From contig NZ_CANMNK010000001.1 of the NCBI RefSeq assembly GCF_947499265.1, positions 829,001-893,000 of the forward strand: 64,000 nt of DNA, in the 5' to 3' direction. Origin of the DNA: an uncultured Roseobacter sp. (lineage in GTDB: Bacteria; Pseudomonadota; Alphaproteobacteria; Rhodobacterales; Rhodobacteraceae). Under the pieces are notes generated by a model. That model ran no database searches, was not told the origin of the DNA, and saw only the letters and a list, made by a program, of their open reading frames with translations. Shown piece after piece: positions 1-64,000 of the stretch. Positions within the stretch are counted from its first letter, which is position 1, and each line of letters begins with the position of its first letter. Made by a program: the position numbers and the translations under genes.

Positions 1-250
1 CAACGGTGCGGGCCACGTCGCCCATGGTAAAGCCACCGTGCAGGAGTAGAATAAAATCAACACCTTGCGCTCTGCACGCCGCAAGCGCCGTTTCGGTTTG
101 CCGTGCATCCATCGGGATGTCCGCGTGCACATAAAGCGCCACATCTTCAGCGTCACAAAGGGAACCCAAAGCAGCCTCAGCCGCATCCCAAACCCCGTGC
201 TTTTCCGGGAAATAGCTGGGCAGTGACGCGCGGATCAGTCCTAGTTTCAT
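1..250 (-). CDS. L-fucose/L-arabinose isomerase-like protein (N-terminal part, cut by window edge)
   Basis: Reverse-strand frame that starts at an ATG at 248-250 and runs off the window after 83 codons. The visible start reads MKLGLIRASLPSYFPEK, and a later part ends in a hydrophobic strand followed by HGGFTMGD. This alternation resembles the N-terminal Rossmann-like domain of the fucose/arabinose isomerase superfamily, which interconverts aldoses and ketoses. It is the last visible gene of the carbohydrate operon, 10 bases after the dehydrogenase stop. The family call rests only on the N-terminus, because the metal-binding residues lie outside the window. Confidence 0.5.
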   Translation of the reverse strand, partial: MKLGLIRASLPSYFPEKHGVWDAAEAALGSLCDAEDVALYVHADIPMDARQTETALAACRAQGVDFILLLHGGFTMGDVARTV

Positions 251-260
251 CGTATCATCC

Positions 261-1025
261 TCAGATCCGCAGATAGCCGCCGTCGACAACCAGCGACGTT
301 CCCATCACATATTTCGCCAAATCGGACGCGAGGTAAACACAGGCATCTGCTACCTCTTCAGGCTCGCCCCACCGCCGCGCCGGGATCATGTCCAGATACC
401 CCTCGCCGGTCTCGGTGCCGATCACAGGATCGTCCTCGATGTTCATTTGGGTGCGCATGATGCCGGGGTTCACATTGTTGACGCGGATGCCCATCGGCCC
501 CAATTCATCGGCCAGCGAATAGGTCAAAAGGCGTACGGCGCCCTTGGACATGTTGTAATGCGAAAACCCGCCAGTGCCGCGCATTCCGGCGATTGAGCAC
601 ATATTGATGATGACGCCGCTCTTGCGTTTTACCATGGCGCGTGCGGCCATTTGCGATCCGAAAAATACGCTTTTGACATTGACGTCCTGCATGCGGTGAA
701 AGGTTTCTTCGGTTGCCTTCAAGATGGGTTCCTTCTGCAAGATACCGGCATTGTTGACCATGATATCCAGCCCGCCCCAGGCCTCGGCCGTGGCAACCAA
801 CGCCTCCAGTTCATCGATCTTGCTGACATCACAAGAAACGAACTTAGCCGCGCCTGGGGACTTTGCGTTTATGACATCTGCCGTGGGGGTGCCGCCTTCG
901 CGACCGACTTCCTTCAGATCCGCGACGATCATTTTGGCGCCTTGCGCGACGAAGGCCTCTGCGATGGCCCGGCCGTTGCCGCTTGATCCACCGGTGACGA
1001 TCGCGATTTTGTCTTTCAGGAGCAT
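261..1025 (-). CDS. SDR family NAD(P)-dependent oxidoreductase
   Basis: 254-residue classical short-chain dehydrogenase. The dinucleotide-binding TGGSSGNG lies at residues 11-18, NNAG at 91-94, the catalytic Ser at 144 and YNMSK at 157-161, so the active site is complete. The protein ends in the usual VDGGYLRI tail. An acidic residue (Asp36) near the end of the second strand favours NAD over NADP, but this is only an inference. The ATG sits directly before the aldolase stop, so it is translated with the operon. It probably oxidises a polyol or sugar intermediate handled by the neighbouring kinase, epimerase and aldolase. The exact substrate cannot be read from the sequence. Confidence 0.9.
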   Translation of the reverse strand: MLLKDKIAIVTGGSSGNGRAIAEAFVAQGAKMIVADLKEVGREGGTPTADVINAKSPGAAKFVSCDVSKIDELEALVATAEAWGGLDIMVNNAGILQKEPILKATEETFHRMQDVNVKSVFFGSQMAARAMVKRKSGVIINMCSIAGMRGTGGFSHYNMSKGAVRLLTYSLADELGPMGIRVNNVNPGIMRTQMNIEDDPVIGTETGEGYLDMIPARRWGEPEEVADACVYLASDLAKYVMGTSLVVDGGYLRI

Positions 1026-1931
1026 TCAGGCCTTCCTTTCCAATGCAGCAATCAACCGGTGCAGACGATCCCGCCCGGTTTGGTCCAGCCAATTGCGCAG
1101 CGCGCGCTCCCCCTCTGCGCCGAAGACCGCGACCCCATCAGACCAGATCGCGCGCCCGCACATGAAGCCTGCAAAGTCGACTTCGGCTTCCACAGCCAGC
1201 TTCAAGGAGGCTTCGAACCGGTCAAACGTGACACCGGCGCTGAGATAAACGAGATCGATGCCATTTGCCGCTTCCGCCGCTTGCTGGAAAGCCTCCAGCG
1301 CCTGTGTACGAGACATTTGCCCAGTCCCAAACCCTTCGACAAAATTCAGATCGACGGGAACCTCAACTTTCAACACATCCACCTGAAATTTGGGGTCGGC
1401 GAACGCTGCCGTCGCGCGCCGCACCAGATCAGGCTTGAGCGCTGCAAAATCCTCGCCACCGGGTGTGACGTCAGGGTGATAGACCAAAGGCTCCATGAGG
1501 TACCGGATGCCCGCGTCGCGGCAGCGCTGACCGATATCCGCGACCAGATCATGCTTGCGTTGGTTTAGATCGGGATCATCATCCGGCGCGTAATACATGA
1601 AGAATTTCAGCTGCTTGACGCCCATACCGGGATAGTCCGAAACCTGAAAACTATCCGGCAACACTGTGATCCGGTCTGCATCCGAGATGTGATAAACGTC
1701 AGCTTCAAACGCGAGCATGCGGTCGCAGCCCGTGGGGTAGTTCTGCAACAGGTCGGGACCGCATGTTGCGTCAACAAGAACCGTGCTGGCGTCGGGTCCG
1801 AGCATTTCCAGTACCGCGCGTTTGAACGTCAACAGATCATCAGATTTGGCATCGCTCCCCCGCGCCGCGCGAATGCTGGCCTCCAACCCGCTGCCGGCAT
1901 CGACAGCCACACCATGAATCCTGTCCGGCAT
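1026..1931 (-). CDS. LacD-like class I aldolase (tagatose 1,6-bisphosphate aldolase family)
   Basis: 301-residue TIM-barrel aldolase related to LacD. The segment VDVLKVEVPVD around residues 184-194 contains Lys188, the likely Schiff-base lysine. KQLKFFMYY near 106-114 and LMEPLVY near 145-151 are further barrel strands typical of this group. LacD enzymes cleave ketose bisphosphates to dihydroxyacetone phosphate and an aldehyde phosphate. Here the gene follows dhaK by three bases and precedes a dehydrogenase, which fits cleavage of a phosphorylated ketose in a catabolic route. Relatives annotated as tagatose-bisphosphate aldolase act on several sugars, so the substrate is open. Confidence 0.8.
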   Translation of the reverse strand: MPDRIHGVAVDAGSGLEASIRAARGSDAKSDDLLTFKRAVLEMLGPDASTVLVDATCGPDLLQNYPTGCDRMLAFEADVYHISDADRITVLPDSFQVSDYPGMGVKQLKFFMYYAPDDDPDLNQRKHDLVADIGQRCRDAGIRYLMEPLVYHPDVTPGGEDFAALKPDLVRRATAAFADPKFQVDVLKVEVPVDLNFVEGFGTGQMSRTQALEAFQQAAEAANGIDLVYLSAGVTFDRFEASLKLAVEAEVDFAGFMCGRAIWSDGVAVFGAEGERALRNWLDQTGRDRLHRLIAALERKA

Positions 1932-1934
1932 AGC

Positions 1935-2951
1935 TCAGCCCCCCTGCGCACTGATGTGCGGAAAGTGAGGCGCCTTGTGCGGCGCGCGCCACAGCCCCAG
2001 CATCTGCGGCGTTGGCGTAAAGAGCGAAATGGAAAACCCGCCCATTTCCTGCGTGGTGGAATAGGACCCGATCATGGGAGAGACAGGTTCGATCCCCTTC
2101 TTGCCCAACTGTCTATGCACCTCGCCATGGATCGTCAGCAGTTCCATCATCGTGGTACCGCCCGCGCCGTTGACCAGAACCACCGTGGGCGTGCCGGGCT
2201 TGATCGCGCGGTCCTCCAGCAGTTCACCCAGCATATAGGCCACAAGGTCCTTCACTGGCCCGACCTTCCGGCGACCGACGCCAGGTTCGCCATGCACCCC
2301 CATACCGATGAAAACCTCATCCTCGGGCAGGGTGAACATCAGCTCGCCGGTCAGCGGCGACACACCGGGCGAGACAGCCGCCCCCAATGTCCGTGTGGCA
2401 GCGCGAACCTCAGCGCCAAGGGTCATCAGATCCTCAATCTGCATCCCCTCTTCTGCCGCAGCCCCAAGGATTTTATAGATGAACATGGTGCCAGCAGCGC
2501 CGCGACGCTCATCCTCCTGCCCTTTGGGTGCGGAGGAAATGTCATCGTACATCAACAGGGGTTGCACGTTCAGTCCATCATCCTGCGCCATCATCGCGGC
2601 GGCATTGCCGTTGATCACATCGCCTTCGTGACGCGAGATCAGCAGGACGGCGCCCGCATCGCCGCAGACCTCTTCGATCCCCTCAAGGATCGCATCCGGC
2701 GAGGGGGCTGCGAAAACATCGCCGACGACATTGGCGTCCAGCAACCCTTCGCCGACGAACCCCATGGCGATGGGTTCATGGCCACTGCCATTACTGATGA
2801 GCAGCGCGACCTTACCCTCTTTCGTGCGGAGCATTTTGCGGCGTACCACCCGTGGATCAGCCCCGCGACAGATAACTTCCGGATAGGCGACGACGAAACC
2901 GTCGATCATATCGTCCGGCATCCGTTCCTTGGTGTTGAAAAGCTTTTTCAC
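1935..2951 (-). CDS. dhaK: Dihydroxyacetone kinase family, substrate-binding subunit DhaK
   Basis: DhaK subunit, about 338 residues. SNGSGHEPIAMGFVGEG near residues 53-69 and the MGVHGEPG motif are present; with the chosen GTG start the histidine of MGVHGEPG is residue 220, the residue known to bind the ketone covalently in this family. I chose the GTG at 2951 because a GGAGG site lies five bases upstream, homologues begin MKKL or MKKF, and the GTG overlaps the dhaL stop as GTGA. A longer frame with ATG at 2963 is possible. DhaK and DhaL together phosphorylate dihydroxyacetone or related short ketoses such as erythrulose. No PTS partner DhaM is seen in the window. Confidence 0.93.
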   Translation of the reverse strand: MKKLFNTKERMPDDMIDGFVVAYPEVICRGADPRVVRRKMLRTKEGKVALLISNGSGHEPIAMGFVGEGLLDANVVGDVFAAPSPDAILEGIEEVCGDAGAVLLISRHEGDVINGNAAAMMAQDDGLNVQPLLMYDDISSAPKGQEDERRGAAGTMFIYKILGAAAEEGMQIEDLMTLGAEVRAATRTLGAAVSPGVSPLTGELMFTLPEDEVFIGMGVHGEPGVGRRKVGPVKDLVAYMLGELLEDRAIKPGTPTVVLVNGAGGTTMMELLTIHGEVHRQLGKKGIEPVSPMIGSYSTTQEMGGFSISLFTPTPQMLGLWRAPHKAPHFPHISAQGG

Positions 2952-3469
2952 ATGCGCCTCCATTCGGCAAAGATCGCCAACAGTTCCGCCACCGATGCGG
3001 CACCGGCATCGATATGACCGACGCCCGCGCCCTCTACATGTTTGGCGCGACCACGCTTGGCCGCCATGTCCGGTGTTGCATCCCGGCCTTTGGCCGCTGC
3101 CTGCGCGGCTGCGTCTGGCGTTGTCGCGGCGGCGGCGGGGATCAGGGCATCCAGCATCGTCTTGTCACCCGGCTGTGCCTGTCCAAGCATCGTGATCCGT
3201 TCCGCCGCCTGTGCAAGCGCCTCTCCGATTGGCGCGCCATTGGCCACCTTTTCCAGCGCCGCAACGATCTGCGCAAAAAGCGAGCCGGACGCGCCGCCTG
3301 CAGCCTTGCGAAACGCCTTTTCCGGGGCGGCATCCGCGGTCGCAGCGGCGCGCAGTCCCTTCAGGATCGTTGCCCCATGATCGCCATCGCCCGTTGCTGC
3401 ATCGAGCTGGTTCAGCTCTTGTTCGAGTGCTTCGAAGCGGGTGACGCAGAGGGCGAGAAAATCCTTCAT
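2948..3469 (-). CDS. dhaL: Dihydroxyacetone kinase family, nucleotide-binding subunit DhaL
   Basis: 173-residue all-helical kinase subunit. LDAATGDGDHGAT near residues 21-33 provides the Mg2+-binding aspartates, GGASGSLF supplies the nucleotide lid contacts, GDKTMLDAL follows, and the end contains GVGHIDAGA. These are the standard DhaL motifs, so it should bind the nucleotide and transfer phosphate to the ketose held by DhaK. Its ATG overlaps the epimerase stop by four bases and its stop overlaps the dhaK start, indicating translational coupling. Whether it uses ATP, or ADP recharged by a PTS phosphoprotein encoded elsewhere, cannot be decided here. Confidence 0.93.
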   Translation of the reverse strand: MKDFLALCVTRFEALEQELNQLDAATGDGDHGATILKGLRAAATADAAPEKAFRKAAGGASGSLFAQIVAALEKVANGAPIGEALAQAAERITMLGQAQPGDKTMLDALIPAAAATTPDAAAQAAAKGRDATPDMAAKRGRAKHVEGAGVGHIDAGAASVAELLAIFAEWRRM

Positions 3470-4302
3470 CCGAAAGTGCTTTTCATGAAGGCCAGCGCCC
3501 GGCGGGCCGCGTCGGTTGCATCCGGTTCAATGTGACGCCAGATGTTCAGATCCGCACTGGCGGGGTTGCCGGCGACCACGAACATTTCCGCGACGATCCA
3601 GCCATAATAGCCCGCATCCTCCAGACCGGCTTTGACCTGATCCCAGGGGATATGCCCCGATCCCGGCACACCGCGGTCGTTGTCGGACACATGGAAATGC
3701 GCCAGCTTTCCCTTGGCACTGGCGATGGCCGCGCGAATATCCTTTTCCTCGATGTTGAGGTGAAACGTATCAAGCAGAACGCAAACACGGTCGGACCCGG
3801 ACGCCTTGGCGATGTTAACGGCCTCATCCGCCGTGTTCACGAGATCCGTCTCGAACCGGTTGAGCATTTCGATCCCGAGCGTGACATCGTGGGCCGCCAA
3901 TGTCTCATGCAAAGACCCCAGCGCCTCGGCCGAGCGGGCTGCGCGCACGGGCTTGTTCAGCGGGTCGAACTGCCCCCAGGGCGCAAAAACCACGCCCGCC
4001 AATCCGCGCGATCCGATCCGTGCCGTGGTTTCAACGGCCCACTTCAAATAGGTGACGCCTGCCGCCCGAACATAGGCATCATCAGAGGTAATATCCTTGT
4101 CCGGTGCCAGCCCGTCGGAACAGGTGACCTGCAACCCGTGATCCCGTAGGGCTTTGCCGAGCGCCGTAGCCTTCTCATCACTCATCCCCAGAAGCGACAC
4201 CTCGATGCCGTCAAACCCAAGATCCGCTACGGTTTTCAGGATCGGGGCAATCTCATCCGTCCATCGGGCCTGCCAGAGACCGGCGTGAACGCCGTATTTC
4301 AT
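3466..4302 (-). CDS. Sugar phosphate isomerase/epimerase family (ketose 3-epimerase-like)
   Basis: 278-residue TIM barrel of the xylose-isomerase-like/AP-endonuclease superfamily. The expected metal ligands are visible: Glu145 in LGIEMLNRFE, Asp178 in LLDTFHLN, His204 in FHVSDNDRG and Glu239 in VAEMF. The spacing and the pattern GVPGSGHIPW resemble D-tagatose/D-psicose 3-epimerases. It likely epimerises or isomerises a ketose before phosphorylation by the DhaK/DhaL pair encoded next. The ATG overlaps the nucleoside-phosphorylase stop by four bases. A hydroxypyruvate-isomerase-like role is an alternative. Confidence 0.8.
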   Translation of the reverse strand: MKYGVHAGLWQARWTDEIAPILKTVADLGFDGIEVSLLGMSDEKATALGKALRDHGLQVTCSDGLAPDKDITSDDAYVRAAGVTYLKWAVETTARIGSRGLAGVVFAPWGQFDPLNKPVRAARSAEALGSLHETLAAHDVTLGIEMLNRFETDLVNTADEAVNIAKASGSDRVCVLLDTFHLNIEEKDIRAAIASAKGKLAHFHVSDNDRGVPGSGHIPWDQVKAGLEDAGYYGWIVAEMFVVAGNPASADLNIWRHIEPDATDAARRALAFMKSTFG

Positions 4303-5063
4303 GTCACTTCCTCCGTCAGCGTAAGGGCCGCGGCAAATACCGCTTCGTTGCTGATATCCAATTGGGCCAGATCTTCCGGTGTCATCGGATCCATGAACCG
4401 GCGGCCCGCTGTCAGCTCGTCCCAGACCACGACCATGGAGACACCGGGCACACCGTATTTGGCGGCAGCAGCAAGCGTTGTCGCGGTCTCCATTTCAACG
4501 CTGAGCAGCCCGGCCTTGTGCCATGTCTCATACATCTCGACGCTTTCCGCGAAGAGCGATGAGAAGGTCACATGCGGGCCGATGTGAACTCTGCGGTCTT
4601 GGGCGTCCAATGCCGATTTGGCGCGTGTGACCCAATATGGGTCTGCCGCAATTGTCTGGCCGTCCACATAGTGTTCGGCCACGCCATCCTCGCATCGGAT
4701 GACGTCTGGAATGATGATATCGCCGGGGGCCAGATGGGATTGCAGGCCACCACAGGTGCCGATCTGGATGACCAGTTTGCAGCCTAGGCAGGCAAAAATC
4801 TGGCTGAGCTCCACCGCGCGTGGCGCGCCGTATGCCATGCAGAAAACGACTTTCTTTTCTCCGTAGCGCCCCCAGAAGATATCGGGGAAGCCAAGTTCGC
4901 GCACGTCGGTCAAATGTGCCAAACGCATCGCTTGGCGTTCGGCCCGCCACCAGGAGCCTTCGAGGATGACCACGTCAGGGATATCCTCCGCGGCAAGGCC
5001 GAGGCCGGTGAGCCATTCGTCGCGGGTGACTTCGAACATGGTTCTGAAAGTTACAGCCATCAT
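4299..5063 (-). CDS. Nucleoside phosphorylase family protein
   Basis: About 254 residues of the uridine/purine nucleoside phosphorylase superfamily. VIQIGTCGGLQ, corresponding to the GTCGGL phosphate/nucleoside loop, and VEMETATTLAAAAKYG, the sugar-binding VEMExA segment, are both present. The catalytic region near the end reads VVVWDE rather than the SDH or NRT forms of well-known enzymes, so base and sugar specificity may differ. The frame opens with a GTG at 5072, but the ATG at 5063 overlaps the transporter ATPase stop as ATGA and is preferred. Its position between transporter and sugar-processing genes suggests that the imported substrate is a glycoside or nucleoside. Confidence 0.8.
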   Translation of the reverse strand: MMAVTFRTMFEVTRDEWLTGLGLAAEDIPDVVILEGSWWRAERQAMRLAHLTDVRELGFPDIFWGRYGEKKVVFCMAYGAPRAVELSQIFACLGCKLVIQIGTCGGLQSHLAPGDIIIPDVIRCEDGVAEHYVDGQTIAADPYWVTRAKSALDAQDRRVHIGPHVTFSSLFAESVEMYETWHKAGLLSVEMETATTLAAAAKYGVPGVSMVVVWDELTAGRRFMDPMTPEDLAQLDISNEAVFAAALTLTEEVT

Positions 5064-6097
5064 ATAACCCACAGTGTTGACCGAGGCAGGTGAATGGGCA
5101 GCGCGTCCCCGACAACATAGCTTTCAATTTCATTGGGGTTCACCACGGCGTCTAAGTTGGTGTCGCCGACCCGCAGCTTGAGCCGGGTTTGTGTGCCAAG
5201 GTAGATGACATCGGCGATGATCGAGGTCAGGGAGTTCTGCCCATCCGCGGCAGTGCCGATCCGCACATTTTCGGGCCGAAAGGTGAGTTTGCCAGCGCCG
5301 GCCGTGGCTCCCTCCGGCAACGACAGCTTGCCAAGCGCACAGTCAAAAACCTGGCCGTCTGACGTGCCCGGAATGAAATTATGCCCACCGAAAAACCGTG
5401 CCGTCGCCTCGTCGATGGGGCGTTTGTAGAAGACATCGGCTCGGTCGTATTGCTTCATCTGACCATCGAGGATCAGCGCCACGCGGTCCGCGAGAACCAC
5501 CGCCTCTTCCTGATCGTGGGTCACGAAGATCGTGGTGATGCCCATTTCCTGTTGCAACGAGCGGATCAGGTCGCGCATTTCAAACCGCAGATGCGCATCA
5601 AGGTTCGACAGCGGCTCATCCAGCAAGAGCACATTGGGCTGCACAATCAGCGCGCGCGCCAGTGCGACACGTTGCTGCTGCCCGCCGGACAGAGCACTGG
5701 GTTTGCGGTTGCCCAAATCCGGCAGTTTGACCAGTTCCAGCATTTCGCCCACGCGGCGTTTGATCTCTGCAGGGTCTTTTTTGCGCATCTTGAGGCCAAA
5801 ACCAACGTTGTCGGCCACGCTCATGTAGGGGAACAGCAGGTAGTTCTGAAACACCATGACCACGCCCCGATCTTCTGGCTTGTCGCGCAGGACGGAGCGG
5901 CCATCAAAGGTAACGTCGCCTGAAGTCGGCTCCAGCAGCCCGGCGATCATCTTCATCGTCGTGGTCTTGCCGCAGCCGGACGGGCCCAGCAACGCCGTCA
6001 ACTCACCGGTGGGAATTTCCAGCGACAACCGGTCCAGCGACGGGGTGGTTGCGCCAGGATAGACCTTTGTCAGCTCTTTGATCGAAACATGGGTCAA
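5060..6097 (-). CDS. ABC transporter ATP-binding protein (UgpC/PotA-like, carbohydrate type)
   Basis: 345-residue ATPase with Walker A GPSGCGKTTTMK near residue 38, Q-loop VFQNYLLFPYM, signature LSGGQQQRVALARAL, Walker B VLLLDEPLSNLD and the H-loop THDQEEA. The last ~100 residues form a TOBE-type domain. The frame starts at a TTG that overlaps the upstream permease stop as TTGA; a GGAGG lies 11 bases before it, and the resulting start MTHVSIKELTKVYPG aligns with the family. It powers import through the two permeases encoded just upstream. Confidence 0.92.
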   Translation of the reverse strand: MTHVSIKELTKVYPGATTPSLDRLSLEIPTGELTALLGPSGCGKTTTMKMIAGLLEPTSGDVTFDGRSVLRDKPEDRGVVMVFQNYLLFPYMSVADNVGFGLKMRKKDPAEIKRRVGEMLELVKLPDLGNRKPSALSGGQQQRVALARALIVQPNVLLLDEPLSNLDAHLRFEMRDLIRSLQQEMGITTIFVTHDQEEAVVLADRVALILDGQMKQYDRADVFYKRPIDEATARFFGGHNFIPGTSDGQVFDCALGKLSLPEGATAGAGKLTFRPENVRIGTAADGQNSLTSIIADVIYLGTQTRLKLRVGDTNLDAVVNPNEIESYVVGDALPIHLPRSTLWVI

Positions 6098-6918
6098 ATC
6101 TGTCCGAAGCCTCCGACAGCGCCGCTGCGACCCGAGAGGTGCTTGGCGGTGAGCAACAGGATGATGATGCCGGGCAGGATGTAGATCATGCCGATGGCAC
6201 CGGTGATGTCATTGCGGCCTGCGGTCGCGAAGTTGAAAAGCAGGAGCGGCAGGGTTTCGACCCGCCCGCCGCCGATCAGCAGGGTCAGGATGTACTGGCT
6301 CCACGACACCAGAAAGGCAAAGAGCCCACCGACGATGATGCCGGGGCGGATGGCCGGCAGGGTGACGTACCAGAAGGTCTTGAGCGGCGAGGCCCCGAGG
6401 CTGCGCGCCTGCGCCTCGAACGCCGGATCGTAATTGGCGAAGATGCCCGACATGACCAGCACCATGTAGGGCAGCGTCGGGATCAGATGCACGAGGATCA
6501 CGCCCCAGACGGTGTTGTTCAGACCCATCGAGATAAAGACCGAGTGGATGCCCAGAACGACGGCGATACCGGGGACAATCGTGGGCGCGAGGATCATCAA
6601 CTCAACAATCTCCTTACCCCGGAATTTATACATTCCCAGCGCGCGCCCCGCCGGAACACCGACCAGAATGGACAGGGCCGTCGCAGCTAAGGAAATGCCG
6701 ATGGTCAGCCAAAGGCTGTCCAGCACCCCGGCGGTGTCGGACATGGCGTATTCCCAAGCGCGCAGAGTCCAGGTTTTGGGCAAAAGATCGGGGTAGAACC
6801 AGCCGCGCGCGAAGGACCAGATGGCCAGCGGGATCAGCGGTAGGACAAGCCATGTGATCAGGACAACCCCGGTCAGAACCCGGAAGCTGCGCATTGGAAT
6901 GCTCTCGGCGTTACTCAT
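6094..6918 (-). CDS. ABC transporter permease (PotC-like)
   Basis: 274-residue inner-membrane permease with about six hydrophobic segments. The cytoplasmic EAA loop, EAQARSLGASPLKTFWYVTL, lies near residues 173-192 and contacts the ATPase. An N-terminal segment around 17-35 and the periplasmic WFYPDLLPKTWTLRAWEY stretch are typical of the second permease in spermidine/carbohydrate type importers. The ATG at 6918 lies three bases after the stop of the first permease, and the gene overlaps the ATPase start. Confidence 0.9.
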   Translation of the reverse strand: MSNAESIPMRSFRVLTGVVLITWLVLPLIPLAIWSFARGWFYPDLLPKTWTLRAWEYAMSDTAGVLDSLWLTIGISLAATALSILVGVPAGRALGMYKFRGKEIVELMILAPTIVPGIAVVLGIHSVFISMGLNNTVWGVILVHLIPTLPYMVLVMSGIFANYDPAFEAQARSLGASPLKTFWYVTLPAIRPGIIVGGLFAFLVSWSQYILTLLIGGGRVETLPLLLFNFATAGRNDITGAIGMIYILPGIIILLLTAKHLSGRSGAVGGFGQI

Positions 6919-6921
6919 GCG

Positions 6922-7794
6922 CTACCCCCTGATCCGGCGGCGCGAATAGCGCATATAGAAGTAGATCATCACCGCAGAGAGCAGGGCGATGACAATGGCC
7001 ATCGCCATGGCTTCGGGCCGCGCGGCGAGATCGACATCGGTGTATTTGCGGTAGGCCAGCACGGGCAATGCGGCGGGGAAATTCGCGCCCAGAATGGCCG
7101 GAATTTCATAGGCGCCGAAGGTGAAGGCAAAGACCATCACGCTTGCGGACAAAACGCCGGGGAAAATCAGCGGCAGCAGCACATAGCGAAAGGTTTGCCA
7201 CTTGCTGGCGCCCAGCGAGCGCGCGACACTTTCATAATCCTCACCGATGGATTGCATATTCGCCAGAACGATGACCCCGATGAAGGGGATCTCCTTCCAG
7301 ACATATTGCAGAATGATTCCAATGGCATAGGGGTCGAAAACAAGCGCTGGAAAGTCGCTGGGCCGGGCGATCATGCCGAATTCATGCGCCAGACGCGCGA
7401 AGCTGCCGGATTGCGAAAAAAGGTAGAGCATCCCGATGGCACCCACCAGATGCGGCACCGTCAGGTTGAGCTGGAACAGAAAGTTCACGATGCCCCGGCC
7501 CACGAAGCTGCGCCGTAAGAGCAGTGCCGCCCCGATGGCGAGGACCGAGGAGATCACCGTGGAGGTGAAGGCGATGTGGAAGGTCAGCAGGAAGGAGAGG
7601 TAGAATTCGCGGTCCGTGAAGACGGAGATGTAAGCGCTCAGGTCCGGTTCGGTCAGACCGATCACCGGCATATAGTTGAAGCTGCGCATCAGCCCGATCA
7701 TCAGCCCGCCAAAGAACAGCACAACGATGATGACCATGGCGGGCAGCAGCAGCAAAAAGATTTTCGTTCGGTCTGACAAATGCCCGACTTCCAT
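6922..7794 (-). CDS. ABC transporter permease (PotB-like)
   Basis: 290-residue permease with about six transmembrane segments, starting with an N-terminal helix at about residues 11-32. The EAA loop ESVARSLGASKWQTFRYVLL lies near 184-203. It ends with a basic tail, YSRRRIRG, placing the C-terminus in the cytoplasm. It is separated from the binding-protein gene by 65 bases that contain a strong hairpin, listed separately. With the next permease it forms the membrane channel of the importer. Confidence 0.9.
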   Translation of the reverse strand: MEVGHLSDRTKIFLLLLPAMVIIVVLFFGGLMIGLMRSFNYMPVIGLTEPDLSAYISVFTDREFYLSFLLTFHIAFTSTVISSVLAIGAALLLRRSFVGRGIVNFLFQLNLTVPHLVGAIGMLYLFSQSGSFARLAHEFGMIARPSDFPALVFDPYAIGIILQYVWKEIPFIGVIVLANMQSIGEDYESVARSLGASKWQTFRYVLLPLIFPGVLSASVMVFAFTFGAYEIPAILGANFPAALPVLAYRKYTDVDLAARPEAMAMAIVIALLSAVMIYFYMRYSRRRIRG

Positions 7795-7818
7795 TTGGAT
7801 CGTTTCGGTGGCGAGGGC

Positions 7819-7843
7819 CCCACGACGCAGGCTGCGTCGTGGG
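7819..7843 (-). promoter_or_regulatory. Intercistronic hairpin between binding protein and permease genes
   Basis: A perfect inverted repeat with 11-base arms at 7819-7829 and 7833-7843 and a three-base loop (an outer G-C pair could extend it to 12). It lies 16 bases after the binding-protein stop and 24 bases before the permease start. No T-run follows it on the transcribed strand. It probably protects the upstream message from 3' exonucleases or partly attenuates transcription, so that more binding protein than permease is made. Confidence 0.65.
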
Positions 7844-7859
7844 AAGGATCAGCGGGAGA

Positions 7860-9092
7860 CTACTGGCCGACGTTTTCCAGCCATCCCTTTTCGATGGCGG
7901 AAATCCAGGAGGCCTGCAGTTCAGGCAGGGCTGCCTTGGCCAGTTCATCCGCCGGAACCACGTTGGGGTGCGCCACGATGGTGCCGAAATCCGCCTGCAC
8001 CGCCTCGCTGGTGCGGGAGACCTCGATGGCCGGTGCTGCGCCCCAGACGTCCGGGCGGGCCTTTTGATATTGCGCCTCGCCGGACAGCAACAGGTTTTGC
8101 AAGACCAATGCGGCTGCCTTGTTTGGCGAGTTGAAAGGGATGATCGTGTAGTTGGTGTTCCCGATGGTGCCATCAGTGAGACCATACCCTTGTGTGGTTG
8201 GCGGGAAGACCCCGTTTTCGATATTCAGGCCAACGCCGGAGGGTTCATAGTTGAACGTGAGATCCACCTCGGAGTTTGCATAAAGCTGCTCCATAGCGGA
8301 AATCGACGCCGGATAGGTTTTTCCTTCGCGCCAGAGGTATGGCTCCATGTCGTTCAGGATATCCCATGTCTTTGTCGCCACCTCGTCGAACTTGGCCTGG
8401 TCGAAGTCTCCCAGCAGAGTGTCCACGCCCCCGGCCGCGTGATAAAACACGTGGCGTACAAAGACAGAGCCGTTAAAATCAGGTGGCGCGGGATATGTGA
8501 AACGGCCCGGGTTTTCCTGCACCCAGTCGATCAGTTCACCGATGGATCGCGGCGGGTCGTCAAAGCGGGCTGTGTCATAGGCAAAAGCGAACTGCGCTTT
8601 TGACCAGGGTACTTCACAGCCCTCGACAGGCACACCAAAGTCATTGGCAATCGCTGGGTTGTCCCAATCTACAAAGGCGTTGTTGGGCAGAATGTCGGTA
8701 TAGCCGCAATAGGCCAGCCCACCTTGCTTCATGGTGCGGAAATTCTCGCCGTTTATCCAGATCATATCAACGGATCCCGCATCCATGACACCGGATTCCT
8801 TTTCGCCCAGAACGATGTTCACCGCCTCGACCGTATCGCTTAAGCCCACACGGTTCAGCGTGATGCCGTACTCATCTTGCAGGTGACCGCCGATATATTC
8901 CGAGACGTATTGGTTGATGTTGTCGGACCCGCCCCACAGGAACCAGTTCACCTCGCCGCCCTTGGCCAGGTCGACAACTTCCTCCCAGGACATGCTGTTC
9001 AGCGCCTCACCGTCTGCGGTGTCCGAAAAGCCAACTGTCGGTGCGAGCAAAAGGCTCGTGGCCAGCAGCGCCATTTTCAATTTCTGTCTCAT
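7860..9092 (-). CDS. ABC transporter substrate-binding protein (YnjB-like)
   Basis: About 410 residues. The chosen ATG at 9092 follows GGGAG by five bases; a GTG at 9098 opens the frame. The N-terminus MRQKLKMALLATSLLLAPTV is a Sec signal peptide, with cleavage likely near GFS-DTA. The mature part begins with a segment containing EVVDLAKGGEVNWFLWGGSDNINQ split by a short strand, and the WGGSDNINQYV motif resembles E. coli YnjB-type binding proteins associated with a PotB/PotC-like importer. It captures the substrate in the periplasm. No binding residues specific for a known sugar or polyamine could be recognised. Confidence 0.85.
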   Translation of the reverse strand: MRQKLKMALLATSLLLAPTVGFSDTADGEALNSMSWEEVVDLAKGGEVNWFLWGGSDNINQYVSEYIGGHLQDEYGITLNRVGLSDTVEAVNIVLGEKESGVMDAGSVDMIWINGENFRTMKQGGLAYCGYTDILPNNAFVDWDNPAIANDFGVPVEGCEVPWSKAQFAFAYDTARFDDPPRSIGELIDWVQENPGRFTYPAPPDFNGSVFVRHVFYHAAGGVDTLLGDFDQAKFDEVATKTWDILNDMEPYLWREGKTYPASISAMEQLYANSEVDLTFNYEPSGVGLNIENGVFPPTTQGYGLTDGTIGNTNYTIIPFNSPNKAAALVLQNLLLSGEAQYQKARPDVWGAAPAIEVSRTSEAVQADFGTIVAHPNVVPADELAKAALPELQASWISAIEKGWLENVGQ

Positions 9093-9259
9093 TCTCACTC
9101 CCTTGGTAGTGTCAGCGTTTTCTGATCTGTCGCATTTTTGGAGGTCATCAGCTGATGGTTTTAGCGGGCTTTTACAGATGCCATTTCTGATCAGGTCGCC
9201 GTGCCGCTCTTCGATCTATCGCATGTACACGGGCCCTGAGTTCTTCCTCCCACCCAAAT

Positions 9260-9271
9260 TTGTATGTACAA
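9260..9271. promoter_or_regulatory. Candidate operator, GntR-like palindrome upstream of the transport operon
   Basis: TTGTATGTACAA has TTGTA/TACAA arms around a two-base centre and lies about 170 bases upstream of the first gene of the carbohydrate operon. The form is common for GntR/FadR-type regulators. A related half site, CATGTACA, is at about 9222-9229. The cognate regulator is not adjacent in the window. Confidence 0.35.
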
Positions 9272-9327
9272 CTTGATAGTAATGACTCTGATGTGTCAAG
9301 GATGACTTTGGACGGGACAATCTAGTG

Positions 9328-9627
9328 TCATGACGCGTCCATGGGATTGTCGGGGTTTGCCGCCCATGCCTGCAAGGATGCCGCGTAGAGACCGACATCC
9401 GGGCCCCCCAATTATACCAGGGCGAGTGCGTTGATCGATGCCAGAATACCCGCGACGCAATAGGTGACCTGCCTTTTTCCCTGATCGTCTTCGACAACGT
9501 TCACGGTACAATCGATCCCCAAAAGATCCGGATCGCGCGCGTCTTCAGCCATTCCGCAGTAACCAAGCCATCCATGTTCGAGATAGTTTCCTTGTGATTG
9601 TGCCGACTGGTACCACAGATCGCGCAA
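9328..9627 (-). pseudogene. Small hypothetical gene interrupted by an in-frame stop
   Basis: A minus-strand frame from a TTG at 9627 encodes 71 residues up to a TAA at 9412-9414, including CTVNVVEDDQGKRQVTYCV. Reading straight through the TAA in the same frame gives 27 further residues with normal composition (LGGPDVGLYAASLQAWAA and so on) before a TGA at 9328-9330. Upstream, the frame stays open for several codons with a hydrophobic run. I recognise no family. It may be a decayed gene, or a 71-residue gene followed by chance reading frame. It lies between the secretion operon and the transport operon, on the same strand. Confidence 0.3.
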
Positions 9628-9708
9628 ACCCAGGAGTAATCCAAAACAAATCCTGGTGATTGGAGCACTAGGGCGAGGCCATCCGATGCCCCGCCCCGCT
9701 GTCTTTGT

Positions 9709-11079
9709 CTACTCGATAAAGGTCCGGGCGAGCCGTTCCTTCAAAGGTTGTGTCAGATAACTCAACACGGTTTTTTCCCCCGTATTTACAAAGAGATCGG
9801 CAGGCATACCGGGAAGCAGTTCCAGATTGGCGACCGTATCAGGCTGTTCAGTGTCGAGCTTTACACGTGCAACGAAATAAGGATCCCCGGTGCGGTCGTC
9901 CTCCAGACTGTCGGCCGAGATATCAACAATCCTGCCATTTGCCTCGGGGATGTCACCCTGGTCAAAGGCCGACAGGCGCACGCGTGTTTCCTGACCGATA
10001 TGCAGTTTTTCGATGTCGTTGGTGTTCACGCGGGCCTCGATCACCAGAGGTTCGTCTTTCGGGACAATTTCCAGAATAGGCGTGCCGGGCCGGACAACGC
10101 CGCCTGTGGTGAAAACGGTCATCCCCACCACATGGCCACTGGAGGGGGCGGTCACCACCACACGTTTGAGCCGTTCCGAGGCGCCCAGAAATTGCGGCTC
10201 GACCAGCGCCAGCTGAGCCTCGACAGCGGCAAGTTCCACAGAAATGGCCTCTTCGCGCAACTTCTGTTGGCTCAGACCTGTAAGCTGCAGCTCACCAATC
10301 TGATTGGTCGCCTGAGCTTGCTGCGTCCTAAGCGATGCATCGAGCCCGCTGAGCCTTTCGATCTCGATGCGCCTGGCGTTGACCCGCGCCGCGGCGACCA
10401 GACCTTTTTCCTGCAGGGACTGTAAATTCCCCAACTCCATCCGCGTGATGTCAAGCTGCCGCGCATTGGATGCGCGCTGCTCTTCCAGCCCTGCGACCTG
10501 ATCTTTCAGGCTGGTGATGCGCTGGCTGAGGATTTCGGCCTCCGTCGTCCGGGCGCGTTTCTCTGCATCAAACAATTGTCTTTGCGTCAGGTAGGCAGCG
10601 GCCCACTCCTGTTGCGGCAAATCGATCAGGCGCATCTCCGACGTCTCGTTGACCACAAAGCTATCCGCGCTGTCGATCTGCGCCAGTAAACGCGCCCGGC
10701 GCACCAATAGGTCCCCCAGCTGATTTCCCAAAACGTTCACATCGACGTCCAGATCGGTGCTGTCGAGTTCCAGAAGCGTCTGCCCAGCCTCGACAAAATC
10801 ACCATCTGCCACAAGGATTGAGCGTATGATGCCGCCATCAAGATGCTCGACAGTCTTCCGGTTGCCTTCCACCACGAGTGAGGCGGGCGCCACGACGGCA
10901 CCATCGAGTTTTGAGGATTGTGCCCAGAAAACGGAGCCGCCGATAAAGCAGGCCATCACAAGCATGCCGAAGATCACGAAGCGACGGATGCCGGTGTCTG
11001 CTGGCTGATCCAGAACCCGGTTATAGTCTTCGAGACGCAGAATATCCGGTGCCGGGCGGTTTGGGATCAGGCGGGTCAT
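9709..11079 (-). CDS. HlyD-family type I secretion periplasmic adaptor
   Basis: 456-residue membrane fusion protein. One transmembrane helix at about residues 32-51 is followed by a biotinyl-lipoyl-like half domain (LDGGIIRSILVADGDFVEAGQTL split by a turn), a long coiled coil of helices at about 125-290 and a second lipoyl half and beta-barrel domain (VVTAPSSGHVVGMTVFTTGG near 310-330). It links the inner-membrane ABC exporter to a TolC-type outer membrane channel, which is not encoded here. The ATG overlaps the exporter stop by four bases, and the secreted RTX protein is encoded first in the same operon. Confidence 0.95.
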   Translation of the reverse strand: MTRLIPNRPAPDILRLEDYNRVLDQPADTGIRRFVIFGMLVMACFIGGSVFWAQSSKLDGAVVAPASLVVEGNRKTVEHLDGGIIRSILVADGDFVEAGQTLLELDSTDLDVDVNVLGNQLGDLLVRRARLLAQIDSADSFVVNETSEMRLIDLPQQEWAAAYLTQRQLFDAEKRARTTEAEILSQRITSLKDQVAGLEEQRASNARQLDITRMELGNLQSLQEKGLVAAARVNARRIEIERLSGLDASLRTQQAQATNQIGELQLTGLSQQKLREEAISVELAAVEAQLALVEPQFLGASERLKRVVVTAPSSGHVVGMTVFTTGGVVRPGTPILEIVPKDEPLVIEARVNTNDIEKLHIGQETRVRLSAFDQGDIPEANGRIVDISADSLEDDRTGDPYFVARVKLDTEQPDTVANLELLPGMPADLFVNTGEKTVLSYLTQPLKERLARTFIE

Positions 11080-12821
11080 TGCGCCGTTCCTTCCTTGATT
11101 TTGGGATTTGGTTGATTTGCAATGGAGGGTTGTCGCTGCGCGTCCAGAACGTTTTCGCCGTTTGGCCGCAGCACATCATGTTTGTCGCCGAATTGGGTCT
11201 GTGTGCCCTTGTCGAGGATCAACACCTTGTTCACCGCCTGCAGCGTGCTGGGACGGTGGGTCATGACAAAGGTGATGGCACCCCGCCCCCGCGCAGTCTG
11301 GATCGCCTTGCGCAAGGCCAGTTCGCCTATGTTGTCCAGATCAGAATTGGGTTCATCCAGCACCAGCAGAAATGGGTCGTTATAGAGCGCACGGGCCAAT
11401 GCGATGCGTTGCCGTTGTCCGCCGGAGAGGAAAAACCCGTTGCCGATTTCTGTTTCATACCCATCGGGAAAACTGCTGATTAGCTGGTGCACATCCGCTG
11501 CCAGTGCGGCCTGTAGCACCTGATTGTCATCGATGGTGGTCGAGAACCGCGCAATGTTTTCGCGCAGAGTGCCATCAAAGAGCTCAACGTCCTGCGGCAG
11601 ATACCCGATCAGCTGACCGAGGTCTGCGGCGTCCCATTTTGACATTGGTGTTCCATCGAGCCGGATCGCGCCGCGTTGCGGGTGCCAGATGCCCCCGAGC
11701 ATTTTTGCGAGGGTGGATTTTCCGGACCCGCTGGCACCAATGACCGCAACGACGTCCCCTGCGGAAAGCGAAAAATTGATCCCGCCAATCGTTGCATTGC
11801 GCGCCAGCGGCGGCCCCGCCTGTGCGATACTGGCGTCCAGAGACAGCGTAGGGCGCGGCAAATGCAACCGCACCGGATCCTGCGGAAAATCCGCGGTAAG
11901 GGTGCTGATGTTTTTATAAGAGCCGCGCGCGGCGAGGAACGTGCGCCATTGTCCGATTAGCTGATCGATCGGGGCCAATGCACGCGCCAGAACGATGGTC
12001 GCAGCGATCATCACACCGGCGGTTGCCTCGCCCGTGATCGCAAGCGCGGCCCCGAGGCCCAGCGTCGCGGATTGCAGCCCCATGCGGATCGTTTTTGACA
12101 GGACCGAAAACCCGGTGACCCGGTCGCTGGTGCGTGTTTTGAGCTGATGTGCATCCTGTTGCAGAGCCGTCCAGCGCCGGGCGAGATCACCTTTCATACC
12201 CATGGCCTGGACAAGCTCTGCATTTCGCTCACCCGTAGTGAACAAGGCATCGGACCGGCTGCGCGCGCGTGCGGCATCTTGCATTACACCTGAGGCGCGG
12301 GCGTTGTTGATCAGCGCGAGCGCGGTCAACGTGACGGCACCCGCCAGACCCAATGCGCCCAAAAGCGGGTGCAGAATGTAAAGAACGCCCAGATAGATCG
12401 GGATCCATGGCGCGTCGAAAAAAGCGGTCAGAGTGCTGCCGGAAATGAAATCCCGAAAGCCGGTGACATCCGCAGCCGGGGTTTCGCCCGGCACCGTTTT
12501 GCCATTGACGCGTCGGCGCATGGCGGCCTGCAGGATGGGCGCGCCGACTTTGAGTTCGAACTGGGCGCCGAGCCGATTGAGGATCCGCATCCGCATCAGA
12601 TCAAGGCTGCCGGTGACGACAAAAACACCGGCCAATAGCACGCTTAGCGCGATGAGGGTATCGATGTTCTGGCTGGTCAACACGCGGTCATAGACCTGCA
12701 GCATATAGAGCGGCCCGGCGAGCATCAGGAAATTCAGGACGAGGCTGAAAAAGGCAACGGCCCAGAAGCCACCTCTGAGAGAGGCCCAGGCCTGTTTTAC
12801 GGGGGATTTTCTCTGAAACAT
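11076..12821 (-). CDS. Type I secretion ABC permease/ATPase (PrtD/HlyB-like, without C39 domain)
   Basis: About 581 residues from the ATG at 12821, which has an AAAAGAGA site upstream; the frame stays open 16 codons further. An N-terminal exporter membrane domain with LMLAGPLYMLQVYDRVL is typical of PrtD-like proteins. The ATPase domain has Walker A GASGSGKSTLAK, signature LSGGQRQRIALARAL and Walker B LLVLDEPNSDLD. There is no N-terminal peptidase domain, so the substrate is expected to carry an uncleaved C-terminal signal. It exports the RTX protein encoded immediately upstream in the operon. Confidence 0.95.
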   Translation of the reverse strand: MFQRKSPVKQAWASLRGGFWAVAFFSLVLNFLMLAGPLYMLQVYDRVLTSQNIDTLIALSVLLAGVFVVTGSLDLMRMRILNRLGAQFELKVGAPILQAAMRRRVNGKTVPGETPAADVTGFRDFISGSTLTAFFDAPWIPIYLGVLYILHPLLGALGLAGAVTLTALALINNARASGVMQDAARARSRSDALFTTGERNAELVQAMGMKGDLARRWTALQQDAHQLKTRTSDRVTGFSVLSKTIRMGLQSATLGLGAALAITGEATAGVMIAATIVLARALAPIDQLIGQWRTFLAARGSYKNISTLTADFPQDPVRLHLPRPTLSLDASIAQAGPPLARNATIGGINFSLSAGDVVAVIGASGSGKSTLAKMLGGIWHPQRGAIRLDGTPMSKWDAADLGQLIGYLPQDVELFDGTLRENIARFSTTIDDNQVLQAALAADVHQLISSFPDGYETEIGNGFFLSGGQRQRIALARALYNDPFLLVLDEPNSDLDNIGELALRKAIQTARGRGAITFVMTHRPSTLQAVNKVLILDKGTQTQFGDKHDVLRPNGENVLDAQRQPSIANQPNPKIKEGTAQ

Positions 12822-12846
12822 GGTGTGATCTCTTTTCAGGAAGGGC

Positions 12847-12872
12847 AGGGTGGCGAAGGATGCCGCCACCCT
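12847..12872 (-). promoter_or_regulatory. Intercistronic hairpin between RTX gene and exporter gene
   Basis: A perfect nine-base inverted repeat, arms 12847-12855 and 12864-12872, eight-base loop. It starts 11 bases after the RTX stop and ends 26 bases before the exporter ATG. No T-run follows on the transcribed strand. It likely acts as an mRNA stabiliser or weak attenuator, giving more secreted protein than exporter. Confidence 0.6.
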
Positions 12873-12882
12873 CTGTTTCGGG

Positions 12883-15800
12883 TTAGGCGATGAAGTCGTC
12901 TTCGCTCAGCTGGGTGCTGTCGATGCCTTCGAAGCGCACGGAGGCGTCTGAGGAGAAGGACAGAACCGCGTCTGAGCCATCCTGCGTGATCGCACTGGCC
13001 AGATCGAAGTCCGATCCGAAATCCGACAGCCGGATTTTGTCCACGCCCAACTGGAAGTCTGCGATGACATCGATGCCATCACCGGGGGCGAAGGTGAAGG
13101 TATCGCTGCCGTCCCCGCCGATGAGCAGGTCGTTGCCGCCCTGACCTTCGATCAGGTCATCGCCGTCCCCTCCACTCAGCCGGTTGGACAGATCGCTGCC
13201 GATGATCACATCACCGTCGTCGGAGCCGATGACGTTCTCGATGGAACTCAGAACATCGGTTTCGATCTGGTTTTCGATCACATCCAGCCCGGTGATGCCC
13301 GAAGGCACATCGCCGTCGATGCTGGCGCCTGCGTCCACCAGCGTGTCCTGAACCACTGGCCCGTTGGCACCGGCGGGTGCATTGTGCAGGTGGATCGCCG
13401 AGACAACGCCCGGGATCGGGGTTTGCAGGTCTGCTTCATTCAGGCCCACAATGGTCAGCTCGCTGGAGTAGCTCACTTCACCTGTCACCAGGTTCTGCGT
13501 GATCACAACAGAGCTTTCGCCCGTGGCTTCGCTGTCCGAGGTCGGCCCCGGTTCCTGGCTTGCATCCAGACCGCCCGAAAGCGTGATAGTGCGGACATCG
13601 CCCACCGTGTCATCGCTATCGACCAGCAGTTGTCCGCGGATTTCACCACCGATGAAGTCCGATGTGTGGATGTTGAAGTAGAGGTTGCCCGCCACAGCCT
13701 GCTCCACAAACTGCGCACCATCTGCAATGGCAGATCCGAACTGACCCGGTGCCGAGACCACCTGATCGGTCACACGAACGGTAAAACCGGTGTCCCGCGT
13801 CGCGGTGCCATTACCGTTTGGCCCGAGGTTCACCGTCATGCCAACATCGAGGTCGGAGAAATCTGCCGTATCGATGCCGTCGCCACCGTCGATGAAATCG
13901 TCACCAAGGCCACCAACGATCACGTTGTCACCTTCGCTGGCAATCAGAACGTCATCGCCTGCGCCGCCGTTGACGACACCGTTGATCTGACCAAGGTCTA
14001 CAACGATGTCGTCTCCGTCACTCAGCACCACATTACCATTTACAACACCCGTATCGTCATTGACGAAGGTAACTGAGCCCGCTTGCGCGGCGTCGATGGC
14101 GTTCACGCGACCTGTGATTTCGCCCTCGTTCACGATGGCGCCGAGGATGTTCAACCCACCATCAATGCGGATACCGGCAGCAGCGTCGCTGTCTTCCGAT
14201 CCAGCAATCAGCCCGTCGTTTTGCACCAGACCAGCGAAACTGGCCTCTTCGACGTTGCTGAAGAGACGCAGGCCGTCGCCAACCTGATTGCCCTCTGTTG
14301 CATCGCCGCGTCCCTGAAAGGTGCCTTCGTTTAAGATCGCGGCAGATACGACGTCCCCCGCGACATCACCGGTTTGCAGCGAGACGGCAGAGCCGTTGTT
14401 GCCAAGCCCGGCGTCGACTGTGCCGGTGTTGGTGAAGGTATAGCCGTCGGCAGTCCCATCGGCATAAACCGTACCATTGCGCTGGTTGCCCGTACCCAGG
14501 ATCGTTCCTTCGTTAAGCACATCAAGACCCTCGCCATCGATGTTCAGCGCACGGCTGTCTGATGTGACCAGGCCTCGGTTGACAAAAGAGCCGCCGGTGT
14601 GATCGCCGGTGCCAAAGTAAACACCGTTCTGACCGCCCGCGAAGACACCGCTCGCTTCATTGACCAACTCGCCCTTGAAGTTGACGCCGTTGACCGACCG
14701 GAACGCGCCGGTGGTGCCCACGAGGCTTTCCGATGTGACCTCGCCGGAGTTGCTAATTGTGCCGTCAAAAAGTGCTGGCGCGAAACCTGCCTCACCCCGC
14801 AGGCCCTCCAGGCGGATACCGTCGCCTGCCGTGCCCGCCGCGGCGGAAGCCTGCCCGCGCCCTGCAATGGTGCCTGCGTTGGTGATCTCCACATCGCCGT
14901 TGCCATCTTCGGCCAACGACAGCGAGATACCTGCGCCATCATTGTGCTCGCCTGCATCGATTGTGCCATTGGCGAGGTTGTTGATGGAGAAATCGCGCGC
15001 GGTATCGTCCGCATAAACAGTGCCGTTGCGCTGATCGTCCGTCCCGAGAATGTCGCCGCCGTTGATCAGGTTCACACCTGTGCCATCAATGTTGACCGCC
15101 CGGCTGCCGGACTGAATGGTGCCGAAGTTCAGGATGTCGAGGTCATGCTCGGCCTCGCCGATGTAGACACCGTTGCGCGCACCCTCGATGGTGCCAGTGG
15201 CGGTGTTGAGGATACGGCCTTCTGCCGCCACGCCATCGGCCACGCGGATGCCGCCCGCAGTGCCCTGGTTGCTTTCCGAGGAAATCAGACCGGAGTTGAC
15301 GATGTCGGTCTCGGATACTGTGCCTTCGGCGCCATTGTTGATACGGATACCGTCGCCCGCGCCGGGGGTATTTGACGCTTCTTGTCCACGCCCTTGAATG
15401 GTCGCGCCCAAGCCGTTGAAGATTGTGTTGGAGACACGGTCACCGGCCTCATCCCCCACTTGCAGCGAAATGCCTGCGCCATTGTTGCCGGTGCCTGCAT
15501 CGATGGTCGCACCAGTGAAGTTGCTGATCGAGACGTCTTCGGCGCCCGCATCGCTGTAGATGGTGCCATTGCGCTGATCGCCGGTGCCAAGGATGTCGCC
15601 AAAGTTGCGCAGGCTGACGCCTTCGCCCTGGATGTCCACAGCGCGGCTGTCGGAAGAGATCACGCCGCCCCGGAAGTTGTCTAGCGTGCCGGAACTTCCG
15701 GCGCCCGCAAATTGCACGCCGTTAGATTCACCAGCGATTTCGCCAAAGTTGCGAATGGACGCGCTGCCGCTGACCTGAATGCCGGTTGCCAATGCGTCAG

Positions 15801-16077
15801 GGCCGGAATTGGCCTCAATGCTGCCTGAGCGAAAGTTGAAGACCTGCGCGTCTTCGCCTTCGACAGACACCGCCGCCACCGCATTATTGGTTTCAACCTG
15901 ACCGAAGTTCAGGAACCGGGCAAAATCGTTGTCGAGTAAAAAGGCCGGCGTGTTGTCGACGATAGTGCTTTGAAAAAAGCCGTTGGTCAGGGTCTGACCG
16001 TCACGGACGGTTTCCTGTGCCAGTGACGAGGAGGTCAATAATCTGGCGCGCAAACCTGCGAGAAATTCGGATAGCAT
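12883..16077 (-). CDS. Large RTX-type secreted repeat protein with CHRD-like segments
   Basis: 1064 residues, strongly acidic and rich in Gly, Asn and Asp, without an N-terminal signal peptide. Residues ~119-660 contain three copies of a ~182-residue unit, framed from 119, 302 and 484, with the recurring motifs SRAVDIQGEG, ILGTGDQRNGT and GNNGAGISLQ; the strand pattern suggests a beta-helix. RTX-like nonapeptides (GGxGDDxI) occur near 704-740 and 969-996. Between them lie CHRD-like pieces: LYFNIHTSDFIGGEIRGQL near 799-817 and SGGLDASQEPGP with AIHLHNAPAGANGPVV up to about 909. The last ~60 residues, ending DDFIA, fit a type I secretion signal. The ATG has GGAG eight bases upstream. Probably a calcium-stabilised surface or extracellular protein. 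Confidence 0.92.
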   Translation of the reverse strand: MLSEFLAGLRARLLTSSSLAQETVRDGQTLTNGFFQSTIVDNTPAFLLDNDFARFLNFGQVETNNAVAAVSVEGEDAQVFNFRSGSIEANSGPDALATGIQVSGSASIRNFGEIAGESNGVQFAGAGSSGTLDNFRGGVISSDSRAVDIQGEGVSLRNFGDILGTGDQRNGTIYSDAGAEDVSISNFTGATIDAGTGNNGAGISLQVGDEAGDRVSNTIFNGLGATIQGRGQEASNTPGAGDGIRINNGAEGTVSETDIVNSGLISSESNQGTAGGIRVADGVAAEGRILNTATGTIEGARNGVYIGEAEHDLDILNFGTIQSGSRAVNIDGTGVNLINGGDILGTDDQRNGTVYADDTARDFSINNLANGTIDAGEHNDGAGISLSLAEDGNGDVEITNAGTIAGRGQASAAAGTAGDGIRLEGLRGEAGFAPALFDGTISNSGEVTSESLVGTTGAFRSVNGVNFKGELVNEASGVFAGGQNGVYFGTGDHTGGSFVNRGLVTSDSRALNIDGEGLDVLNEGTILGTGNQRNGTVYADGTADGYTFTNTGTVDAGLGNNGSAVSLQTGDVAGDVVSAAILNEGTFQGRGDATEGNQVGDGLRLFSNVEEASFAGLVQNDGLIAGSEDSDAAAGIRIDGGLNILGAIVNEGEITGRVNAIDAAQAGSVTFVNDDTGVVNGNVVLSDGDDIVVDLGQINGVVNGGAGDDVLIASEGDNVIVGGLGDDFIDGGDGIDTADFSDLDVGMTVNLGPNGNGTATRDTGFTVRVTDQVVSAPGQFGSAIADGAQFVEQAVAGNLYFNIHTSDFIGGEIRGQLLVDSDDTVGDVRTITLSGGLDASQEPGPTSDSEATGESSVVITQNLVTGEVSYSSELTIVGLNEADLQTPIPGVVSAIHLHNAPAGANGPVVQDTLVDAGASIDGDVPSGITGLDVIENQIETDVLSSIENVIGSDDGDVIIGSDLSNRLSGGDGDDLIEGQGGNDLLIGGDGSDTFTFAPGDGIDVIADFQLGVDKIRLSDFGSDFDLASAITQDGSDAVLSFSSDASVRFEGIDSTQLSEDDFIA
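14098..15723 (-). repeat. Three in-gene tandem repeats of about 546 bases
   Basis: Protein-level tandem repeat inside the RTX-type gene: units begin at residues 119, 302 and 484. Equivalent motifs recur at 144/325/508 (SRA-V/L-DI or NI) and at 161/342/525 (D/T-ILGT). The units differ at many positions, so the duplications are old rather than recent slippage. Confidence 0.75.
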
Positions 16078-16480
16078 TTGAAAGCTCCATACTTGAGTTC
16101 AGTTGTGCGGATGTCTGATCGGGGAGTGGTTCGATCCGCCTCTCAAGGATTAGGATGCTGTTCCGGGGCGCTGAAATTTCTGCTTTGAATAGGGTTCATA
16201 ACCAGCGCGAATACTCACGCAGGCCGTGAGGCGGATATTTTCGAAAGTCTTTGAAAACAGGTGCTTACGCGTAGTTCTGGCATATTTATTTTTATTCGAT
16301 TACGCGCAGTCACAAGAAAGTAACGCAGGGTGATCGGGAGAAGATGCGTTTTGAGCACCAGATGCCGCATGCATTTGGTCAAAGCCTTGCAAGAATTGAG
16401 CCATCGCCGACGCTTGGCGCTGTTCCAGCCCCAAAATTCAGGTCAGGTCTGTTTCCGGATCATGAGCTTGTAGCGCTTGC
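16078..16480. other. 403-base intergenic region upstream of the RTX operon
   Basis: No gene of its own is supported; a short plus-strand frame here overlaps the LysR gene in antisense. The middle part, about 16255-16320, is AT-rich and is the likely promoter zone of the secretion operon. A perfect 6-base inverted repeat is listed separately. Confidence 0.5.
16214..16230. promoter_or_regulatory. Small palindrome upstream of the RTX gene
   Basis: CTCACG and CGTGAG arms with a five-base spacer, about 140 bases upstream of the RTX start codon. It could be an operator or a 5' leader hairpin. No regulator family could be assigned. Confidence 0.25.
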
Positions 16481-17467
16481 TCAAACGGTATCTTGGACGG
16501 TTAGCGGTGCAGGGCGCAGCACATTCTTTGTTGTGCGGGATGCGACCGTCCCGATAGGAGGCGCTTTCAATATGTGATCGCGCATCACCTTGATGACCTC
16601 TGGTCGTGGATATTCCGGGCGGGTGAGCACGCCGAGCTCTCTCATGTTGCCTTCGTCATCGAATGGGATAAATTCCAAACCGAAACCATCGCGTTTGAAT
16701 TGTTCTGCGGCAACGGCGTTGATCATGGTGCAGGCATCGCTTTGAGCGACATGTCGGCAAACCGTTTCAAATCTCGCGGAGCGCACGTCGATCCCGGTCA
16801 CATCTGATGTCGCTGCCGAGGCCTCAGGCAGTTTTGCCTCCAAATCATATCCGAAGGAAGTGTCAAACCGGATCAATATATTTGCCGGGACCTCATGAGC
16901 CCAGATGCTCTTTTTCCGCGCCAACGGATGGCCAATCCGGACACCCAGGTACAGCGGCTCAAGCCAGAGGGATGCGAAATCCATGGGTTGGCGCGATCCC
17001 TCGTAGATCGTGTCAAAGCTCTTGCGCGCGATGAACGCCATATCGATCGATTTGTCCTCGACCATCCTGGCCAAGGGAATAGGGTATTCCTCGACAATAA
17101 CCATACGCACATTCGGAAACGCCGCGGCGAACAGGTCGTTAAAGTAGCGCGACAAATAGGCCGCCAGTGTTGGCGTCATGCCCAACCTCAAAGGCAAATC
17201 TTCGACCGCGCGGTGTTTGTGTGCGAGGTCTCTGATGCCATCGACCATGGCGGAGACCTCTTGCGCCTTGACGACAAGTTCGGCGCCGAAATCGGTCAGC
17301 CGGACCTCGTTCCTCCCGCGTTCAAAAATGGCCATGCCCAATTCGGCCTCAAGTTTCTTGATCTGATTGGAGAGTGCGGGTTGGCTGACGGCAACAACCT
17401 GCGACGCCCGCGTGAAGTTCCGATGTTCAGCGACGGCGATCACATATAGTAAATCTCTTAGGTTCAT
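16481..17467 (-). CDS. LysR-family transcriptional regulator (OxyR-like architecture)
   Basis: About 328 residues from the ATG at 17467, giving MNLRDLLYVIAVAEHRNFTRA, the normal LysR start; the open frame extends 35 codons upstream without family similarity. The helix-turn-helix covers residues ~18-37 with SQPALSNQIKKLE. A substrate-binding domain follows, starting LPLRLGMTPTLAAYL near residue 93. It contains a Cys at DACTMINAVAA and one at VCRHVA; whether these act in redox sensing is unknown. It lies on the same strand as, and upstream of, the RTX secretion operon, and may control it. Confidence 0.9.
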   Translation of the reverse strand: MNLRDLLYVIAVAEHRNFTRASQVVAVSQPALSNQIKKLEAELGMAIFERGRNEVRLTDFGAELVVKAQEVSAMVDGIRDLAHKHRAVEDLPLRLGMTPTLAAYLSRYFNDLFAAAFPNVRMVIVEEYPIPLARMVEDKSIDMAFIARKSFDTIYEGSRQPMDFASLWLEPLYLGVRIGHPLARKKSIWAHEVPANILIRFDTSFGYDLEAKLPEASAATSDVTGIDVRSARFETVCRHVAQSDACTMINAVAAEQFKRDGFGLEFIPFDDEGNMRELGVLTRPEYPRPEVIKVMRDHILKAPPIGTVASRTTKNVLRPAPLTVQDTV

Positions 17468-17733
17468 GGTGTCGAACATCCAAACGGTTTGGTTTGTTGC
17501 GAGCGCTGTGTTCCATCGAGCGTCGGTGCTGCCATATAATTCGGGCAGCAGCAGTCCAGGGTCGTCAAGCACCTCGCGAGCCTAATCGTGTCCAAACCAA
17601 AGCCCAGCGACAATAACTTTCGCCTTCCATCGCCAATTCGTGAAGGCGCGAGAGGTGAGCTGTGCGAAGCTGCACAACCCGTCGCGGGCGATTTCGAAAG
17701 TTCAAATCTGTGCAAGCAAACAGAAAATTACGG

Positions 17734-20340
17734 CTATTGGCCGATCACCAGACGACCATCCGTCGCGCTGATTTCCTGCATGAATTTGGTGACTGCATCC
17801 GTGTCCATCGGGCGCGCCAGGCCAAAACCCTGCAGGTAACAGCATCCGAGCTCCTGCAGTACCGAGACATGGTCAAACGTCTCCACGCCTTCGGCGACGA
17901 CACTGACATCCAACATCTTGCCAATCCCAATGATCGTTTTGATCAGGTCGCGCTGACGTTTGGACCCAACAATTGGCTCGATCAAAAGCCGGTCGATCTT
18001 GAGCCGTTTGGGGGCAATCTGCAGCAGACTCACGATGGAGGCGTGCCCGCTTCCAAAGTCATCGATTTCAATCTCAATACCCAGTTGTTCGATCTGTTTC
18101 AGGTTGCGTTCGATGACATCGTTTTTTGAATCGAGAAAGGCCGATTCCAATAGCTCGAAAGAGATCTTTCCCTGGGGCAGGTTCAGGGGTTGCAAGCGTT
18201 CGCCCAACGTCGGGTCATTGAGCCGATGCGAGGAGACATTGACTGAAATTCTTGGAATATCAATGCCTTGAGATTTCCACTGTTCCAAATCGTAAAGTGT
18301 TTTGCGCAGCACCAACTCATCGAAATGTGCGACAAGCCCCATATCCTCGGCAGTGCTCAGGAACTCTTCCGGCATGATCAGGCCAAAGGCTTTGCTTTCC
18401 CATCTGACCAGAGCTTCCAATCCGGTCAGTTCAAGTGTCTTTGCATCGAACTGCGGCTGATAGTGACAGGTAATCTCACCCTGATCGAAACCGGCCAACA
18501 GCGCATCAAACGAATTCTTCCGTCGCCGCGCGTCCTGCTTCATTTCGGTGGTGAAAAACCGGAACCGACCGCGGCCCGCCTGTTTGGCTGCGTAAAGCGC
18601 GAGGTCGGCATTGATGAAAAGACTGCTGTTCAGCGGCTCGCCATCCTCTGACACCGCGATTCCGATGCTTGTGCCGATATTGCACTGCTGCGAGCCGTAA
18701 AAGAACGGTTGCGACATGTCATTGATGATGTTTTTTGCAATGTCTTCCAGAACCTCAGTGCCCGGAACATCCAAGAGCAACGCCGCAAACTCGTCACCGC
18801 CGACGCGGGAGACCAATGCGCTCTCCGGCACATTCTTGCGCAGGATTTCGGCCGCATGTTTCAGAGTGGCGTCGCCAGCGTCATGCCCCAGCGTGTCATT
18901 GATCTGTTTGAAGTGATCGATGTCGAAATGCAGAACGGCCAGTTTCAAGGCGGCGGCGTCGGACCGCTCCACCAATTCCGTGAACATATCGTCCAGATAG
19001 CGCCGATTTGCCAATCCGGTGAGCGCGTCGTGTCGGCTTTCATGTTCCAATCTGGCGCGCGCAAGTTCAAGTTCCTCCGCGCGTTCATAATCGTGTGTGA
19101 CATCGAAATTGACGCCGTAATACCGTGCGCCATGCTCAGCATCCTGCACATACTTCCCGCGGGTCCGGATGTGCCGCACCGTTCCGTCGCGCTTCAAAAG
19201 ACGATAGTCGCAGGCAATGTCTTTGCCTTGCTTCAGGCATTCCTCGGAGAGCGCCAGCGTTGCTGCCTTGTCATCGGGATGAATGAATTCAGACCAGGCT
19301 GTTGCCCCCATGTGGTTGCTGCTGCCTTCCAGTCCGAACATCTTCAGCAATCGGTCATCCCAGTAGGCATAATTTGCGCCCACATCGAATTCCCAACGGC
19401 CCATTTCCGCCGCCTCCATCGCCGTGTCCAAACGCTCGGCCATGCGGTGCCGCTCCAACTCGACCGTCTTGATGTCAGTGATGTCGGTATCGGTGCCAAT
19501 AATCCGGGCAGGGAGGCCATCCTTGTCGCGCCGCACGACACGTCCGCTGCTCAAGAACCAAACCCAGTGACCAGCTGTGTGTTTCTGTCTGAATTTGTAG
19601 TTGATCACATCCGTTTCAGCACACTCCAAGCGTCGGAGCTCCTCCTTGATGTGATCAATATCCTTTGGATGAATCGTCTCCAGCCAAGCCTCGTTGGTTG
19701 TCGGGATGGTGTCGTTTTCGGTCAGGCCGCGTAATGCGCGCCAGGTCTTGGAAACAAAATGACGGTCACGCTCAAAGTCATGATCCCAGACTGCCTGATT
19801 TGCGCTCAAAACAGCGGTTTTCCAGCGCCACTCGCTTTCGGCCAGGCTCAGCCCTTCCAGGAGAGCTTCGGGATCTGACCCATCTTGGTTCTCCAGCCGA
19901 AAATCGCTTGGTGTTTCCGTCGGCGTGGCACGAAAATCGACGTCAAATGGTGCCCCTGGCTCATCACTGTCGACCGCCTCGCTTGAGGCCTGGAAAAGAT
20001 ACCCAAGAGTTGCGTGCTGAGGATCGCTCAATGCCGATACGTGCCATGTTTGGCTTGTGGAATAACCATCTAGCCTCAAGCAGATGTTCGTGATGGGCGC
20101 ATCGTCGGGCAGTCGAACAACCAGCTGCTCGAAGAGGTTTCTCGCCTCCGTGCCATCCATCAAATTTCGTACGTCCTGCCCGGTGGTGGTGTTCTCTTCT
20201 CCACCGAACAAAACAGAGATCGCGCGTTGATTGGCGCAAAGAATAGAGTAGTCCAATCCCACGAAAAATGTGGGTAGCGCCAGTGAGTTCACCAGCGACT
20301 CCACAGAAAAGCCCAAACTAATGTTGTTCTTATGGTGCAT
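17734..20340 (-). CDS. PAS-PAS-PAS-GGDEF-EAL cyclic-di-GMP enzyme
   Basis: About 868 residues. The ATG at 20340 follows a CGAGAG site; a GTG at 20382 opens the frame. One weak PAS domain lies near residues 15-115 and two PAS/PAC domains near 175-300 and 305-430, the latter with YRLLKRDGTVRHIRTRG. GGDEF is intact at residues ~514-518 (SRVGGDEFAALL), so cyclase activity is plausible. The EAL domain has LEALVRWE at ~641-648, IDDFGSGHAS and VVAEGVET, the usual catalytic set. No transmembrane helix is evident, so it is probably a cytosolic sensor with both cyclase and phosphodiesterase domains. The net direction cannot be predicted. Confidence 0.93.
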   Translation of the reverse strand: MHHKNNISLGFSVESLVNSLALPTFFVGLDYSILCANQRAISVLFGGEENTTTGQDVRNLMDGTEARNLFEQLVVRLPDDAPITNICLRLDGYSTSQTWHVSALSDPQHATLGYLFQASSEAVDSDEPGAPFDVDFRATPTETPSDFRLENQDGSDPEALLEGLSLAESEWRWKTAVLSANQAVWDHDFERDRHFVSKTWRALRGLTENDTIPTTNEAWLETIHPKDIDHIKEELRRLECAETDVINYKFRQKHTAGHWVWFLSSGRVVRRDKDGLPARIIGTDTDITDIKTVELERHRMAERLDTAMEAAEMGRWEFDVGANYAYWDDRLLKMFGLEGSSNHMGATAWSEFIHPDDKAATLALSEECLKQGKDIACDYRLLKRDGTVRHIRTRGKYVQDAEHGARYYGVNFDVTHDYERAEELELARARLEHESRHDALTGLANRRYLDDMFTELVERSDAAALKLAVLHFDIDHFKQINDTLGHDAGDATLKHAAEILRKNVPESALVSRVGGDEFAALLLDVPGTEVLEDIAKNIINDMSQPFFYGSQQCNIGTSIGIAVSEDGEPLNSSLFINADLALYAAKQAGRGRFRFFTTEMKQDARRRKNSFDALLAGFDQGEITCHYQPQFDAKTLELTGLEALVRWESKAFGLIMPEEFLSTAEDMGLVAHFDELVLRKTLYDLEQWKSQGIDIPRISVNVSSHRLNDPTLGERLQPLNLPQGKISFELLESAFLDSKNDVIERNLKQIEQLGIEIEIDDFGSGHASIVSLLQIAPKRLKIDRLLIEPIVGSKRQRDLIKTIIGIGKMLDVSVVAEGVETFDHVSVLQELGCCYLQGFGLARPMDTDAVTKFMQEISATDGRLVIGQ

Positions 20341-20679
20341 TGGTACTCTCGAAACACTGGTAAAACGGTTAGCAATGGGCACTTAAAGCCGCGTTATCAT
20401 ATAAAAGTCGAACTGTTTTGACACATTTGGTGGTCGGAAAAGTCTTTCTCCTAAGCAGCGTGACGGCACCCAAGGCATCAAAAATTCGACCACTGGCAAA
20501 CATGCAGTGGCGCAGACCTGGGGTGATGGCCGTGGTTAATACGTTGCAATACACACAAGTACGGTACTATTTTAAGTTGTTAACATGTTGAACGTAATTT
20601 CTTTTATGGAGATCGATACCCAAAGTTGCAGTGCCACAGGTGGCGATCATTTTTCGAAAATTTTGATGGGACGTGAGCT
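20341..20679. other. 339-base divergent intergenic region
   Basis: Lies between the divergent GGDEF-EAL gene and the GNAT gene. It is AT-rich around 20550-20660 and should hold both promoters. I see no gene, tRNA or strong palindrome in it. Confidence 0.45.
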
Positions 20680-21300
20680 ATGTCAATTGAGAATCCTGCC
20701 GTCATCACGTGGCGCCCCCTAGGGCTCGATGACATTTCGAAAATCGCCAATTGGTTTTGGGACTTTCAGGATGTGGCCTTGTTTGACCGCACCTTGCCCG
20801 TGCCGACCAGCGTGGATGCGCTGCGCGAAAGCTGGTCCAAGTCGATCGAATATTCGAAGTCGCCTTGTGGTTATTGGTTCATTGCCGAGGATGAACAGGG
20901 ACAGCCTTTGGGGATCGCCGGGCTTGAATCGATTAACTATATTCAGGGGGATGCTGTCCTGCCGTTTTTCGTTGCGGAGGAATTTCGGAAAAGAGGGCTT
21001 GCCTCGGCGATGGCGGTTGCAGTGCTGGATTTGGCGTTCAAACGCCTGCGGCTGCACCGGGTCACCACCTTTTATCGGGACGACAACGCAGCAACACAAC
21101 GGGCTCTGCACAAACTGGGGTTCACGGACGAGGGCAAGTTCCGGGAAGGCTGGTTTGTCGAAGGCGAACGCAAAGATATCGTAATTGCTGGTATTCTTGG
21201 TTCAGAATGGTTAGCCAGCAGGGATCAGGTCATTGATAAAGTGATGGAATCCTGCAAGCTGTCGTTTGCGCCAACCTGTTGGAAAGAAGGTCGTGGGTAG
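20680..21300 (+). CDS. GNAT family N-acetyltransferase
   Basis: 206 residues, RimJ/RimL-like. The acetyl-CoA-binding motif A is represented by VAEEFRKRGLASAMAVAV near residues 98-115, followed by a typical motif B with LHRVTTFYRDDNAATQRALHKLGF near 127-150. The ATG follows GGGACGTGAG. The acceptor (a protein N-terminus or a small amine) cannot be told. Its stop overlaps the preferred GTG start of the adenylate cyclase gene, suggesting cotranscription. Confidence 0.85.
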   Translation: MSIENPAVITWRPLGLDDISKIANWFWDFQDVALFDRTLPVPTSVDALRESWSKSIEYSKSPCGYWFIAEDEQGQPLGIAGLESINYIQGDAVLPFFVAEEFRKRGLASAMAVAVLDLAFKRLRLHRVTTFYRDDNAATQRALHKLGFTDEGKFREGWFVEGERKDIVIAGILGSEWLASRDQVIDKVMESCKLSFAPTCWKEGRG

Positions 21301-23083
21301 CACCGAACAAACATCTGGACCACGCGAGAACCTCAGACGGCGTCTGGTGGCGATTGCTTTTGCTGATGTGGCGAATTTCAGTACGATGATGAGTGTCGAC
21401 GAAGTCGGGACGACGATTTCTGTCACCAACCGTCTGGAGAAATTCCGCGAGGCGATCCGCGCGTATTCCGGAGAATTCAAGGGGTCGGCGGGTGACAATG
21501 CGTTCATGGTGTTTGAAAGCGCCGTGGATGCCGTAACCTTTGCCATCGAGATGCAGAAAATTCTGGCGGCGGAGAACGAAGGCCTGCCGGAAGAAGAGAA
21601 GATCTGGTTCCGCTTTGGCATCAACCTTGGGGAAATCCTGGTCAGTGGTGATGAAATCACCGGTGAAAGCATCAACATTGCTGCACGGATCGAGGCCTTT
21701 GCCTCGCCCGGTCAGGTCTGTATTTCCGGCGCTGCCTATGATCACGTCTGCAACAAGCTGAAATACGGCTACGAATATCTGGGCGGTCAGGATTTCAAAA
21801 ACATCGGTCGCACGATCGACGTTTTTCAGGTGCATGAAAATCCGACAACCGCGGCGATGACGCCGGGGCTGCGCCGCAATCTTGAAAACTCCGCCGAGTT
21901 CAAGGAGCGACCCATTGCGAACCAATCCATCGTCGTGCTTCCCTTCGGATTTCAGGGCAGCAACCGGGATGATCAGTGGTTTGCCGACGGTCTGACCGAA
22001 GACGTCACCACGAACCTGTCGCGGTTTCAGGAGTTCTTTGTCATCGCGCGCGGGTCGGCGAACATGTACGCGGAGCGGTCGAAATCACCCGCACAGGCCG
22101 CACGCGAACTGGGCGTGCGCTACGCGGTGGATGGCACCGTGCGCAAGGCCGGGTCGCGCATCCGGATCACATTGCAATTGCTGGACGCTTTGCAGGACAG
22201 AACGATCTGGGGTGAACAGTACAACCGCGATGTTGAAGACATATTCGACCTGCAGGACGAGATTACGCAGATCATCGTCTCCGCAACTGCCGCGCGGATC
22301 GAAGCCACGGAACGCGACCGGATGCGTCTTTTGCCGCCCGCAAACCTCATGGCTTACGGGTTTGTCCTCAAGGGGCACCGGCATGTTTTGAAGTATACGC
22401 AGCCAGAAGTGCGTCAGGCGCGCGACCTCTATGAAAACGCGATTGGCAGCGATGCGCGCTACGCCCGCGCCTATGCTGCGAAATCCAGAACCTTCAATCT
22501 GGACTGGCGCTATGACTGGGCGGAAAAGCCGGAAGTCGCGCTTGATGACGCGCTGATTTTTGCCCGCGAAGCCATCGATCTGGATGAGGCCGACGCGCGC
22601 GGATTTGGTGAGCTTGGGTTCGCCCATCTCTATCGCAAGGAGCATGAGCCCGCGATCAACGCCTATGACCGGGCGCTAAAGCTTAATCCGAACGATGCGG
22701 ATTTGATGTCCGACATGGCGGACGCGCTGGCGCACATGGGCCGGTCAGAAGAAGCGGTCGATCTGTTGCTGAAGGCAATGCGGCTCAACCCGTTTTATCC
22801 TGATCAGTATATCTGGCACCTGGGCGGCGCGTATTTCAACCTCAAGCGCTACGAAGAGGCGATCAGCACGATCCAGACGATGCAGAACCCAACGGAAGGG
22901 CGTCGCATTCTTGCGGCGAGTTACGCGCATTTGGGCAAGGTCAAAGAGGCCGAAACCCAGGCTGATCTTGTGCGCCAGGCACACCCGAACTTTTCAGTGG
23001 ATCGCTGGGCGTCGGTGCAACCCGACTTGCATGAAGAAGACGTGCAGCACTTCCTGGATGGGTTGAAGCGCGCGGGCCTTTAA
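21293..23083 (+). CDS. Class III adenylate cyclase with TolB-like and TPR domains
   Basis: About 596 residues from a GTG at 21293 with GGAAAG six bases upstream; the longer frame begins with a TTG at 21266 inside the GNAT gene. Catalytic domain: the two metal-binding aspartates are Asp25 in FADVANFS and Asp68 in AGDNAFMVF, and SINIAARIE carries the transition-state Asn and Arg, so it appears active. Residues ~200-350 resemble the TolB-N/FlgO-like domain common in such proteins (IVVLPFGFQG, FADGLTEDVTTNLSR). TPR repeats fill ~380-590. There is no membrane segment. It probably makes cAMP in response to a partner bound by the TPR domain. Confidence 0.92.
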   Translation: MGSTEQTSGPRENLRRRLVAIAFADVANFSTMMSVDEVGTTISVTNRLEKFREAIRAYSGEFKGSAGDNAFMVFESAVDAVTFAIEMQKILAAENEGLPEEEKIWFRFGINLGEILVSGDEITGESINIAARIEAFASPGQVCISGAAYDHVCNKLKYGYEYLGGQDFKNIGRTIDVFQVHENPTTAAMTPGLRRNLENSAEFKERPIANQSIVVLPFGFQGSNRDDQWFADGLTEDVTTNLSRFQEFFVIARGSANMYAERSKSPAQAARELGVRYAVDGTVRKAGSRIRITLQLLDALQDRTIWGEQYNRDVEDIFDLQDEITQIIVSATAARIEATERDRMRLLPPANLMAYGFVLKGHRHVLKYTQPEVRQARDLYENAIGSDARYARAYAAKSRTFNLDWRYDWAEKPEVALDDALIFAREAIDLDEADARGFGELGFAHLYRKEHEPAINAYDRALKLNPNDADLMSDMADALAHMGRSEEAVDLLLKAMRLNPFYPDQYIWHLGGAYFNLKRYEEAISTIQTMQNPTEGRRILAASYAHLGKVKEAETQADLVRQAHPNFSVDRWASVQPDLHEEDVQHFLDGLKRAGL

Positions 23084-23104
23084 CTGCCCGCGCCGTGCCT
23101 GCTG

Positions 23105-23593
23105 TTAGTCGTTGGCGCCGCTGATCCGGGCACCTGATACCCGCGCACCGGACACCCGAGCCCCGGAAACGCGGGCCCCTGAGACACGTGCACCCGACAC
23201 GCGGGCGCCGGAAACGCCGGCTGCGCCGTCGCCGCCCACCATGCCCAACAGCACGTCTTCAAACTTGCCCTGATCGACGTCCAAACGCACGGTTTCTTCG
23301 GTCTGCTTCACTGTCCATGCCTTCAGGCTGGCAAAGAATTTCGCGTTTTTCGGGTTTGGCCCCGGAACGGCCACAGTGTCCGCATCGACGCCGTCGTCTT
23401 TCACTGTGAACAACACAGGCGTTGGAATTTCGTAGTAGGCACCATCGTAGGTGAACCCGTAAATCCGGGCAAATTGCTTGCCTTCCTTGCTGACTGTTGA
23501 GTCCGTTTCCAGCCCCTTTTTGATGACGGCCAAGTCATCAACATTACGACCGAATAATACGATGGACTGGGAAGTATAGAGTGATTCTGACAT
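23105..23593 (-). CDS. 162-residue protein with C-terminal SGA-type pentapeptide array; candidate YcaO/TfuA substrate
   Basis: ATG at 23593 with AAGGA about nine bases upstream. Residues 1-~114 look like a compact folded or leader-like part of no recognised family (starts MSESLYTSQSIVLFG). LLGMVGGDGAAG at 115-126 is glycine-rich and links to an array at 127-162: six VSGAR units and a final ISGAN, then Asp and stop. There is no cysteine, signal peptide or membrane helix. As a pentapeptide array, ARVSG fits the loose A-x-[VL]-S-G pattern of pentapeptide-repeat beta-helices, but seven units make less than two full coils. It is the last gene of the YcaO-TfuA-protease operon, 75 bases after the protease, so it could be a precursor with repeated cores. 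Function is inferred only from context. Confidence 0.8.
   Translation of the reverse strand: MSESLYTSQSIVLFGRNVDDLAVIKKGLETDSTVSKEGKQFARIYGFTYDGAYYEIPTPVLFTVKDDGVDADTVAVPGPNPKNAKFFASLKAWTVKQTEETVRLDVDQGKFEDVLLGMVGGDGAAGVSGARVSGARVSGARVSGARVSGARVSGARISGAND
23108..23215 (-). repeat. Seven tandem 15-base codon repeats encoding [VI]SGA[RN]
   Basis: In-frame repeat at the 3' end of the 162-codon gene. The amino acids are almost invariant, but the codons vary: GTT, GTG, GTC and GTA are all used for Val, and TCC, TCG, TCA and AGC for Ser. The array has therefore diverged silently while the peptide was kept. Confidence 0.9.
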
Positions 23594-23668
23594 AATTTGT
23601 GATCCTTTGAAGAGCGAAATCTACTCTTTTCAGCCTGTTGTTTCTGTGTGTTAACCTATTCTGCTTTT

Positions 23669-24925
23669 TCAGTCCATTGGAACCATCGTCCGCACAGAAT
23701 TTGCATGGCTGTCCTTGCCCAACGGTTCGAGTTGCGGGCCAACATCGACAATCCCAATGTCGCGTATTCTGAAATTGCCGCGGATCAGACGTTCGAAGCG
23801 CCCGCCTGTGTGCTCCTGATCCACTTCGAGGAAGATATCGGCAATATCCACGAAATTCAGATCCCGCCGATCGATCTTTTGCCAGGTGTCCGCAAGATAG
23901 GTGCCCAGAATATCCCGTGCATCCAGCAGCGCCATTTTGAACTTGTCGGGATGATCGGCGTAGGCTGCGTCGAACATCTCCTGCATCACCGGGGCGTAAT
24001 CGGCGGTGGCGAGCAATGTGTCGGAAAGATCCTCCATCTCGGGTGAAATGGCCCCGTAGTCCAAGAGCATCTCGTGAAAAAGATCCACCAGAATGTCAAA
24101 GAACGCGCCGGTCAGCGGTTGCGACAAATGATGCTCCTTGACCCAGCCTTTTGCGAATTCTCCCAGACGCTTATCGTTGGCGGCGATCCTGATCTGCTTG
24201 TTTTCCGACAATTCCGCCACGCGGTTCACCGCGTTGAGCATGTAGAGATTGCCGCTGGTGTTCTCCAACAGCAGATCGACCAGCGAATTGAAATGCAGGG
24301 ACGAAATCAGTGCAACCAGATCGGCGGCGCTTTCGTGGAAACCGAAATATTCGCCCGTTACGTTGTTGGGGTCGGGGACGCCAACCTCGGAATAGATGAT
24401 CGCATGGCCCAATTCATGAGCGATGACATCGAAATTCAGGCTGAAGGGTTTCAGGCTGCCGGTGGACCGATCCCCGCCCATTTCGATGAATCCGTAGCCG
24501 GAATAGGCGTTTTCCAGCGATGGCAGGATGGTCAGTTCCAGTCGGTCATGGGTCTTGTCGCTTTGCCAGGGGATCACCCGACCGAAATAATCCTCCCAGA
24601 TGTCCATCACAAAACGAACGGTGCCAAAGAGATGCGCGGTCTCGAACTGCGGGGTCCCAGGCTCCAGGTAGTCGAAGTGGCCCTCGGCGTCCGGCATGGG
24701 CATCTCTTCGATCTCACCGGTCCAGGGCGGGGCCTGCACGTCAGAGCCATCAGGCGAGATGCCATAGGGCTGTTCCTTCCCGATCGGAAAGATTGTGTAC
24801 ATCCGGTCATCCGACGGGCCCGGCCCGAGGCTTCCGGCAGGAGATGAAACCTCGATGATTTCCGGCTCGCGGTAAGCTTCGAGAAATTGCGGTTGTGGGA
24901 AGAGTTTAAACCGCGTTCCTTGCAT
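23669..24925 (-). CDS. Thermolysin-like (gluzincin) zinc metalloprotease of the YcaO/TfuA operon
   Basis: 418 residues. HELGH at 170-174 gives two zinc ligands and the catalytic Glu; ESAAD at 198-202 supplies the third ligand Glu and the following Asp, the same ExxxD form and near-thermolysin spacing (24 residues after the second His). No signal peptide or propeptide is visible: the protein starts MQGTRFKLFPQPQF, so it is probably cytoplasmic. It lies 61 bases after tfuA and 75 bases before the repeat protein. A role in cutting the repeat protein is attractive but inferred. I could not place it in a named M4 subfamily. Confidence 0.82.
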   Translation of the reverse strand: MQGTRFKLFPQPQFLEAYREPEIIEVSSPAGSLGPGPSDDRMYTIFPIGKEQPYGISPDGSDVQAPPWTGEIEEMPMPDAEGHFDYLEPGTPQFETAHLFGTVRFVMDIWEDYFGRVIPWQSDKTHDRLELTILPSLENAYSGYGFIEMGGDRSTGSLKPFSLNFDVIAHELGHAIIYSEVGVPDPNNVTGEYFGFHESAADLVALISSLHFNSLVDLLLENTSGNLYMLNAVNRVAELSENKQIRIAANDKRLGEFAKGWVKEHHLSQPLTGAFFDILVDLFHEMLLDYGAISPEMEDLSDTLLATADYAPVMQEMFDAAYADHPDKFKMALLDARDILGTYLADTWQKIDRRDLNFVDIADIFLEVDQEHTGGRFERLIRGNFRIRDIGIVDVGPQLEPLGKDSHANSVRTMVPMD

Positions 24926-24986
24926 ATTGTCGTGGCCCCCGCCCAGTCATTCCTGCGACATGGCTATCGCATTCCCGCGCGCCCGT

Positions 24987-25775
24987 CTATTCATCCAAAA
25001 AACTGCAATCGCCAAAAAGCTGGTATGCCTCGTCCCCTGCCTCGGGAATGGCCGCGCGGGGTCGGCTCCAGGTTTTCGTGGCATTCAGCCATAGATTGGT
25101 TTCTTCGAAATGATAGTTGGGCTGGGGCGTTTCAAAATCGCCTTTTGCCAGACACGTCAGAAGGGCATGGGCGTCAATGCGTTTCTGATCGACCTCGTTT
25201 TGGTCAATCCAGCCGCGTAATTCCTGGCGCAGGGGATCGGGTATTTCCTGCGACGCCGTGGTGGCCAGGACGCTGTCCCACGTGCGGGTTTTGTAGAACT
25301 GAGATTTTGCATGGCCCGCGATCCATGCGGCCTGGTTTTGCGTGATCACCCGTGCGCATTGTGCCGCGTCAAGCGTGGCACGCACGTTCACCATCGCGAG
25401 GCTCAACTGCGGGTATCCCATCTCCTCAGGACCATGCAAAAGCGCGACTTCATCATCGTCTTCAAGGCTTTCATCGCGGTAGGCTTCGAATATCTGCCCG
25501 ATGCCGATCATGCCGAAGGCGTGCAATTCCGCTGCCCGAAGCGCACCCATGCTGGCGGCCCCAAACACTGGGATGCCTTGCGTCAGCGCCCAGAGAATTT
25601 CCTTGTGCCAGACCGACGGGGCGCCTTCGAAATACCCATCGATGATGCCGATGGCCTGTGGTCGGTCGCGAGTGGCCAGATATACATCCCCCTGTTGCAC
25701 GGGCGGGCGCAGATCAAAATCCCCAATTGACGCAAGATCGAGACCTGCGATGGACGGGCCGGCAAATATAATCAC
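24987..25775 (-). CDS. tfuA: TfuA-like protein (partner of YcaO in thioamidation)
   Basis: 262 residues with the TfuA core: FAGPSIAG at 4-11, IIDGYFEGAPSVWHKEIL near 44-61, FGAASMGALRAAEL near 71-84 and DDDEVALLHGP near 106-116. TfuA proteins, first known from the Rhizobium trifolitoxin locus, accompany YcaO enzymes that introduce thioamides, for example thioglycine in methyl-coenzyme M reductase or thioamides in peptide natural products; TfuA is thought to help deliver sulfide. The GTG start overlaps the ycaO stop as GTGA, showing coupling with it. Confidence 0.92.
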   Translation of the reverse strand: MIIFAGPSIAGLDLASIGDFDLRPPVQQGDVYLATRDRPQAIGIIDGYFEGAPSVWHKEILWALTQGIPVFGAASMGALRAAELHAFGMIGIGQIFEAYRDESLEDDDEVALLHGPEEMGYPQLSLAMVNVRATLDAAQCARVITQNQAAWIAGHAKSQFYKTRTWDSVLATTASQEIPDPLRQELRGWIDQNEVDQKRIDAHALLTCLAKGDFETPQPNYHFEETNLWLNATKTWSRPRAAIPEAGDEAYQLFGDCSFLDE

Positions 25776-26989
25776 GGTGCATGTCCCCGCCGCGCGCGTT
25801 CGCCCATGATATAGGCGTCATCGTCATGTGGGGCTTCCAGTCCGGGGATGATGACGCGGACCACGGGAATGCCGAATTCCTCTCGCGTCAGATCAACGAC
25901 GGCAATTTCGTCAATCCCCACTGCAGACAGCCGCGCCTTGAGCCAGGTCAGATCCGCCTGCAAGGTCTCGTTTATCGCGCCGGGCAATGTCTCGAAACGG
26001 CGCATCCCGGTCTGGTCGGTCAGAAGGTCCGCAAAGGCGTCGATCTTCTGCTGGCGCCCCTCGCTGCTGAATTCGTCATGAAAGAGATCCTCGCGCGCGC
26101 CGGTGATGTAATTGAGCCGGGTTTGCGCCGCCTCATTCAACGCGCGGTTTAGGGCGATGGCGGGATCCGGATGCGTACCGGAGCCGAGACCGAGATGCCC
26201 TTCCGGCGACCCCGCTTCGTGGATGACGCAGAGCAGGCTCGCCACGCCAACATCGGTGGTCACGTCCCACAGCGCGCACCTAAAACCAGCCTCGTGGAAT
26301 TTGCCAAGTGTTTTGCGCGCGACGGCCTCGGTGACCGACGCAGGGTCAAGCCGCGTTGCGCGTTGCGCGTCCTGCGGCAAATGGTGCCAAACCGCCAGGG
26401 CATCGCGTTCAATCACCTCGCAGATGGCGTGGCAGATCGCCTCCAGCGGATGGTTCCCGGAGGCCAGCCCATTGGTGCTCGCCGGGAAATATCCGGTGTC
26501 CTGTGACGCGGGATGGGTGTAATCGGCGTGCACCATCTCAAGCGGCACCAGCTTTTGCGTATCGCTCATTAGATCGGTGGCCATCACCCAATGCATCCGC
26601 AGGGTTCGCCGTGGGATTGGCCCGGGCGTTTGGGGCAGGCGTGCTAGATCAATGAAATCGTGCTTGTCCGAAAGATCGACCGCGCTCGCGTAGAACACGG
26701 CACGATCAAAATGCTCCGCATGCCAAATTTCAATCGCTTCCATGAGCGCGGATGCCTTGGCGTGATCGTATGTCGCCCCCTTGCCTTGCGAGATCGCAAT
26801 GGAGCGTGCGTTGGGGCGGATGGCGATGGCAACCGGCACGGAGATCCGGTCCAGCCCGGTGACATTGGCGACGCGCGTGATCCCGAAGTCATGCATCATC
26901 GGAACGATGCGTGCGAGTGTTTCCTGAGCGGTGCAAATGCGATGCGATCCCTTCAGCAATTGTTTGTCACTGCTGTCCTGGAAATCCAT
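25772..26989 (-). CDS. ycaO: YcaO-like ATP-dependent peptide backbone-modifying enzyme
   Basis: About 405 residues from the ATG at 26989; a TTG at 27085 opens the frame but adds 32 residues without family similarity. After a short lead, SHRICTAQETLARI and GITRVANVTGLDRISVPV match the start of TfuA-associated YcaO proteins. ATP/Mg2+ motifs follow: SALMEAIEIWHAE, STNGLASGNHPLEA, CEVIERDALAVW, GSGTHPDPAIALNRAL and NEAAQTRL, and ITGAREDL. YcaO enzymes use ATP to phosphorylate an amide oxygen and then add a nucleophile; with TfuA the product is expected to be a thioamide. There is no fused E1-like or ocin-ThiF domain and no dehydrogenase nearby, which argues against an azole-type cluster. Confidence 0.93.
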   Translation of the reverse strand: MDFQDSSDKQLLKGSHRICTAQETLARIVPMMHDFGITRVANVTGLDRISVPVAIAIRPNARSIAISQGKGATYDHAKASALMEAIEIWHAEHFDRAVFYASAVDLSDKHDFIDLARLPQTPGPIPRRTLRMHWVMATDLMSDTQKLVPLEMVHADYTHPASQDTGYFPASTNGLASGNHPLEAICHAICEVIERDALAVWHHLPQDAQRATRLDPASVTEAVARKTLGKFHEAGFRCALWDVTTDVGVASLLCVIHEAGSPEGHLGLGSGTHPDPAIALNRALNEAAQTRLNYITGAREDLFHDEFSSEGRQQKIDAFADLLTDQTGMRRFETLPGAINETLQADLTWLKARLSAVGIDEIAVVDLTREEFGIPVVRVIIPGLEAPHDDDAYIMGERARRGHAP

Positions 26990-27177
26990 ATGTGGCACGC
27001 TCGCTTTACCCTTTTTGATATTCAAACCACACTTATCGAGGGACTGGAATGGCCTTGTTTCGCGATGGTCTGACAGATGAGGCAAGAGTGCAGACCGGAT
27101 AGACCCCGCGCGCGCGATCCTCTAACATCGACGCGCAGGGCCATGTCAGGCCCCTGAAAATACGGCTCAAATCGCCC
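26990..27177. promoter_or_regulatory. Divergent promoter region between ycaO and a LysR gene
   Basis: 188 bases between the chosen ycaO start and the LysR ATG. Such a LysR-divergent layout often means that the regulator controls the facing operon, and the region would then hold a T-N11-A site. I could not pin down one unambiguous site by eye. Confidence 0.35.
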
Positions 27178-28026
27178 ATGAATATCCGGCAAATGCGCAT
27201 TCTTATTGCGGTGATCGACACTGGCTCATTCGCAGCGGCAGGAGATGCCATCGGGCGGTCGCACTCCGCGATCAGCCTTCAGATCAAAGCGCTGGAGGCG
27301 GAGCTTGGCGTAGTCCTTTTTGACCGCGTCGCGCGGCCACCCCTTCCGACGCCCAAAGCCCGGGCACTCGCCGATCACGCGCGCAAAGTCATCGCCCTTT
27401 TCGATGCAGCCGAAGACGTCGTGACGGGTCAGCTGGTGCGTGGGCGGCTGATTGTGGGCGCTGTGCCGACGGTATTGAGTAGTTTTCTGCCCAGGGCGCT
27501 GGCTGAATTGAAAGCGCTGCATCCTGAATTATCCTTCGACGTGCGCAGTGGCAGTTCCGACAGTCTGGCGGATCAGTTGGGGCAGGGCTTGTTGGATGTG
27601 GTCGTCTGTACCAAACCGCCGCGCCCGATTGCGGGGTTGGAATGGCACCACATCGCGCAGGAGCCCCTCGCCGTGATTGCGCCCAAAGATGCAGAGGGGG
27701 ATGAAAAGGCGCTGCTGACGACGCAGCCTTTCATCTGGTTCAACCGCAAAACCTGGGCGGGTGGCGGCATCGAGGCCCGTTTGAAGAAACGTGGAATAGC
27801 CGTGAATGCCACAATGGAAATCGACTCGCTGGATGCCATTCAATCTATGGTACGCGAAGGGCTCGGGGTTGCGATTGTCCCCGTTTGCAGGGGCAGCTCA
27901 GGCGCCTGGCCCGGCCTCCGCTCCGTCCCCTTTGGTGACCCACCCTATGCTCGGGATGTGGGTGTGCTTGTAACAGATGGTGTCTCTTCAGATCCTTTGA
28001 TCCGGACATTCCTGCAAGCGCTCTGA
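27178..28026 (+). CDS. LysR-family transcriptional regulator
   Basis: 282 residues; ATG at 27178. The N-terminal winged helix MNIRQMRILIAVIDTGSFAA with SHSAISLQIKALEAELG is canonical, and an effector domain starts at about residue 88 (GRLIVGAVPTVLSSFLP). It is divergent from ycaO and lies 99 bases upstream of an acyl-CoA dehydrogenase gene on its own strand, so it may regulate either. The effector is unknown. Confidence 0.9.
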   Translation: MNIRQMRILIAVIDTGSFAAAGDAIGRSHSAISLQIKALEAELGVVLFDRVARPPLPTPKARALADHARKVIALFDAAEDVVTGQLVRGRLIVGAVPTVLSSFLPRALAELKALHPELSFDVRSGSSDSLADQLGQGLLDVVVCTKPPRPIAGLEWHHIAQEPLAVIAPKDAEGDEKALLTTQPFIWFNRKTWAGGGIEARLKKRGIAVNATMEIDSLDAIQSMVREGLGVAIVPVCRGSSGAWPGLRSVPFGDPPYARDVGVLVTDGVSSDPLIRTFLQAL

Positions 28027-28125
28027 TCATTTGCAAAACTCACGTAATTTGCAAGTTAAACTCGATATCTTGCTAAATGCTAATGTCGTAGACTGTTCGT
28101 GATCCCGCCGCACTGGAGCTTTGCG

Positions 28126-29376
28126 ATGTTTGACAGATCCTTTCAGGACGCCCTGTCGAGTTTTCTGACGGAAGAGCAATCTGCATTGCGCGCCCGCGCC
28201 CGTGCTCTGGCCGAAGAGGTGGCGCGGCCCTTGGCGGCGGAGACGGATCGTTCCGAAACCTATCCCACTGAGGTGGTGCATCAGCTGACCGACGCGGGTT
28301 TCATGGGCATGTCCGTGCCGCAGGATCTTGGCGGGCCCGGAATGTCCTGCTTTGAGGTTGCATTGGTTGTCGAAGAATTTGCCCGCTGTTGCGGCGTTTC
28401 CGGCCGCATTGTGGTTGAGAGCAATATGGGTGCTGTGGGTGCGATCATCGCCTATGGCACGCCGGCGCAGCGTCACATTGCTGCCAAGCACGTTTTATCC
28501 GGCGACAAGCCGGCCATTTGCATCACAGAACCGGAAGCGGGCAGCGCGGCGACCGACATGACGACAACCGCTGTGCGCGATGGTGACAGCTGGGTGCTGA
28601 ACGGGGAAAAACACTGGATCACCGGCGGCGGAGTATCCCGGTTGCACCTGGTGTTCGCGCGCGTGGTGGAAGACGGTGTTTTCAAGGGCATCGGCGGGTT
28701 CATGGCCTACCTTGGAGAGCCCGGGTTGGAGATCGGCGCCCGCGAGCCCACCATGGGATTGCGCGGCATTCCGGAAACGCAAATACGCTTTGTGAACATG
28801 CGCCTGCCACTGGATCGGCTGATCTCCCCGCCCGAAGGGATCGAGCGCGGCTTTGCTGGATTGATGAATGCCTATAATGCTCAGCGGGTGGGGGCTGCGA
28901 CGGTCGCCTTAGGCATCGCGCAGAGTGCCTTTGAGGCTGCTTGCGCCCATGTCAAAACGCGCGAGCAATTCGGCCGCCCCATCGCCGAATTCCAGGGCTT
29001 GCAGTGGATGCTTGCGGATATGTCCATCCAAATCGAGGCGGCGCGCATGATGATTTGGCGTGCGGCCAAAAGCGCGGAAGCCGGAACCTCGGGTTTTCCG
29101 GACCCGATGCTTGCGGCCCAGGCCAAGGTTTTTGCCTCGGAAATGGCGGTCAAGGTCACGAATGATGCGCTGCAACTGCACGGGGCGACCGGGTATTCTC
29201 GTAACAATCCGGTCGAACGTATGGTGCGGGATGCGCGGATGTTCACCATTGGCGGCGGGACCGCACAGATGCTGCGCAACCTGATTGCGGGTGGGGTTTT
29301 GGATATGAAAACCCCACAAACACGGGATGGCTACGCCTCTTTGGCGGCGGAAAATCACAGAAAACCGTCGGGCTGA
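28126..29376 (+). CDS. Acyl-CoA dehydrogenase family protein
   Basis: About 416 residues from the ATG at 28126, which has GGAG eight bases upstream; a GTG at 28099 opens the frame. FAD-binding stretches AICITEPEAGSAATD near 137-151 and WITGGG near 171-176 are present, and the C-terminal helical domain contains REQFGRPIAEFQGLQWMLAD and the final QLHGATGYSRNNPVERMVRDAR region split over two helices. The catalytic base is expected in the stretch near NPVERMVRD. It oxidises an acyl-CoA and passes electrons to ETF; chain length or branching is not clear. A hairpin follows the stop. Confidence 0.92.
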   Translation: MFDRSFQDALSSFLTEEQSALRARARALAEEVARPLAAETDRSETYPTEVVHQLTDAGFMGMSVPQDLGGPGMSCFEVALVVEEFARCCGVSGRIVVESNMGAVGAIIAYGTPAQRHIAAKHVLSGDKPAICITEPEAGSAATDMTTTAVRDGDSWVLNGEKHWITGGGVSRLHLVFARVVEDGVFKGIGGFMAYLGEPGLEIGAREPTMGLRGIPETQIRFVNMRLPLDRLISPPEGIERGFAGLMNAYNAQRVGAATVALGIAQSAFEAACAHVKTREQFGRPIAEFQGLQWMLADMSIQIEAARMMIWRAAKSAEAGTSGFPDPMLAAQAKVFASEMAVKVTNDALQLHGATGYSRNNPVERMVRDARMFTIGGGTAQMLRNLIAGGVLDMKTPQTRDGYASLAAENHRKPSG

Positions 29377-29387
29377 AAATCCTCGCG

Positions 29388-29422
29388 CGCGTTGACGAAA
29401 CGATAGATTTTTCGTGAACGCG
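29388..29422 (+). terminator. Imperfect long hairpin after the acyl-CoA dehydrogenase gene
   Basis: Arms CGCGTTgACGAAA (29388-29400) and TTTCGTgAACGCG (29410-29422) pair along 12 positions with one central G-G mismatch and a nine-base loop. It starts 11 bases after the stop. No T-run follows, so it may end transcription weakly, stabilise the message or bind a regulator. Confidence 0.45.
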
Positions 29423-29493
29423 GCGATCCTAAGTGCAATTTTTGCACAAGCGACTAGGTTACGAGCATCCGAAACCGCCAAGGGCAGCCTGCA

Positions 29494-30909
29494 ATGCGCA
29501 CACAGACCGTCGTCGATACTCCCACGTCCTTCAAAGATTTGCGCGGCGTGCCGGTTTCTTACCGAGACCGCAACGCCATCGACGGGTTGGAACGCGCGAT
29601 TTTGATGTCTCTGTCCTTTCGTGGGGACGCCATTGCCGAGATTGATGAGGTTCTGGCGGCGCATCCTGATTTCATGATGGGATGGCTCTTCAAAGCGGGC
29701 TGGCTGACGCAGGCGATGGAAACGCGCATCTACGATGTGATGGTCGAGAGCCTGGGTCAGGCGGAACGTCTGCTGCCAAGTGCAAACGACCGGGAGCGCG
29801 GGCATTTTGAGGCGGTCCGGGCCTGGGTGCAGGGCGACTTTTTCGGTGCCGTGCAAAAGTGGGAAGCGGTTCTGACGCAATATCCGATGGACCTGCTGGC
29901 GCTGGAACTGATCCATTACACGATGGTGTTGCTGGGCGATGTGCCGGGCCAGCGTGACGTCGTCGCCCGCGTTTTCAACCTTTGGGATGAAAGCATTCCG
30001 GGGTATGAATTCGTCTTGGGGTTTTATTCCTTCGGGCTTGAGGAAAACCGTGATTTCGCCCGCGCGGAGGAGCTCGCGCGGCAGGCCTTGGCCATTCGGC
30101 CAGACAACCCCTATGCGGTGCACACGGTCAGCCACGTGATGGAAATGCGCGGTCGTCAGGCGGGCGGTATCCGGTTCATGCAGGATCATGCGGGCATGTG
30201 GGGCACCTCAAATTTCGCCAATCACCTGTGGTGGCATACCGGCCTCTATCACCTTGATTTGGAACAATATGATCAGGTTTATGGCATCTTCGACACGCAT
30301 CTCGATTCCCGGAACAAGGACGGCCATAAATACGAGGAGCTGGATGCCGCAGCCCTGCTGTGGCGCATGAACCTGGTCGGTCAGGATGCAGGGGACCGCT
30401 GGACGCATCTGGCCAATAAATGGGAACCGGCGGCTCAGGATACGCTTTATGCCTTCAACGATGTGCATGCGATGCTGACGTTTGTATCCGATGACCGGGT
30501 GGATGCGCAAAAGGCGCTCCTGTCCGCGAACGAACGCTATCTGGAGAACGCGTCCGACGCGAATGTGGCGATGACCCGTGAAATCGGGCTACCATTCTGT
30601 CTGGCGATGCAGGATTTCAAACAGGAAAACTATACCCGTTGCGTCGACCGTCTGCTGCCCATTCGCTATATGACGCACCGGCTGGGGGGCAGCTACGCGC
30701 AGCGTGACATCATTGGCTGGACCTTGCTGGAGGCGGCTTTGCGGGCCGGGCAATTCGATCTGGCGCTCGCGCTGGCCAACGAGCGGACGGGGATCAAGCC
30801 GACCTCCGCGCAAAATTGGCGCGCCGTTGCCCGCGCCTTCAAGGGGCTTGGGGACCACGGGCAAGCGGACCGCGCCACCGCAAAAGCACAATCCTTGATC
30901 GCCGCATGA
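29494..30909 (+). CDS. Tetratricopeptide repeat protein (TTC38-like)
   Basis: 471 residues of helical repeats, without signal peptide. The order of helices, the segments AIRPDNPYAVHTVSHVMEMRGR and HLWWHTGLYHLDLEQYD (near 210-255), and the overall length match the TTC38-type family found in bacteria and eukaryotes. These proteins have no established biochemical activity. The conserved His residues in THxSHVMEM and WWHTGLYHL are a feature of the family. It lies 117 bases after the acyl-CoA dehydrogenase. Confidence 0.85.
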   Translation: MRTQTVVDTPTSFKDLRGVPVSYRDRNAIDGLERAILMSLSFRGDAIAEIDEVLAAHPDFMMGWLFKAGWLTQAMETRIYDVMVESLGQAERLLPSANDRERGHFEAVRAWVQGDFFGAVQKWEAVLTQYPMDLLALELIHYTMVLLGDVPGQRDVVARVFNLWDESIPGYEFVLGFYSFGLEENRDFARAEELARQALAIRPDNPYAVHTVSHVMEMRGRQAGGIRFMQDHAGMWGTSNFANHLWWHTGLYHLDLEQYDQVYGIFDTHLDSRNKDGHKYEELDAAALLWRMNLVGQDAGDRWTHLANKWEPAAQDTLYAFNDVHAMLTFVSDDRVDAQKALLSANERYLENASDANVAMTREIGLPFCLAMQDFKQENYTRCVDRLLPIRYMTHRLGGSYAQRDIIGWTLLEAALRAGQFDLALALANERTGIKPTSAQNWRAVARAFKGLGDHGQADRATAKAQSLIAA

Positions 30910-31031
30910 CCCTCCTGAGCCACGATGCCGTCAGGCGCATCTGTGGACGTCGCTTGCAATAGCGCGATGTTTCGGGCCTTCTTTGTGTATTGTGACGGTG
31001 CCTTGCGCCGGAATATTGCATTGGAGCGTTT

Positions 31032-31709
31032 TTGACCGACCCGAATACCAAATCCCCATCCAATGCGCAGCGCGCGCTGCAGGCTCTGCGTGAGATGATC
31101 TTTTCAGGCCAGTTGGCAGCAGGATCAAACCATCTCGAATCCGAACTGGCGGAGCTTTTGAACATGTCGCGCACGCCGGTTCGCGAGGCTGTCTTGATGC
31201 TTGAGGGGCAGGGATTGCTGGAATTGCGACCGCGCAAAGGGGTCCGCATCCTTCCGGTTTCCCCCGATGACATGCGCGAGATCTACGATGTTCTGACCGA
31301 GCTGGAGAGCCTTGCAGCAGAGCAAGCCGCCCAAAAAGGGTATGGCATTTCGGAGTTAGCGGAACTGGCCCGCGCCATTGAGGATATGGAAGTCGCCGTT
31401 GCTTCGGAAGATTTGGAAAAATGGGCCGAAGCGGACGACCGGTTCCATACGGAACTGGTTCGGTTGGGGCGTAATCGGCGCATCGAAAACATCGTCATGA
31501 TGATGCGGGATCAGGTGCGCCGCGCCCGCATCACGACCCTATTCATGCGCCCGATGCCGCTGAAATCCAACGAAGCGCACCGCCGGGTCTATCAGGCGAT
31601 TGAACAGGGGGATGCGAATATCGCCCGCGCGGCCCACCGGGCGCACCGTCAGCAAGCCCGCGAAATGCTGGTGGATCTGCTGGAGCGGCACCGGCTGCGG
31701 GCGCTGTAA
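31032..31709 (+). CDS. GntR-family transcriptional regulator (FadR/FCD type)
   Basis: 225 residues beginning at a TTG with GGAG five bases upstream. The N-terminal winged helix includes ELAELLNMSRTPVREAVLMLEGQGLLE-like sequence across residues 37-63 (split here as SRTPVREAV and LEGQGLLEL). The FCD ligand-binding domain has the acidic/His metal-site pattern ADDRFHTELV near 135-144 and AHRAHRQQAREML near the end. Its effector is probably a small organic acid or sugar acid. No obvious target operon adjoins it. Confidence 0.9.
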   Translation: MTDPNTKSPSNAQRALQALREMIFSGQLAAGSNHLESELAELLNMSRTPVREAVLMLEGQGLLELRPRKGVRILPVSPDDMREIYDVLTELESLAAEQAAQKGYGISELAELARAIEDMEVAVASEDLEKWAEADDRFHTELVRLGRNRRIENIVMMMRDQVRRARITTLFMRPMPLKSNEAHRRVYQAIEQGDANIARAAHRAHRQQAREMLVDLLERHRLRAL

Positions 31710-31794
31710 CATCCAGGCAATCTGGGGGCTGGTATGGGAACCGCTTCCTCGCTAGTTTGCACGCCTTCGCAACCCTCTGATACAGCAGGAATTC

Positions 31795-32664
31795 ATGCAC
31801 GACCGTCTTAGAATTGTCTCCGTCACCTTTAACAGTGCCGAGGTCATCGGAGCATTTCTGGCGTCTGTCCCTGAAGGCATTGAAGTGGTCGTTGTGGACA
31901 ACAACAGCCAGGATACTTCGCGTGATATTGCAGCAGCGCATGGCGCCAGGGTCATCGCATTGCCACAAAATGCCGGGTTTGGAACGGCGTGCAATCGTGG
32001 CGCGGAAGGGAACCAGAAGGAATTCGTCTTCTTCTGCAATCCGGATTCGACGCTCACACCCGACTGCTGCGCGCTCTTGATCGCGGCGGCAGAAAAACAC
32101 CCGCAAGCGGGTGCGATGAACCCGGCCATCCTGAATGGCAAGGGGGACTTGCGGCTGGACCGTCGCTCGGCCCTGATTTCGCGCGCGGAATATACCGACC
32201 GGCGGTATGCGGCGCCGGGAAACAAGGACAGCGTGCAGGTCAATATTCTGACCGGGGCGGCGCTCTTTTGCAGGCAGGCGGCTTTTGACGAAGTTGGCGG
32301 TTTTGACGAGAAGATTTTCCTCTACCACGAAGACGATGATCTGGTGTACCGGATGCGGCAGGCGCGCTGGACGCTGCGGATCGAACATGGCGCCACGGTC
32401 ACGCATCTGGGGGGGAAGTCTTCTGGCAGCGCGATCAAGGGCGCCGCGCTCAAGGCCTATTTCATTGCGCAATCGCGGATGTATGTGGAGCGGCAGCATG
32501 GCGTTTCCATGCCGGGCTTGCGGGCAGCTGTCCGGGCAGTTGCAAAGCTGCTTTCGCCTTTGACACTTTTGTCCGCGCGCAAACGCGCTCAGGCGTTTGC
32601 CTACCTGAAGGGCACGCAACGTTTCGATATGACCCGGTATCAAAATGGCGACTACATGCCTTAG
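31795..32664 (+). CDS. Glycosyltransferase family 2 (rhamnosyltransferase-like)
   Basis: 289 residues with a GT-A fold: start MHDRLRIVSVTFNSAEVI, nucleotide-binding VVVDNNSQDTS near 38-48, PQNAGFGTACNRGA near 61-74, the DxD-like FCNPDSTL near 80-87 and the acidic YHEDDDLVYRM near 177-187. It resembles WbbL-type L-rhamnosyltransferases of cell-surface polysaccharide synthesis. No membrane helix is evident. It stands alone, so donor and acceptor remain unknown. Confidence 0.88.
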   Translation: MHDRLRIVSVTFNSAEVIGAFLASVPEGIEVVVVDNNSQDTSRDIAAAHGARVIALPQNAGFGTACNRGAEGNQKEFVFFCNPDSTLTPDCCALLIAAAEKHPQAGAMNPAILNGKGDLRLDRRSALISRAEYTDRRYAAPGNKDSVQVNILTGAALFCRQAAFDEVGGFDEKIFLYHEDDDLVYRMRQARWTLRIEHGATVTHLGGKSSGSAIKGAALKAYFIAQSRMYVERQHGVSMPGLRAAVRAVAKLLSPLTLLSARKRAQAFAYLKGTQRFDMTRYQNGDYMP

Positions 32665-32959
32665 GGTGTCGAAGATCTATGGATCGAGCATGAGGCACAC
32701 CGTCGATACATGCCGCGCGCGCCGCATATCGACAGCGGATTTGTAATGCTTCTGGCGCAGGATGGTGTTGAAGGGTGCAGGCGCGGATTCGGACGGGGGA
32801 TTGGGTGACTGTTCCCCAAAAGAGGGCGCCCTGGCGGTGAATTTCGGAAAATTGCTGCAGCGCTGGACGGGTGGCGCCTTTCATGTGACAGCAAAAGTGC
32901 GGCGATGGACGCCAGATACCCTCGCCGATGACACGTGTCCCGATCCCTCCGACCCTTGA
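32665..32959 (+). pseudogene. Frameshifted remnant of an isopenicillin N synthase-like 2-oxoglutarate/Fe(II) oxygenase
   Basis: Two plus-strand frames together give the C-terminal catalytic part of this family. Frame one, from 32710, reads PHIDSGFVMLLAQDGVEG, including the iron-binding HxD and the QDGVxG turn, then breaks with a TGA at 32806. Frame two, 32814-32959, continues PKEGALAVNFGKLLQRWTGG, the family's usual segment after the second half of the jelly roll. At least one frameshift separates them and the 3' end does not give the expected RxS motif. It lies directly after the glycosyltransferase stop. The N-terminal half of the family is absent. Confidence 0.6.
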
Positions 32960-33090
32960 GAAAACGCCGTTGGGCAGAAAACACGTGACAACATGCTTGA
33001 ATGCGCCCGGTTTCTGGCCTTCGGTGCCTTGACTTCCCGGTGCTCAAAAGGTGTATCTGGCGCGAAATTTGACCCCGAAGGGAAACATCC

Positions 33091-34866
33091 ATGCATGCCT
33101 ATCGCAGCCACTCCTGCGCCGATCTGACCGCTGATAACGTGGGCGAAAAAGTTCGCCTGTCGGGCTGGGTGCACCGTGTGCGAGATCACGGCGGCGTTCT
33201 GTTCATCGATTTGCGCGATCACTACGGTATGACGCAGGTGCTGTGCGATCCGGACAGCGCGGTTTTTGCGCAAGTTGAGAATGTCCGCGCGGAGTGGTGC
33301 ATCCGCATCGATGGCGAGGTCAAGGCACGGGATGCATCCCTCGTAAACGCGAAAATCCCAACCGGTGCCATCGAAGTCTATGTCCGCGACATCGAAGTGC
33401 TGGGCGCCGCCGGTGAATTGCCGCTTCAGGTCTTCGGCGATCAGGAGTATCCCGAAGAGACGCGGTTGCGGTATCGCTATCTCGATCTGCGGCGCGAAAA
33501 GATGCAGGCCAATATGGTCCTGCGCTCTGACGTCGTATCATCGATCCGCCGTCGCATGTGGGACACGGGCTTTCGCGAATTTCAGACACCGATCATCACC
33601 GCGTCCAGCCCGGAAGGGGCGCGTGACTTTCTGGTGCCGTCGCGCTTGCACCCCGGCAAATTCTACGCGCTGCCGCAGGCCCCCCAGCAATTCAAACAGT
33701 TGTTGATGGTGTCCGGTTTCGACAAGTATTTCCAGATCGCGCCTTGCTTCCGCGACGAAGACCCGCGCGCAGACCGGTCGCCGACCGACTTCTACCAGCT
33801 CGATCTAGAGATGAGCTTTGTCGAGCAGCAAGATGTATTCGATGCGATCCAACCCGTCCTGACCGGTATTTTCGAGGAATTCGGGGGTGACAAAACGGTG
33901 GATCAGGAGTGGCCGCAGATTTCCTACAAGGACGCGGCGCTCTGGTATGGATCGGACAAGCCCGACCTGCGCAATCCGATCAAGATGCAAGTGGTCTCGG
34001 AACACTTCGCGGGTTCCGGTTTTGCGATTTTTGCCAAGTTGCTGGAACAGGAAGGTACCGAGATCCGCGCCATTCCGGCCCCCACCGGCGGTAGCCGCAA
34101 ATTCTGCGACCGGATGAATGCCTTCGCGCAAAAGGAAGGGTTGCCCGGCATGGGATACATCTTCTGGCGCGATCAGGGCAACGGGATGGAAGCCGCGGGT
34201 CCGTTGGCCAAGAACATCGGGCCGGAGCGTACCGAGGCGATCCGCCAGCAGCTTGGCCTTGAGGTCGGCGATGCCGCGTTTTTCCTCGGCGGTAAACCCA
34301 AAACCTTTGAGGTCATTGCCGGCAAGGCGCGCAATGTCATCGGCGCTGAGCTTGGTTTGACGGATGAAAAACGCTTTGCCTTTGCCTGGATTGTGGATTT
34401 CCCGATTTATGAAAAGGATGCCGAGTCCGGCAAGATCGATTTTGAGCACAACCCTTTCTCCATGCCGCAGGGCGGCATGGCGGCGCTGGAGGGCGATCCG
34501 CTGGATGTGCTGGGCTATCAGTACGACCTTGCCTGCAACGGCTATGAGCTGGTGTCGGGGGCCATTCGGAACCACAAACCGGAGATCATGTTCAAAGCCT
34601 TTGAAATTGCCGGATACGGTGAGGATGAGGTACGCAAGCGTTTTGGCGGTATGGTCAACGCATTCCAATATGGCGCGCCGCCCCACGGTGGATGTGCGGC
34701 CGGGATCGATCGGATCGTGATGCTGCTCGCTGAAGAGAACAACATTCGTGAGGTCATTCTCTTCCCGATGAACCAACGGGCCGAAGATCTGATGATGGCG
34801 GCGCCGTCCGAACCAACGAGCGACCAGTTGATGGAGCTTGGGTTGCGCGTCATTCCGCAGGACTGA
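33091..34866 (+). CDS. aspS: Aspartyl-tRNA synthetase
   Basis: 591 residues, the usual bacterial length. N-terminal OB-fold anticodon domain ([20 protein letters not shown] onward), class II motif 2 [19 protein letters not shown] near 220-238, a GAD insertion domain at about 290-400 and motif 3 [15 protein letters not shown] near 530-544. It charges tRNA-Asp in the cytoplasm. The start is the ATG after GAAGGGAAAC. It is monocistronic as far as can be seen, with a promoter probably between 32960 and 33080. Confidence 0.98.
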
Positions 34867-34918
34867 ATGTGAATGAATTTTGGTTGGCCAGCGGCCCGCC
34901 CCGTTCTAACGTCTGAGC

Positions 34919-35644
34919 ATGACTGTGTCCGACCGCCCGCAACCCTTCCTCGGAACACCGGTTCCTGATTGGACGCCGCCCGCGGCACCCCTGGGTGCGC
35001 CGATGGCAGGTAACTATGTGGCCATGGAGAAGTTGGACGCGGACACGCATGCCGCGTTGCTTTATCGGTCATACGAGGGGCAGGACCACGTCTGGGACTA
35101 TTTGCCCTACGGTCCGTTTTCCGCCTCGGCACTCTATCATCGCTGGGTGCGTGAGACGGTGCAGGATCCGGCAACACTGTTCTATGCCATCCGCAATCTC
35201 GAAAGCGGGAATTGGGAGGGTGTCGCGAGTTTTCTGCGGATTGATCCAACGAACGGGTCCATTGAAGTTGGGCACATCAATTACAGCCCGGCCTTGCAAC
35301 GCACGCGCGCTGCGACCGAGGCGATGTACCTGATGATGGATTGGGCGTTTTCGCAGGGCTACCGGCGTTATGAATGGAAATGCAATGCTTTGAACCTTGG
35401 CTCGCGCAGAGCGGCACAGCGCTATGGCTTCAGCTTTGAAGGTGTCTTTCGGCAAGCAACCATTGCAAAAGGCCACAATCGAGACACCGCGTGGTTCGCA
35501 ATGATTGACAGTGAATGGCCAGCGCTGCGGGCAGCATTCGATGCCTGGCTGGCACCGTCGAATTTTGATGCGCAAGGCGTGCAACGCGAACGGCTGGGCG
35601 ATTTGACCCGATTGGTCAGGGCGGCGAGTGACCCCGCGCTCTAG
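34919..35644 (+). CDS. GNAT family N-acetyltransferase (RimJ/RimL-like)
   Basis: 241 residues. DAHTAALLYRSYEGQD-like N-terminus, central strands and the region EVGHINYSPALQRTRAATEAMYL near 118-140, followed by YRRYEWKCNALNLGSRRAAQRYGFSFEG-like motif B (split over 150-177). This matches a widespread bacterial group of RimL-type acetyltransferases. The stop overlaps the response-regulator stop on the other strand by four bases. Confidence 0.88.
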   Translation: MTVSDRPQPFLGTPVPDWTPPAAPLGAPMAGNYVAMEKLDADTHAALLYRSYEGQDHVWDYLPYGPFSASALYHRWVRETVQDPATLFYAIRNLESGNWEGVASFLRIDPTNGSIEVGHINYSPALQRTRAATEAMYLMMDWAFSQGYRRYEWKCNALNLGSRRAAQRYGFSFEGVFRQATIAKGHNRDTAWFAMIDSEWPALRAAFDAWLAPSNFDAQGVQRERLGDLTRLVRAASDPAL

Positions 35645-36360
35645 ATCGCGAGCTTTTGGGTCAGCCGTTCCTGAATGAGGCCAGCAATCTTGGCGGTTTC
35701 CGTGCTGGCCGGTTCGCCTGCAGCGCGTCGTTTTGCCAACGCCTTGGCCGCTTTTTCCAGCACGTCATCCTGCGCCGACCGCGCGACACCCCCAAGAAAT
35801 TGCGCAACATAGTCGAGCGCCTGATCATCGGCGGGATCTTCCAGAACATCCGCGATATGGGCCATGTCGTCCTGGAACGCCATGCGGTCGGGATGAATGA
35901 CCTCATCCGGCAGTTGGCGCAGCCCGCTGGGCTGGCGATCTGCGGGCAGATTGGACAGCACCGCTTGTTGGAACGCCGCCAGTGACGTGATCGGTTTTTC
36001 CAGAAAACCGTCGGCGCCCGCGGCAAGGGCCTGTGTTTCACCATCAAGATCGCCGGAGGTGCCCAGAAGGACATCGACACGCGGTTCGGTTTGGGTCAGT
36101 TCGGCGATCAAATCCACGCCATTTCCATCTGGCAACCCAAGATCAACAATGACCACCGAGGGGCGATAGACCTGCAGATGGCGGCGCGCAGAGCGCAGGC
36201 AATCGGCGCGACGGATACGCGCCCCGCTGCGCAGGCAAAGCAACCGCATCGCCTCGCAAGCAAATCGACTGTCTTCGATCACCAATACCGTCAAGCCCAG
36301 TAAAGGACGCGTGGCAGTTGGCGCAGGTATTGTCGCGGCAAAGGGGTCAGTTTTTTCCAT
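35641..36360 (-). CDS. Response regulator with N-terminal receiver domain
   Basis: 239 residues. Receiver domain at about 18-135: acidic pocket VIEDSRF near 26-32, phosphoacceptor Asp in VIVDLGLPDGNG near 74-85, the Thr/Ser at LLGTSGD near 99-105 and the Lys in LEKPITS near 125-131. The C-terminal ~100 residues are helical with no DNA-binding motif that I recognise, so output is probably through protein contact. No histidine kinase gene is adjacent. Confidence 0.88.
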   Translation of the reverse strand: MEKTDPFAATIPAPTATRPLLGLTVLVIEDSRFACEAMRLLCLRSGARIRRADCLRSARRHLQVYRPSVVIVDLGLPDGNGVDLIAELTQTEPRVDVLLGTSGDLDGETQALAAGADGFLEKPITSLAAFQQAVLSNLPADRQPSGLRQLPDEVIHPDRMAFQDDMAHIADVLEDPADDQALDYVAQFLGGVARSAQDDVLEKAAKALAKRRAAGEPASTETAKIAGLIQERLTQKLAI

Positions 36361-36508
36361 GATCGCCTCCGGGGTGACTCGGGTTTCGACTCAGCATGGC
36401 GCATATATGGCTAACAGCGCGTTAATGGGCCTGCGGCGGTGCGTCACTTGCATCGCGCAGGCCATAACAGCATAAGCGCAGTCAGAAACTTGGGTGGGAG
36501 ACCGTACC

Positions 36509-36913
36509 ATGATTGGCCGTTTGAACCATGTCGCCATTGCTGTTCCTGACTTGGAGGCTGCGGCGGATCAATATCGTACCGCCTTAGGCGCAAATGTCGG
36601 CGCACCCCAGGATGAGCCGGACCATGGCGTCACCGTCATCTTTATCGAACTGCCCAATACCAAGATCGAACTGCTATACCCATTGGGCGAAAACAGCCCG
36701 ATTCAGGGGTTTCTGGACAAGAACCCTTCGGGCGGCATCCACCATGTCTGCTATGAAGTGGACGACATTTTGACAGCGCGCGACCATCTGCTGGAAACCG
36801 GGGCACGGGTTCTGGGGACGGGCGAGCCGAAGATCGGGGCGCATGGCAAGCCGGTATTGTTCCTGCACCCCAAGGATTTCAATGGCTGTCTGGTGGAACT
36901 GGAACAGGTCTGA
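36509..36913 (+). CDS. mce: Methylmalonyl-CoA epimerase
   Basis: 134 residues of the vicinal oxygen chelate fold. The ATG at 36509 follows GGGAG; a GTG at 36494 opens the frame. MIGRLNHVAIAVPDLEAA carries the first metal His, IKIELLYPLGENSPI-like sequence (here TKIELLYPLGENSP) the Glu, GGIHHVCYEVDD the next His and CLVELEQV the final Glu. It converts the methylmalonyl-CoA epimers in propionate degradation. The DUF1467 gene follows in the same direction, a common pair in this group. Confidence 0.95.
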   Translation: MIGRLNHVAIAVPDLEAAADQYRTALGANVGAPQDEPDHGVTVIFIELPNTKIELLYPLGENSPIQGFLDKNPSGGIHHVCYEVDDILTARDHLLETGARVLGTGEPKIGAHGKPVLFLHPKDFNGCLVELEQV

Positions 36914-36935
36914 CACCGGATAGGGAGGGGACGTA

Positions 36936-37232
36936 ATGGGCATTACATCTGCAATGGTGCTGTTTGCGGTGATCTGGTCGATGACCTTTCTCATCGTCCT
37001 GCCCATCCGTGTTCAGACCCAGGGTGACCTTGGCGAGATCGTTCCGGGCACACATGCAGGCGCGCCCGAAGTGCATAATCTGCGCAAAAAGGCCTGGATC
37101 ACCACAGCGATCAGCGTGGTGCTCTGGATCATCATTACCTCAATCATTGTATTTGAAGTGATCACCGTGCGTGATCTGGACTGGTTCAACCGTGGGACGC
37201 CTGCCGCTGAAGCAAGTGAAACAAGTGGGTAA
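36936..37232 (+). CDS. DUF1467 family small membrane protein
   Basis: 98 residues with two transmembrane helices (about 4-22 and 54-75) and the conserved linker RVQTQGDLGEIVPGTHAGAP. This family is common in alphaproteobacteria, often beside methylmalonyl-CoA epimerase, with unknown function. Its 3' end overlaps the convergent EI24-domain gene by 47 bases. Confidence 0.88.
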   Translation: MGITSAMVLFAVIWSMTFLIVLPIRVQTQGDLGEIVPGTHAGAPEVHNLRKKAWITTAISVVLWIIITSIIVFEVITVRDLDWFNRGTPAAEASETSG

Positions 37233-37887
37233 AGGTTGCCGCGCCCAGAATCGGAATGATCAGGTTCAAGAGCGGGATTGACAGCGGGATCGCCATTAGG
37301 AACCCTGCGATCCAGATCGTCGGCATGTGACGCGCACGCAGTATCTTGGCCTCTGCCCGACCCACGCGCCTTATGGCTGCCAGCGTGAAATATTCACGAC
37401 CCAGCAGGAAACCGTTCAACGCCCAGAAGATCAGCGGCGCGGCCGGGGCGAAGATCAGATACAGAACAAGTGCCAGAATGTTGGCCCCGATCAAGACGCC
37501 AAGGAAATTCACGGTATCCCGAAGGGCGTCACCGATGGGCACCGGCGTGGCCTTGGGCAGCGCGGGGTAGTGCTCGTCTTCGACGGCCTGCGCCACGGTA
37601 TCCAAAAACATCGACGTGATGGCCGAGGCGACCGGCACCATCAGGAAGGTCGACAAGATCGCCAGCAAAACCGCAGACCCCCACCCGACCAGATCATTGA
37701 GCCAGGTCACCTCGCCGATGAAGGGAAGGGATGTCTGATCTCCGACCAGACCGCCCAGAAACCACACGAAAACTGCAGAAATCGCGATCAACAACGCCAG
37801 CGTCAGAGCCACCCCAATGAGCAGCACACGGCGAAACCGCGGATCCGTCATCTGCCCCAGCGCTGCAAAGAAGGCGGTCAAAATCAT
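37186..37887 (-). CDS. EI24 domain-containing membrane protein (CysZ-like)
   Basis: 233 residues with several long hydrophobic segments, among them 20-45, 65-90, 130-160 and 200-225. The pattern, including GREYFTLAAIRR near 165-176, matches the EI24/CysZ family; CysZ imports sulfate, but no sulfur genes lie nearby and the substrate is not known. The ATG overlaps the nitroreductase stop by four bases. Confidence 0.85.
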   Translation of the reverse strand: MILTAFFAALGQMTDPRFRRVLLIGVALTLALLIAISAVFVWFLGGLVGDQTSLPFIGEVTWLNDLVGWGSAVLLAILSTFLMVPVASAITSMFLDTVAQAVEDEHYPALPKATPVPIGDALRDTVNFLGVLIGANILALVLYLIFAPAAPLIFWALNGFLLGREYFTLAAIRRVGRAEAKILRARHMPTIWIAGFLMAIPLSIPLLNLIIPILGAATFTHLFHLLQRQASHG

Positions 37888-38462
37888 TCGGGCATCCAGG
37901 TTGTAATGCTGTCCAGATCGGGTCTGGGCCGGTCCGGCGGGGTGGATGTTTCAGTGCCGATGTGGATCAAACCTGCGATCCTTTCATGGTTGTCGAGACC
38001 CAGGGCCTCTTGCATGAAGCCCCGGTCATGGCTGGGCCAGCCGCTGAGCCAGTTTGCGCCCCACCCCGATGTAAGCGCTGCATTCAAAAGCGCAAGGCAG
38101 ACCGCCCCGGCGGAATAGGTCTGCTCCAGCGGCGGGATTTTCTCGGAGGGTTTCTGGACTTCGATCACAGCAACCGCCAGATGGCCCTGATCGAACTGAC
38201 CCCGGCCTTTATCGACCTGTTCTTCTGCAAGGCCAAGCTGTTTTCCACGGGCTTCGGCGATATCGGCCAGCCGCGCCATGGCCGCTTTTTCGATGACGAT
38301 GAAACGCCAGGGTTCGAGCTTGCCATGATCGGGCGTGCGCGCTGCGGCCTGAAGTAGGGGCGTGAGTTCTTCGGCGGTGGGCACCGGCGTGGTCAGCGTT
38401 TTGGCCGGACGTGACCTGCGCGTGCTAAGAAAGTCAAAAGCTTGGGGGTTCGGTGTGGGCAT
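37884..38462 (-). CDS. Nitroreductase family protein (YdjA-like)
   Basis: 192 residues. The FMN-binding start TRRSRPAKTL near 14-23, RTPDHGKLEPWRFIVIE near 43-59 and the C-terminal part GWGANWLSGWPSHDR near 135-149 match the YdjA-type group of small FMN enzymes. The physiological substrate is unknown in this group. It is directly upstream of the EI24 gene, with which it overlaps, and 18 bases after the deacetylase-like gene. Confidence 0.88.
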   Translation of the reverse strand: MPTPNPQAFDFLSTRRSRPAKTLTTPVPTAEELTPLLQAAARTPDHGKLEPWRFIVIEKAAMARLADIAEARGKQLGLAEEQVDKGRGQFDQGHLAVAVIEVQKPSEKIPPLEQTYSAGAVCLALLNAALTSGWGANWLSGWPSHDRGFMQEALGLDNHERIAGLIHIGTETSTPPDRPRPDLDSITTWMPE

Positions 38463-38480
38463 GAGATCAGGTCCTCAAGA

Positions 38481-39581
38481 TCAAAGAAGCGTTGCAAGAT
38501 GGTCGATTTCACCCTTGAGAAAAGCGTCAAATCGAGGACCTGGCTGTCGCACGTCGAGGGCTGGGCCGAGCGGGTCGGGGGCGGTGATGGTGCTGCCGGA
38601 AAGCGCTTCGAGCGTCGCATGACCGCAGAACGGCACATAGACCTCGGAATAACCGCCTTCGTGCACCAGCACGAGGCGACCATCACATAAGCTTTCGGCG
38701 GCGTCTTTGACCCGCTGCGTCATCTGGCGGAAGGTTTCCGCGGTCGCCAGCATGCGGGCCAGCGGATCGATGGCGCTGGCGTCAAATCCGCAGGCGACGA
38801 TGATGATGTCCGGCTGGAAGGCTTCGATCTGCGGCAGCACAATCGTGTCCATCGCATGCAGATAAGCGCTGTGCCCGGTCCCGGCGGGCAGGGGCAAGTT
38901 AATGTTATACCCTTCACCCGCACCTTTGCCACGGTCCGCGATGGCGCCGGTATCCAGCGGGTAGTTGCCTTCCTGATGCAGCGAGATCGTCAAGACATCA
39001 TGGCGGTCATAATAGATGGCCTCTGTGCCATTGCCGTGGTGCACATCCCAGTCCAGCACGACAACGCGTTGCGCCATGCCCTTGGATTGTGCCGCCTCAA
39101 TGGCAATGGCGATGTTGGCCAGCAGACAGAAGCCATTGGGGAAATCCGGCAGGCAATGGTGACCGGGGGGACGCGACAGGGCATAGGCGTTCTGCAATTC
39201 ACCCGTCAGGACCGCGTCCACGGCGGCCACGGCCAGGCCCGCGGACAGGGCCGCGATCTCGTATCCGCCCGAAGCAAAGGGCGTCCGCCGCCCCAATTCG
39301 CCACCGCCTGCGTCCGAGAGGCGTTTGAACTCATCAAGATAGCTGTCCGGATGCACCCGCAAAAGCGCCTCACGACTGGCCTCAGGTGCGCTGCGCATGT
39401 CAAGTTCTGTGGAAATCCCAGTGACATCCATCAGGTTTTTCAGGCGTCTTTTTGTCTCCGGATTCTCCGGCAGCCCCCCGGCGGCAAGGGGTTGGACGTG
39501 GCCGCCTATGGGCAGCGTGTAGGAATAGTTTCCACCCGCGTGCCAGAAACATTTTTCGTCCCAGAAAAATCCGGTTGCCAT
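38481..39581 (-). CDS. Histone deacetylase family zinc amidohydrolase
   Basis: About 366 residues from the ATG at 39581; a GTG at 39593 opens the frame. The zinc and catalytic motifs are complete: SRPPGHHCLPDFPNGFCL holds the paired catalytic His residues, VVLDWDVHHGNGTEAIYY two zinc ligands, GFDASAIDPLARM the third Asp, and VHEGGYSEVYVPFCG the catalytic Tyr. In bacteria such proteins deacetylate acetylpolyamines or other N-acetyl compounds, more rarely proteins. The start MATGFFWDEKCFWHAGG resembles a group of class II-type bacterial members. Confidence 0.92.
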   Translation of the reverse strand: MATGFFWDEKCFWHAGGNYSYTLPIGGHVQPLAAGGLPENPETKRRLKNLMDVTGISTELDMRSAPEASREALLRVHPDSYLDEFKRLSDAGGGELGRRTPFASGGYEIAALSAGLAVAAVDAVLTGELQNAYALSRPPGHHCLPDFPNGFCLLANIAIAIEAAQSKGMAQRVVVLDWDVHHGNGTEAIYYDRHDVLTISLHQEGNYPLDTGAIADRGKGAGEGYNINLPLPAGTGHSAYLHAMDTIVLPQIEAFQPDIIIVACGFDASAIDPLARMLATAETFRQMTQRVKDAAESLCDGRLVLVHEGGYSEVYVPFCGHATLEALSGSTITAPDPLGPALDVRQPGPRFDAFLKGEIDHLATLL

Positions 39582-39679
39582 GATCGCGGTCACCCCATGC
39601 TGTGTCGCGGGGAAGGTGCCGCAGCACCGCGCGATTGTCCATGCGGTGCTGTCATGAGGGGCCGCATCGGATGATGCGC

Positions 39680-40159
39680 CTAATCCGCCTCGGCCAATAA
39701 CGCGGGTACGTCCAGCGGATCATTGACCATCGCCAGATTGCCCTGTCCATCGCGCGGCCAATCTTCGCGCACACGGTCGCGGTAAAGCTCGACGCCATTG
39801 CCATCGGGGTCGCGCAGGTAGACAGCCTCGCTGACCCCATGATCCGCGGCACCCTCGAGCGCGATACCGGCATCCGCTACGCGTTTCACCGCCGCAGCCA
39901 GGCTTTTGCGATCAGGATAGAGGAAAGCCGCATGATAAAGCCCGGTATGTCCATCCGGTGCCGGGGCGCCACCCTTGCTGTGCCAGGTGTTCAGCCCGAT
40001 GTGGTGGTGATACCCGCCGGCACCCAGAAACGCAGCGCGATCACCGTACCGCTGTGTCACGTCAAAGCCGAGAATGTCGCGGTAAAACGCAATGGCGCGA
40101 TCAAGATCCGCGACCTTCAGGTGTACGTGCCCGATGCTGGCATGAGGAGGGTGAGACAT
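39680..40159 (-). CDS. VOC family protein (catechol dioxygenase CatE-like)
   Basis: 159 residues: HASIGHVHLKVADLDRAI provides the first metal His, TGLYHAAFLYPDR the second and GNGVELYRDR the Glu, as in extradiol-dioxygenase-like VOC proteins. Only one double module is present, so a dimer or a reaction other than ring cleavage is likely. The ATG follows GAGGAGGGTGAGAC. The true substrate cannot be read. Confidence 0.85.
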   Translation of the reverse strand: MSHPPHASIGHVHLKVADLDRAIAFYRDILGFDVTQRYGDRAAFLGAGGYHHHIGLNTWHSKGGAPAPDGHTGLYHAAFLYPDRKSLAAAVKRVADAGIALEGAADHGVSEAVYLRDPDGNGVELYRDRVREDWPRDGQGNLAMVNDPLDVPALLAEAD

Positions 40160-40353
40160 GTCCTGTTCCTGTCATCTAAAATTATAAAGAGAACATAATC
40201 TTGGGAACAGTTTCACGCCAGATGCGCATTTGCGCAGCAACTGTGCGCCATCTGCACGCAACAGTCGGCGAAGTTTTGCCATTTTAGGACGGAAAACGAG
40301 ACAAATTCCGCCACCTATGGTAGCATATGCGTTGGGCTACGGGTGATAACTGC

Positions 40354-40875
40354 ATGACACGCATTGCAAATTTTCTAACGTCGCAGGATTTCCTGCAAAG
40401 GCTAATCGTGTCGCCGCGCCACGCGCTGGCCGCGCTCTTTGGCTTGGTCATCGGACTTGTTGCGATCTTCTTTCCTAAGGAATTCTTCGTGATTCTGGCC
40501 GGATTGACCGGGACGGCGGCTGGATATGCACTTTATAACTTTCCCAAATCTGACAATCCCGTTGCCACCTTGCGGCCGCTTTGGAAGATGCGCCGCCTGC
40601 ATGCGATGATATTGGGCAGCCTGACGACGGCCTGTCTCGCTGTGCTGCTGTTTCTGCAAGGCATCGGGGCATTCGATGACCAATCAACCGGCAGCGCTGT
40701 CTACACCGCTTTGGCCTATGCGTTCTTCGCGTTCAGCGTGTCATCGTATCTCTTTGGGCGCCAAAGCCTGTCACAGGCGCGGCGTAAAATGGCGAAGGCC
40801 AGCGTGGAGGAGGTGCACGCATGGCAAATGCGCGCGGATGCGGCGCGCAAAAGCTCCCTGCTGGACGTTTTCTAG
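40354..40875 (+). CDS. Hypothetical membrane protein
   Basis: About 173 residues from the ATG at 40354, which has a GGTGA site; an ATG at 40327 adds nine residues. Four hydrophobic stretches are visible (about 27-45, 47-62, 83-103 and 112-132), followed by a basic, Ala-rich C-terminal helix. I recognise no family. It is transcribed convergently to trpS and the stops are five bases apart. Confidence 0.65.
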   Translation: MTRIANFLTSQDFLQRLIVSPRHALAALFGLVIGLVAIFFPKEFFVILAGLTGTAAGYALYNFPKSDNPVATLRPLWKMRRLHAMILGSLTTACLAVLLFLQGIGAFDDQSTGSAVYTALAYAFFAFSVSSYLFGRQSLSQARRKMAKASVEEVHAWQMRADAARKSSLLDVF

Positions 40876-40880
40876 GCGCT

Positions 40881-41897
40881 TTAGCGGACCATCCCGACAA
40901 TCTCGTAGGTTTTCTCCAGAATAGGCACGGTGATTTCGCGTGCCTGCCGCGCGCCGCGGGCCAGGATGCGGTCAATCTCTGCCGGATCCGCCATCAGACG
41001 CGCCATCTCGCTTGAAATCGGCGAGAGCTTTGAGACCGCCAGTTCCGCCAGCAGTGGTTTGAACGCACCAAACTGCTGACCGCCAACCTCGCGCAAAACG
41101 TCATCTACGGGTTGTTCGCTGAGTGCGGCGTAGATGTTGATCAGATTGCGCGCCTCGGGCCGCTCAGACAGGCCTGCGGCTTCGGACGGCAGGGCGTCGG
41201 GATCAGTTTTGGCCTTGCGGATCTTCTTGGCAATGGTGTCCGCGTCATCGGTCATGTTGATCCGGGAGGCATCCGAGGGGTCCGATTTCGACATCTTCTT
41301 GGACCCGTCCCGCAGGGACATCACGCGCGTCGCTGCCCCCTCGATCACCGGTTCCGTGATCGGGAAGAAATCGACGCCGTAGTCGTGGTTAAATTTGGTC
41401 GCAATATCGCGGGTCAGCTCAAGATGCTGCTTCTGGTCCTCGCCCACCGGCACGTGGGTGGCGTGATAGACCAGAATGTCGGCCGCCATCAGCGCCGGAT
41501 ACCCAAAAAGGCCCAGCGAGACGTTCTGCGTGTTCTTGCCCGCCTTATCCTTGAACTGTGTCATGCGCTGCATCCAGCCCATGCGCGCCACGCAGGAAAA
41601 AATCCACCCCAGCTGCGCATGCTCCGGCACCTGGCTTTGGTTGATCAGGATCGATTTTTCCGGGCTGATCCCGCTGGCGATGAACCCCGCAGCCAGTTCG
41701 CGCGTGTTGTGCTGCAGATCGCTCGGATCCTGCCAGACGGTGATCGCATGCAGGTCGACCATGCAATAAACCGTGGGCATTCCAGCGTCCTGCATCTGCA
41801 CGAAACGCTTGATCGCCCCCAGATAATTGCCCAGCGTCAGCCCGCCCGACGGCTGAATGCCGGAAAAGACACGTGGCGTAAAAGTCGGGGTTGTCAT
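40881..41897 (-). CDS. trpS: Tryptophanyl-tRNA synthetase
   Basis: About 338 residues from the ATG at 41897 with GGAG upstream; a GTG-type extension of 16 codons is not supported by the family. The class I signature is [13 protein letters not shown] (Thr replaces His in the HIGH-like position) and [10 protein letters not shown] near 197-206 is the KMSKS loop. The length is normal for bacterial TrpRS. It charges tRNA-Trp. The rhomboid-like gene starts 78 bases away in the other direction. Confidence 0.97.
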
Positions 41898-41974
41898 GTC
41901 GGTCTCCGTTCGTGCTGGAAAAGCAGTTTGCGCTGGCTTACCCATGGGTCAGAGCATCGTCAAGGAATGAGCCA

Positions 41975-42661
41975 ATGCAGGACCACAAAGAAGCCTCGCC
42001 CGTCAATCCGCTGCCGCCCGTGGTGGTGATTCTGTTTCTGGCGATGGCCCTGCCGGAGGCCGCTTTCAGCCTTGGCGCCAAGGGTCTGCTGGGCGGCGCA
42101 GAGGCGGTGGGCTGGCGGCTGTCTGCGGTGCAGACTTATGCCTTTTCAGGCGACATCTTCGACTGGATGGTGAGCAACGGGCGCTGGCTGCCCGAACATC
42201 TTTTGCGGTTTTTGACCTATTCGTTTGTGCACACAAGTTTTACCTCCACGCTCTTTGCCATCGTCTTCCTGCTCGCTTTGGGCAAGCTGGTGGGCGAGGT
42301 CATGGGGCAGGCTGCTGTGCTTGTGCTGTTTTTCGGCAGCGCGATTTTCGGCGCTCTGATCTATGGGCTGCTGTTGAACGACCAGACCTGGCTGGTGGGC
42401 GGCTTTCCCGCCGTCTACGGGCTGATCGGAGGCTATTCCTTTGTCATGTGGCAAAGCCTCGGGGCCAAGGGTGAGCAGCAATTGCGCGCTTTCACCCTGA
42501 TCGCGATGTTGATGGGATTACAGCTGATCTGGGGCGTCTTCTTTGATGTTGGCAACGGTTGGGTCGCTGATCTCGCTGGGTTCACCTTCGGCTTCGGCGC
42601 GTCTGCTGCCTTGGTGCCGGGCGGGATTGCCCGCGTGCTGGCCGCCATGCGCCGCGATTGA
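41975..42661 (+). CDS. Rhomboid-like membrane protein lacking the catalytic dyad
   Basis: About 228 residues from the ATG at 41975 with AAGGA upstream. Six hydrophobic segments and the LTYSFVHTSFTSTLFAIVFL region (residues ~80-99) resemble the rhomboid fold. The nucleophile loop, normally GxSGxxYG, reads GGFPAVYGLIGG at about 142-153, with Phe at the Ser position, and the last helix, normally AHLxG, reads VADLAG at about 197-202, with Asp at the His position. Proteolysis is therefore unlikely; it may bind or hold membrane proteins instead. It is adjacent to trpS and murJ. Confidence 0.8.
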   Translation: MQDHKEASPVNPLPPVVVILFLAMALPEAAFSLGAKGLLGGAEAVGWRLSAVQTYAFSGDIFDWMVSNGRWLPEHLLRFLTYSFVHTSFTSTLFAIVFLLALGKLVGEVMGQAAVLVLFFGSAIFGALIYGLLLNDQTWLVGGFPAVYGLIGGYSFVMWQSLGAKGEQQLRAFTLIAMLMGLQLIWGVFFDVGNGWVADLAGFTFGFGASAALVPGGIARVLAAMRRD

Positions 42662-42670
42662 CCGCGACGC

Positions 42671-44215
42671 TCAGCGTGACCGGCCCAAAGCCTGACGTAC
42701 TTCCGATATTTTGATCGCGCCAATCAGATGGGCGACCCCGAAATAGCTGATCATGCCGATGGCGATCAGCACGACCAGGGCCAGTGCCCGCCACCAATCC
42801 AACCCCAGAAACGGGCTGAGCGCGACATTGGCCCACCACAGGGCCAGTCCCATCACCGCAGAGGCGATCACCATGCGCCAAATGCGGCTGTGGAAACGCC
42901 CATCGAAACGCGCAACGTCGCCATATTGCCGCGCGCCGACGCGCAACAGCGCCACCATCAACCAGGCGGCGACTGTGGTGGCAATCGCGGGCGCGATCCA
43001 CCCGATGACCGGGGCCAGACCAATCGCCAGCGCCGCATTCACCACCATCGACACAACCGCGTAGTGAAACGGGCGGCGGGTGTCCTCGCGGGCAAAAAAA
43101 ACCGGTTGCAGGATTTTCTGCAACACGAAAGCGGGCAGGCCAAGGCCGTAGATGGCGACCGCCACGGCGATGGCGGCTGTGTCATCCACCGTCGCGGCCC
43201 CGCGTTCAAAAAGGACCGAGACCAGCGGGAAGGGCACGATCACCAAGGCCACAGCAGCCGGGATCGTCAGGGCCAGCGACACCTCGGCAGCGCGGCTGAG
43301 CGCGGTTTTGGCACCGGCTTCGTCGCGGGCCTGCAGCCTGCGGGACAGGTCTGGTAACAGCACCACACCAACTGCAATCCCGACCACGCCAAGGGGCAAT
43401 TGGTAGAGCCGGTCGGCGGCAAAGAGCCAGCCCACGGCCTTGTCAAAATAGCTGGCGACCTGTTGGCCGACCAGCAGATTGACCTGCACCACGCCACCGG
43501 CCAGGGCGGCCGGGATCGCGACCTTGATCAGCCGACGCATGTCGGGCGTCAGCCGGGGGCGTTTGAGTTTCAGAGCAAACCCGGCCCGCCGCGCGGCGAT
43601 CCACAGCAGCGCGAATTGCACGACGCCCGCCACCGGGATGGCCCAGACCAGCGCGCGCGCAATGTCCCCCCCGATCCAGGCGGCACCCGCCATGGCGCTG
43701 ACCAGCAGGATGTTGAGCAGAACCGGCGCCGCGGCGGCGGCGGCAAACCGACCGGCGGCATTGAGCATCCCCGACAGGAGCGCTGCCAGCGAAATGAACA
43801 GGATGTAGGGAAAGGCGATGCGGCCGAATTCCACCGAAAGGCCGAATTGTTCCTGCCCGGCAAAGCCGGAGGCCAGCCCATAGATCAACCAGGGCATGGC
43901 GGCCATCGCCAGCAGGGTCAGTATGATCAGGACCGTGGCCAACCCGGCAAAGGCGTCGGAGGCAAAGCCATCTGGGTCCTGCTCTCCTTCAAGACGCTTG
44001 GAGAACATCGGCACGAAAGCCATGTTGAACGCGCCTTCGGCAAAGAACCGGCGGAACATATTGGGCAGGCGGAAGGCCACGACATAGGCCTGATAAAGCG
44101 GTCCCGTGCCGAGATAGGCGAGGATCATCGCGTCGCGGACAAAGCCAAGCACACGGCTCATCAAGGTCCAGCCGCCCACGGTGAAAAAGCCGGACATCAG
44201 GCGGATGGGCGTCAC
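42671..44215 (-). CDS. murJ: Lipid II flippase MurJ
   Basis: 514 residues with about 13-14 hydrophobic segments. It starts MTPIRLMSGFFTVGGWTLMS and SRVLGFVRDAMILAYLG follows, the family hallmark. It moves lipid II across the inner membrane for peptidoglycan synthesis. The GTG start overlaps the glnD stop as GTGA, the same glnD-murJ order seen in many alphaproteobacteria. The later ATG at 44197 would remove conserved residues. Confidence 0.95.
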   Translation of the reverse strand: MTPIRLMSGFFTVGGWTLMSRVLGFVRDAMILAYLGTGPLYQAYVVAFRLPNMFRRFFAEGAFNMAFVPMFSKRLEGEQDPDGFASDAFAGLATVLIILTLLAMAAMPWLIYGLASGFAGQEQFGLSVEFGRIAFPYILFISLAALLSGMLNAAGRFAAAAAAPVLLNILLVSAMAGAAWIGGDIARALVWAIPVAGVVQFALLWIAARRAGFALKLKRPRLTPDMRRLIKVAIPAALAGGVVQVNLLVGQQVASYFDKAVGWLFAADRLYQLPLGVVGIAVGVVLLPDLSRRLQARDEAGAKTALSRAAEVSLALTIPAAVALVIVPFPLVSVLFERGAATVDDTAAIAVAVAIYGLGLPAFVLQKILQPVFFAREDTRRPFHYAVVSMVVNAALAIGLAPVIGWIAPAIATTVAAWLMVALLRVGARQYGDVARFDGRFHSRIWRMVIASAVMGLALWWANVALSPFLGLDWWRALALVVLIAIGMISYFGVAHLIGAIKISEVRQALGRSR

Positions 44216-46989
44216 TCCTTGGCCCTTTCGACACCTTCATCGATGGCTTGCCGCAGCTTCTTCTCCAGCGAGCGTTGTTTGCTCTCGGCGTAGTATTTCA
44301 ACCCGAACATGTCCTTGACGTAGAAGGTGTCCACCACCTGCTCGCCATAGGTCGCGATGACGGCATTGGCGATATAGACATTGGCCGCCGCCAATGTGCG
44401 CGCCAGATCATAGAGCAGACCGGGGCGGTCGCGGGTATCGACCTCGATGATCGTGTAGATTTCCGAGCCTTCGTTGTCGAAGGTGATATGCGTGGGCACC
44501 TTGAAAGCGCGTTCGCGTTTCTTGACCTTGTCGCGGGATTTCAGCGCGTCGCGGGCCACCACCTCGCCGCGCAGGGTCTTTTCGATCATCTGGCGCAAGC
44601 GCGGCAGGCGCGCGGCGTCATAGGGGTTTCCTTCGGCGTCCTGGATCCAATAGGCATCCGTGACCATGCCGTCCTTGGTGGTATAGCTGCGCGCGTCGAC
44701 CACATTTGCGCCCACAAGCGCCAGCGCCCCGGCCAGACGGGCAAAGATACCCGGGTGATCGGCCATGACAAAACAGGCGCGGGTGGCGTCGCGATCCTCA
44801 TCGGGATGCAGGTCGATCAGGATCTCGTCGTCCTTCACATCCCGCAGCATTTTGGCAAAGGTGACATGGGCGGTAACGTGCAGGGCCTGCCAATAGGGAT
44901 CGTAATGGCGCGCGGTTTCCTTTTGCAATTCCCTGCGGGGCCAATCGCTGAGCGCATCGCGCAGCGCGCGTTTTGCCTCGGCACCGCGGTTTTCGCGGTT
45001 GAGATCTTCGAGACCGGTCTCCAACGCGCGCTTGGTCTGGCGATAGAGCGCGCGGATCAGCACCGCTTTCCAGTTGTTCCAGGTGTTGGGGCCGACGCCG
45101 CGGATGTCACAAACCGTCAGCACGCAGAGCAGATCCAGCCGTTTCACGGTCTGTACGGCCTTGGCAAAATCGCGCACCGTGCGCGGGTCGGCGATATCGC
45201 GTTTCTGCGCCATATCCGACATCAGCAGGTGATAGCGCACCAGCCATTCGACGGTATCGGTATCCGCCTGGTTCAAACCCAGACGCGGGGCGATCTTGCG
45301 CGCCATCTGCGCGCCCAGGATGGAATGATCCTCGGGCCGCCCTTTGGCGATGTCATGAATGAGCAGCGCTGTGTAGAGCACCTTGCGGTCGACACCCCGT
45401 TTCAGGATCGATGAGGCAACGGGCAGGTCTTCTTCCAATTCGCCGCGTTCGATCTGGGCCAGGTTCTTGATGCACTGGATGATGTGCTCATCCACGGTGT
45501 AGCTGTGGTACATGTTGAACTGCATCATCGCGACGATCGGTTCGAATTCCGGCACGAAAGCAGAGAGCACGCCCAATTCGTTCATCCGGCGCAGCGCGCG
45601 CTCGGGATTGCCGTGTTTCAGCAGCAGGTCATAGAATAGCCGCCGTGCTTCGGGGTTGGTGCGCATCTCGTCGTCGATCAGATGCAGGTTGGATTTGATC
45701 AGCCGCATCGCGTCGGGGTGGATCAGCATGCCCGTCCGCAGCGCTTCTTCAAAGAGGCGTAGAAGGTTCAGTTTGTCCGACAGAAATGCCTGATCATCCT
45801 GCACGCCGATCCGGTTGCGCACAACGACGTACCCCGGCTTCATCTTGGGCCGACGGCGGAAAATCCGCTCCAGAATGGGCTCGGCCTTGACGTGATCGGC
45901 CTCCAGCTTGGTCAGGAAGATGCGCGTCAGATCGCCAACTTCGGTGGCATGCAAAAAGAACTCCTGCATGAAAATCTCGACGGCGCGGCGCCCTTTCGTG
46001 TCCTCATACCCCATGGCCTCGGCGACCATGACCTGCATGTCAAAGGTCAGCTGTTCAGAGGCGCGGTTGTTGATCAGGTGCAGATGTCCGCGCACGGCCC
46101 AGAGGAAATCTTCGGCGGCGACAAATCCCCGAAACTCGTCTTCGGTGAAAACCCCCAGCCCAACGAGATCCGCGGCATCGTTGACGCTGTGCACATATTT
46201 GGCGATCCAGAACAGCGACTGCAGATCGCGCAGCCCGCCCTTGCCTTCCTTCACATTCGGCTCAACCACATAACGCTGCCCGTGTTTGACATGGCGGGTT
46301 TCGCGTTCGGCCAGTTTGGCTTCGATGAACTCGCGTCCCGAGCCGGAAAAGAGATCCTTGCGCAGCTGGTGCGCCAGATTATCTGCCAGTGCGGCATCCC
46401 CGGCCAGAAAGCGTTGTTCCAGCATCGCGGTCCTGATCGTGAAATCCTCTGCACCCAGGCGCAGGCATTCCTTGATCGTCCGACTAGCATGCCCAACCTT
46501 CAGCTTCAGGTCCCACAGGATGTAGAGCATGGATTCGATGACGCTCTCCGCCCAGGCGGTGATCTTGTAGGGCGTCAGAAACAGCAGATCGACATCGGAA
46601 AACGGCGCCATCTCGCCGCGCCCATACCCGCCCACGGCGATGACGGCCAGATGTTCGCTGGCGGTGGGGTTTGGTTTTGGGTGCAGCACGTTTTGTGCGA
46701 CGTGAAGGGCGGCCTTCACCAGATGATCCGTCAGATAGGTATAGGCCCGCGTCATCGGGCGGGCATCAAAGGGGTGTTCGGCAAATGCCTTGGCAATCTG
46801 CGCCCGCCCGTCTTTTTGCCGCTTCCGCAAAAGAGCAACGACCGCTGTGCGGATATCACCAGCTGTGTGCAGATCCGCAATCGCCTCGGTCAAGTCCCGG
46901 GCAAAACGCGCATGATCGAAGATCAACGATGGGGCGCAGATCAACGCCGCCGTTTGGGGGGCGTCAACCTGCTGAGCGGAAAGCGACAT
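44212..46989 (-). CDS. glnD: [Protein-PII] uridylyltransferase/uridylyl-removing enzyme
   Basis: 925 residues. The nucleotidyltransferase domain has VGGYGRGEMAPFSDVDLLFL near 98-117. A GlnD-type helical linker follows. The HD domain contains LLIHDIAKGRPEDHS near 535-549, and two ACT domains are at the C-terminus (about 720-800 and 835-910, with DTRDRPGLLYDLART). It adds and removes UMP on PII proteins according to glutamine level, controlling nitrogen assimilation. It is nine bases after the LpoA-like gene's divergent neighbourhood and overlaps murJ. Confidence 0.96.
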   Translation of the reverse strand: MSLSAQQVDAPQTAALICAPSLIFDHARFARDLTEAIADLHTAGDIRTAVVALLRKRQKDGRAQIAKAFAEHPFDARPMTRAYTYLTDHLVKAALHVAQNVLHPKPNPTASEHLAVIAVGGYGRGEMAPFSDVDLLFLTPYKITAWAESVIESMLYILWDLKLKVGHASRTIKECLRLGAEDFTIRTAMLEQRFLAGDAALADNLAHQLRKDLFSGSGREFIEAKLAERETRHVKHGQRYVVEPNVKEGKGGLRDLQSLFWIAKYVHSVNDAADLVGLGVFTEDEFRGFVAAEDFLWAVRGHLHLINNRASEQLTFDMQVMVAEAMGYEDTKGRRAVEIFMQEFFLHATEVGDLTRIFLTKLEADHVKAEPILERIFRRRPKMKPGYVVVRNRIGVQDDQAFLSDKLNLLRLFEEALRTGMLIHPDAMRLIKSNLHLIDDEMRTNPEARRLFYDLLLKHGNPERALRRMNELGVLSAFVPEFEPIVAMMQFNMYHSYTVDEHIIQCIKNLAQIERGELEEDLPVASSILKRGVDRKVLYTALLIHDIAKGRPEDHSILGAQMARKIAPRLGLNQADTDTVEWLVRYHLLMSDMAQKRDIADPRTVRDFAKAVQTVKRLDLLCVLTVCDIRGVGPNTWNNWKAVLIRALYRQTKRALETGLEDLNRENRGAEAKRALRDALSDWPRRELQKETARHYDPYWQALHVTAHVTFAKMLRDVKDDEILIDLHPDEDRDATRACFVMADHPGIFARLAGALALVGANVVDARSYTTKDGMVTDAYWIQDAEGNPYDAARLPRLRQMIEKTLRGEVVARDALKSRDKVKKRERAFKVPTHITFDNEGSEIYTIIEVDTRDRPGLLYDLARTLAAANVYIANAVIATYGEQVVDTFYVKDMFGLKYYAESKQRSLEKKLRQAIDEGVERAKE

Positions 46990-46998
46990 TCTTTTTCC

Positions 46999-48180
46999 TT
47001 AGGAACCGGCGCCGCCAAATGATTGCGGTGCAGGGCTGAGGATCGAGACCTGCGCATCGATGATTGTCGCCACGGCCAGACCCCGCTGATTGGTGCCATT
47101 GGGCAGCAGTCGGAATATGCCGCTGGCCCCGCGGAAACCGGCCCCCTGGGTCAGGGCCGCACCGCTGAGTGCGTTAGAATTACCTTGGCTCACCAGTGCG
47201 CCGATGGCGGCGATCCCGTCGAACGCCAGCCCGCCAATGGGATGTGGAACGCCGCCGTAGGCGCTCTGATATTTTGCGCTGAAGGTGGCGGAGGCGGAGG
47301 GGTCGGGTACTGCGAACCACCCCCCCTGGACGCCGGGCAGGCTGAGCGTTTGTGCCGGAATATCCCAGCGGGTCAGGCCGATAAACTGTGACGTATCGGT
47401 GGAAACCCCGGCCTCAGGCAGGAGTTGCGACAGGAGCGGCAGGGCGGATGCGGTATCGGTGGTCATGAACACCGCGTCCGCGGCATTGCTTTCCACAGCT
47501 GATTTGATTTGCGGGATCGCTGCGATCACATCCTGTTGCGACAGGGCATAACTTACGGAGGAGACAAGGAATCCCCCCTGCGACAGCACCGCGCTGCTGA
47601 TGGCGTCCCGTCCTGCGGTTCCAGCAGAATCCTGCCCATGTACCACGACGAAACGCTGTTTGCCCTGCGCCCGCGCATAGCTCACCATGCGGTTGGCCGT
47701 GTTCTGGAACGTCGGCCCCAGAACGAAGACGTTGCCCCCTGCGATCGCCGCGTTGTTGGAGAAGGACAGGACACTGATGTTTTTCCCGGCCACGGCGTTT
47801 CCGACGGCATTTGCAGATGCGGCATAGACCGGACCAAGAATGATTTTGGCCCCTTCATCAACCGCCTTTGTGGCCTGCGCTGCAGCAGTGGAGGCATCGC
47901 CGCCGGTCTGATACACCCGCAGATCAATGGAGGCACCATTAAGGTCGCGCATGGCCAATCGTGCCGCATTCTCAAGGCTTTGCGCCAGAAGTTCGTCCGT
48001 GGTTTGGCCGGACCCGCCGGGCACCAGAAGGGCCACCGGCACTGCTTCGCCGGAATTGAGGTTCGGGCCGCCGCCAAAGCCCGCACCGGGCACGGCGTCA
48101 CAGGCCGCCAGTGTCAACGCGATCAGGGGTAAGGCGAGGGCGCGCAGCACCTTGCGGGCGGATGGGAAAACGGCAAACAT
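46999..48180 (-). CDS. Penicillin-binding protein activator (LpoA-like lipoprotein)
   Basis: About 393 residues from the ATG at 48180 with GGAG upstream; a TTG at 48198 opens the frame. It has a signal peptide with lipobox LTLAAC, Cys near residue 27, so it is a lipoprotein. The rest is a type 1 periplasmic-binding fold (ALLVPGGSG, IILGPVYAASANAVG, FVVVHGQD, GLAFDGIAAIG), as in the C-terminal domain of LpoA. LpoA activates PBP1A. It faces rsmI and yraN, the neighbourhood also seen around lpoA in E. coli. Confidence 0.85.
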   Translation of the reverse strand: MFAVFPSARKVLRALALPLIALTLAACDAVPGAGFGGGPNLNSGEAVPVALLVPGGSGQTTDELLAQSLENAARLAMRDLNGASIDLRVYQTGGDASTAAAQATKAVDEGAKIILGPVYAASANAVGNAVAGKNISVLSFSNNAAIAGGNVFVLGPTFQNTANRMVSYARAQGKQRFVVVHGQDSAGTAGRDAISSAVLSQGGFLVSSVSYALSQQDVIAAIPQIKSAVESNAADAVFMTTDTASALPLLSQLLPEAGVSTDTSQFIGLTRWDIPAQTLSLPGVQGGWFAVPDPSASATFSAKYQSAYGGVPHPIGGLAFDGIAAIGALVSQGNSNALSGAALTQGAGFRGASGIFRLLPNGTNQRGLAVATIIDAQVSILSPAPQSFGGAGS

Positions 48181-48264
48181 ATGCAGGTACTCCAGCAATC
48201 AAAGTCAAAGCGCGGGTCGGCGCGGTTGCGGCAATCATAAACGTCACGAAAGGCGGGTCCAGCG

Positions 48265-49122
48265 TTGAATTTCCAAAAGGTGCCTCTTGATGCGGGCCTC
48301 TACTTTGTTGGCGTGCCCATTGGAACGGCGCGGGACATCACATTGCGCGCGCTGGATATCCTCGCCTCCGTTGATGTTCTGGCGGCAGAAGACACGCGCA
48401 GTCTGCGCCGGTTGATGGATATTCACGGCGTGCCTTTGGCGGGCCGCGCGATGATCGCGCTGCATGATCATTCAGGCGACGGTGTGACCAACCGGCTGCT
48501 GGCTGCTGTGGCAGAGGGCAAATCCGTTGCCTATGCGTCCGAGGCGGGAATGCCGCTGATCGCGGATCCGGGGTTTGAATTGAGCCGTGCGGCCGCAGCG
48601 GCGGGATGCATGGCGACCTGTGCGCCGGGTCCCTCTGCCATTCTGACCGCCCTTGTTCTGGCGGGACTGCCGACAGATGCCTTCCATTTCGCGGGTTTCT
48701 TGCCGAGCGCCAAGGCAGCGCGGCGCACAGCGCTTGAAGGGCTTCGGGACGTGCCGGGCACCCTGGTCTGTTACGAATCCCCCAAGCGATTGGGCGCCAT
48801 GCTCGCAGATGCCAGCGCGGTATTGGGGACCGGGCGCAAGGCCGTGGTCTGTCGTGAGCTGACCAAGAAGTTCGAGGAAACCCGGCGGGGATCTCTGGAA
48901 GAATTGGCAAATGCCTATGCCGGGCAATCGGTCAAAGGGGAAATCGTGGTGCTGGTGGATCGGAACCGTTCAGAGTCTGTTAGCCAAGACAATCTAAAAG
49001 AGGATCTTGTAAAGGCCCTGAAGTCGACCACCATGCGCGATGCGGTGGATATGGTGTCCAAGGCCCACAATCTGCCCCGGCGCCAAGTTTACCAAATGGC
49101 TCTGGAGCTTGCCAAAGGATAA
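48265..49122 (+). CDS. rsmI: 16S rRNA (cytidine(1402)-2'-O)-methyltransferase
   Basis: 285 residues, tetrapyrrole-methylase fold. GLYFVGVPIGTARDITLRAL near 11-30, VLAAEDTRSLRRLM, CAPGPSAILTALVLAGLPTDAF-like SAM/substrate loop and FAGFLPSAKAAR near 141-152 fit RsmI, which methylates C1402 in the ribosomal P site. The open frame starts at a TTG at 48265 with AGGCGGG upstream; a GTG at 48280 is a shorter option. It is divergent from the LpoA-like gene and followed by yraN. Confidence 0.94.
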   Translation: MNFQKVPLDAGLYFVGVPIGTARDITLRALDILASVDVLAAEDTRSLRRLMDIHGVPLAGRAMIALHDHSGDGVTNRLLAAVAEGKSVAYASEAGMPLIADPGFELSRAAAAAGCMATCAPGPSAILTALVLAGLPTDAFHFAGFLPSAKAARRTALEGLRDVPGTLVCYESPKRLGAMLADASAVLGTGRKAVVCRELTKKFEETRRGSLEELANAYAGQSVKGEIVVLVDRNRSESVSQDNLKEDLVKALKSTTMRDAVDMVSKAHNLPRRQVYQMALELAKG

Positions 49123-49126
49123 TCAC

Positions 49127-49507
49127 ATGGCGGTTCAAGCGCACCGCGTGGCTCAAGGCCAAACATCATATCTGGCGGGAAGTGCTGCGGAGGATGCCGT
49201 TGCAAGACACTATCGCGACCAAGGCTATGCCATATTGGAAAGCAGATGGCGTGGTGAAGGCGGCGAGATCGATCTGATTGTCCAAAACGATGCATTTGTC
49301 GTGTTTGTCGAAGTGAAACAGAGCAAGAGGTTCGCGCAGGCCGCGACCCGCATCAGTGCGCGGCAAATGCAACGCATCCACAATGCCGCCGGGGAATACC
49401 TGGGGCAACTGCCGATGGGGCTTTTGACGGACGCGCGTTTTGATGTGGCGCTGGTGGATGGCCAGGGTGCCATTCAAATAATCGAGAACGCCTTTGCGGA
49501 AGGTTGA
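49127..49507 (+). CDS. yraN: YraN family protein (UPF0102, endonuclease-like)
   Basis: 126 residues from the ATG at 49127, four bases after the rsmI stop. The restriction-endonuclease-like core is clear: [21 protein letters not shown] near 17-37, [13 protein letters not shown] near 41-53 with the Glu-Asp pair, and [11 protein letters not shown] near 60-70 with ExK. The family resembles Holliday-junction resolvases in fold, but its cellular role is not settled. An upstream in-frame ORF extension inside rsmI is not supported. Confidence 0.92.
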
Positions 49508-49578
49508 TCTGGCGAGACCCGGCCATTGCACCTTTGGGGCGGCTGCGCCATTTAGGGGGGACCAAAGCAGGAGTGGCC

Positions 49579-50514
49579 ATGAAAATCGCCTTTCAGATGG
49601 ACCCGATCGGGGACGTGAACATCAACGCTGACAGTTCGTTCCGGCTCGCGGAAGAGGCACAGGCCCGTGGGCATGAGCTGTTTTTCTACTCACCCGACCA
49701 TCTGGCCTATCAGGAAGGGCGGATCACGGCCCGTGGCCATGACCTTCGGGTGCAGCGGGTGCAGGGGGATCATGCCCAGCTCGGCCATGCGCGCGAAGTG
49801 GATCTGGCAGATTTCGATGTGGTCTGGCTGCGGCAAGATCCGCCTTTTGACATGCACTACATCACATCGACACATCTGTTGGATCGCCTGACACCGGAGA
49901 CGCTTGTGGTCAATGACCCGTTTTGGGTGCGCAATTACCCCGAAAAGCTGCTGGTCCTGGATTTTCCCGATTTGACGCCGCCCACCAGTATTGCGCGCGA
50001 CCTGATGACCATCAAATCCTTCAAGGAAAAGCATGGGGACATCATTCTGAAGCCGCTTTACGGCAACGGTGGTGCTGGTGTGTTCAGGCTGGATGCCAAT
50101 GATCGAAACCTCAGTTCCTTGCATGAACTTTTTACCGGTTTTTCCAGAGAGCCCCTGATCGTGCAGAAATTCCTGCCTGCGGTGTCAAAAGGCGACAAGC
50201 GCGTGATCCTGGTGGATGGCGAAGCCGTTGGCGCAATCAACCGCGTGCCTGCTGCGGGCGAGACGCGGTCGAACATGCACGTGGGGGGTCGGCCGGAGAA
50301 AATTGGTCTGACGGATCGCGACCGGGAGATTTGTGCGGCCATCGGGCCGCTGCTGAAGGAAAAGGGGCAGATTTTTGTCGGCATTGACGTGATCGGCGAT
50401 TATCTGACCGAAATCAACGTGACCTCGCCCACCGGTATCCAGGAATTGGAGCGGTTCGATGGTGTGAATATCGCGGCCAAGATCTGGGAGGCGATTGAGG
50501 CGCGCCGCGGTTAA
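49579..50514 (+). CDS. gshB: Glutathione synthetase
   Basis: About 311 residues from the ATG at 49579, five bases after [25 protein letters not shown] (residues 1-20) is the family start; the ATP-grasp region has [15 protein letters not shown] near 153-167, [15 protein letters not shown] and the final [17 protein letters not shown] near 279-295. It joins gamma-glutamylcysteine to glycine. It follows rsmI and yraN and its stop overlaps the comM-like stop on the other strand by four bases. Confidence 0.97.
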
Positions 50515-52025
50515 GCATCCGTCGCACTGGCCAGACGGAAACTGATGGCTTCTGCGACATGCGGGCGCTGCACCCGCTCTGACTGATCCAGATCGGCAAT
50601 GGTACGGGCCACACGCATGACGCGGTGGTACCCGCGCGCAGAGAGGTTGAACCGCTCTGCGGCACGCAGCAGTAGATCGCGCCCTTCGGCATCCGGGGTT
50701 GCGATCTCCTCTAGAGCCTCGCCTTCGGCATCGGCATTTGTGCGCATGTCTGACCGACCATCAAACCGATGCTGTTGCACCGCCCGGGCTGCTGCGACAC
50801 GTGCGGCAATCGTTGCAGATTTCTCCCCATTGGCGGGCAGATCAAGGTCGGTATAGGTCACGGGGGGAACATCTACCCGCAAATCGAAGCGATCCATCAG
50901 GGGGCCGGAGATGCGACCGAGATAGTCCGCACCGCAGTGCGGCACCCTTGCGCAGGCGCGTTCCGGGTCCGACAGGTAGCCGCATTTGCAGGGGTTGGCC
51001 GCCGCGACCAGCATGAACCGGCAAGGATATCTGACATGGGCGTTTGCGCGGGACACCATGACTTCGCCGGTTTCAACGGGTTGCCGTAGCGTTTCAAGCA
51101 CATTGCGTTGATACTCGGGGAACTCATCCATGAAGAGCACACCATTATGCGCCAATGAGACCTCACCCGGTTTTGCCATACGCCCCCCGCCAATGATCGC
51201 GGCCATGGACGACGTGTGATGCGGATCGCGAAACGGGCGGTCACGCGAAATGCCGCCTTCATCCAATTCGCCTGCGATGGAGTGGATCATCGAGGTCTCC
51301 AGGGCCTCCATGGCGGTCATGGGCGGCAAGATGCCCGGAAGGCGCTGGGCGAGCATGGACTTGCCGGACCCGGGCGTGCCCACGAAAATGAGGTGATGGC
51401 GGCCCGCCGCAGCGATCTCCAAAGCGCGTTTCGCCCGTTCCTGCCCCTTGACCTCTGAGAAATCCTTGGTCAGGGGCGACGCAGGAACCTCGCCGGGCTG
51501 CGCCGGAGAAATTGGCACCTGCCCACTGAAGTGACGGACGACATCGCCCAGCGTTTTGGCTGCGATCACCCGCGCATCACTGACCCAGGCGGCTTCTTTT
51601 CCGCAGGGCTCCGGACATAACAGGCCATACCCTTCGGCGGCCGCCGTCATGGCCGCGGGCAGCGCACCGGTGACCGGCACGATTTTCCCATCCAGCGACA
51701 ATTCTCCCAAGGCCACGACCGATTGGGTGATGTCGCGCGGAATGATGTCCAGCGCGGCCAGCAGAGAAACGGCAATCGGCAGGTCAAAATGACTGCCTTC
51801 CTTGGGTAAATCGGCGGGGCTGAGATTGATGGTGACTTTTTTGGAGGGAAAGGCAATGGCCATGCAGGCCAAGGCGGCGCGCACGCGTTCCTTGGCCTCT
51901 GATACGGCTTTGTCCGGAAGCCCGACGATGCTGAAGCCGGGCAACCCTGGCGCGAGCGAGCATTGCACTTCGACCAGACAGGCTTCGACGCCGCGAAAAG
52001 CAACAGAATGTGCCAGTGATACCAT
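50511..52025 (-). CDS. comM: YifB/ComM family Mg-chelatase-like AAA+ ATPase
   Basis: About 504 residues from the ATG at 52025, seven bases after GGAGG; a TTG at 52043 opens the frame. The N-terminal ChlI-like domain contains [26 protein letters not shown] sequence (near 31-52) and [14 protein letters not shown]. Walker A is [17 protein letters not shown] near 216-232; Walker [11 protein letters not shown] near 295-304. The C-terminal part has a zinc-like [17 protein letters not shown] cluster. In ComM this hexamer promotes branch migration during transformation. It is not next to competence genes here. Confidence 0.93.
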
Positions 52026-52094
52026 GGTGACCCCTCCAACCAATAATGGTTAATCGGTACGTCACCGGTGTTTATGAAAGGTTAATGATCGCGA

Positions 52095-52775
52095 TCAGGC
52101 AGGCCAGTCGCGTGTCGCGCCCGCCATGGGATAGGGAAAAGGGTCATAGGTGATTTTGAGCCCTTCGGCGCGCCAGGTCCTGAAGGCAGGGTCCTCAATC
52201 GTTCTTATGCAATACGCGCGTGCAGCTGTGGAAACCGGCAAATCGTACCCGATGATCCGCGCGGCCACAGGGGCATAGAACGCGTCAGCCAGAGAGTAAT
52301 TTCCTAACAACCAGCCGGTCTCGGACCCTGCAAGCAGCCAGGCACTGTTCCAGATCTCTTCAATGCGATTGAGATCTGCCAGGACATCTTCCGCAGGTGC
52401 AAACCCTTCGTTCACATGCTGCAGCTGCATGGGGCACGCACCGCGCAAGGCGACAAATCCAGACGCCATTTCAGCGCAGAGCCACCTTGCCCGCGTGCGC
52501 AATGAGGCGTCTGTTGGCCACAACCCGGCATCGGGATGCCGTTCCGCCAAGGTTTCCGCCATGGCGAGCGATTCCCCGATGACGTCGCCCTCGGGTGTCT
52601 TCAGAACCGGGACCAGGCGTGCGGGCGCAAGCTTAGCCAGGTCATCCGCCATTGTGCCACTGTAGAGCCCGACCATGTGGGTGCGATAGGGCAGGTTGAA
52701 TTTTCCCATCATCAGCCAGCCGCGCAGGGACCAGCTGGAGAAAGTGCGATCACCGATGTACAAATCATATGTCAT
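52095..52775 (-). CDS. Glutathione S-transferase family protein
   Basis: 226 residues. N-terminal thioredoxin-like domain with TFSSWSLRGWLMMGKFNLPY, in which the Ser residues near 12-15 may supply the glutathione contact, and GDVIGESLAMAETLAERHPDAGLWP marking the end of the first domain (~62-86). The helical C-terminal domain follows. It resembles proteins annotated as maleylacetoacetate-isomerase-like GSTs, but the substrate is unknown. Confidence 0.9.
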   Translation of the reverse strand: MTYDLYIGDRTFSSWSLRGWLMMGKFNLPYRTHMVGLYSGTMADDLAKLAPARLVPVLKTPEGDVIGESLAMAETLAERHPDAGLWPTDASLRTRARWLCAEMASGFVALRGACPMQLQHVNEGFAPAEDVLADLNRIEEIWNSAWLLAGSETGWLLGNYSLADAFYAPVAARIIGYDLPVSTAARAYCIRTIEDPAFRTWRAEGLKITYDPFPYPMAGATRDWPA

Positions 52776-52834
52776 GCTCGCACGCTAACGGGTGCTGATG
52801 TTGCCCATCAAACGATGATTTGTGACCGGATGGA

Positions 52835-53416
52835 TCACGGACAATGATTAATCGTTTCGACCCTTGCCTGACCGCCTGACCAGACGATCCGCGTGGTTGA
52901 AAGATTGTCGATAGAGTGTGATAGGGCTTCATATGCTGAGACGCCGAGACCGCGCTGCACCTGTGTCAGGATCACGCCGATATGGGCCACGGCGATGATG
53001 TCGGCGCTCGGATGTGCAGCATTGATGCGGTCCACGAAACTGTTGACGCGCTTGGCCGCCATGTTCCAGCTTTCGCCCTGCGGCGGGGCGACGTCACCCG
53101 GGGTTTCCCAATAGGCGCGGCTTAACTCGGGGTCGCGCTCAGCCACTTTGCTGAAATGCAGGCCATCCCAGACCCCGAAATTGAATTCCCGGATATCGGC
53201 GACATGTGGCAGACGCGTATGGGCGGAGGCCTGCACCGCATCGGCGGTTGCCGAGGCTCGGATCAAATCGGATGACACCATCAGCGCAGTGTCTGGCAGA
53301 TACGCGCGCAGCCGCGCGATCTGATCCTTGTTCGACAAATCTGCGGGCACATCACGCCAGCCGACAAACGCCTTCTCATGTGTCGGACCGTGGCGCACCC
53401 AGTGCCAGATGGTCAT
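52835..53416 (-). CDS. Histidine phosphatase family protein (possible alpha-ribazole phosphatase CobC)
   Basis: 193 residues. The RHG motif lies at HWVRHGPTHEK near 5-15 with the nucleophile His, and DIIAVAHIGVILTQVQ near 139-154 carries the second catalytic His. The start ATG overlaps the cobU stop by four bases. That coupling to a cobinamide kinase suggests alpha-ribazole-5'-phosphate dephosphorylation in cobalamin assembly, but the superfamily is broad and the sequence alone does not settle it. Confidence 0.85.
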   Translation of the reverse strand: MTIWHWVRHGPTHEKAFVGWRDVPADLSNKDQIARLRAYLPDTALMVSSDLIRASATADAVQASAHTRLPHVADIREFNFGVWDGLHFSKVAERDPELSRAYWETPGDVAPPQGESWNMAAKRVNSFVDRINAAHPSADIIAVAHIGVILTQVQRGLGVSAYEALSHSIDNLSTTRIVWSGGQARVETINHCP

Positions 53417-53934
53417 GGCAGATGCCCTTTCAACGCCATTGGCAGCCCCGCAGTGACCATGACCGCACGATCGGACTGTACCGCCAGTGCAATATTGAGC
53501 CGCCCCTGCGCCTCGCGGAAGTGGCGCGACAGCGCATTATCCGGGACAATGCCATGACCCACTTCATTGGAAACGATGACGATTGGCGCCTTGCAGGTGG
53601 CGAGCGCGGCAAGCAGCTCATTCTGAGCTGCCGGCACATCGCGTCCATCGAGCATCTGATTGCTCAACCACATTGTAGCACAATCGACCAGAACGGCCTG
53701 CCCCGATTCCATCGTGGACAGGGTGGCGCTGAGGTCTAAATCTGCCTCAAAATTAAGCCACCGGTCACTTCTGCGCGATTTATGCACCGCGACGCGCATT
53801 TTTATTTCGTCGTCAAACACCCGTGAGGTGGCGAGGTAAACAGGCTCTAAACGACTGCTTAACAAATAGTTTTCCGCCCAAACGGACTTTCCCGAAGCGG
53901 CACCGCCTAGCACGAAGGTCAATTTTGGCAACAT
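53413..53934 (-). CDS. cobU: Adenosylcobinamide kinase/guanylyltransferase
   Basis: About 173 residues from the ATG at 53934, with AAGG eight bases upstream. P-loop FVLGGAASGKSVWAE near 8-22; DDEIKMRVAVHKSRR near 44-58 with the guanylated His in the VAVHKSRR part; VDCATMWLSNQM near 85-96; and IVIVSNEVGHGIVPDN near 118-133. These match CobU/CobP, which phosphorylates adenosylcobinamide and transfers GMP. The longer frame (to 54012) lacks similarity upstream. No other cobalamin genes are in the window. Confidence 0.94.
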   Translation of the reverse strand: MLPKLTFVLGGAASGKSVWAENYLLSSRLEPVYLATSRVFDDEIKMRVAVHKSRRSDRWLNFEADLDLSATLSTMESGQAVLVDCATMWLSNQMLDGRDVPAAQNELLAALATCKAPIVIVSNEVGHGIVPDNALSRHFREAQGRLNIALAVQSDRAVMVTAGLPMALKGHLP

Positions 53935-54031
53935 TTTGGTAACCTTTGAAGTGAACCAATCCGGTGTATGGTGCGTACCTATATCAATTGTACACGGCAA
54001 GGTGTGCTTCATCTGACTGGGAGATGTCGCT

Positions 54032-54910
54032 ATGGCTTTGGATACGGCAAGAGATATGTCATTGTCTCGGAAGGCAATGAAGGCGGAACTGCTGGACGCA
54101 GAAACAGAGTTACGACTGGCCTATGCCTGGCGTGATGATCGCTGCGAGGAATCACTACACCGACTGATCACCGCCTACATGCGCCTTGCGATTTCGATGG
54201 CATCCAAGTTCAAGCGCTACGGCGCGCCTATGAACGATTTGATTCAGGAAGCGGGTCTGGGGCTGATGAAAGCCGCAGATAAATTCGACCCGGATCGCGG
54301 CGTGCGATTCTCGACATACGCCGTGTGGTGGATCAAAGCTTCCATCCAGGACTACGTGATGCGTAACTGGTCGATGGTGCGGACAGGGTCGACGTCGTCG
54401 CAAAAATCGCTGTTTTTCAACATGCGTCGCGTGCAGGCACGTCTTGAGCGGGAAAGTGCCGCGGCGGGTGAAACGTTGGACCGGCACCAGTTGCGCCAGA
54501 TGATTTCGACCGAGATCGGCGTGCCGCTGCATGATGTCGAGATGATGGAAGGGCGTCTGTCCGGGTCCGACTATTCGCTGAATGCGACCCAATCGACCGA
54601 GGATGAGGGGCGCGAATGGATTGATGCGCTGGAAGATGACAGCGAACAGGCCGCCGAAACGGTAGAACACCAGCATGATACCGAACAGTTGCGGGCGTGG
54701 TTGCTGCAAGCGATGAATGACCTCAACGACCGGGAGCGTTTCATCGTGAGGGAGCGCAAGTTGCGTGATCAGCCGCGTACGTTGGAAAGCCTGGGGCAGG
54801 AATTGTCTCTGAGCAAGGAACGTGTGCGCCAGCTGGAAGCCGCCGCTTTTGGCAAGATGCGCAAATCGCTTGAAAACCAATCGCGCGAAGTTCATCACTT
54901 CTTGATGTGA
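54032..54910 (+). CDS. rpoH: RNA polymerase sigma-32 family factor
   Basis: 292 residues. Region 2 has NDLIQEAGLGLMKAADKFDP near 70-89 and VRFSTYAVWWIKASIQDYVMRNW split near 92-114; the RpoH-box SQKSLFFNMRR near 123-133 is specific to sigma-32-type factors. Region 4 has LSLSKERVRQLEAAAFGKMR near 258-277. It directs heat or oxidative stress transcription. Many alphaproteobacteria have more than one RpoH; this one could be the RpoHII type, which I cannot verify. Confidence 0.93.
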   Translation: MALDTARDMSLSRKAMKAELLDAETELRLAYAWRDDRCEESLHRLITAYMRLAISMASKFKRYGAPMNDLIQEAGLGLMKAADKFDPDRGVRFSTYAVWWIKASIQDYVMRNWSMVRTGSTSSQKSLFFNMRRVQARLERESAAAGETLDRHQLRQMISTEIGVPLHDVEMMEGRLSGSDYSLNATQSTEDEGREWIDALEDDSEQAAETVEHQHDTEQLRAWLLQAMNDLNDRERFIVRERKLRDQPRTLESLGQELSLSKERVRQLEAAAFGKMRKSLENQSREVHHFLM

Positions 54911-55719
54911 CCCCAGGCATTCTAAAGTCCATCGTATGTTCTGGAGCGGTCCTTCTGGCCGCTCCATTTGCGTTTGCCGAAGCTTTGCCGGATGCGGCGC
55001 GTGGTGCGGACGTCGTTTTTCTGGGCGAGCAACATGACAACCCCGAACATCACGCGCGACAGGGTGACTGGACGGCGGCACTGGCACCCAAGGCGTTGGT
55101 CTTCGAGATGCTGACGCCGGAGCAGGCAGAGGCCGTCACGTCGGATAACCGTAAAGACGAAAACCTGCTTGAGGCGGCGCTGACCTGGACGGACTCCGGT
55201 TGGCCGGATTTCGCGATGTACTACCCGATTTTTGCTGCGGCACCTGACGCGCGGATCTATGGGGCCGGGGTTCCGCGAGATCAGGTCCGGGGTCTCATGG
55301 AGAAACCGCTGACCGAGGCTTTTGGCGCAGCGGATGCCGCGCGTTTCGGATTGGATCAGCCGCTTCCGCCTGCACAGCAAACCGAGCGCGAAGCTTTGCA
55401 GCGTGCCGCCCATTGCGACGCTTTGCCCGAGGACCTGCTGCCAATGATGGTCTCTGTTCAGCGGTTGCGTGACGCAACATTGGCGCGTGCGGCGCTGGCG
55501 GCGTTTGAGCAAACCGGCGGACCGGTGGTGGTGATCACCGGGAACGGTCACGCGCGGGCTGATTGGGGCGCGCCCTTTGTACTGCGCACGGCCCAGCCAG
55601 ACATCAACCTCTTTTCACTGGGGCAGGGCGAGGCGGGTCGCATGCCGGAGGGCGGTTTTGATGAGGCGGTGGATGGTCCCGCCGTAGACCGCGGCGACCC
55701 CTGTGACGCATTCAACTGA
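54907..55719 (+). CDS. ChaN family lipoprotein-like/heme-binding protein
   Basis: 270 residues beginning at a GTG that overlaps the rpoH stop as GTGA. The N-terminus MTPGILKSIVCSGAVLLAAP is a Sec signal peptide, cleaved probably after FAFA; no lipobox is obvious. VVFLGEQHDNPEHHARQ near 35-51 and VITGNGHARADWGAP near 200-214 are the ChaN hallmarks. The family is periplasmic or membrane-attached and has been linked to heme and iron binding. The coupling to a stress sigma factor is notable. Confidence 0.85.
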   Translation: MTPGILKSIVCSGAVLLAAPFAFAEALPDAARGADVVFLGEQHDNPEHHARQGDWTAALAPKALVFEMLTPEQAEAVTSDNRKDENLLEAALTWTDSGWPDFAMYYPIFAAAPDARIYGAGVPRDQVRGLMEKPLTEAFGAADAARFGLDQPLPPAQQTEREALQRAAHCDALPEDLLPMMVSVQRLRDATLARAALAAFEQTGGPVVVITGNGHARADWGAPFVLRTAQPDINLFSLGQGEAGRMPEGGFDEAVDGPAVDRGDPCDAFN

Positions 55720-55791
55720 TACCGGGGGGCTGGCAGTCCCGCAGCGGGCGGCATATGCTCTGCGCGAACATCGACCGGACAAGGGCGCATC

Positions 55792-56985
55792 ATGCTGACC
55801 GGAAAACATATTTTGCTCATCATCGGGGGCGGTATTGCCGCCTTCAAATCGCTCGACCTGATCCGGCGCTTGCGGGAACGTGGTGCGACGGTGACACCGG
55901 TCCTGACAAAGGCGGGGGAAGAGTTCGTAACGCCGCTGTCTGTCTCCGCTTTGGCGGGGCGTAAGGTCTATCGCGATCTCTTCGATCTGACCGATGAGGC
56001 CGAGATGGGCCACATCCAGCTCAGTCGCGTTGCCGATCTGGTGGTCGTCGCCCCGGCCACCGCGGACCTGATGGCCAAAATGACCAGTGGTGCGGCGAAT
56101 GATCTTGCCAGCACGCTTTTGCTCGCCACCGACACGCCGGTTCTGATTGCGCCAGCGATGAATGTGCGCATGTGGCAACACCCCGCAACGCAGCGTAACC
56201 TCACTGTGCTAAAGGCCGATGGTGTCACCGTGGTTGGGCCGAACGATGGCGACATGGCCTGCGGTGAGTTCGGGCCCGGGCGTATGGCGGAACCCCTCGA
56301 AATCGTCGCGGCCATTCAGGCGCATCTCGCCGCCGGGCCGTTGGCCGGAAAACGGATTCTTGTCACCTCTGGGCCGACGCATGAACCTATCGACCCTGTG
56401 CGCTACATCGCCAACCGATCCTCCGGCGCGCAGGGCACGGCAATCGCGCGCGCCCTGTCGGCGTCGGGTGCGACGGTGATTTTTGTGACCGGACCGGCGG
56501 ATGTCCCGCCCCCCGAAGGGGTTGAGGTCCTGCGGGTGCAGACCGCTCAGGAAATGCTCGACACGGTCATGGGGGCGCTGCCGGTGGATGCTGGTGTCTT
56601 CACGGCAGCCGTGGCCGATTGGCGGGTCGCCGAGGCTAGTGACCGTAAGTTGAAAAAAACCAAGGATGGCCTGCCCAGTCTGGAATTTGCCGAAAACCCC
56701 GACATCTTGCAGCAGGTGGCCCAGATGAAAGAGGGCCGCCCGGAATTGGTTGTTGGCTTTGCGGCTGAAACGAACGATGTGATTGAGAACGCCACGGCCA
56801 AAAGGCAGCGCAAGGGGTGCGACTGGATCGTGGCCAATGATGTCTCCACCGCCAGCGGCGTCATGGGCGGCACCGACAATACTGTCGTGGTGATCGACAG
56901 CAAGGGCGCGGAGAACTGGCCGAAAATGGCCAAGGCAGAGGTCGCCAGACGGCTGGCGGCGCGCATCACGCGTGCGTTGGTCTGA
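55792..56985 (+). CDS. coaBC: Phosphopantothenoylcysteine decarboxylase/phosphopantothenate-cysteine ligase
   Basis: 397 residues. The CoaC flavodoxin-like domain starts [20 protein letters not shown], and [19 protein letters not shown] and [17 protein letters not shown] carry the known FMN and substrate motifs. The CoaB domain starts at about 185 with [20 protein letters not shown] and [14 protein letters not shown]. It makes 4'-phosphopantetheine for coenzyme A. It leads a group of dut and a MoeB-like gene. Confidence 0.97.
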
Positions 56986-57014
56986 CACACCGCGGCGGTC
57001 AAAGGGTTGAGAGA

Positions 57015-57467
57015 TTGGTTCAGATCAAACTGACATGGCTCAAGGGAGCGGACCAATCGGTGTCCTTGCCGGGCTATCAAACCGCGGGGGCCGCGGGGGC
57101 CGATGTGCGCGCCAATCTGCCGGACGGTGACGCGCAAATTGCGCCGGGCGACAGGGCCTTGATCCCGACCGGTCTGCAGATGGAGATCCCCGAAGGCTAT
57201 GAGGTTCAGGTCCGTCCACGCTCCGGCCTGGCGCTAAAACACGGGATCATGCTGGTGAACAGCCCAGGCACGATCGACAGCGACTATCGTGGTCCCGTGG
57301 GCATCATCGTGATGAACGCGGGTCAGGAACCCTTTGTGGTGACACATGGGATGCGCATCGCACAGCTTGTTGTCGCCCCCGTTGTTCAGGGTGATTTTTC
57401 GATTGCTGGCAGCTTGAGTGAGACCGACCGGGGCGCCGGCGGCTTCGGGTCGACCGGGAGAGGCTGA
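57015..57467 (+). CDS. dut: dUTP diphosphatase
   Basis: 150 residues from a TTG at 57015. The five trimeric dUTPase motifs are visible: [44 protein letters not shown] and [13 protein letters not shown] at the C-terminus, which closes over the active site. It hydrolyses dUTP to dUMP, keeping uracil out of DNA. Its TGA overlaps the ATG of the next gene as TGATG. Confidence 0.95.
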
Positions 57468-58528
57468 TGCTGCTGGTTTTCATTCTGGCGGCCGCGTTCT
57501 GGGCGCTTGGTGCGTCCATGGGGGTGCCACGGACAACCCGCGCCGCCGTGATCGCGGTGCTCTATGTGGGTGTTCTGATCATCCAGGTGACCCTGCCCGC
57601 TGGCACCCCACTGCGCATGGCAACAGGGGAAAGCCCCGCCCCCTGGTTGATCCTTGGCGGCTTTGCCTTGCTCATCTTCGGGTATCGTCGCGGTCTGCGC
57701 GCTCTGCGTGCCCGCGCAGATAAAAACGAGGCCGCTGCTGAGGCAGTCGCGCCAAAACCGGGATTCAGCGAAACCGAGTTGAACCGATATGCACGGCATA
57801 TTGTGCTGCGCGAGATCGGCGGCCCCGGCCAGAAGAAGCTGAAAGAGGCGCGGGTTCTGGTGATCGGTGCGGGCGGTCTTGGCGCGCCCGCCCTGCAATA
57901 TCTGGCGGCCACGGGCGTCGGTACAATCGGGGTCATCGACGATGATCTGGTGGAGAACGCCAATCTGGCCCGGCAGGTGATCCATAAGGATAACGCGATT
58001 GGTACGCCGAAAGTATTCTCTGCGCAGGCGGAAATGCTGGCACAGAATCCACATATCGTGGTGCGCCCCTATCACCGACGGCTGACGGATGAGATCGCAG
58101 CGGAGCTTTTTGCGGATTACGATCTGGTGCTGGACGGCACCGACAATTTCGACACACGCTATCTGGTCAACCAAACGGCGGTGGCACAGGGCATCCCGCT
58201 GATCTCCGGGGCGCTCAGCCAGTGGGAAGGGCAATTGAGCGTTTTTGATCCAAGCGCAGATGCGCCCTGCTACCAATGCGTTTTCCCGCAAGCGCCAGCG
58301 CCGGAGTTGGCCCCGTCCTGTGCCGAGGCCGGTGTCCTGAGCCCATTGCCCGGTGTTGTCGGGGCGATGATGGCCGCAGAGGCGGTCAAAATCATCACCG
58401 GCGCGGGCACGGCCTTGCGGGGTCAGATGGTGATTTATGATGCGCTCTACGGTGAAAGCCGGACCATTGCGATCACCCGCCGCGCGGACTGCCCGACCTG
58501 CGGCGGTGCCGAGGCGCAGACCGGATAA
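57467..58528 (+). CDS. MoeB/ThiF/HesA family adenylyltransferase with N-terminal membrane segments
   Basis: 353 residues. Residues 1-~75 hold three hydrophobic segments (about 1-20, 25-46 and 57-75) not found in typical MoeB. The E1-like domain follows: SETELNRYARHIVLREIGG, VIGAGGLGAPALQYLAATGVG with the nucleotide-binding loop, DDLVENANLARQ, TDNFDTRYLVN, catalytic-Cys-type SCAEAGVLSPLPGVVG, and zinc cysteines CYQC and CPTC near the C-terminus. It should adenylate the C-terminal Gly of MoaD- or ThiS-like proteins. No rhodanese domain is present. Confidence 0.9.
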   Translation: MLLVFILAAAFWALGASMGVPRTTRAAVIAVLYVGVLIIQVTLPAGTPLRMATGESPAPWLILGGFALLIFGYRRGLRALRARADKNEAAAEAVAPKPGFSETELNRYARHIVLREIGGPGQKKLKEARVLVIGAGGLGAPALQYLAATGVGTIGVIDDDLVENANLARQVIHKDNAIGTPKVFSAQAEMLAQNPHIVVRPYHRRLTDEIAAELFADYDLVLDGTDNFDTRYLVNQTAVAQGIPLISGALSQWEGQLSVFDPSADAPCYQCVFPQAPAPELAPSCAEAGVLSPLPGVVGAMMAAEAVKIITGAGTALRGQMVIYDALYGESRTIAITRRADCPTCGGAEAQTG

Positions 58529-58611
58529 GCGCGTTCACGGCCAGTGTGACACCACTGCGGGTTGTGCATCCTGTGGTGCAGACCTAGCTTGTCAGGCAAA
58601 GGAGAGCCGCC

Positions 58612-60627
58612 ATGACCAACCCATTGCTCCAGGACTGGAACACCCCTTTTCAGATCGCGCCTTTTGATCAGATCAAGGACGAGGATTTCGCGCCCGCTAT
58701 GGAGGAGGCGCTGGCACAGCACCGTGTAGAAATTAATGCCATCGCAGGTGCGGATGAGCCCGCCAGCTTTGCCAATACGGTTGAGGCGCTGGAAGCTGCG
58801 GGCAAAGCGCTGGACAAGGTGTTGGGCGCGTTCTTCACCGTCGCGGGGGCCGACAGCAACCCCGCCCGCGAAGAGCTGCAACGGCAATTCTCTCCGAAAC
58901 TGGCGGCGCATTTTTCCGAGATTTCGGGCAACAAGGCGCTTTTTGCGCGGGTGGCGCAGGTTTGGGAAAGCAAAAGCACATTGAATCTCACGGATGAAGA
59001 AGAACGGGTTCTGATGCTGACACATCTGGGGTTTGTTCGGGCCGGGGCCGCGCTGACCGGCACGGACGAGGCGCGGATGAAGGAGATCAAGGCGCGGCTG
59101 GCCGTTTTGGGCACTGAGTTCACCCAGAACCTGCTCGCGGATGAGCGCGATTGGTTCATGCCGTTGGGTGAGGATGATCTGGACGGCCTGCCGGAATTTG
59201 TTGTCAGCGCGGCCCGTGCTGCCGGTGACGAAAAGGACGCGGACGGGCCGGTTGTGACCCTGTCGCGTTCCTTGATTGTGCCGTTTCTGCAGTTCTCGAA
59301 CCGGCGCGACCTGCGCGAGAAAGCGTTCAACGCCTGGACCGCACGGGGGGCCAACGGTGGGCAAACCGACAACCGTGAAATTGCGACGGAGATTTTGGCC
59401 CTGCGCGAGGAGCGTGCCAAGCTTTTGGGGTATGACAGTTTTGCCGCCTACAAGCTGGAACCTGAGATGGCGAAGACACCGGAGGCTGTGCGTGACCTTT
59501 TGATGGCGGTCTGGGAGCCCGCGCGCGCCCAAGCTAATGCGGATGCTGAGATCCTGACCCGCATGATGCAGGAAGATGGCGTGAACGGCCCATTGGCCCC
59601 CTGGGATTGGCGCTATTACTCGGAAAAACGCCGCGTTGCGGAGCATGATCTGGATGAGGCGGCTCTCAAGCCATATTTCCAACTCGATCGGATGATTGAC
59701 GCCTCTTTTGCCTGTGCGACGCGGCTCTTTGGTTTGGCGTTCCGGCCGCTGGATGTGCCGCTTTACCACCCGGATTGCCGGGCTTGGGAGGTCACACGCG
59801 ACGGTGAACATGTGGCGGTTTTCATTGGCGATTACTTCGCGCGCGGCTCGAAGCGGTCCGGTGCCTGGTGTTCTGCGATGCGGTCGCAGGCGAAGTTTCC
59901 ACAAAAACAGGCGCCAGTCGTGATCAATGTGTGTAATTTCGCCAAGGGCGACCCTGCGTTGTTGTCCTATGACGACGCGCGCACGCTTTTTCACGAGTTT
60001 GGTCACGCCTTGCACCAGATGCTGTCGAATGTGACCTATGAAAGCATCTCCGGAACGTCCGTCGCGCGTGATTTCGTGGAATTGCCAAGCCAGCTTTATG
60101 AGCACTGGCTCGAAGTGCCACAGGTGCTGTCTGAATTTGCCACCCATGCGGACACCGGCGCGCCAATGCCACAGGAGATGCTGGATAAGGTTCTGGCCGC
60201 GGCCACTTACGACATGGGATTCCAAACCGTCGAATATGTGGCCTCTGCGCTGGTCGATCTGGCGTTCCACGATGGCCCTGCGCCCAAGGATCCGATGGCG
60301 AAACAGCGCGAGGTGCTGGAGGCGCTGGGGATGCCCGCCGCCATCACGATGCGTCACGCCACGCCGCATTTCGCCCATGTCTTTGCGGGCGACGGGTATT
60401 CCAGCGGCTACTACAGCTACATGTGGTCCGAGGTGATGGATGCAGACGCATTCGAGGCCTTTGAGGAGGCGGGTGGGCCGTTTGATCCCGAACGCGCGGC
60501 AGCCTTGGAAGAACATATTCTCTCCACTGGTGGCAGCAGGGATGCCGCCGAGCTTTACACCGCGTTTCGCGGGCGTCTGCCGGGCGTTGAGGCCTTGTTG
60601 AAAGGGCGGGGCCTGGCGACAGCGTAA
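58612..60627 (+). CDS. M3 family oligopeptidase (Dcp/PrlC-like)
   Basis: 671 residues from the ATG at 58612 with AAAGGAGAG upstream. HEFGH at residues 461-465 gives the catalytic Glu and two zinc His; the third ligand is expected in TSVARDFVELPSQLYEHW near 480-497. The N-terminal half is helical, as in the closed-channel M3 fold. It hydrolyses short peptides in the cytoplasm. Length and motifs fit Dcp or oligopeptidase A; the exact type is open. Confidence 0.95.
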   Translation: MTNPLLQDWNTPFQIAPFDQIKDEDFAPAMEEALAQHRVEINAIAGADEPASFANTVEALEAAGKALDKVLGAFFTVAGADSNPAREELQRQFSPKLAAHFSEISGNKALFARVAQVWESKSTLNLTDEEERVLMLTHLGFVRAGAALTGTDEARMKEIKARLAVLGTEFTQNLLADERDWFMPLGEDDLDGLPEFVVSAARAAGDEKDADGPVVTLSRSLIVPFLQFSNRRDLREKAFNAWTARGANGGQTDNREIATEILALREERAKLLGYDSFAAYKLEPEMAKTPEAVRDLLMAVWEPARAQANADAEILTRMMQEDGVNGPLAPWDWRYYSEKRRVAEHDLDEAALKPYFQLDRMIDASFACATRLFGLAFRPLDVPLYHPDCRAWEVTRDGEHVAVFIGDYFARGSKRSGAWCSAMRSQAKFPQKQAPVVINVCNFAKGDPALLSYDDARTLFHEFGHALHQMLSNVTYESISGTSVARDFVELPSQLYEHWLEVPQVLSEFATHADTGAPMPQEMLDKVLAAATYDMGFQTVEYVASALVDLAFHDGPAPKDPMAKQREVLEALGMPAAITMRHATPHFAHVFAGDGYSSGYYSYMWSEVMDADAFEAFEEAGGPFDPERAAALEEHILSTGGSRDAAELYTAFRGRLPGVEALLKGRGLATA

Positions 60628-60628
60628 G

Positions 60629-61561
60629 TCAGTAGCCGCTGGTGCGGTCTACCAAATGCAGGAATGGCTCCCCGATTTCACCCCGGCGGATGTTTTCCGC
60701 GATCACCTGAGAGGCGGTATGAGGCCGCGTATCCGCCGCAACATGCGGCGTTACGGTGACACCGGGATGGGCCCAGAACGGGTGATCTGCGGGCAGCGGT
60801 TCGGTGCGGAAAACGTCCAGCGTTGCCTGCGCGATCTGACCTGTGTTCAACGCATCAATCAGTGCTTGATCGTCAATGAGCGGCCCGCGCCCGGGATTGA
60901 TGACAAAGGCCCCTTTGGGCAGGTGCGCGATGGCCGCGGCATCAAGGATGTTTTCCGTGGCGGGCGTGTCAGGCAGCAGCAGGATCAGGATTTCGGCCTG
61001 AGATAGCGCCAATTCCAGCCCGTCCTCGCCATGATGCATCGCAACACCGGGAATGGATTTTTCGCGCCTGCTCCACCCACGCACTTTGAAACCAAGCGTC
61101 AGCAATACCTCTGCCACAGCGCTGCCAAGCGCGCCCATGCCCAGAATGCAGACCGTTCTTTGCGCGGCGAGCGGTGGTGTCCGCGGTGCCCATGCGTGAT
61201 CGGGATTGACGATGTAGCGGTCCAGCCCCAGATGATAGCGCATCACATGGCCCACAACCCATTCCGTCATGGATTTGGTCATGCCCGGATCAACCATACG
61301 TGCCAGCGGGATCTTCAGAGTTGGGTTGTTGACGACGGCTTCGACCCCAGCCCAGAGGTTCAATACGGCCTTGGCCCGCGTGTAGGGTGCGAAATCCTGC
61401 AGCGGTGAATTTGGGGCATAGACGATGTAATCGACATCCTCGGGCCGGAAATCGGTGGCCAGTTGAACATCCAGATCCAGCGCGGCAAAGGCGTCGGTTA
61501 AGGGCGCGCGGTATGTTTCCCACCTGTCGACATGGGCCGCGAACAAGACGTTAATGGGCAT
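60629..61561 (-). CDS. ghrA: Glyoxylate/hydroxypyruvate reductase A (D-2-hydroxyacid dehydrogenase)
   Basis: 310 residues. NAD(P)-binding VCILGMGALGSAVAEVLLTLGF near 137-158 is followed by RGWSRREKS, a basic loop favouring NADPH. Catalytic residues are in VINPGRGPLIDDQAL (Arg near 226), DVFRTEPLP (Glu) and VTPHVAADTRP (His). It reduces glyoxylate or hydroxypyruvate. The gene runs convergently to the M3 peptidase gene and precedes nothing on its own strand but shares direction with rodA and mrdA. Confidence 0.92.
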   Translation of the reverse strand: MPINVLFAAHVDRWETYRAPLTDAFAALDLDVQLATDFRPEDVDYIVYAPNSPLQDFAPYTRAKAVLNLWAGVEAVVNNPTLKIPLARMVDPGMTKSMTEWVVGHVMRYHLGLDRYIVNPDHAWAPRTPPLAAQRTVCILGMGALGSAVAEVLLTLGFKVRGWSRREKSIPGVAMHHGEDGLELALSQAEILILLLPDTPATENILDAAAIAHLPKGAFVINPGRGPLIDDQALIDALNTGQIAQATLDVFRTEPLPADHPFWAHPGVTVTPHVAADTRPHTASQVIAENIRRGEIGEPFLHLVDRTSGY

Positions 61562-61564
61562 TGG

Positions 61565-62704
61565 CTACCTCAACCGGTGAACATGGGCGCTTTGCATCAG
61601 GCCAAAGGCCAGCATCAGCACCAGCATCGCAGAGCCGCCATAGCTGACCAGCGGCAGCGGGACGCCCACAACCGGCGCCATGCCCATGACCATGGACATA
61701 TTGACCGCGAAGAACAAAAAGAAGTTCAGCGCGATGCCGAGGGTCAGCAGCGAAGAGAAGCGATCCTTGTTCATCAGAGCAGACCAGACGCAGAAAATGA
61801 TGATTAGCGCATAGAGCCCCAGCAACCAGACGCCGCCCAGAAACCCGAACTCTTCGGCGAGCGTGGTAAAGATGAAATCGGTGTGTTTTTCAGGCAGAAA
61901 GTTCAACCGGCTTTGGGTGCCTTGCATGAACCCGCGCCCGGTCCAGCCGCCCGAACCCAACGCGATTTTGGATTGCGTGATGTGATAGCCCGCGCCCAGC
62001 GGGTCGGAACTGGGGTCCAGAAAGGTGTCGATGCGGCGGAACTGGTAATCCTTGATCAATTGCCACGGCGTGCCGCGCGACTGAAAGACCGTCGCGATCA
62101 GCCCGATGACGCTGGCCAGGACAGCCGCGAAATAGGCCCAATGCACGCCAGCCAGGAACATCAAACCGCCACCAGCGGCGAGCAGAAGGATGGACGTGCC
62201 AAGGTCCGGCTGGCGCAAGACCAGGAATGTGGGGATGATGATGATCAAAACCGGCAGGATGACCCAAAATGGATGGGATGTCTTTTTGACGGGCAGCCAA
62301 TCGTAATAGGCCGCCAGAAACATCACCAGCGTGATTTTCATCAATTCGGACGGTTGCAGGCGCATGAACCCCAGATCGATCCACCGCTGCGCGCCCATGC
62401 CAACGGTGCCGAAAAGTTCAACCGCCACCAGCAGGGCCACTGTGCCGAGATAGGCGATGCCCGCAAGCGACCGCCAAAACCAGATTGGCACCATGGCGAC
62501 ACCGATCATCAGCACAAACCCCATCACGAAACGCTTCATTTGCGGTTCGGCCCACGGGCTGAAAGAACCGCCCGCAACGGAGTAGAGCATCAGGAAACCA
62601 GCGCCTGAAATCGATGCCAGCAAAATCGCCACGGGCCAGTTCAGATAGAGTATCTTGCGCAACCCGGTTGGTGCGGTTTTGACGGCATATTCAAGATAGC
62701 TCAT
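61565..62704 (-). CDS. rodA: Rod shape-determining protein RodA (SEDS glycosyltransferase)
   Basis: 379 residues with about ten transmembrane segments. MRLQPSELMKITLVMFLAAYYD near 138-159 and RQPDLGTSILLLAAGGGLMFLAG near 194-216 are typical SEDS stretches, and the C-terminus has VGVPLPLVSYGGSAMLVLM near 352-370. It polymerises glycan strands during cell elongation with PBP2, encoded directly upstream (mrdA) with a four-base overlap. Confidence 0.96.
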   Translation of the reverse strand: MSYLEYAVKTAPTGLRKILYLNWPVAILLASISGAGFLMLYSVAGGSFSPWAEPQMKRFVMGFVLMIGVAMVPIWFWRSLAGIAYLGTVALLVAVELFGTVGMGAQRWIDLGFMRLQPSELMKITLVMFLAAYYDWLPVKKTSHPFWVILPVLIIIIPTFLVLRQPDLGTSILLLAAGGGLMFLAGVHWAYFAAVLASVIGLIATVFQSRGTPWQLIKDYQFRRIDTFLDPSSDPLGAGYHITQSKIALGSGGWTGRGFMQGTQSRLNFLPEKHTDFIFTTLAEEFGFLGGVWLLGLYALIIIFCVWSALMNKDRFSSLLTLGIALNFFLFFAVNMSMVMGMAPVVGVPLPLVSYGGSAMLVLMLAFGLMQSAHVHRLR

Positions 62705-64000
62705 GCTTGATCCTGCCCCGAAAAGACGGCCTGCGGCTGGATCTGGCGCAGTTTTTCCTGTTGTGCTTCAATGCGTTCGCGATCTTTGGCGGGATAGGCT
62801 TCGAGTGGCGGTGGCCCACCGGCCAACGCCTGGAGCGTGATGTCACGCGCGATGGGGGCTGCTGCCTTCGACCCGCCGCCGCCGTGTTCCACAACAACCG
62901 CGACCGCATATTTCGGGGTCTCCACCGGTGCGAAATTCACAAAAAGCGCATGATCGCGGCGTTCCCATGGCAGGTCCTCGTTGCGGATCACGCCCGCGCG
63001 GCGTTCTGCTGCGGTGATGTTGCGCACCTGGCTGGTGCCGGTCTTGCCCGCCATGCGCATCGTGTCGTCAATGATGCGTGATCCGTAAGCCGTGCCCCGA
63101 CGGTCATTGACCACCGCATTCATCGCGCGCCGCATCTTGCGCAGGTTGTTTTCGTTCATCCCGAGGTTTTCGCCACCGCGTTCGGGGGTTTCGACGCCAT
63201 CGACAGATTTAATCAGCCGCGGTTCGACCGACCGACCCGTGGCCAGTCGTGCGCTCATCACGGCCAATTGCAGTGGCGAGGCCAGCATGAAGCCCTGTCC
63301 GATCGAGACGTTGACCGTGTCGCCGACCCGCCAGCTTTGTCCGTAGGTCGAGGATTTCCACTCCATCGTGGGCGCCAGGCCCTGCGCCACCGCAGACATG
63401 GGCACATCGTGCTTGATGCCCAGCCCAAACCGTTTCGCCATTGCGGAAATCTTTTCAATCCCAATTTTGACGGCAAGATCATAGTAGTAAACGTCGCAGG
63501 ACCGCTTCAGCGAGGTTTGCAGATCCACCCACCCGTGGCCCGCGCGTTTCCAACAGTGGAACCTGCGGCCCGACACCGTGAGGTGCCCCGGGCAGTACAC
63601 GGTTTCATCCGGGCCGATCAGCCCTGCCTCAAGGGCCGCCATCGCCGTCATCATCTTGAAGGTGGATCCGGGCGGGTAGAGACCCTGCACCGTTTTACTG
63701 GCCAGGGGGCGGTATTTGTTTCCGGTTAGGGTGTTGTAATCCTTGACGGAAATGCCGCGCACAAAAAGGTTGGGATCAAAGGTCGGCGCCGAGGCGCAGG
63801 CGACCACATCGCCGTTGTCGCAGTCGATCACCACGGCGCTGGCGCTCTCTTCGCTCAGCCGTGCCTGGACATACCCCTGCAGATTGGCATCGATGGTCAG
63901 CTGCAAGTCCGATCCGGGCGTGCCTTCGCGGCGGTCCAGCTCGCGCATGACGCGCCCCGCTGCGTTGACCTCGACGCGTTTCGCACCTGCCTTGCCACGC
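62701..64000 (-). CDS. mrdA: Penicillin-binding protein 2 (C-terminal part, cut by window edge)
   Basis: Minus-strand frame open to the end of the window (about 432 codons), so the 5' part is missing. The transpeptidase domain shows SxxK as PPGSTFKMM, SxN-like SCD in LKRSCDVYYYDLA and KTGT in MAGKTGTSQVR. The segment GRVMRELDRREG before the domain and the linker TIDANLQGYVQ are typical of PBP2. It cross-links peptidoglycan for cylindrical growth and overlaps rodA by four bases. Confidence 0.95.
   Translation of the reverse strand, partial: RGKAGAKRVEVNAAGRVMRELDRREGTPGSDLQLTIDANLQGYVQARLSEESASAVVIDCDNGDVVACASAPTFDPNLFVRGISVKDYNTLTGNKYRPLASKTVQGLYPPGSTFKMMTAMAALEAGLIGPDETVYCPGHLTVSGRRFHCWKRAGHGWVDLQTSLKRSCDVYYYDLAVKIGIEKISAMAKRFGLGIKHDVPMSAVAQGLAPTMEWKSSTYGQSWRVGDTVNVSIGQGFMLASPLQLAVMSARLATGRSVEPRLIKSVDGVETPERGGENLGMNENNLRKMRRAMNAVVNDRRGTAYGSRIIDDTMRMAGKTGTSQVRNITAAERRAGVIRNEDLPWERRDHALFVNFAPVETPKYAVAVVVEHGGGGSKAAAPIARDITLQALAGGPPPLEAYPAKDRERIEAQQEKLRQIQPQAVFSGQDQA

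What the first reader, a model, noticed from the sequence alone, without database searches (positions are those of the whole stretch)
23105..26989. YcaO-TfuA-gluzincin-repeat protein operon: candidate thioamidated RiPP-like system
Four minus-strand genes lie in a row: YcaO, TfuA (GTGA overlap), a thermolysin-like HExxH protease with no signal peptide, and a 162-residue protein ending in seven [VI]SGA[RN] units. YcaO plus TfuA is the established pair for peptide thioamidation, and precursors with repeated cores are known for other TfuA-associated clusters. There is no azole dehydrogenase, E1-like partner or exporter in the set. Inference: the repeat protein is the modified substrate and the protease acts on it. 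The N-terminal part is unusually long for a leader, so a modified structural protein is an alternative.
Basis: partly seen in the sequence, partly recalled or inferred. Interest (0 to 1): 0.9.

Follow-up and report, generated by a model that had tools for sequence, protein, structure and literature searches.

The report
Thioamide peptide operon with repeat precursor
Marine and soil alphaproteobacteria carry a conserved gene set that looks built to swap oxygen for sulfur in the backbone of a repeated protein tail and cut it into small peptides, beside a gene for a cyclic-nucleotide signal enzyme; this would be a new family of modified peptides.

Summary
In detail: YcaO, TfuA (4-bp overlap), a HExxH protease without visible signal peptide and a 162-aa protein ending in six VSGAR and one ISGAN lie in a row. 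The set recurs: of 28 named loci with leader domain plus tail, 27 carry YcaO-TfuA-protease in this order (the 28th is a 3.5-kb contig); of 35 loci sharing only the tail motif, none does. The same folded leader carries other repeat units elsewhere (VSGAK, YSGGKA, GANVR, GMNV, RAVMAS, LVGRSD, 7-mers); AlphaFold leaves the tail disordered. Best reading: a RiPP-like pathway in which YcaO-TfuA thioamidates repeated cores on an unusually large leader, the thermolysin-fold protease releases units, GNAT caps them, and the product is tied to cyclic-nucleotide signalling. Chemistry, cleavage and signalling are inferred. Against: in six of six Rhizobium plasmids of one type, cyclase, protease and leader protein stand together without adjacent YcaO-TfuA; one locus lacks YcaO, two lack the protease. 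New variant of a known kind.

The parts
25772..26989 (-). YcaO, predicted ATP-dependent backbone-activating enzyme
   Evidence: PF02624 3.2e-80; nearest solved structure MJ1094 (6pe3) 2.7e-37; best NCBIfam match is the McrA-glycine thioamidation YcaO, below its cut-off
24987..25775 (-). TfuA, predicted thioamidation partner; GTGA overlap with YcaO
   Evidence: PF07812 2.4e-47; 6xp8 TfuA-domain protein 4.5e-31
23669..24925 (-). Thermolysin/fungalysin-fold gluzincin without visible signal peptide, predicted core-releasing protease
24404..24418 (-). HELGH zinc-binding motif of the gluzincin
   Evidence: residues 170-174
23231..23593 (-). Leader domain of the repeat protein (residues 1-121)
   Evidence: beta-rich in the AlphaFold model, block means 80-89 over residues 41-100 and 69-72 over 101-120; found with many other tails
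23111..23215 (-). Repeat core: six VSGAR + ISGAN (residues 127-161)
   Evidence: block means 44-48 in the AlphaFold model
21266..23083 (+). Class III nucleotidyl cyclase-TPR, convergent, conserved neighbour
   Evidence: PF00211 and TPR; adjacent in 24 of 28 named loci
20680..21300 (+). GNAT acetyltransferase; overlaps the cyclase reading frame as listed; conserved neighbour
   Evidence: PF13302 7.6e-18; 23 of 28 named loci

Best explanation
A RiPP-like thioamidation pathway. The 162-aa protein is a precursor: a folded ~120-aa leader domain plus a disordered tail of repeated pentapeptide cores. YcaO (ATP) with TfuA (sulfur delivery) puts thioamides into the backbone of the VSGAR units. The thermolysin-fold protease then cuts before the hydrophobic first residue of each unit, freeing short thioamidated Arg peptides. 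The neighbouring GNAT probably N-acetylates them, as thiovarsolins are N-acetylated, and the adjacent class III cyclase links the pathway to cyclic-nucleotide signalling, as its regulator or as the sensor of the product. Shown here by sequence: operon, order, leader/core architecture, selection on the core, protease fold and zinc ligands, conserved GNAT and cyclase. Inferred: thioamide formation and its site, cleavage, acetylation, signalling.
For: Co-occurrence: 27 of 28 named leader+tail loci have TfuA and protease with YcaO (26 full, 1 cut by a contig end); 0 of 35 tail-only loci from the same scan have YcaO or TfuA; 19 of 19 wider genome loci (4 repeat named ones). Class-wide the protease was found in 12 of 385 genomes; the 8 strong hits (E under 1e-79) all sit beside TfuA, 7 of 8 near YcaO, 7 of 8 have a leader protein next (8th is a contig end); the 4 weak hits have none of these in the flanks held. 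Variable repeats on one leader: period 5 in 213, 7 in 12, 4 in 1, not significant in 3 of 229 proteins, 6-mers in L111, L112, L140, L142. Core type follows the YcaO tree. Tail units 94% vs leader 45% identical with 69% of tail third positions different, 29 loci (tail identity inflated, see full report). Tail disordered. Protease fold and zinc ligands. All 41 unit types contain V/L/I/M/F and G, 36 contain R/K/H. YcaO-TfuA with the precursor suffices to thioamidate the repeated APR core of thiovarsolin, which is N-acetylated (passages of PMC6511847).
Against: No mass or chemical data. In 6 of 6 Rhizobium records examined (L109, L110, L182-L185; SRSGG tails) cyclase, protease and leader protein lie together with no YcaO/TfuA in 6-kb flanks; TfuA is elsewhere on the replicon in 1 of 6, other replicons of these strains not searched. 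About 49 listed plasmid rows have a protease of similar identity (48-51%), so this branch may be common. L139 (GMNV core) has TfuA and protease but no YcaO found in 19 kb; Paracoccus L108 and L156 lack the protease. The leader varies more than the VSGAR core, the reverse of most RiPP families (recalled). Most tails also fit a pentapeptide-repeat pattern. No exporter at a fixed place. GNAT and cyclase are in a separate convergent unit, and the window-type GNAT was not found in the clusters with other repeat units (VSGAK clusters have it). A published survey lists Nif11-like precursors for TfuA clusters of genera that include Ruegeria, a different substrate proposal.
Confidence: 0.55

Rival explanations
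1. The repeat protein is a thioamidated structural or regulatory protein that acts intact (as McrA does), and the protease serves its turnover or is regulatory.
For: Large folded leader domain; VSGAR core nearly invariant while the leader drifts; YcaO and TfuA score best against McrA-modifying models; no exporter among nine window genes; Rhizobium keeps leader protein, protease and cyclase without adjacent YcaO/TfuA.
Against: Leader carries many different repeat units of length 4 to 7; tail predicted disordered; thermolysin-fold protease conserved beside it.
Confidence: 0.28
2. The tail is a short pentapeptide-repeat beta-helix and YcaO/TfuA act on something else.
For: Weak PF00805 match (E 0.0056, 16.7 bits under the 20.2 cut-off); 4 of 23 leader proteins match PF00805 at E up to 0.1; units such as ANVRG fit the A(N/D)LxG pattern (recalled); 213 of 229 tails have period 5.
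Against: Homologues have 4-, 6- and 7-residue units; tail pLDDT mostly under 50 with a single bridge residue; tail-only repeat loci never have YcaO/TfuA, 0 of 35.
Confidence: 0.1
3. The YcaO installs another backbone change (azoline, amidine) instead of a thioamide.
For: YcaO proteins are chemically diverse (established knowledge); Ser is present in VSGAR.
Against: TfuA present in 27 of 28 and 19 of 19 loci; units such as ANVRG lack Cys/Ser/Thr; no dehydrogenase or E1-like partner among nine window genes.
Confidence: 0.05

Closest known systems
Thiovarsolin pathway (varA, varY, varT, varO; Streptomyces varsoviensis)
   Same: YcaO-TfuA pair with a repeated core; short Arg-containing, N-acetylated product; its transporter gene was not needed for production (passages of PMC6511847)
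   Different: There no protease gene is in the cluster and precursors were sought in a 20-120 aa window; here a ~120-aa folded leader, a gluzincin, a conserved GNAT and cyclase, and no heme-oxygenase-like gene among the nine window genes tested
McrA-glycine thioamidation YcaO/TfuA of methanogens
   Same: Nearest NCBIfam models and nearest solved YcaO; TfuA partner
   Different: Scores below both equivalog cut-offs (248.6 vs 365; 209.2 vs 235.2 bits); the substrate candidate is a repeat protein
TfuA-related clusters of Proteobacteria in the global mining of PMC8120280
   Same: YcaO-TfuA clusters in Alphaproteobacteria, Rhizobium with over 500 (results section, parts 1 and 2 of 3 read)
   Different: Precursors there were predicted with RiPPER, whose default window is 20-120 aa (the settings used in that survey were not checked), so a 162-310 aa precursor would be passed over; Nif11-like precursors are named for genera including Ruegeria; 'protease', 'pentapeptide', 'repeat' and 'cyclase' do not occur in its main text, supplements not seen
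Pentapeptide-repeat proteins (PF00805)
   Same: Unit register A-R-V-S-G resembles A(N/D)LxG; databases name several homologues 'pentapeptide repeat-containing'
   Different: Below the Pfam cut-off, tail disordered in the model, 4-/6-/7-mer homologues, YcaO-TfuA context
Thermolysin/fungalysin (M4/M36) proteases
   Different: Below the Pfam M4 cut-off, no secretion signal seen; 'thermolysin' does not occur in a review of RiPP leader proteases (passages of PMC10885120)

Membership tests
YcaO-TfuA thioamidated RiPP | Adjacent ycaO and tfuA | tested here: met
YcaO-TfuA thioamidated RiPP | Precursor gene with conserved leader and separate core beside the pair | tested here: met
   leader conserved over differing repeat cores; a sequence pattern only
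YcaO-TfuA thioamidated RiPP | Thioamide in the product | not testable with these tools
   needs mass spectrometry
YcaO-TfuA thioamidated RiPP | Core released from leader by proteolysis | not testable with these tools
   protease gene conserved, activity unknown
Thiovarsolin type | Repeated core on the precursor | tested here: met
Thiovarsolin type | Heme-oxygenase-like VarO gene in the cluster | tested here: not met
   none among nine window genes between 20680 and 30909; genes further off not tested
McrA-glycine thioamidation YcaO/TfuA | NCBIfam equivalog cut-offs | tested here: not met
   TIGR03266 248.6 < 365; NF033432 209.2 < 235.2 bits
Pentapeptide-repeat protein PF00805 | Pfam gathering score | tested here: not met
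   16.7 < 20.2 bits
Pentapeptide-repeat protein PF00805 | Quadrilateral beta-helix | tested here: inconclusive
   AlphaFold tail block means 44-48 on a 28-row alignment; a prediction only
M4/M36 gluzincin | HExxH plus downstream Glu ligand in a thermolysin fold | tested here: met
M4/M36 gluzincin | Pfam M4 gathering score | tested here: not met
   14.1 < 22.4 bits

The most novel reading that the evidence does not exclude
A peptide-to-cyclic-nucleotide circuit: protease-resistant thioamidated, N-acetylated repeat peptides made by YcaO-TfuA, gluzincin and GNAT are the ligands that switch the TPR or AAA part of the neighbouring class III cyclase, a Gram-negative counterpart of TPR-peptide signalling in Firmicutes (recalled). 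It would explain why two different cyclase architectures (cyclase-TPR, cyclase-AAA) accompany the pathway across core types, and why Rhizobium keeps cyclase, protease and leader protein together even without adjacent YcaO-TfuA.
Probability: 0.25. Interest if true: 0.95.

Novelty: new variant of a known kind. Interest (0 to 1): 0.8.

Why it matters
It names the likely substrate of a group of alphaproteobacterial YcaO-TfuA pairs, one that short-ORF precursor searches would pass over, and gives a catalogue of natural repeat cores (467 profile hits). It would add a thermolysin-fold protease and a ~120-aa folded leader to RiPP biology, and it ties backbone thioamidation to class III nucleotidyl cyclases, giving a testable lead on what the peptides are for.

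Tried and rejected

Rows left out of counts: the order-wide search listed 63 of 390 genomes, but by match position only 27 carry the leader domain; the other hits are tail-like repeats, mostly in longer frames. P0107 (no tail) was left out. L139 has no YcaO and so is not in the tree; L028 and L031 were left out of that tree as cut by contig ends.

Full report
Observation. YcaO and TfuA overlap by GTGA. The protease has HELGH and ESAAD and no signal peptide visible by eye. The 162-aa protein ends in six VSGAR, one ISGAN and D. Among the six VSGAR units, 58 of 58 nucleotide differences are at third codon positions; units differ by 3.87 bases per pair against 4.29 for independent draws from local codon usage, so the repeats are old and kept by selection on the protein.

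Homologues. A protein search found 142 relatives; a profile of diverse leaders found 467; the best 120 were listed each time. A scan of named genomes with the family alignment gave 63 loci. 28 encode the leader domain with the tail; 27 of them have TfuA and the protease, with YcaO (26 complete, L028 cut by the contig end), in the same order; the 28th (L031) is a 3.5-kb contig that begins inside the gene. The other 35 loci share only a tail-like motif and 0 of 35 has YcaO, TfuA or the protease in the stretch held. Both groups came from one scan by tail patterns, so the contrast is not built in. In 390 genomes of the order, 27 carry the leader domain and the protease is adjacent in 27 of 27; for 19 of these, wider stretches were taken and 19 of 19 have YcaO, TfuA, protease and leader protein (four duplicate named loci). 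TfuA itself was found in 13 of 295 family genomes, five of which (L119-L123) show neither protease nor leader protein.

Different cores. A class-wide search with the protease hit 12 of 385 genomes. The 8 strong ones all have TfuA, 7 have YcaO (L139 has none in 19 kb), and 7 have a leader protein directly downstream (G656 is a contig end). The four weak hits have none of these in the flanks held. These leaders carry other tails: GMNV x4 (L139), RAVMAS repeats (L140), LVGRSD x4 (L142), a poly-basic tail (L138) and a single HRGG(K/R)L-type tail (L141); family genomes add YSGGKA x5 (L111, L112), VSGAK (L115, L116) and single tails (L113, L114, L117, L118); plasmids add GMS(V/M)-type (L108, L156), SRSGG (L109, L110) and others (L145-L148). 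The leader match of L140 is the weakest (E 2e-6). Of 229 collected proteins, the tail period is 5 in 213, 7 in 12, 4 in 1 and not significant in 3; this list is the best-scoring part of two searches and holds close relatives. Core type follows the YcaO tree of 76 rows: 12 changes (least possible 9) against 40.2 in shuffles, 0 of 200 as low; relatedness contributes, so this shows association, not recognition.

Conservation. In the window and 28 named loci (406 pairs) the leader averages 45% identity (minimum 29%), the tail units 94% (minimum 80%), while 69% of tail third positions differ. Two caveats: the loci were fetched by tail patterns and the units were picked by a pattern, so the tail identity is inflated; the third-position divergence and the purely third-position differences in the window are not affected by this and show purifying selection on the core.

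Two missed genes. A class III nucleotidyl cyclase-TPR gene runs convergently towards the repeat gene in 24 of 28 named loci (48-92% identity) and 18 of 19 of L158-L176. The GNAT beside it is present in 23 of 28 and 18 of 19; it is missing wherever the cyclase is missing, and in L040, which is cut there. In L108, L111 and L112 a different GNAT lies next to the cyclase. In clusters with other cores the gene upstream of YcaO is a ~1000-aa protein with cyclase and AAA_16 domains (7 of 9 tested both by Pfam, 2 of 9 AAA only in the part held). With one cyclase profile, 24 of 28, 19 of 21 and 17 of 19 leader-protein loci are positive (60 of 68; 64 distinct), against 6 of 13 YcaO-TfuA loci without a leader protein and 0 of 35 tail-only loci. 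The profile was built from the window and seven of the tested loci, which Pfam had identified first. The tail-only loci come mostly from other phyla, so genome density is the better control: 6 cyclases in the 5.23-Mb own genome, and 2 to 27 in 14 others chosen because they carry the system. The own genome has 7 further matches to this cyclase, the next best at 33% identity.

Mechanism. YcaO-TfuA pairs thioamidate McrA (passages, PMC5589413) and the repeated core of thiovarsolin, whose N-acetylated thio-APR peptides were made with precursor, YcaO and TfuA alone (passages, PMC6511847). By analogy VSGAR units are the modified sites; the Ala before Arg is a guess from thiovarsolin's Pro-Arg thioamide. 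Thermolysin-type enzymes cut before hydrophobic residues (recalled); each of the 41 unit types holds V, L, I, M or F, which is compatible but weak evidence. The GNAT would supply the N-acetyl cap that the thiovarsolin authors ascribed to an endogenous enzyme. The cyclase could sense the product or control the pathway; in Azospirillum (L150) and Paracoccus (L156) a Crp/Fnr gene also lies close.

Counter-evidence. Of 130 plasmid records with the protease I looked at 11. Four (L145-L148) have YcaO, TfuA and a leader protein; in one (Nostoc L144) none of these was found; six Rhizobium records (L109, L110, L182-L185) have, in a row, a cyclase, the protease and an SRSGG-tailed leader protein but no YcaO/TfuA in 6-kb flanks. 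TfuA occurs elsewhere on the same replicon in 1 of these 6; other replicons were not searched. About 49 listed rows have a protease of the same identity range, so this branch may be common. Either modification there comes in trans, or these leader proteins work unmodified. L139 lacks YcaO and Paracoccus L108/L156 lack the protease. No exporter sits at a fixed place. Nothing here is chemical proof.

Verdict. In the ten paper searches made I saw no description of it; most preprints and subscription papers are not in that library.

Noticed in passing
L109, L110, L182-L185 (Rhizobium plasmids): Cyclase, protease and an SRSGG-tailed leader protein in a row without adjacent YcaO/TfuA; in the five annotated stretches biotin-carboxylase-type genes follow downstream.
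   Followed up: partly
L030 7207-8517 and other Ruegeria-type loci: TfuA frames are about 432-454 aa there against 262 in the window; in the one tested (L030) the extra C-terminal part matches no Pfam family.
   Followed up: partly
L158-L173, L030-L039: All units of a tail switch together between VSGAK and VSGAR among close Ruegeria relatives, more than once on the YcaO tree.
   Followed up: partly
L144 5965-7227 (Nostoc plasmid): A 44% identical protease with no TfuA or leader protein found, near radical SAM and ferritin-like genes and a PAP2/chloroperoxidase-like gene.
   Followed up: no
L149, L150, L156: Crp/Fnr regulator genes next to or near YcaO-TfuA (annotated in L150 and L156; in L149 judged by eye from the frame).
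   Followed up: no
P0107: A leader-domain protein with a peptidoglycan-binding domain (PF01471, precomputed) and no repeat tail in the record.
   Followed up: no
L018 10490-11224: About 730 extra bases separate the repeat gene from the cyclase, unlike the other Roseobacter loci.
   Followed up: no
L154 (Sinorhizobium meliloti 1021 pSymB): A TfuA match with no YcaO match in 5-kb flanks.
   Followed up: no
L022, L025, L032 (same as L161): Four-gene operon present but both GNAT and cyclase not found, so the two neighbours come and go as a unit.
   Followed up: partly
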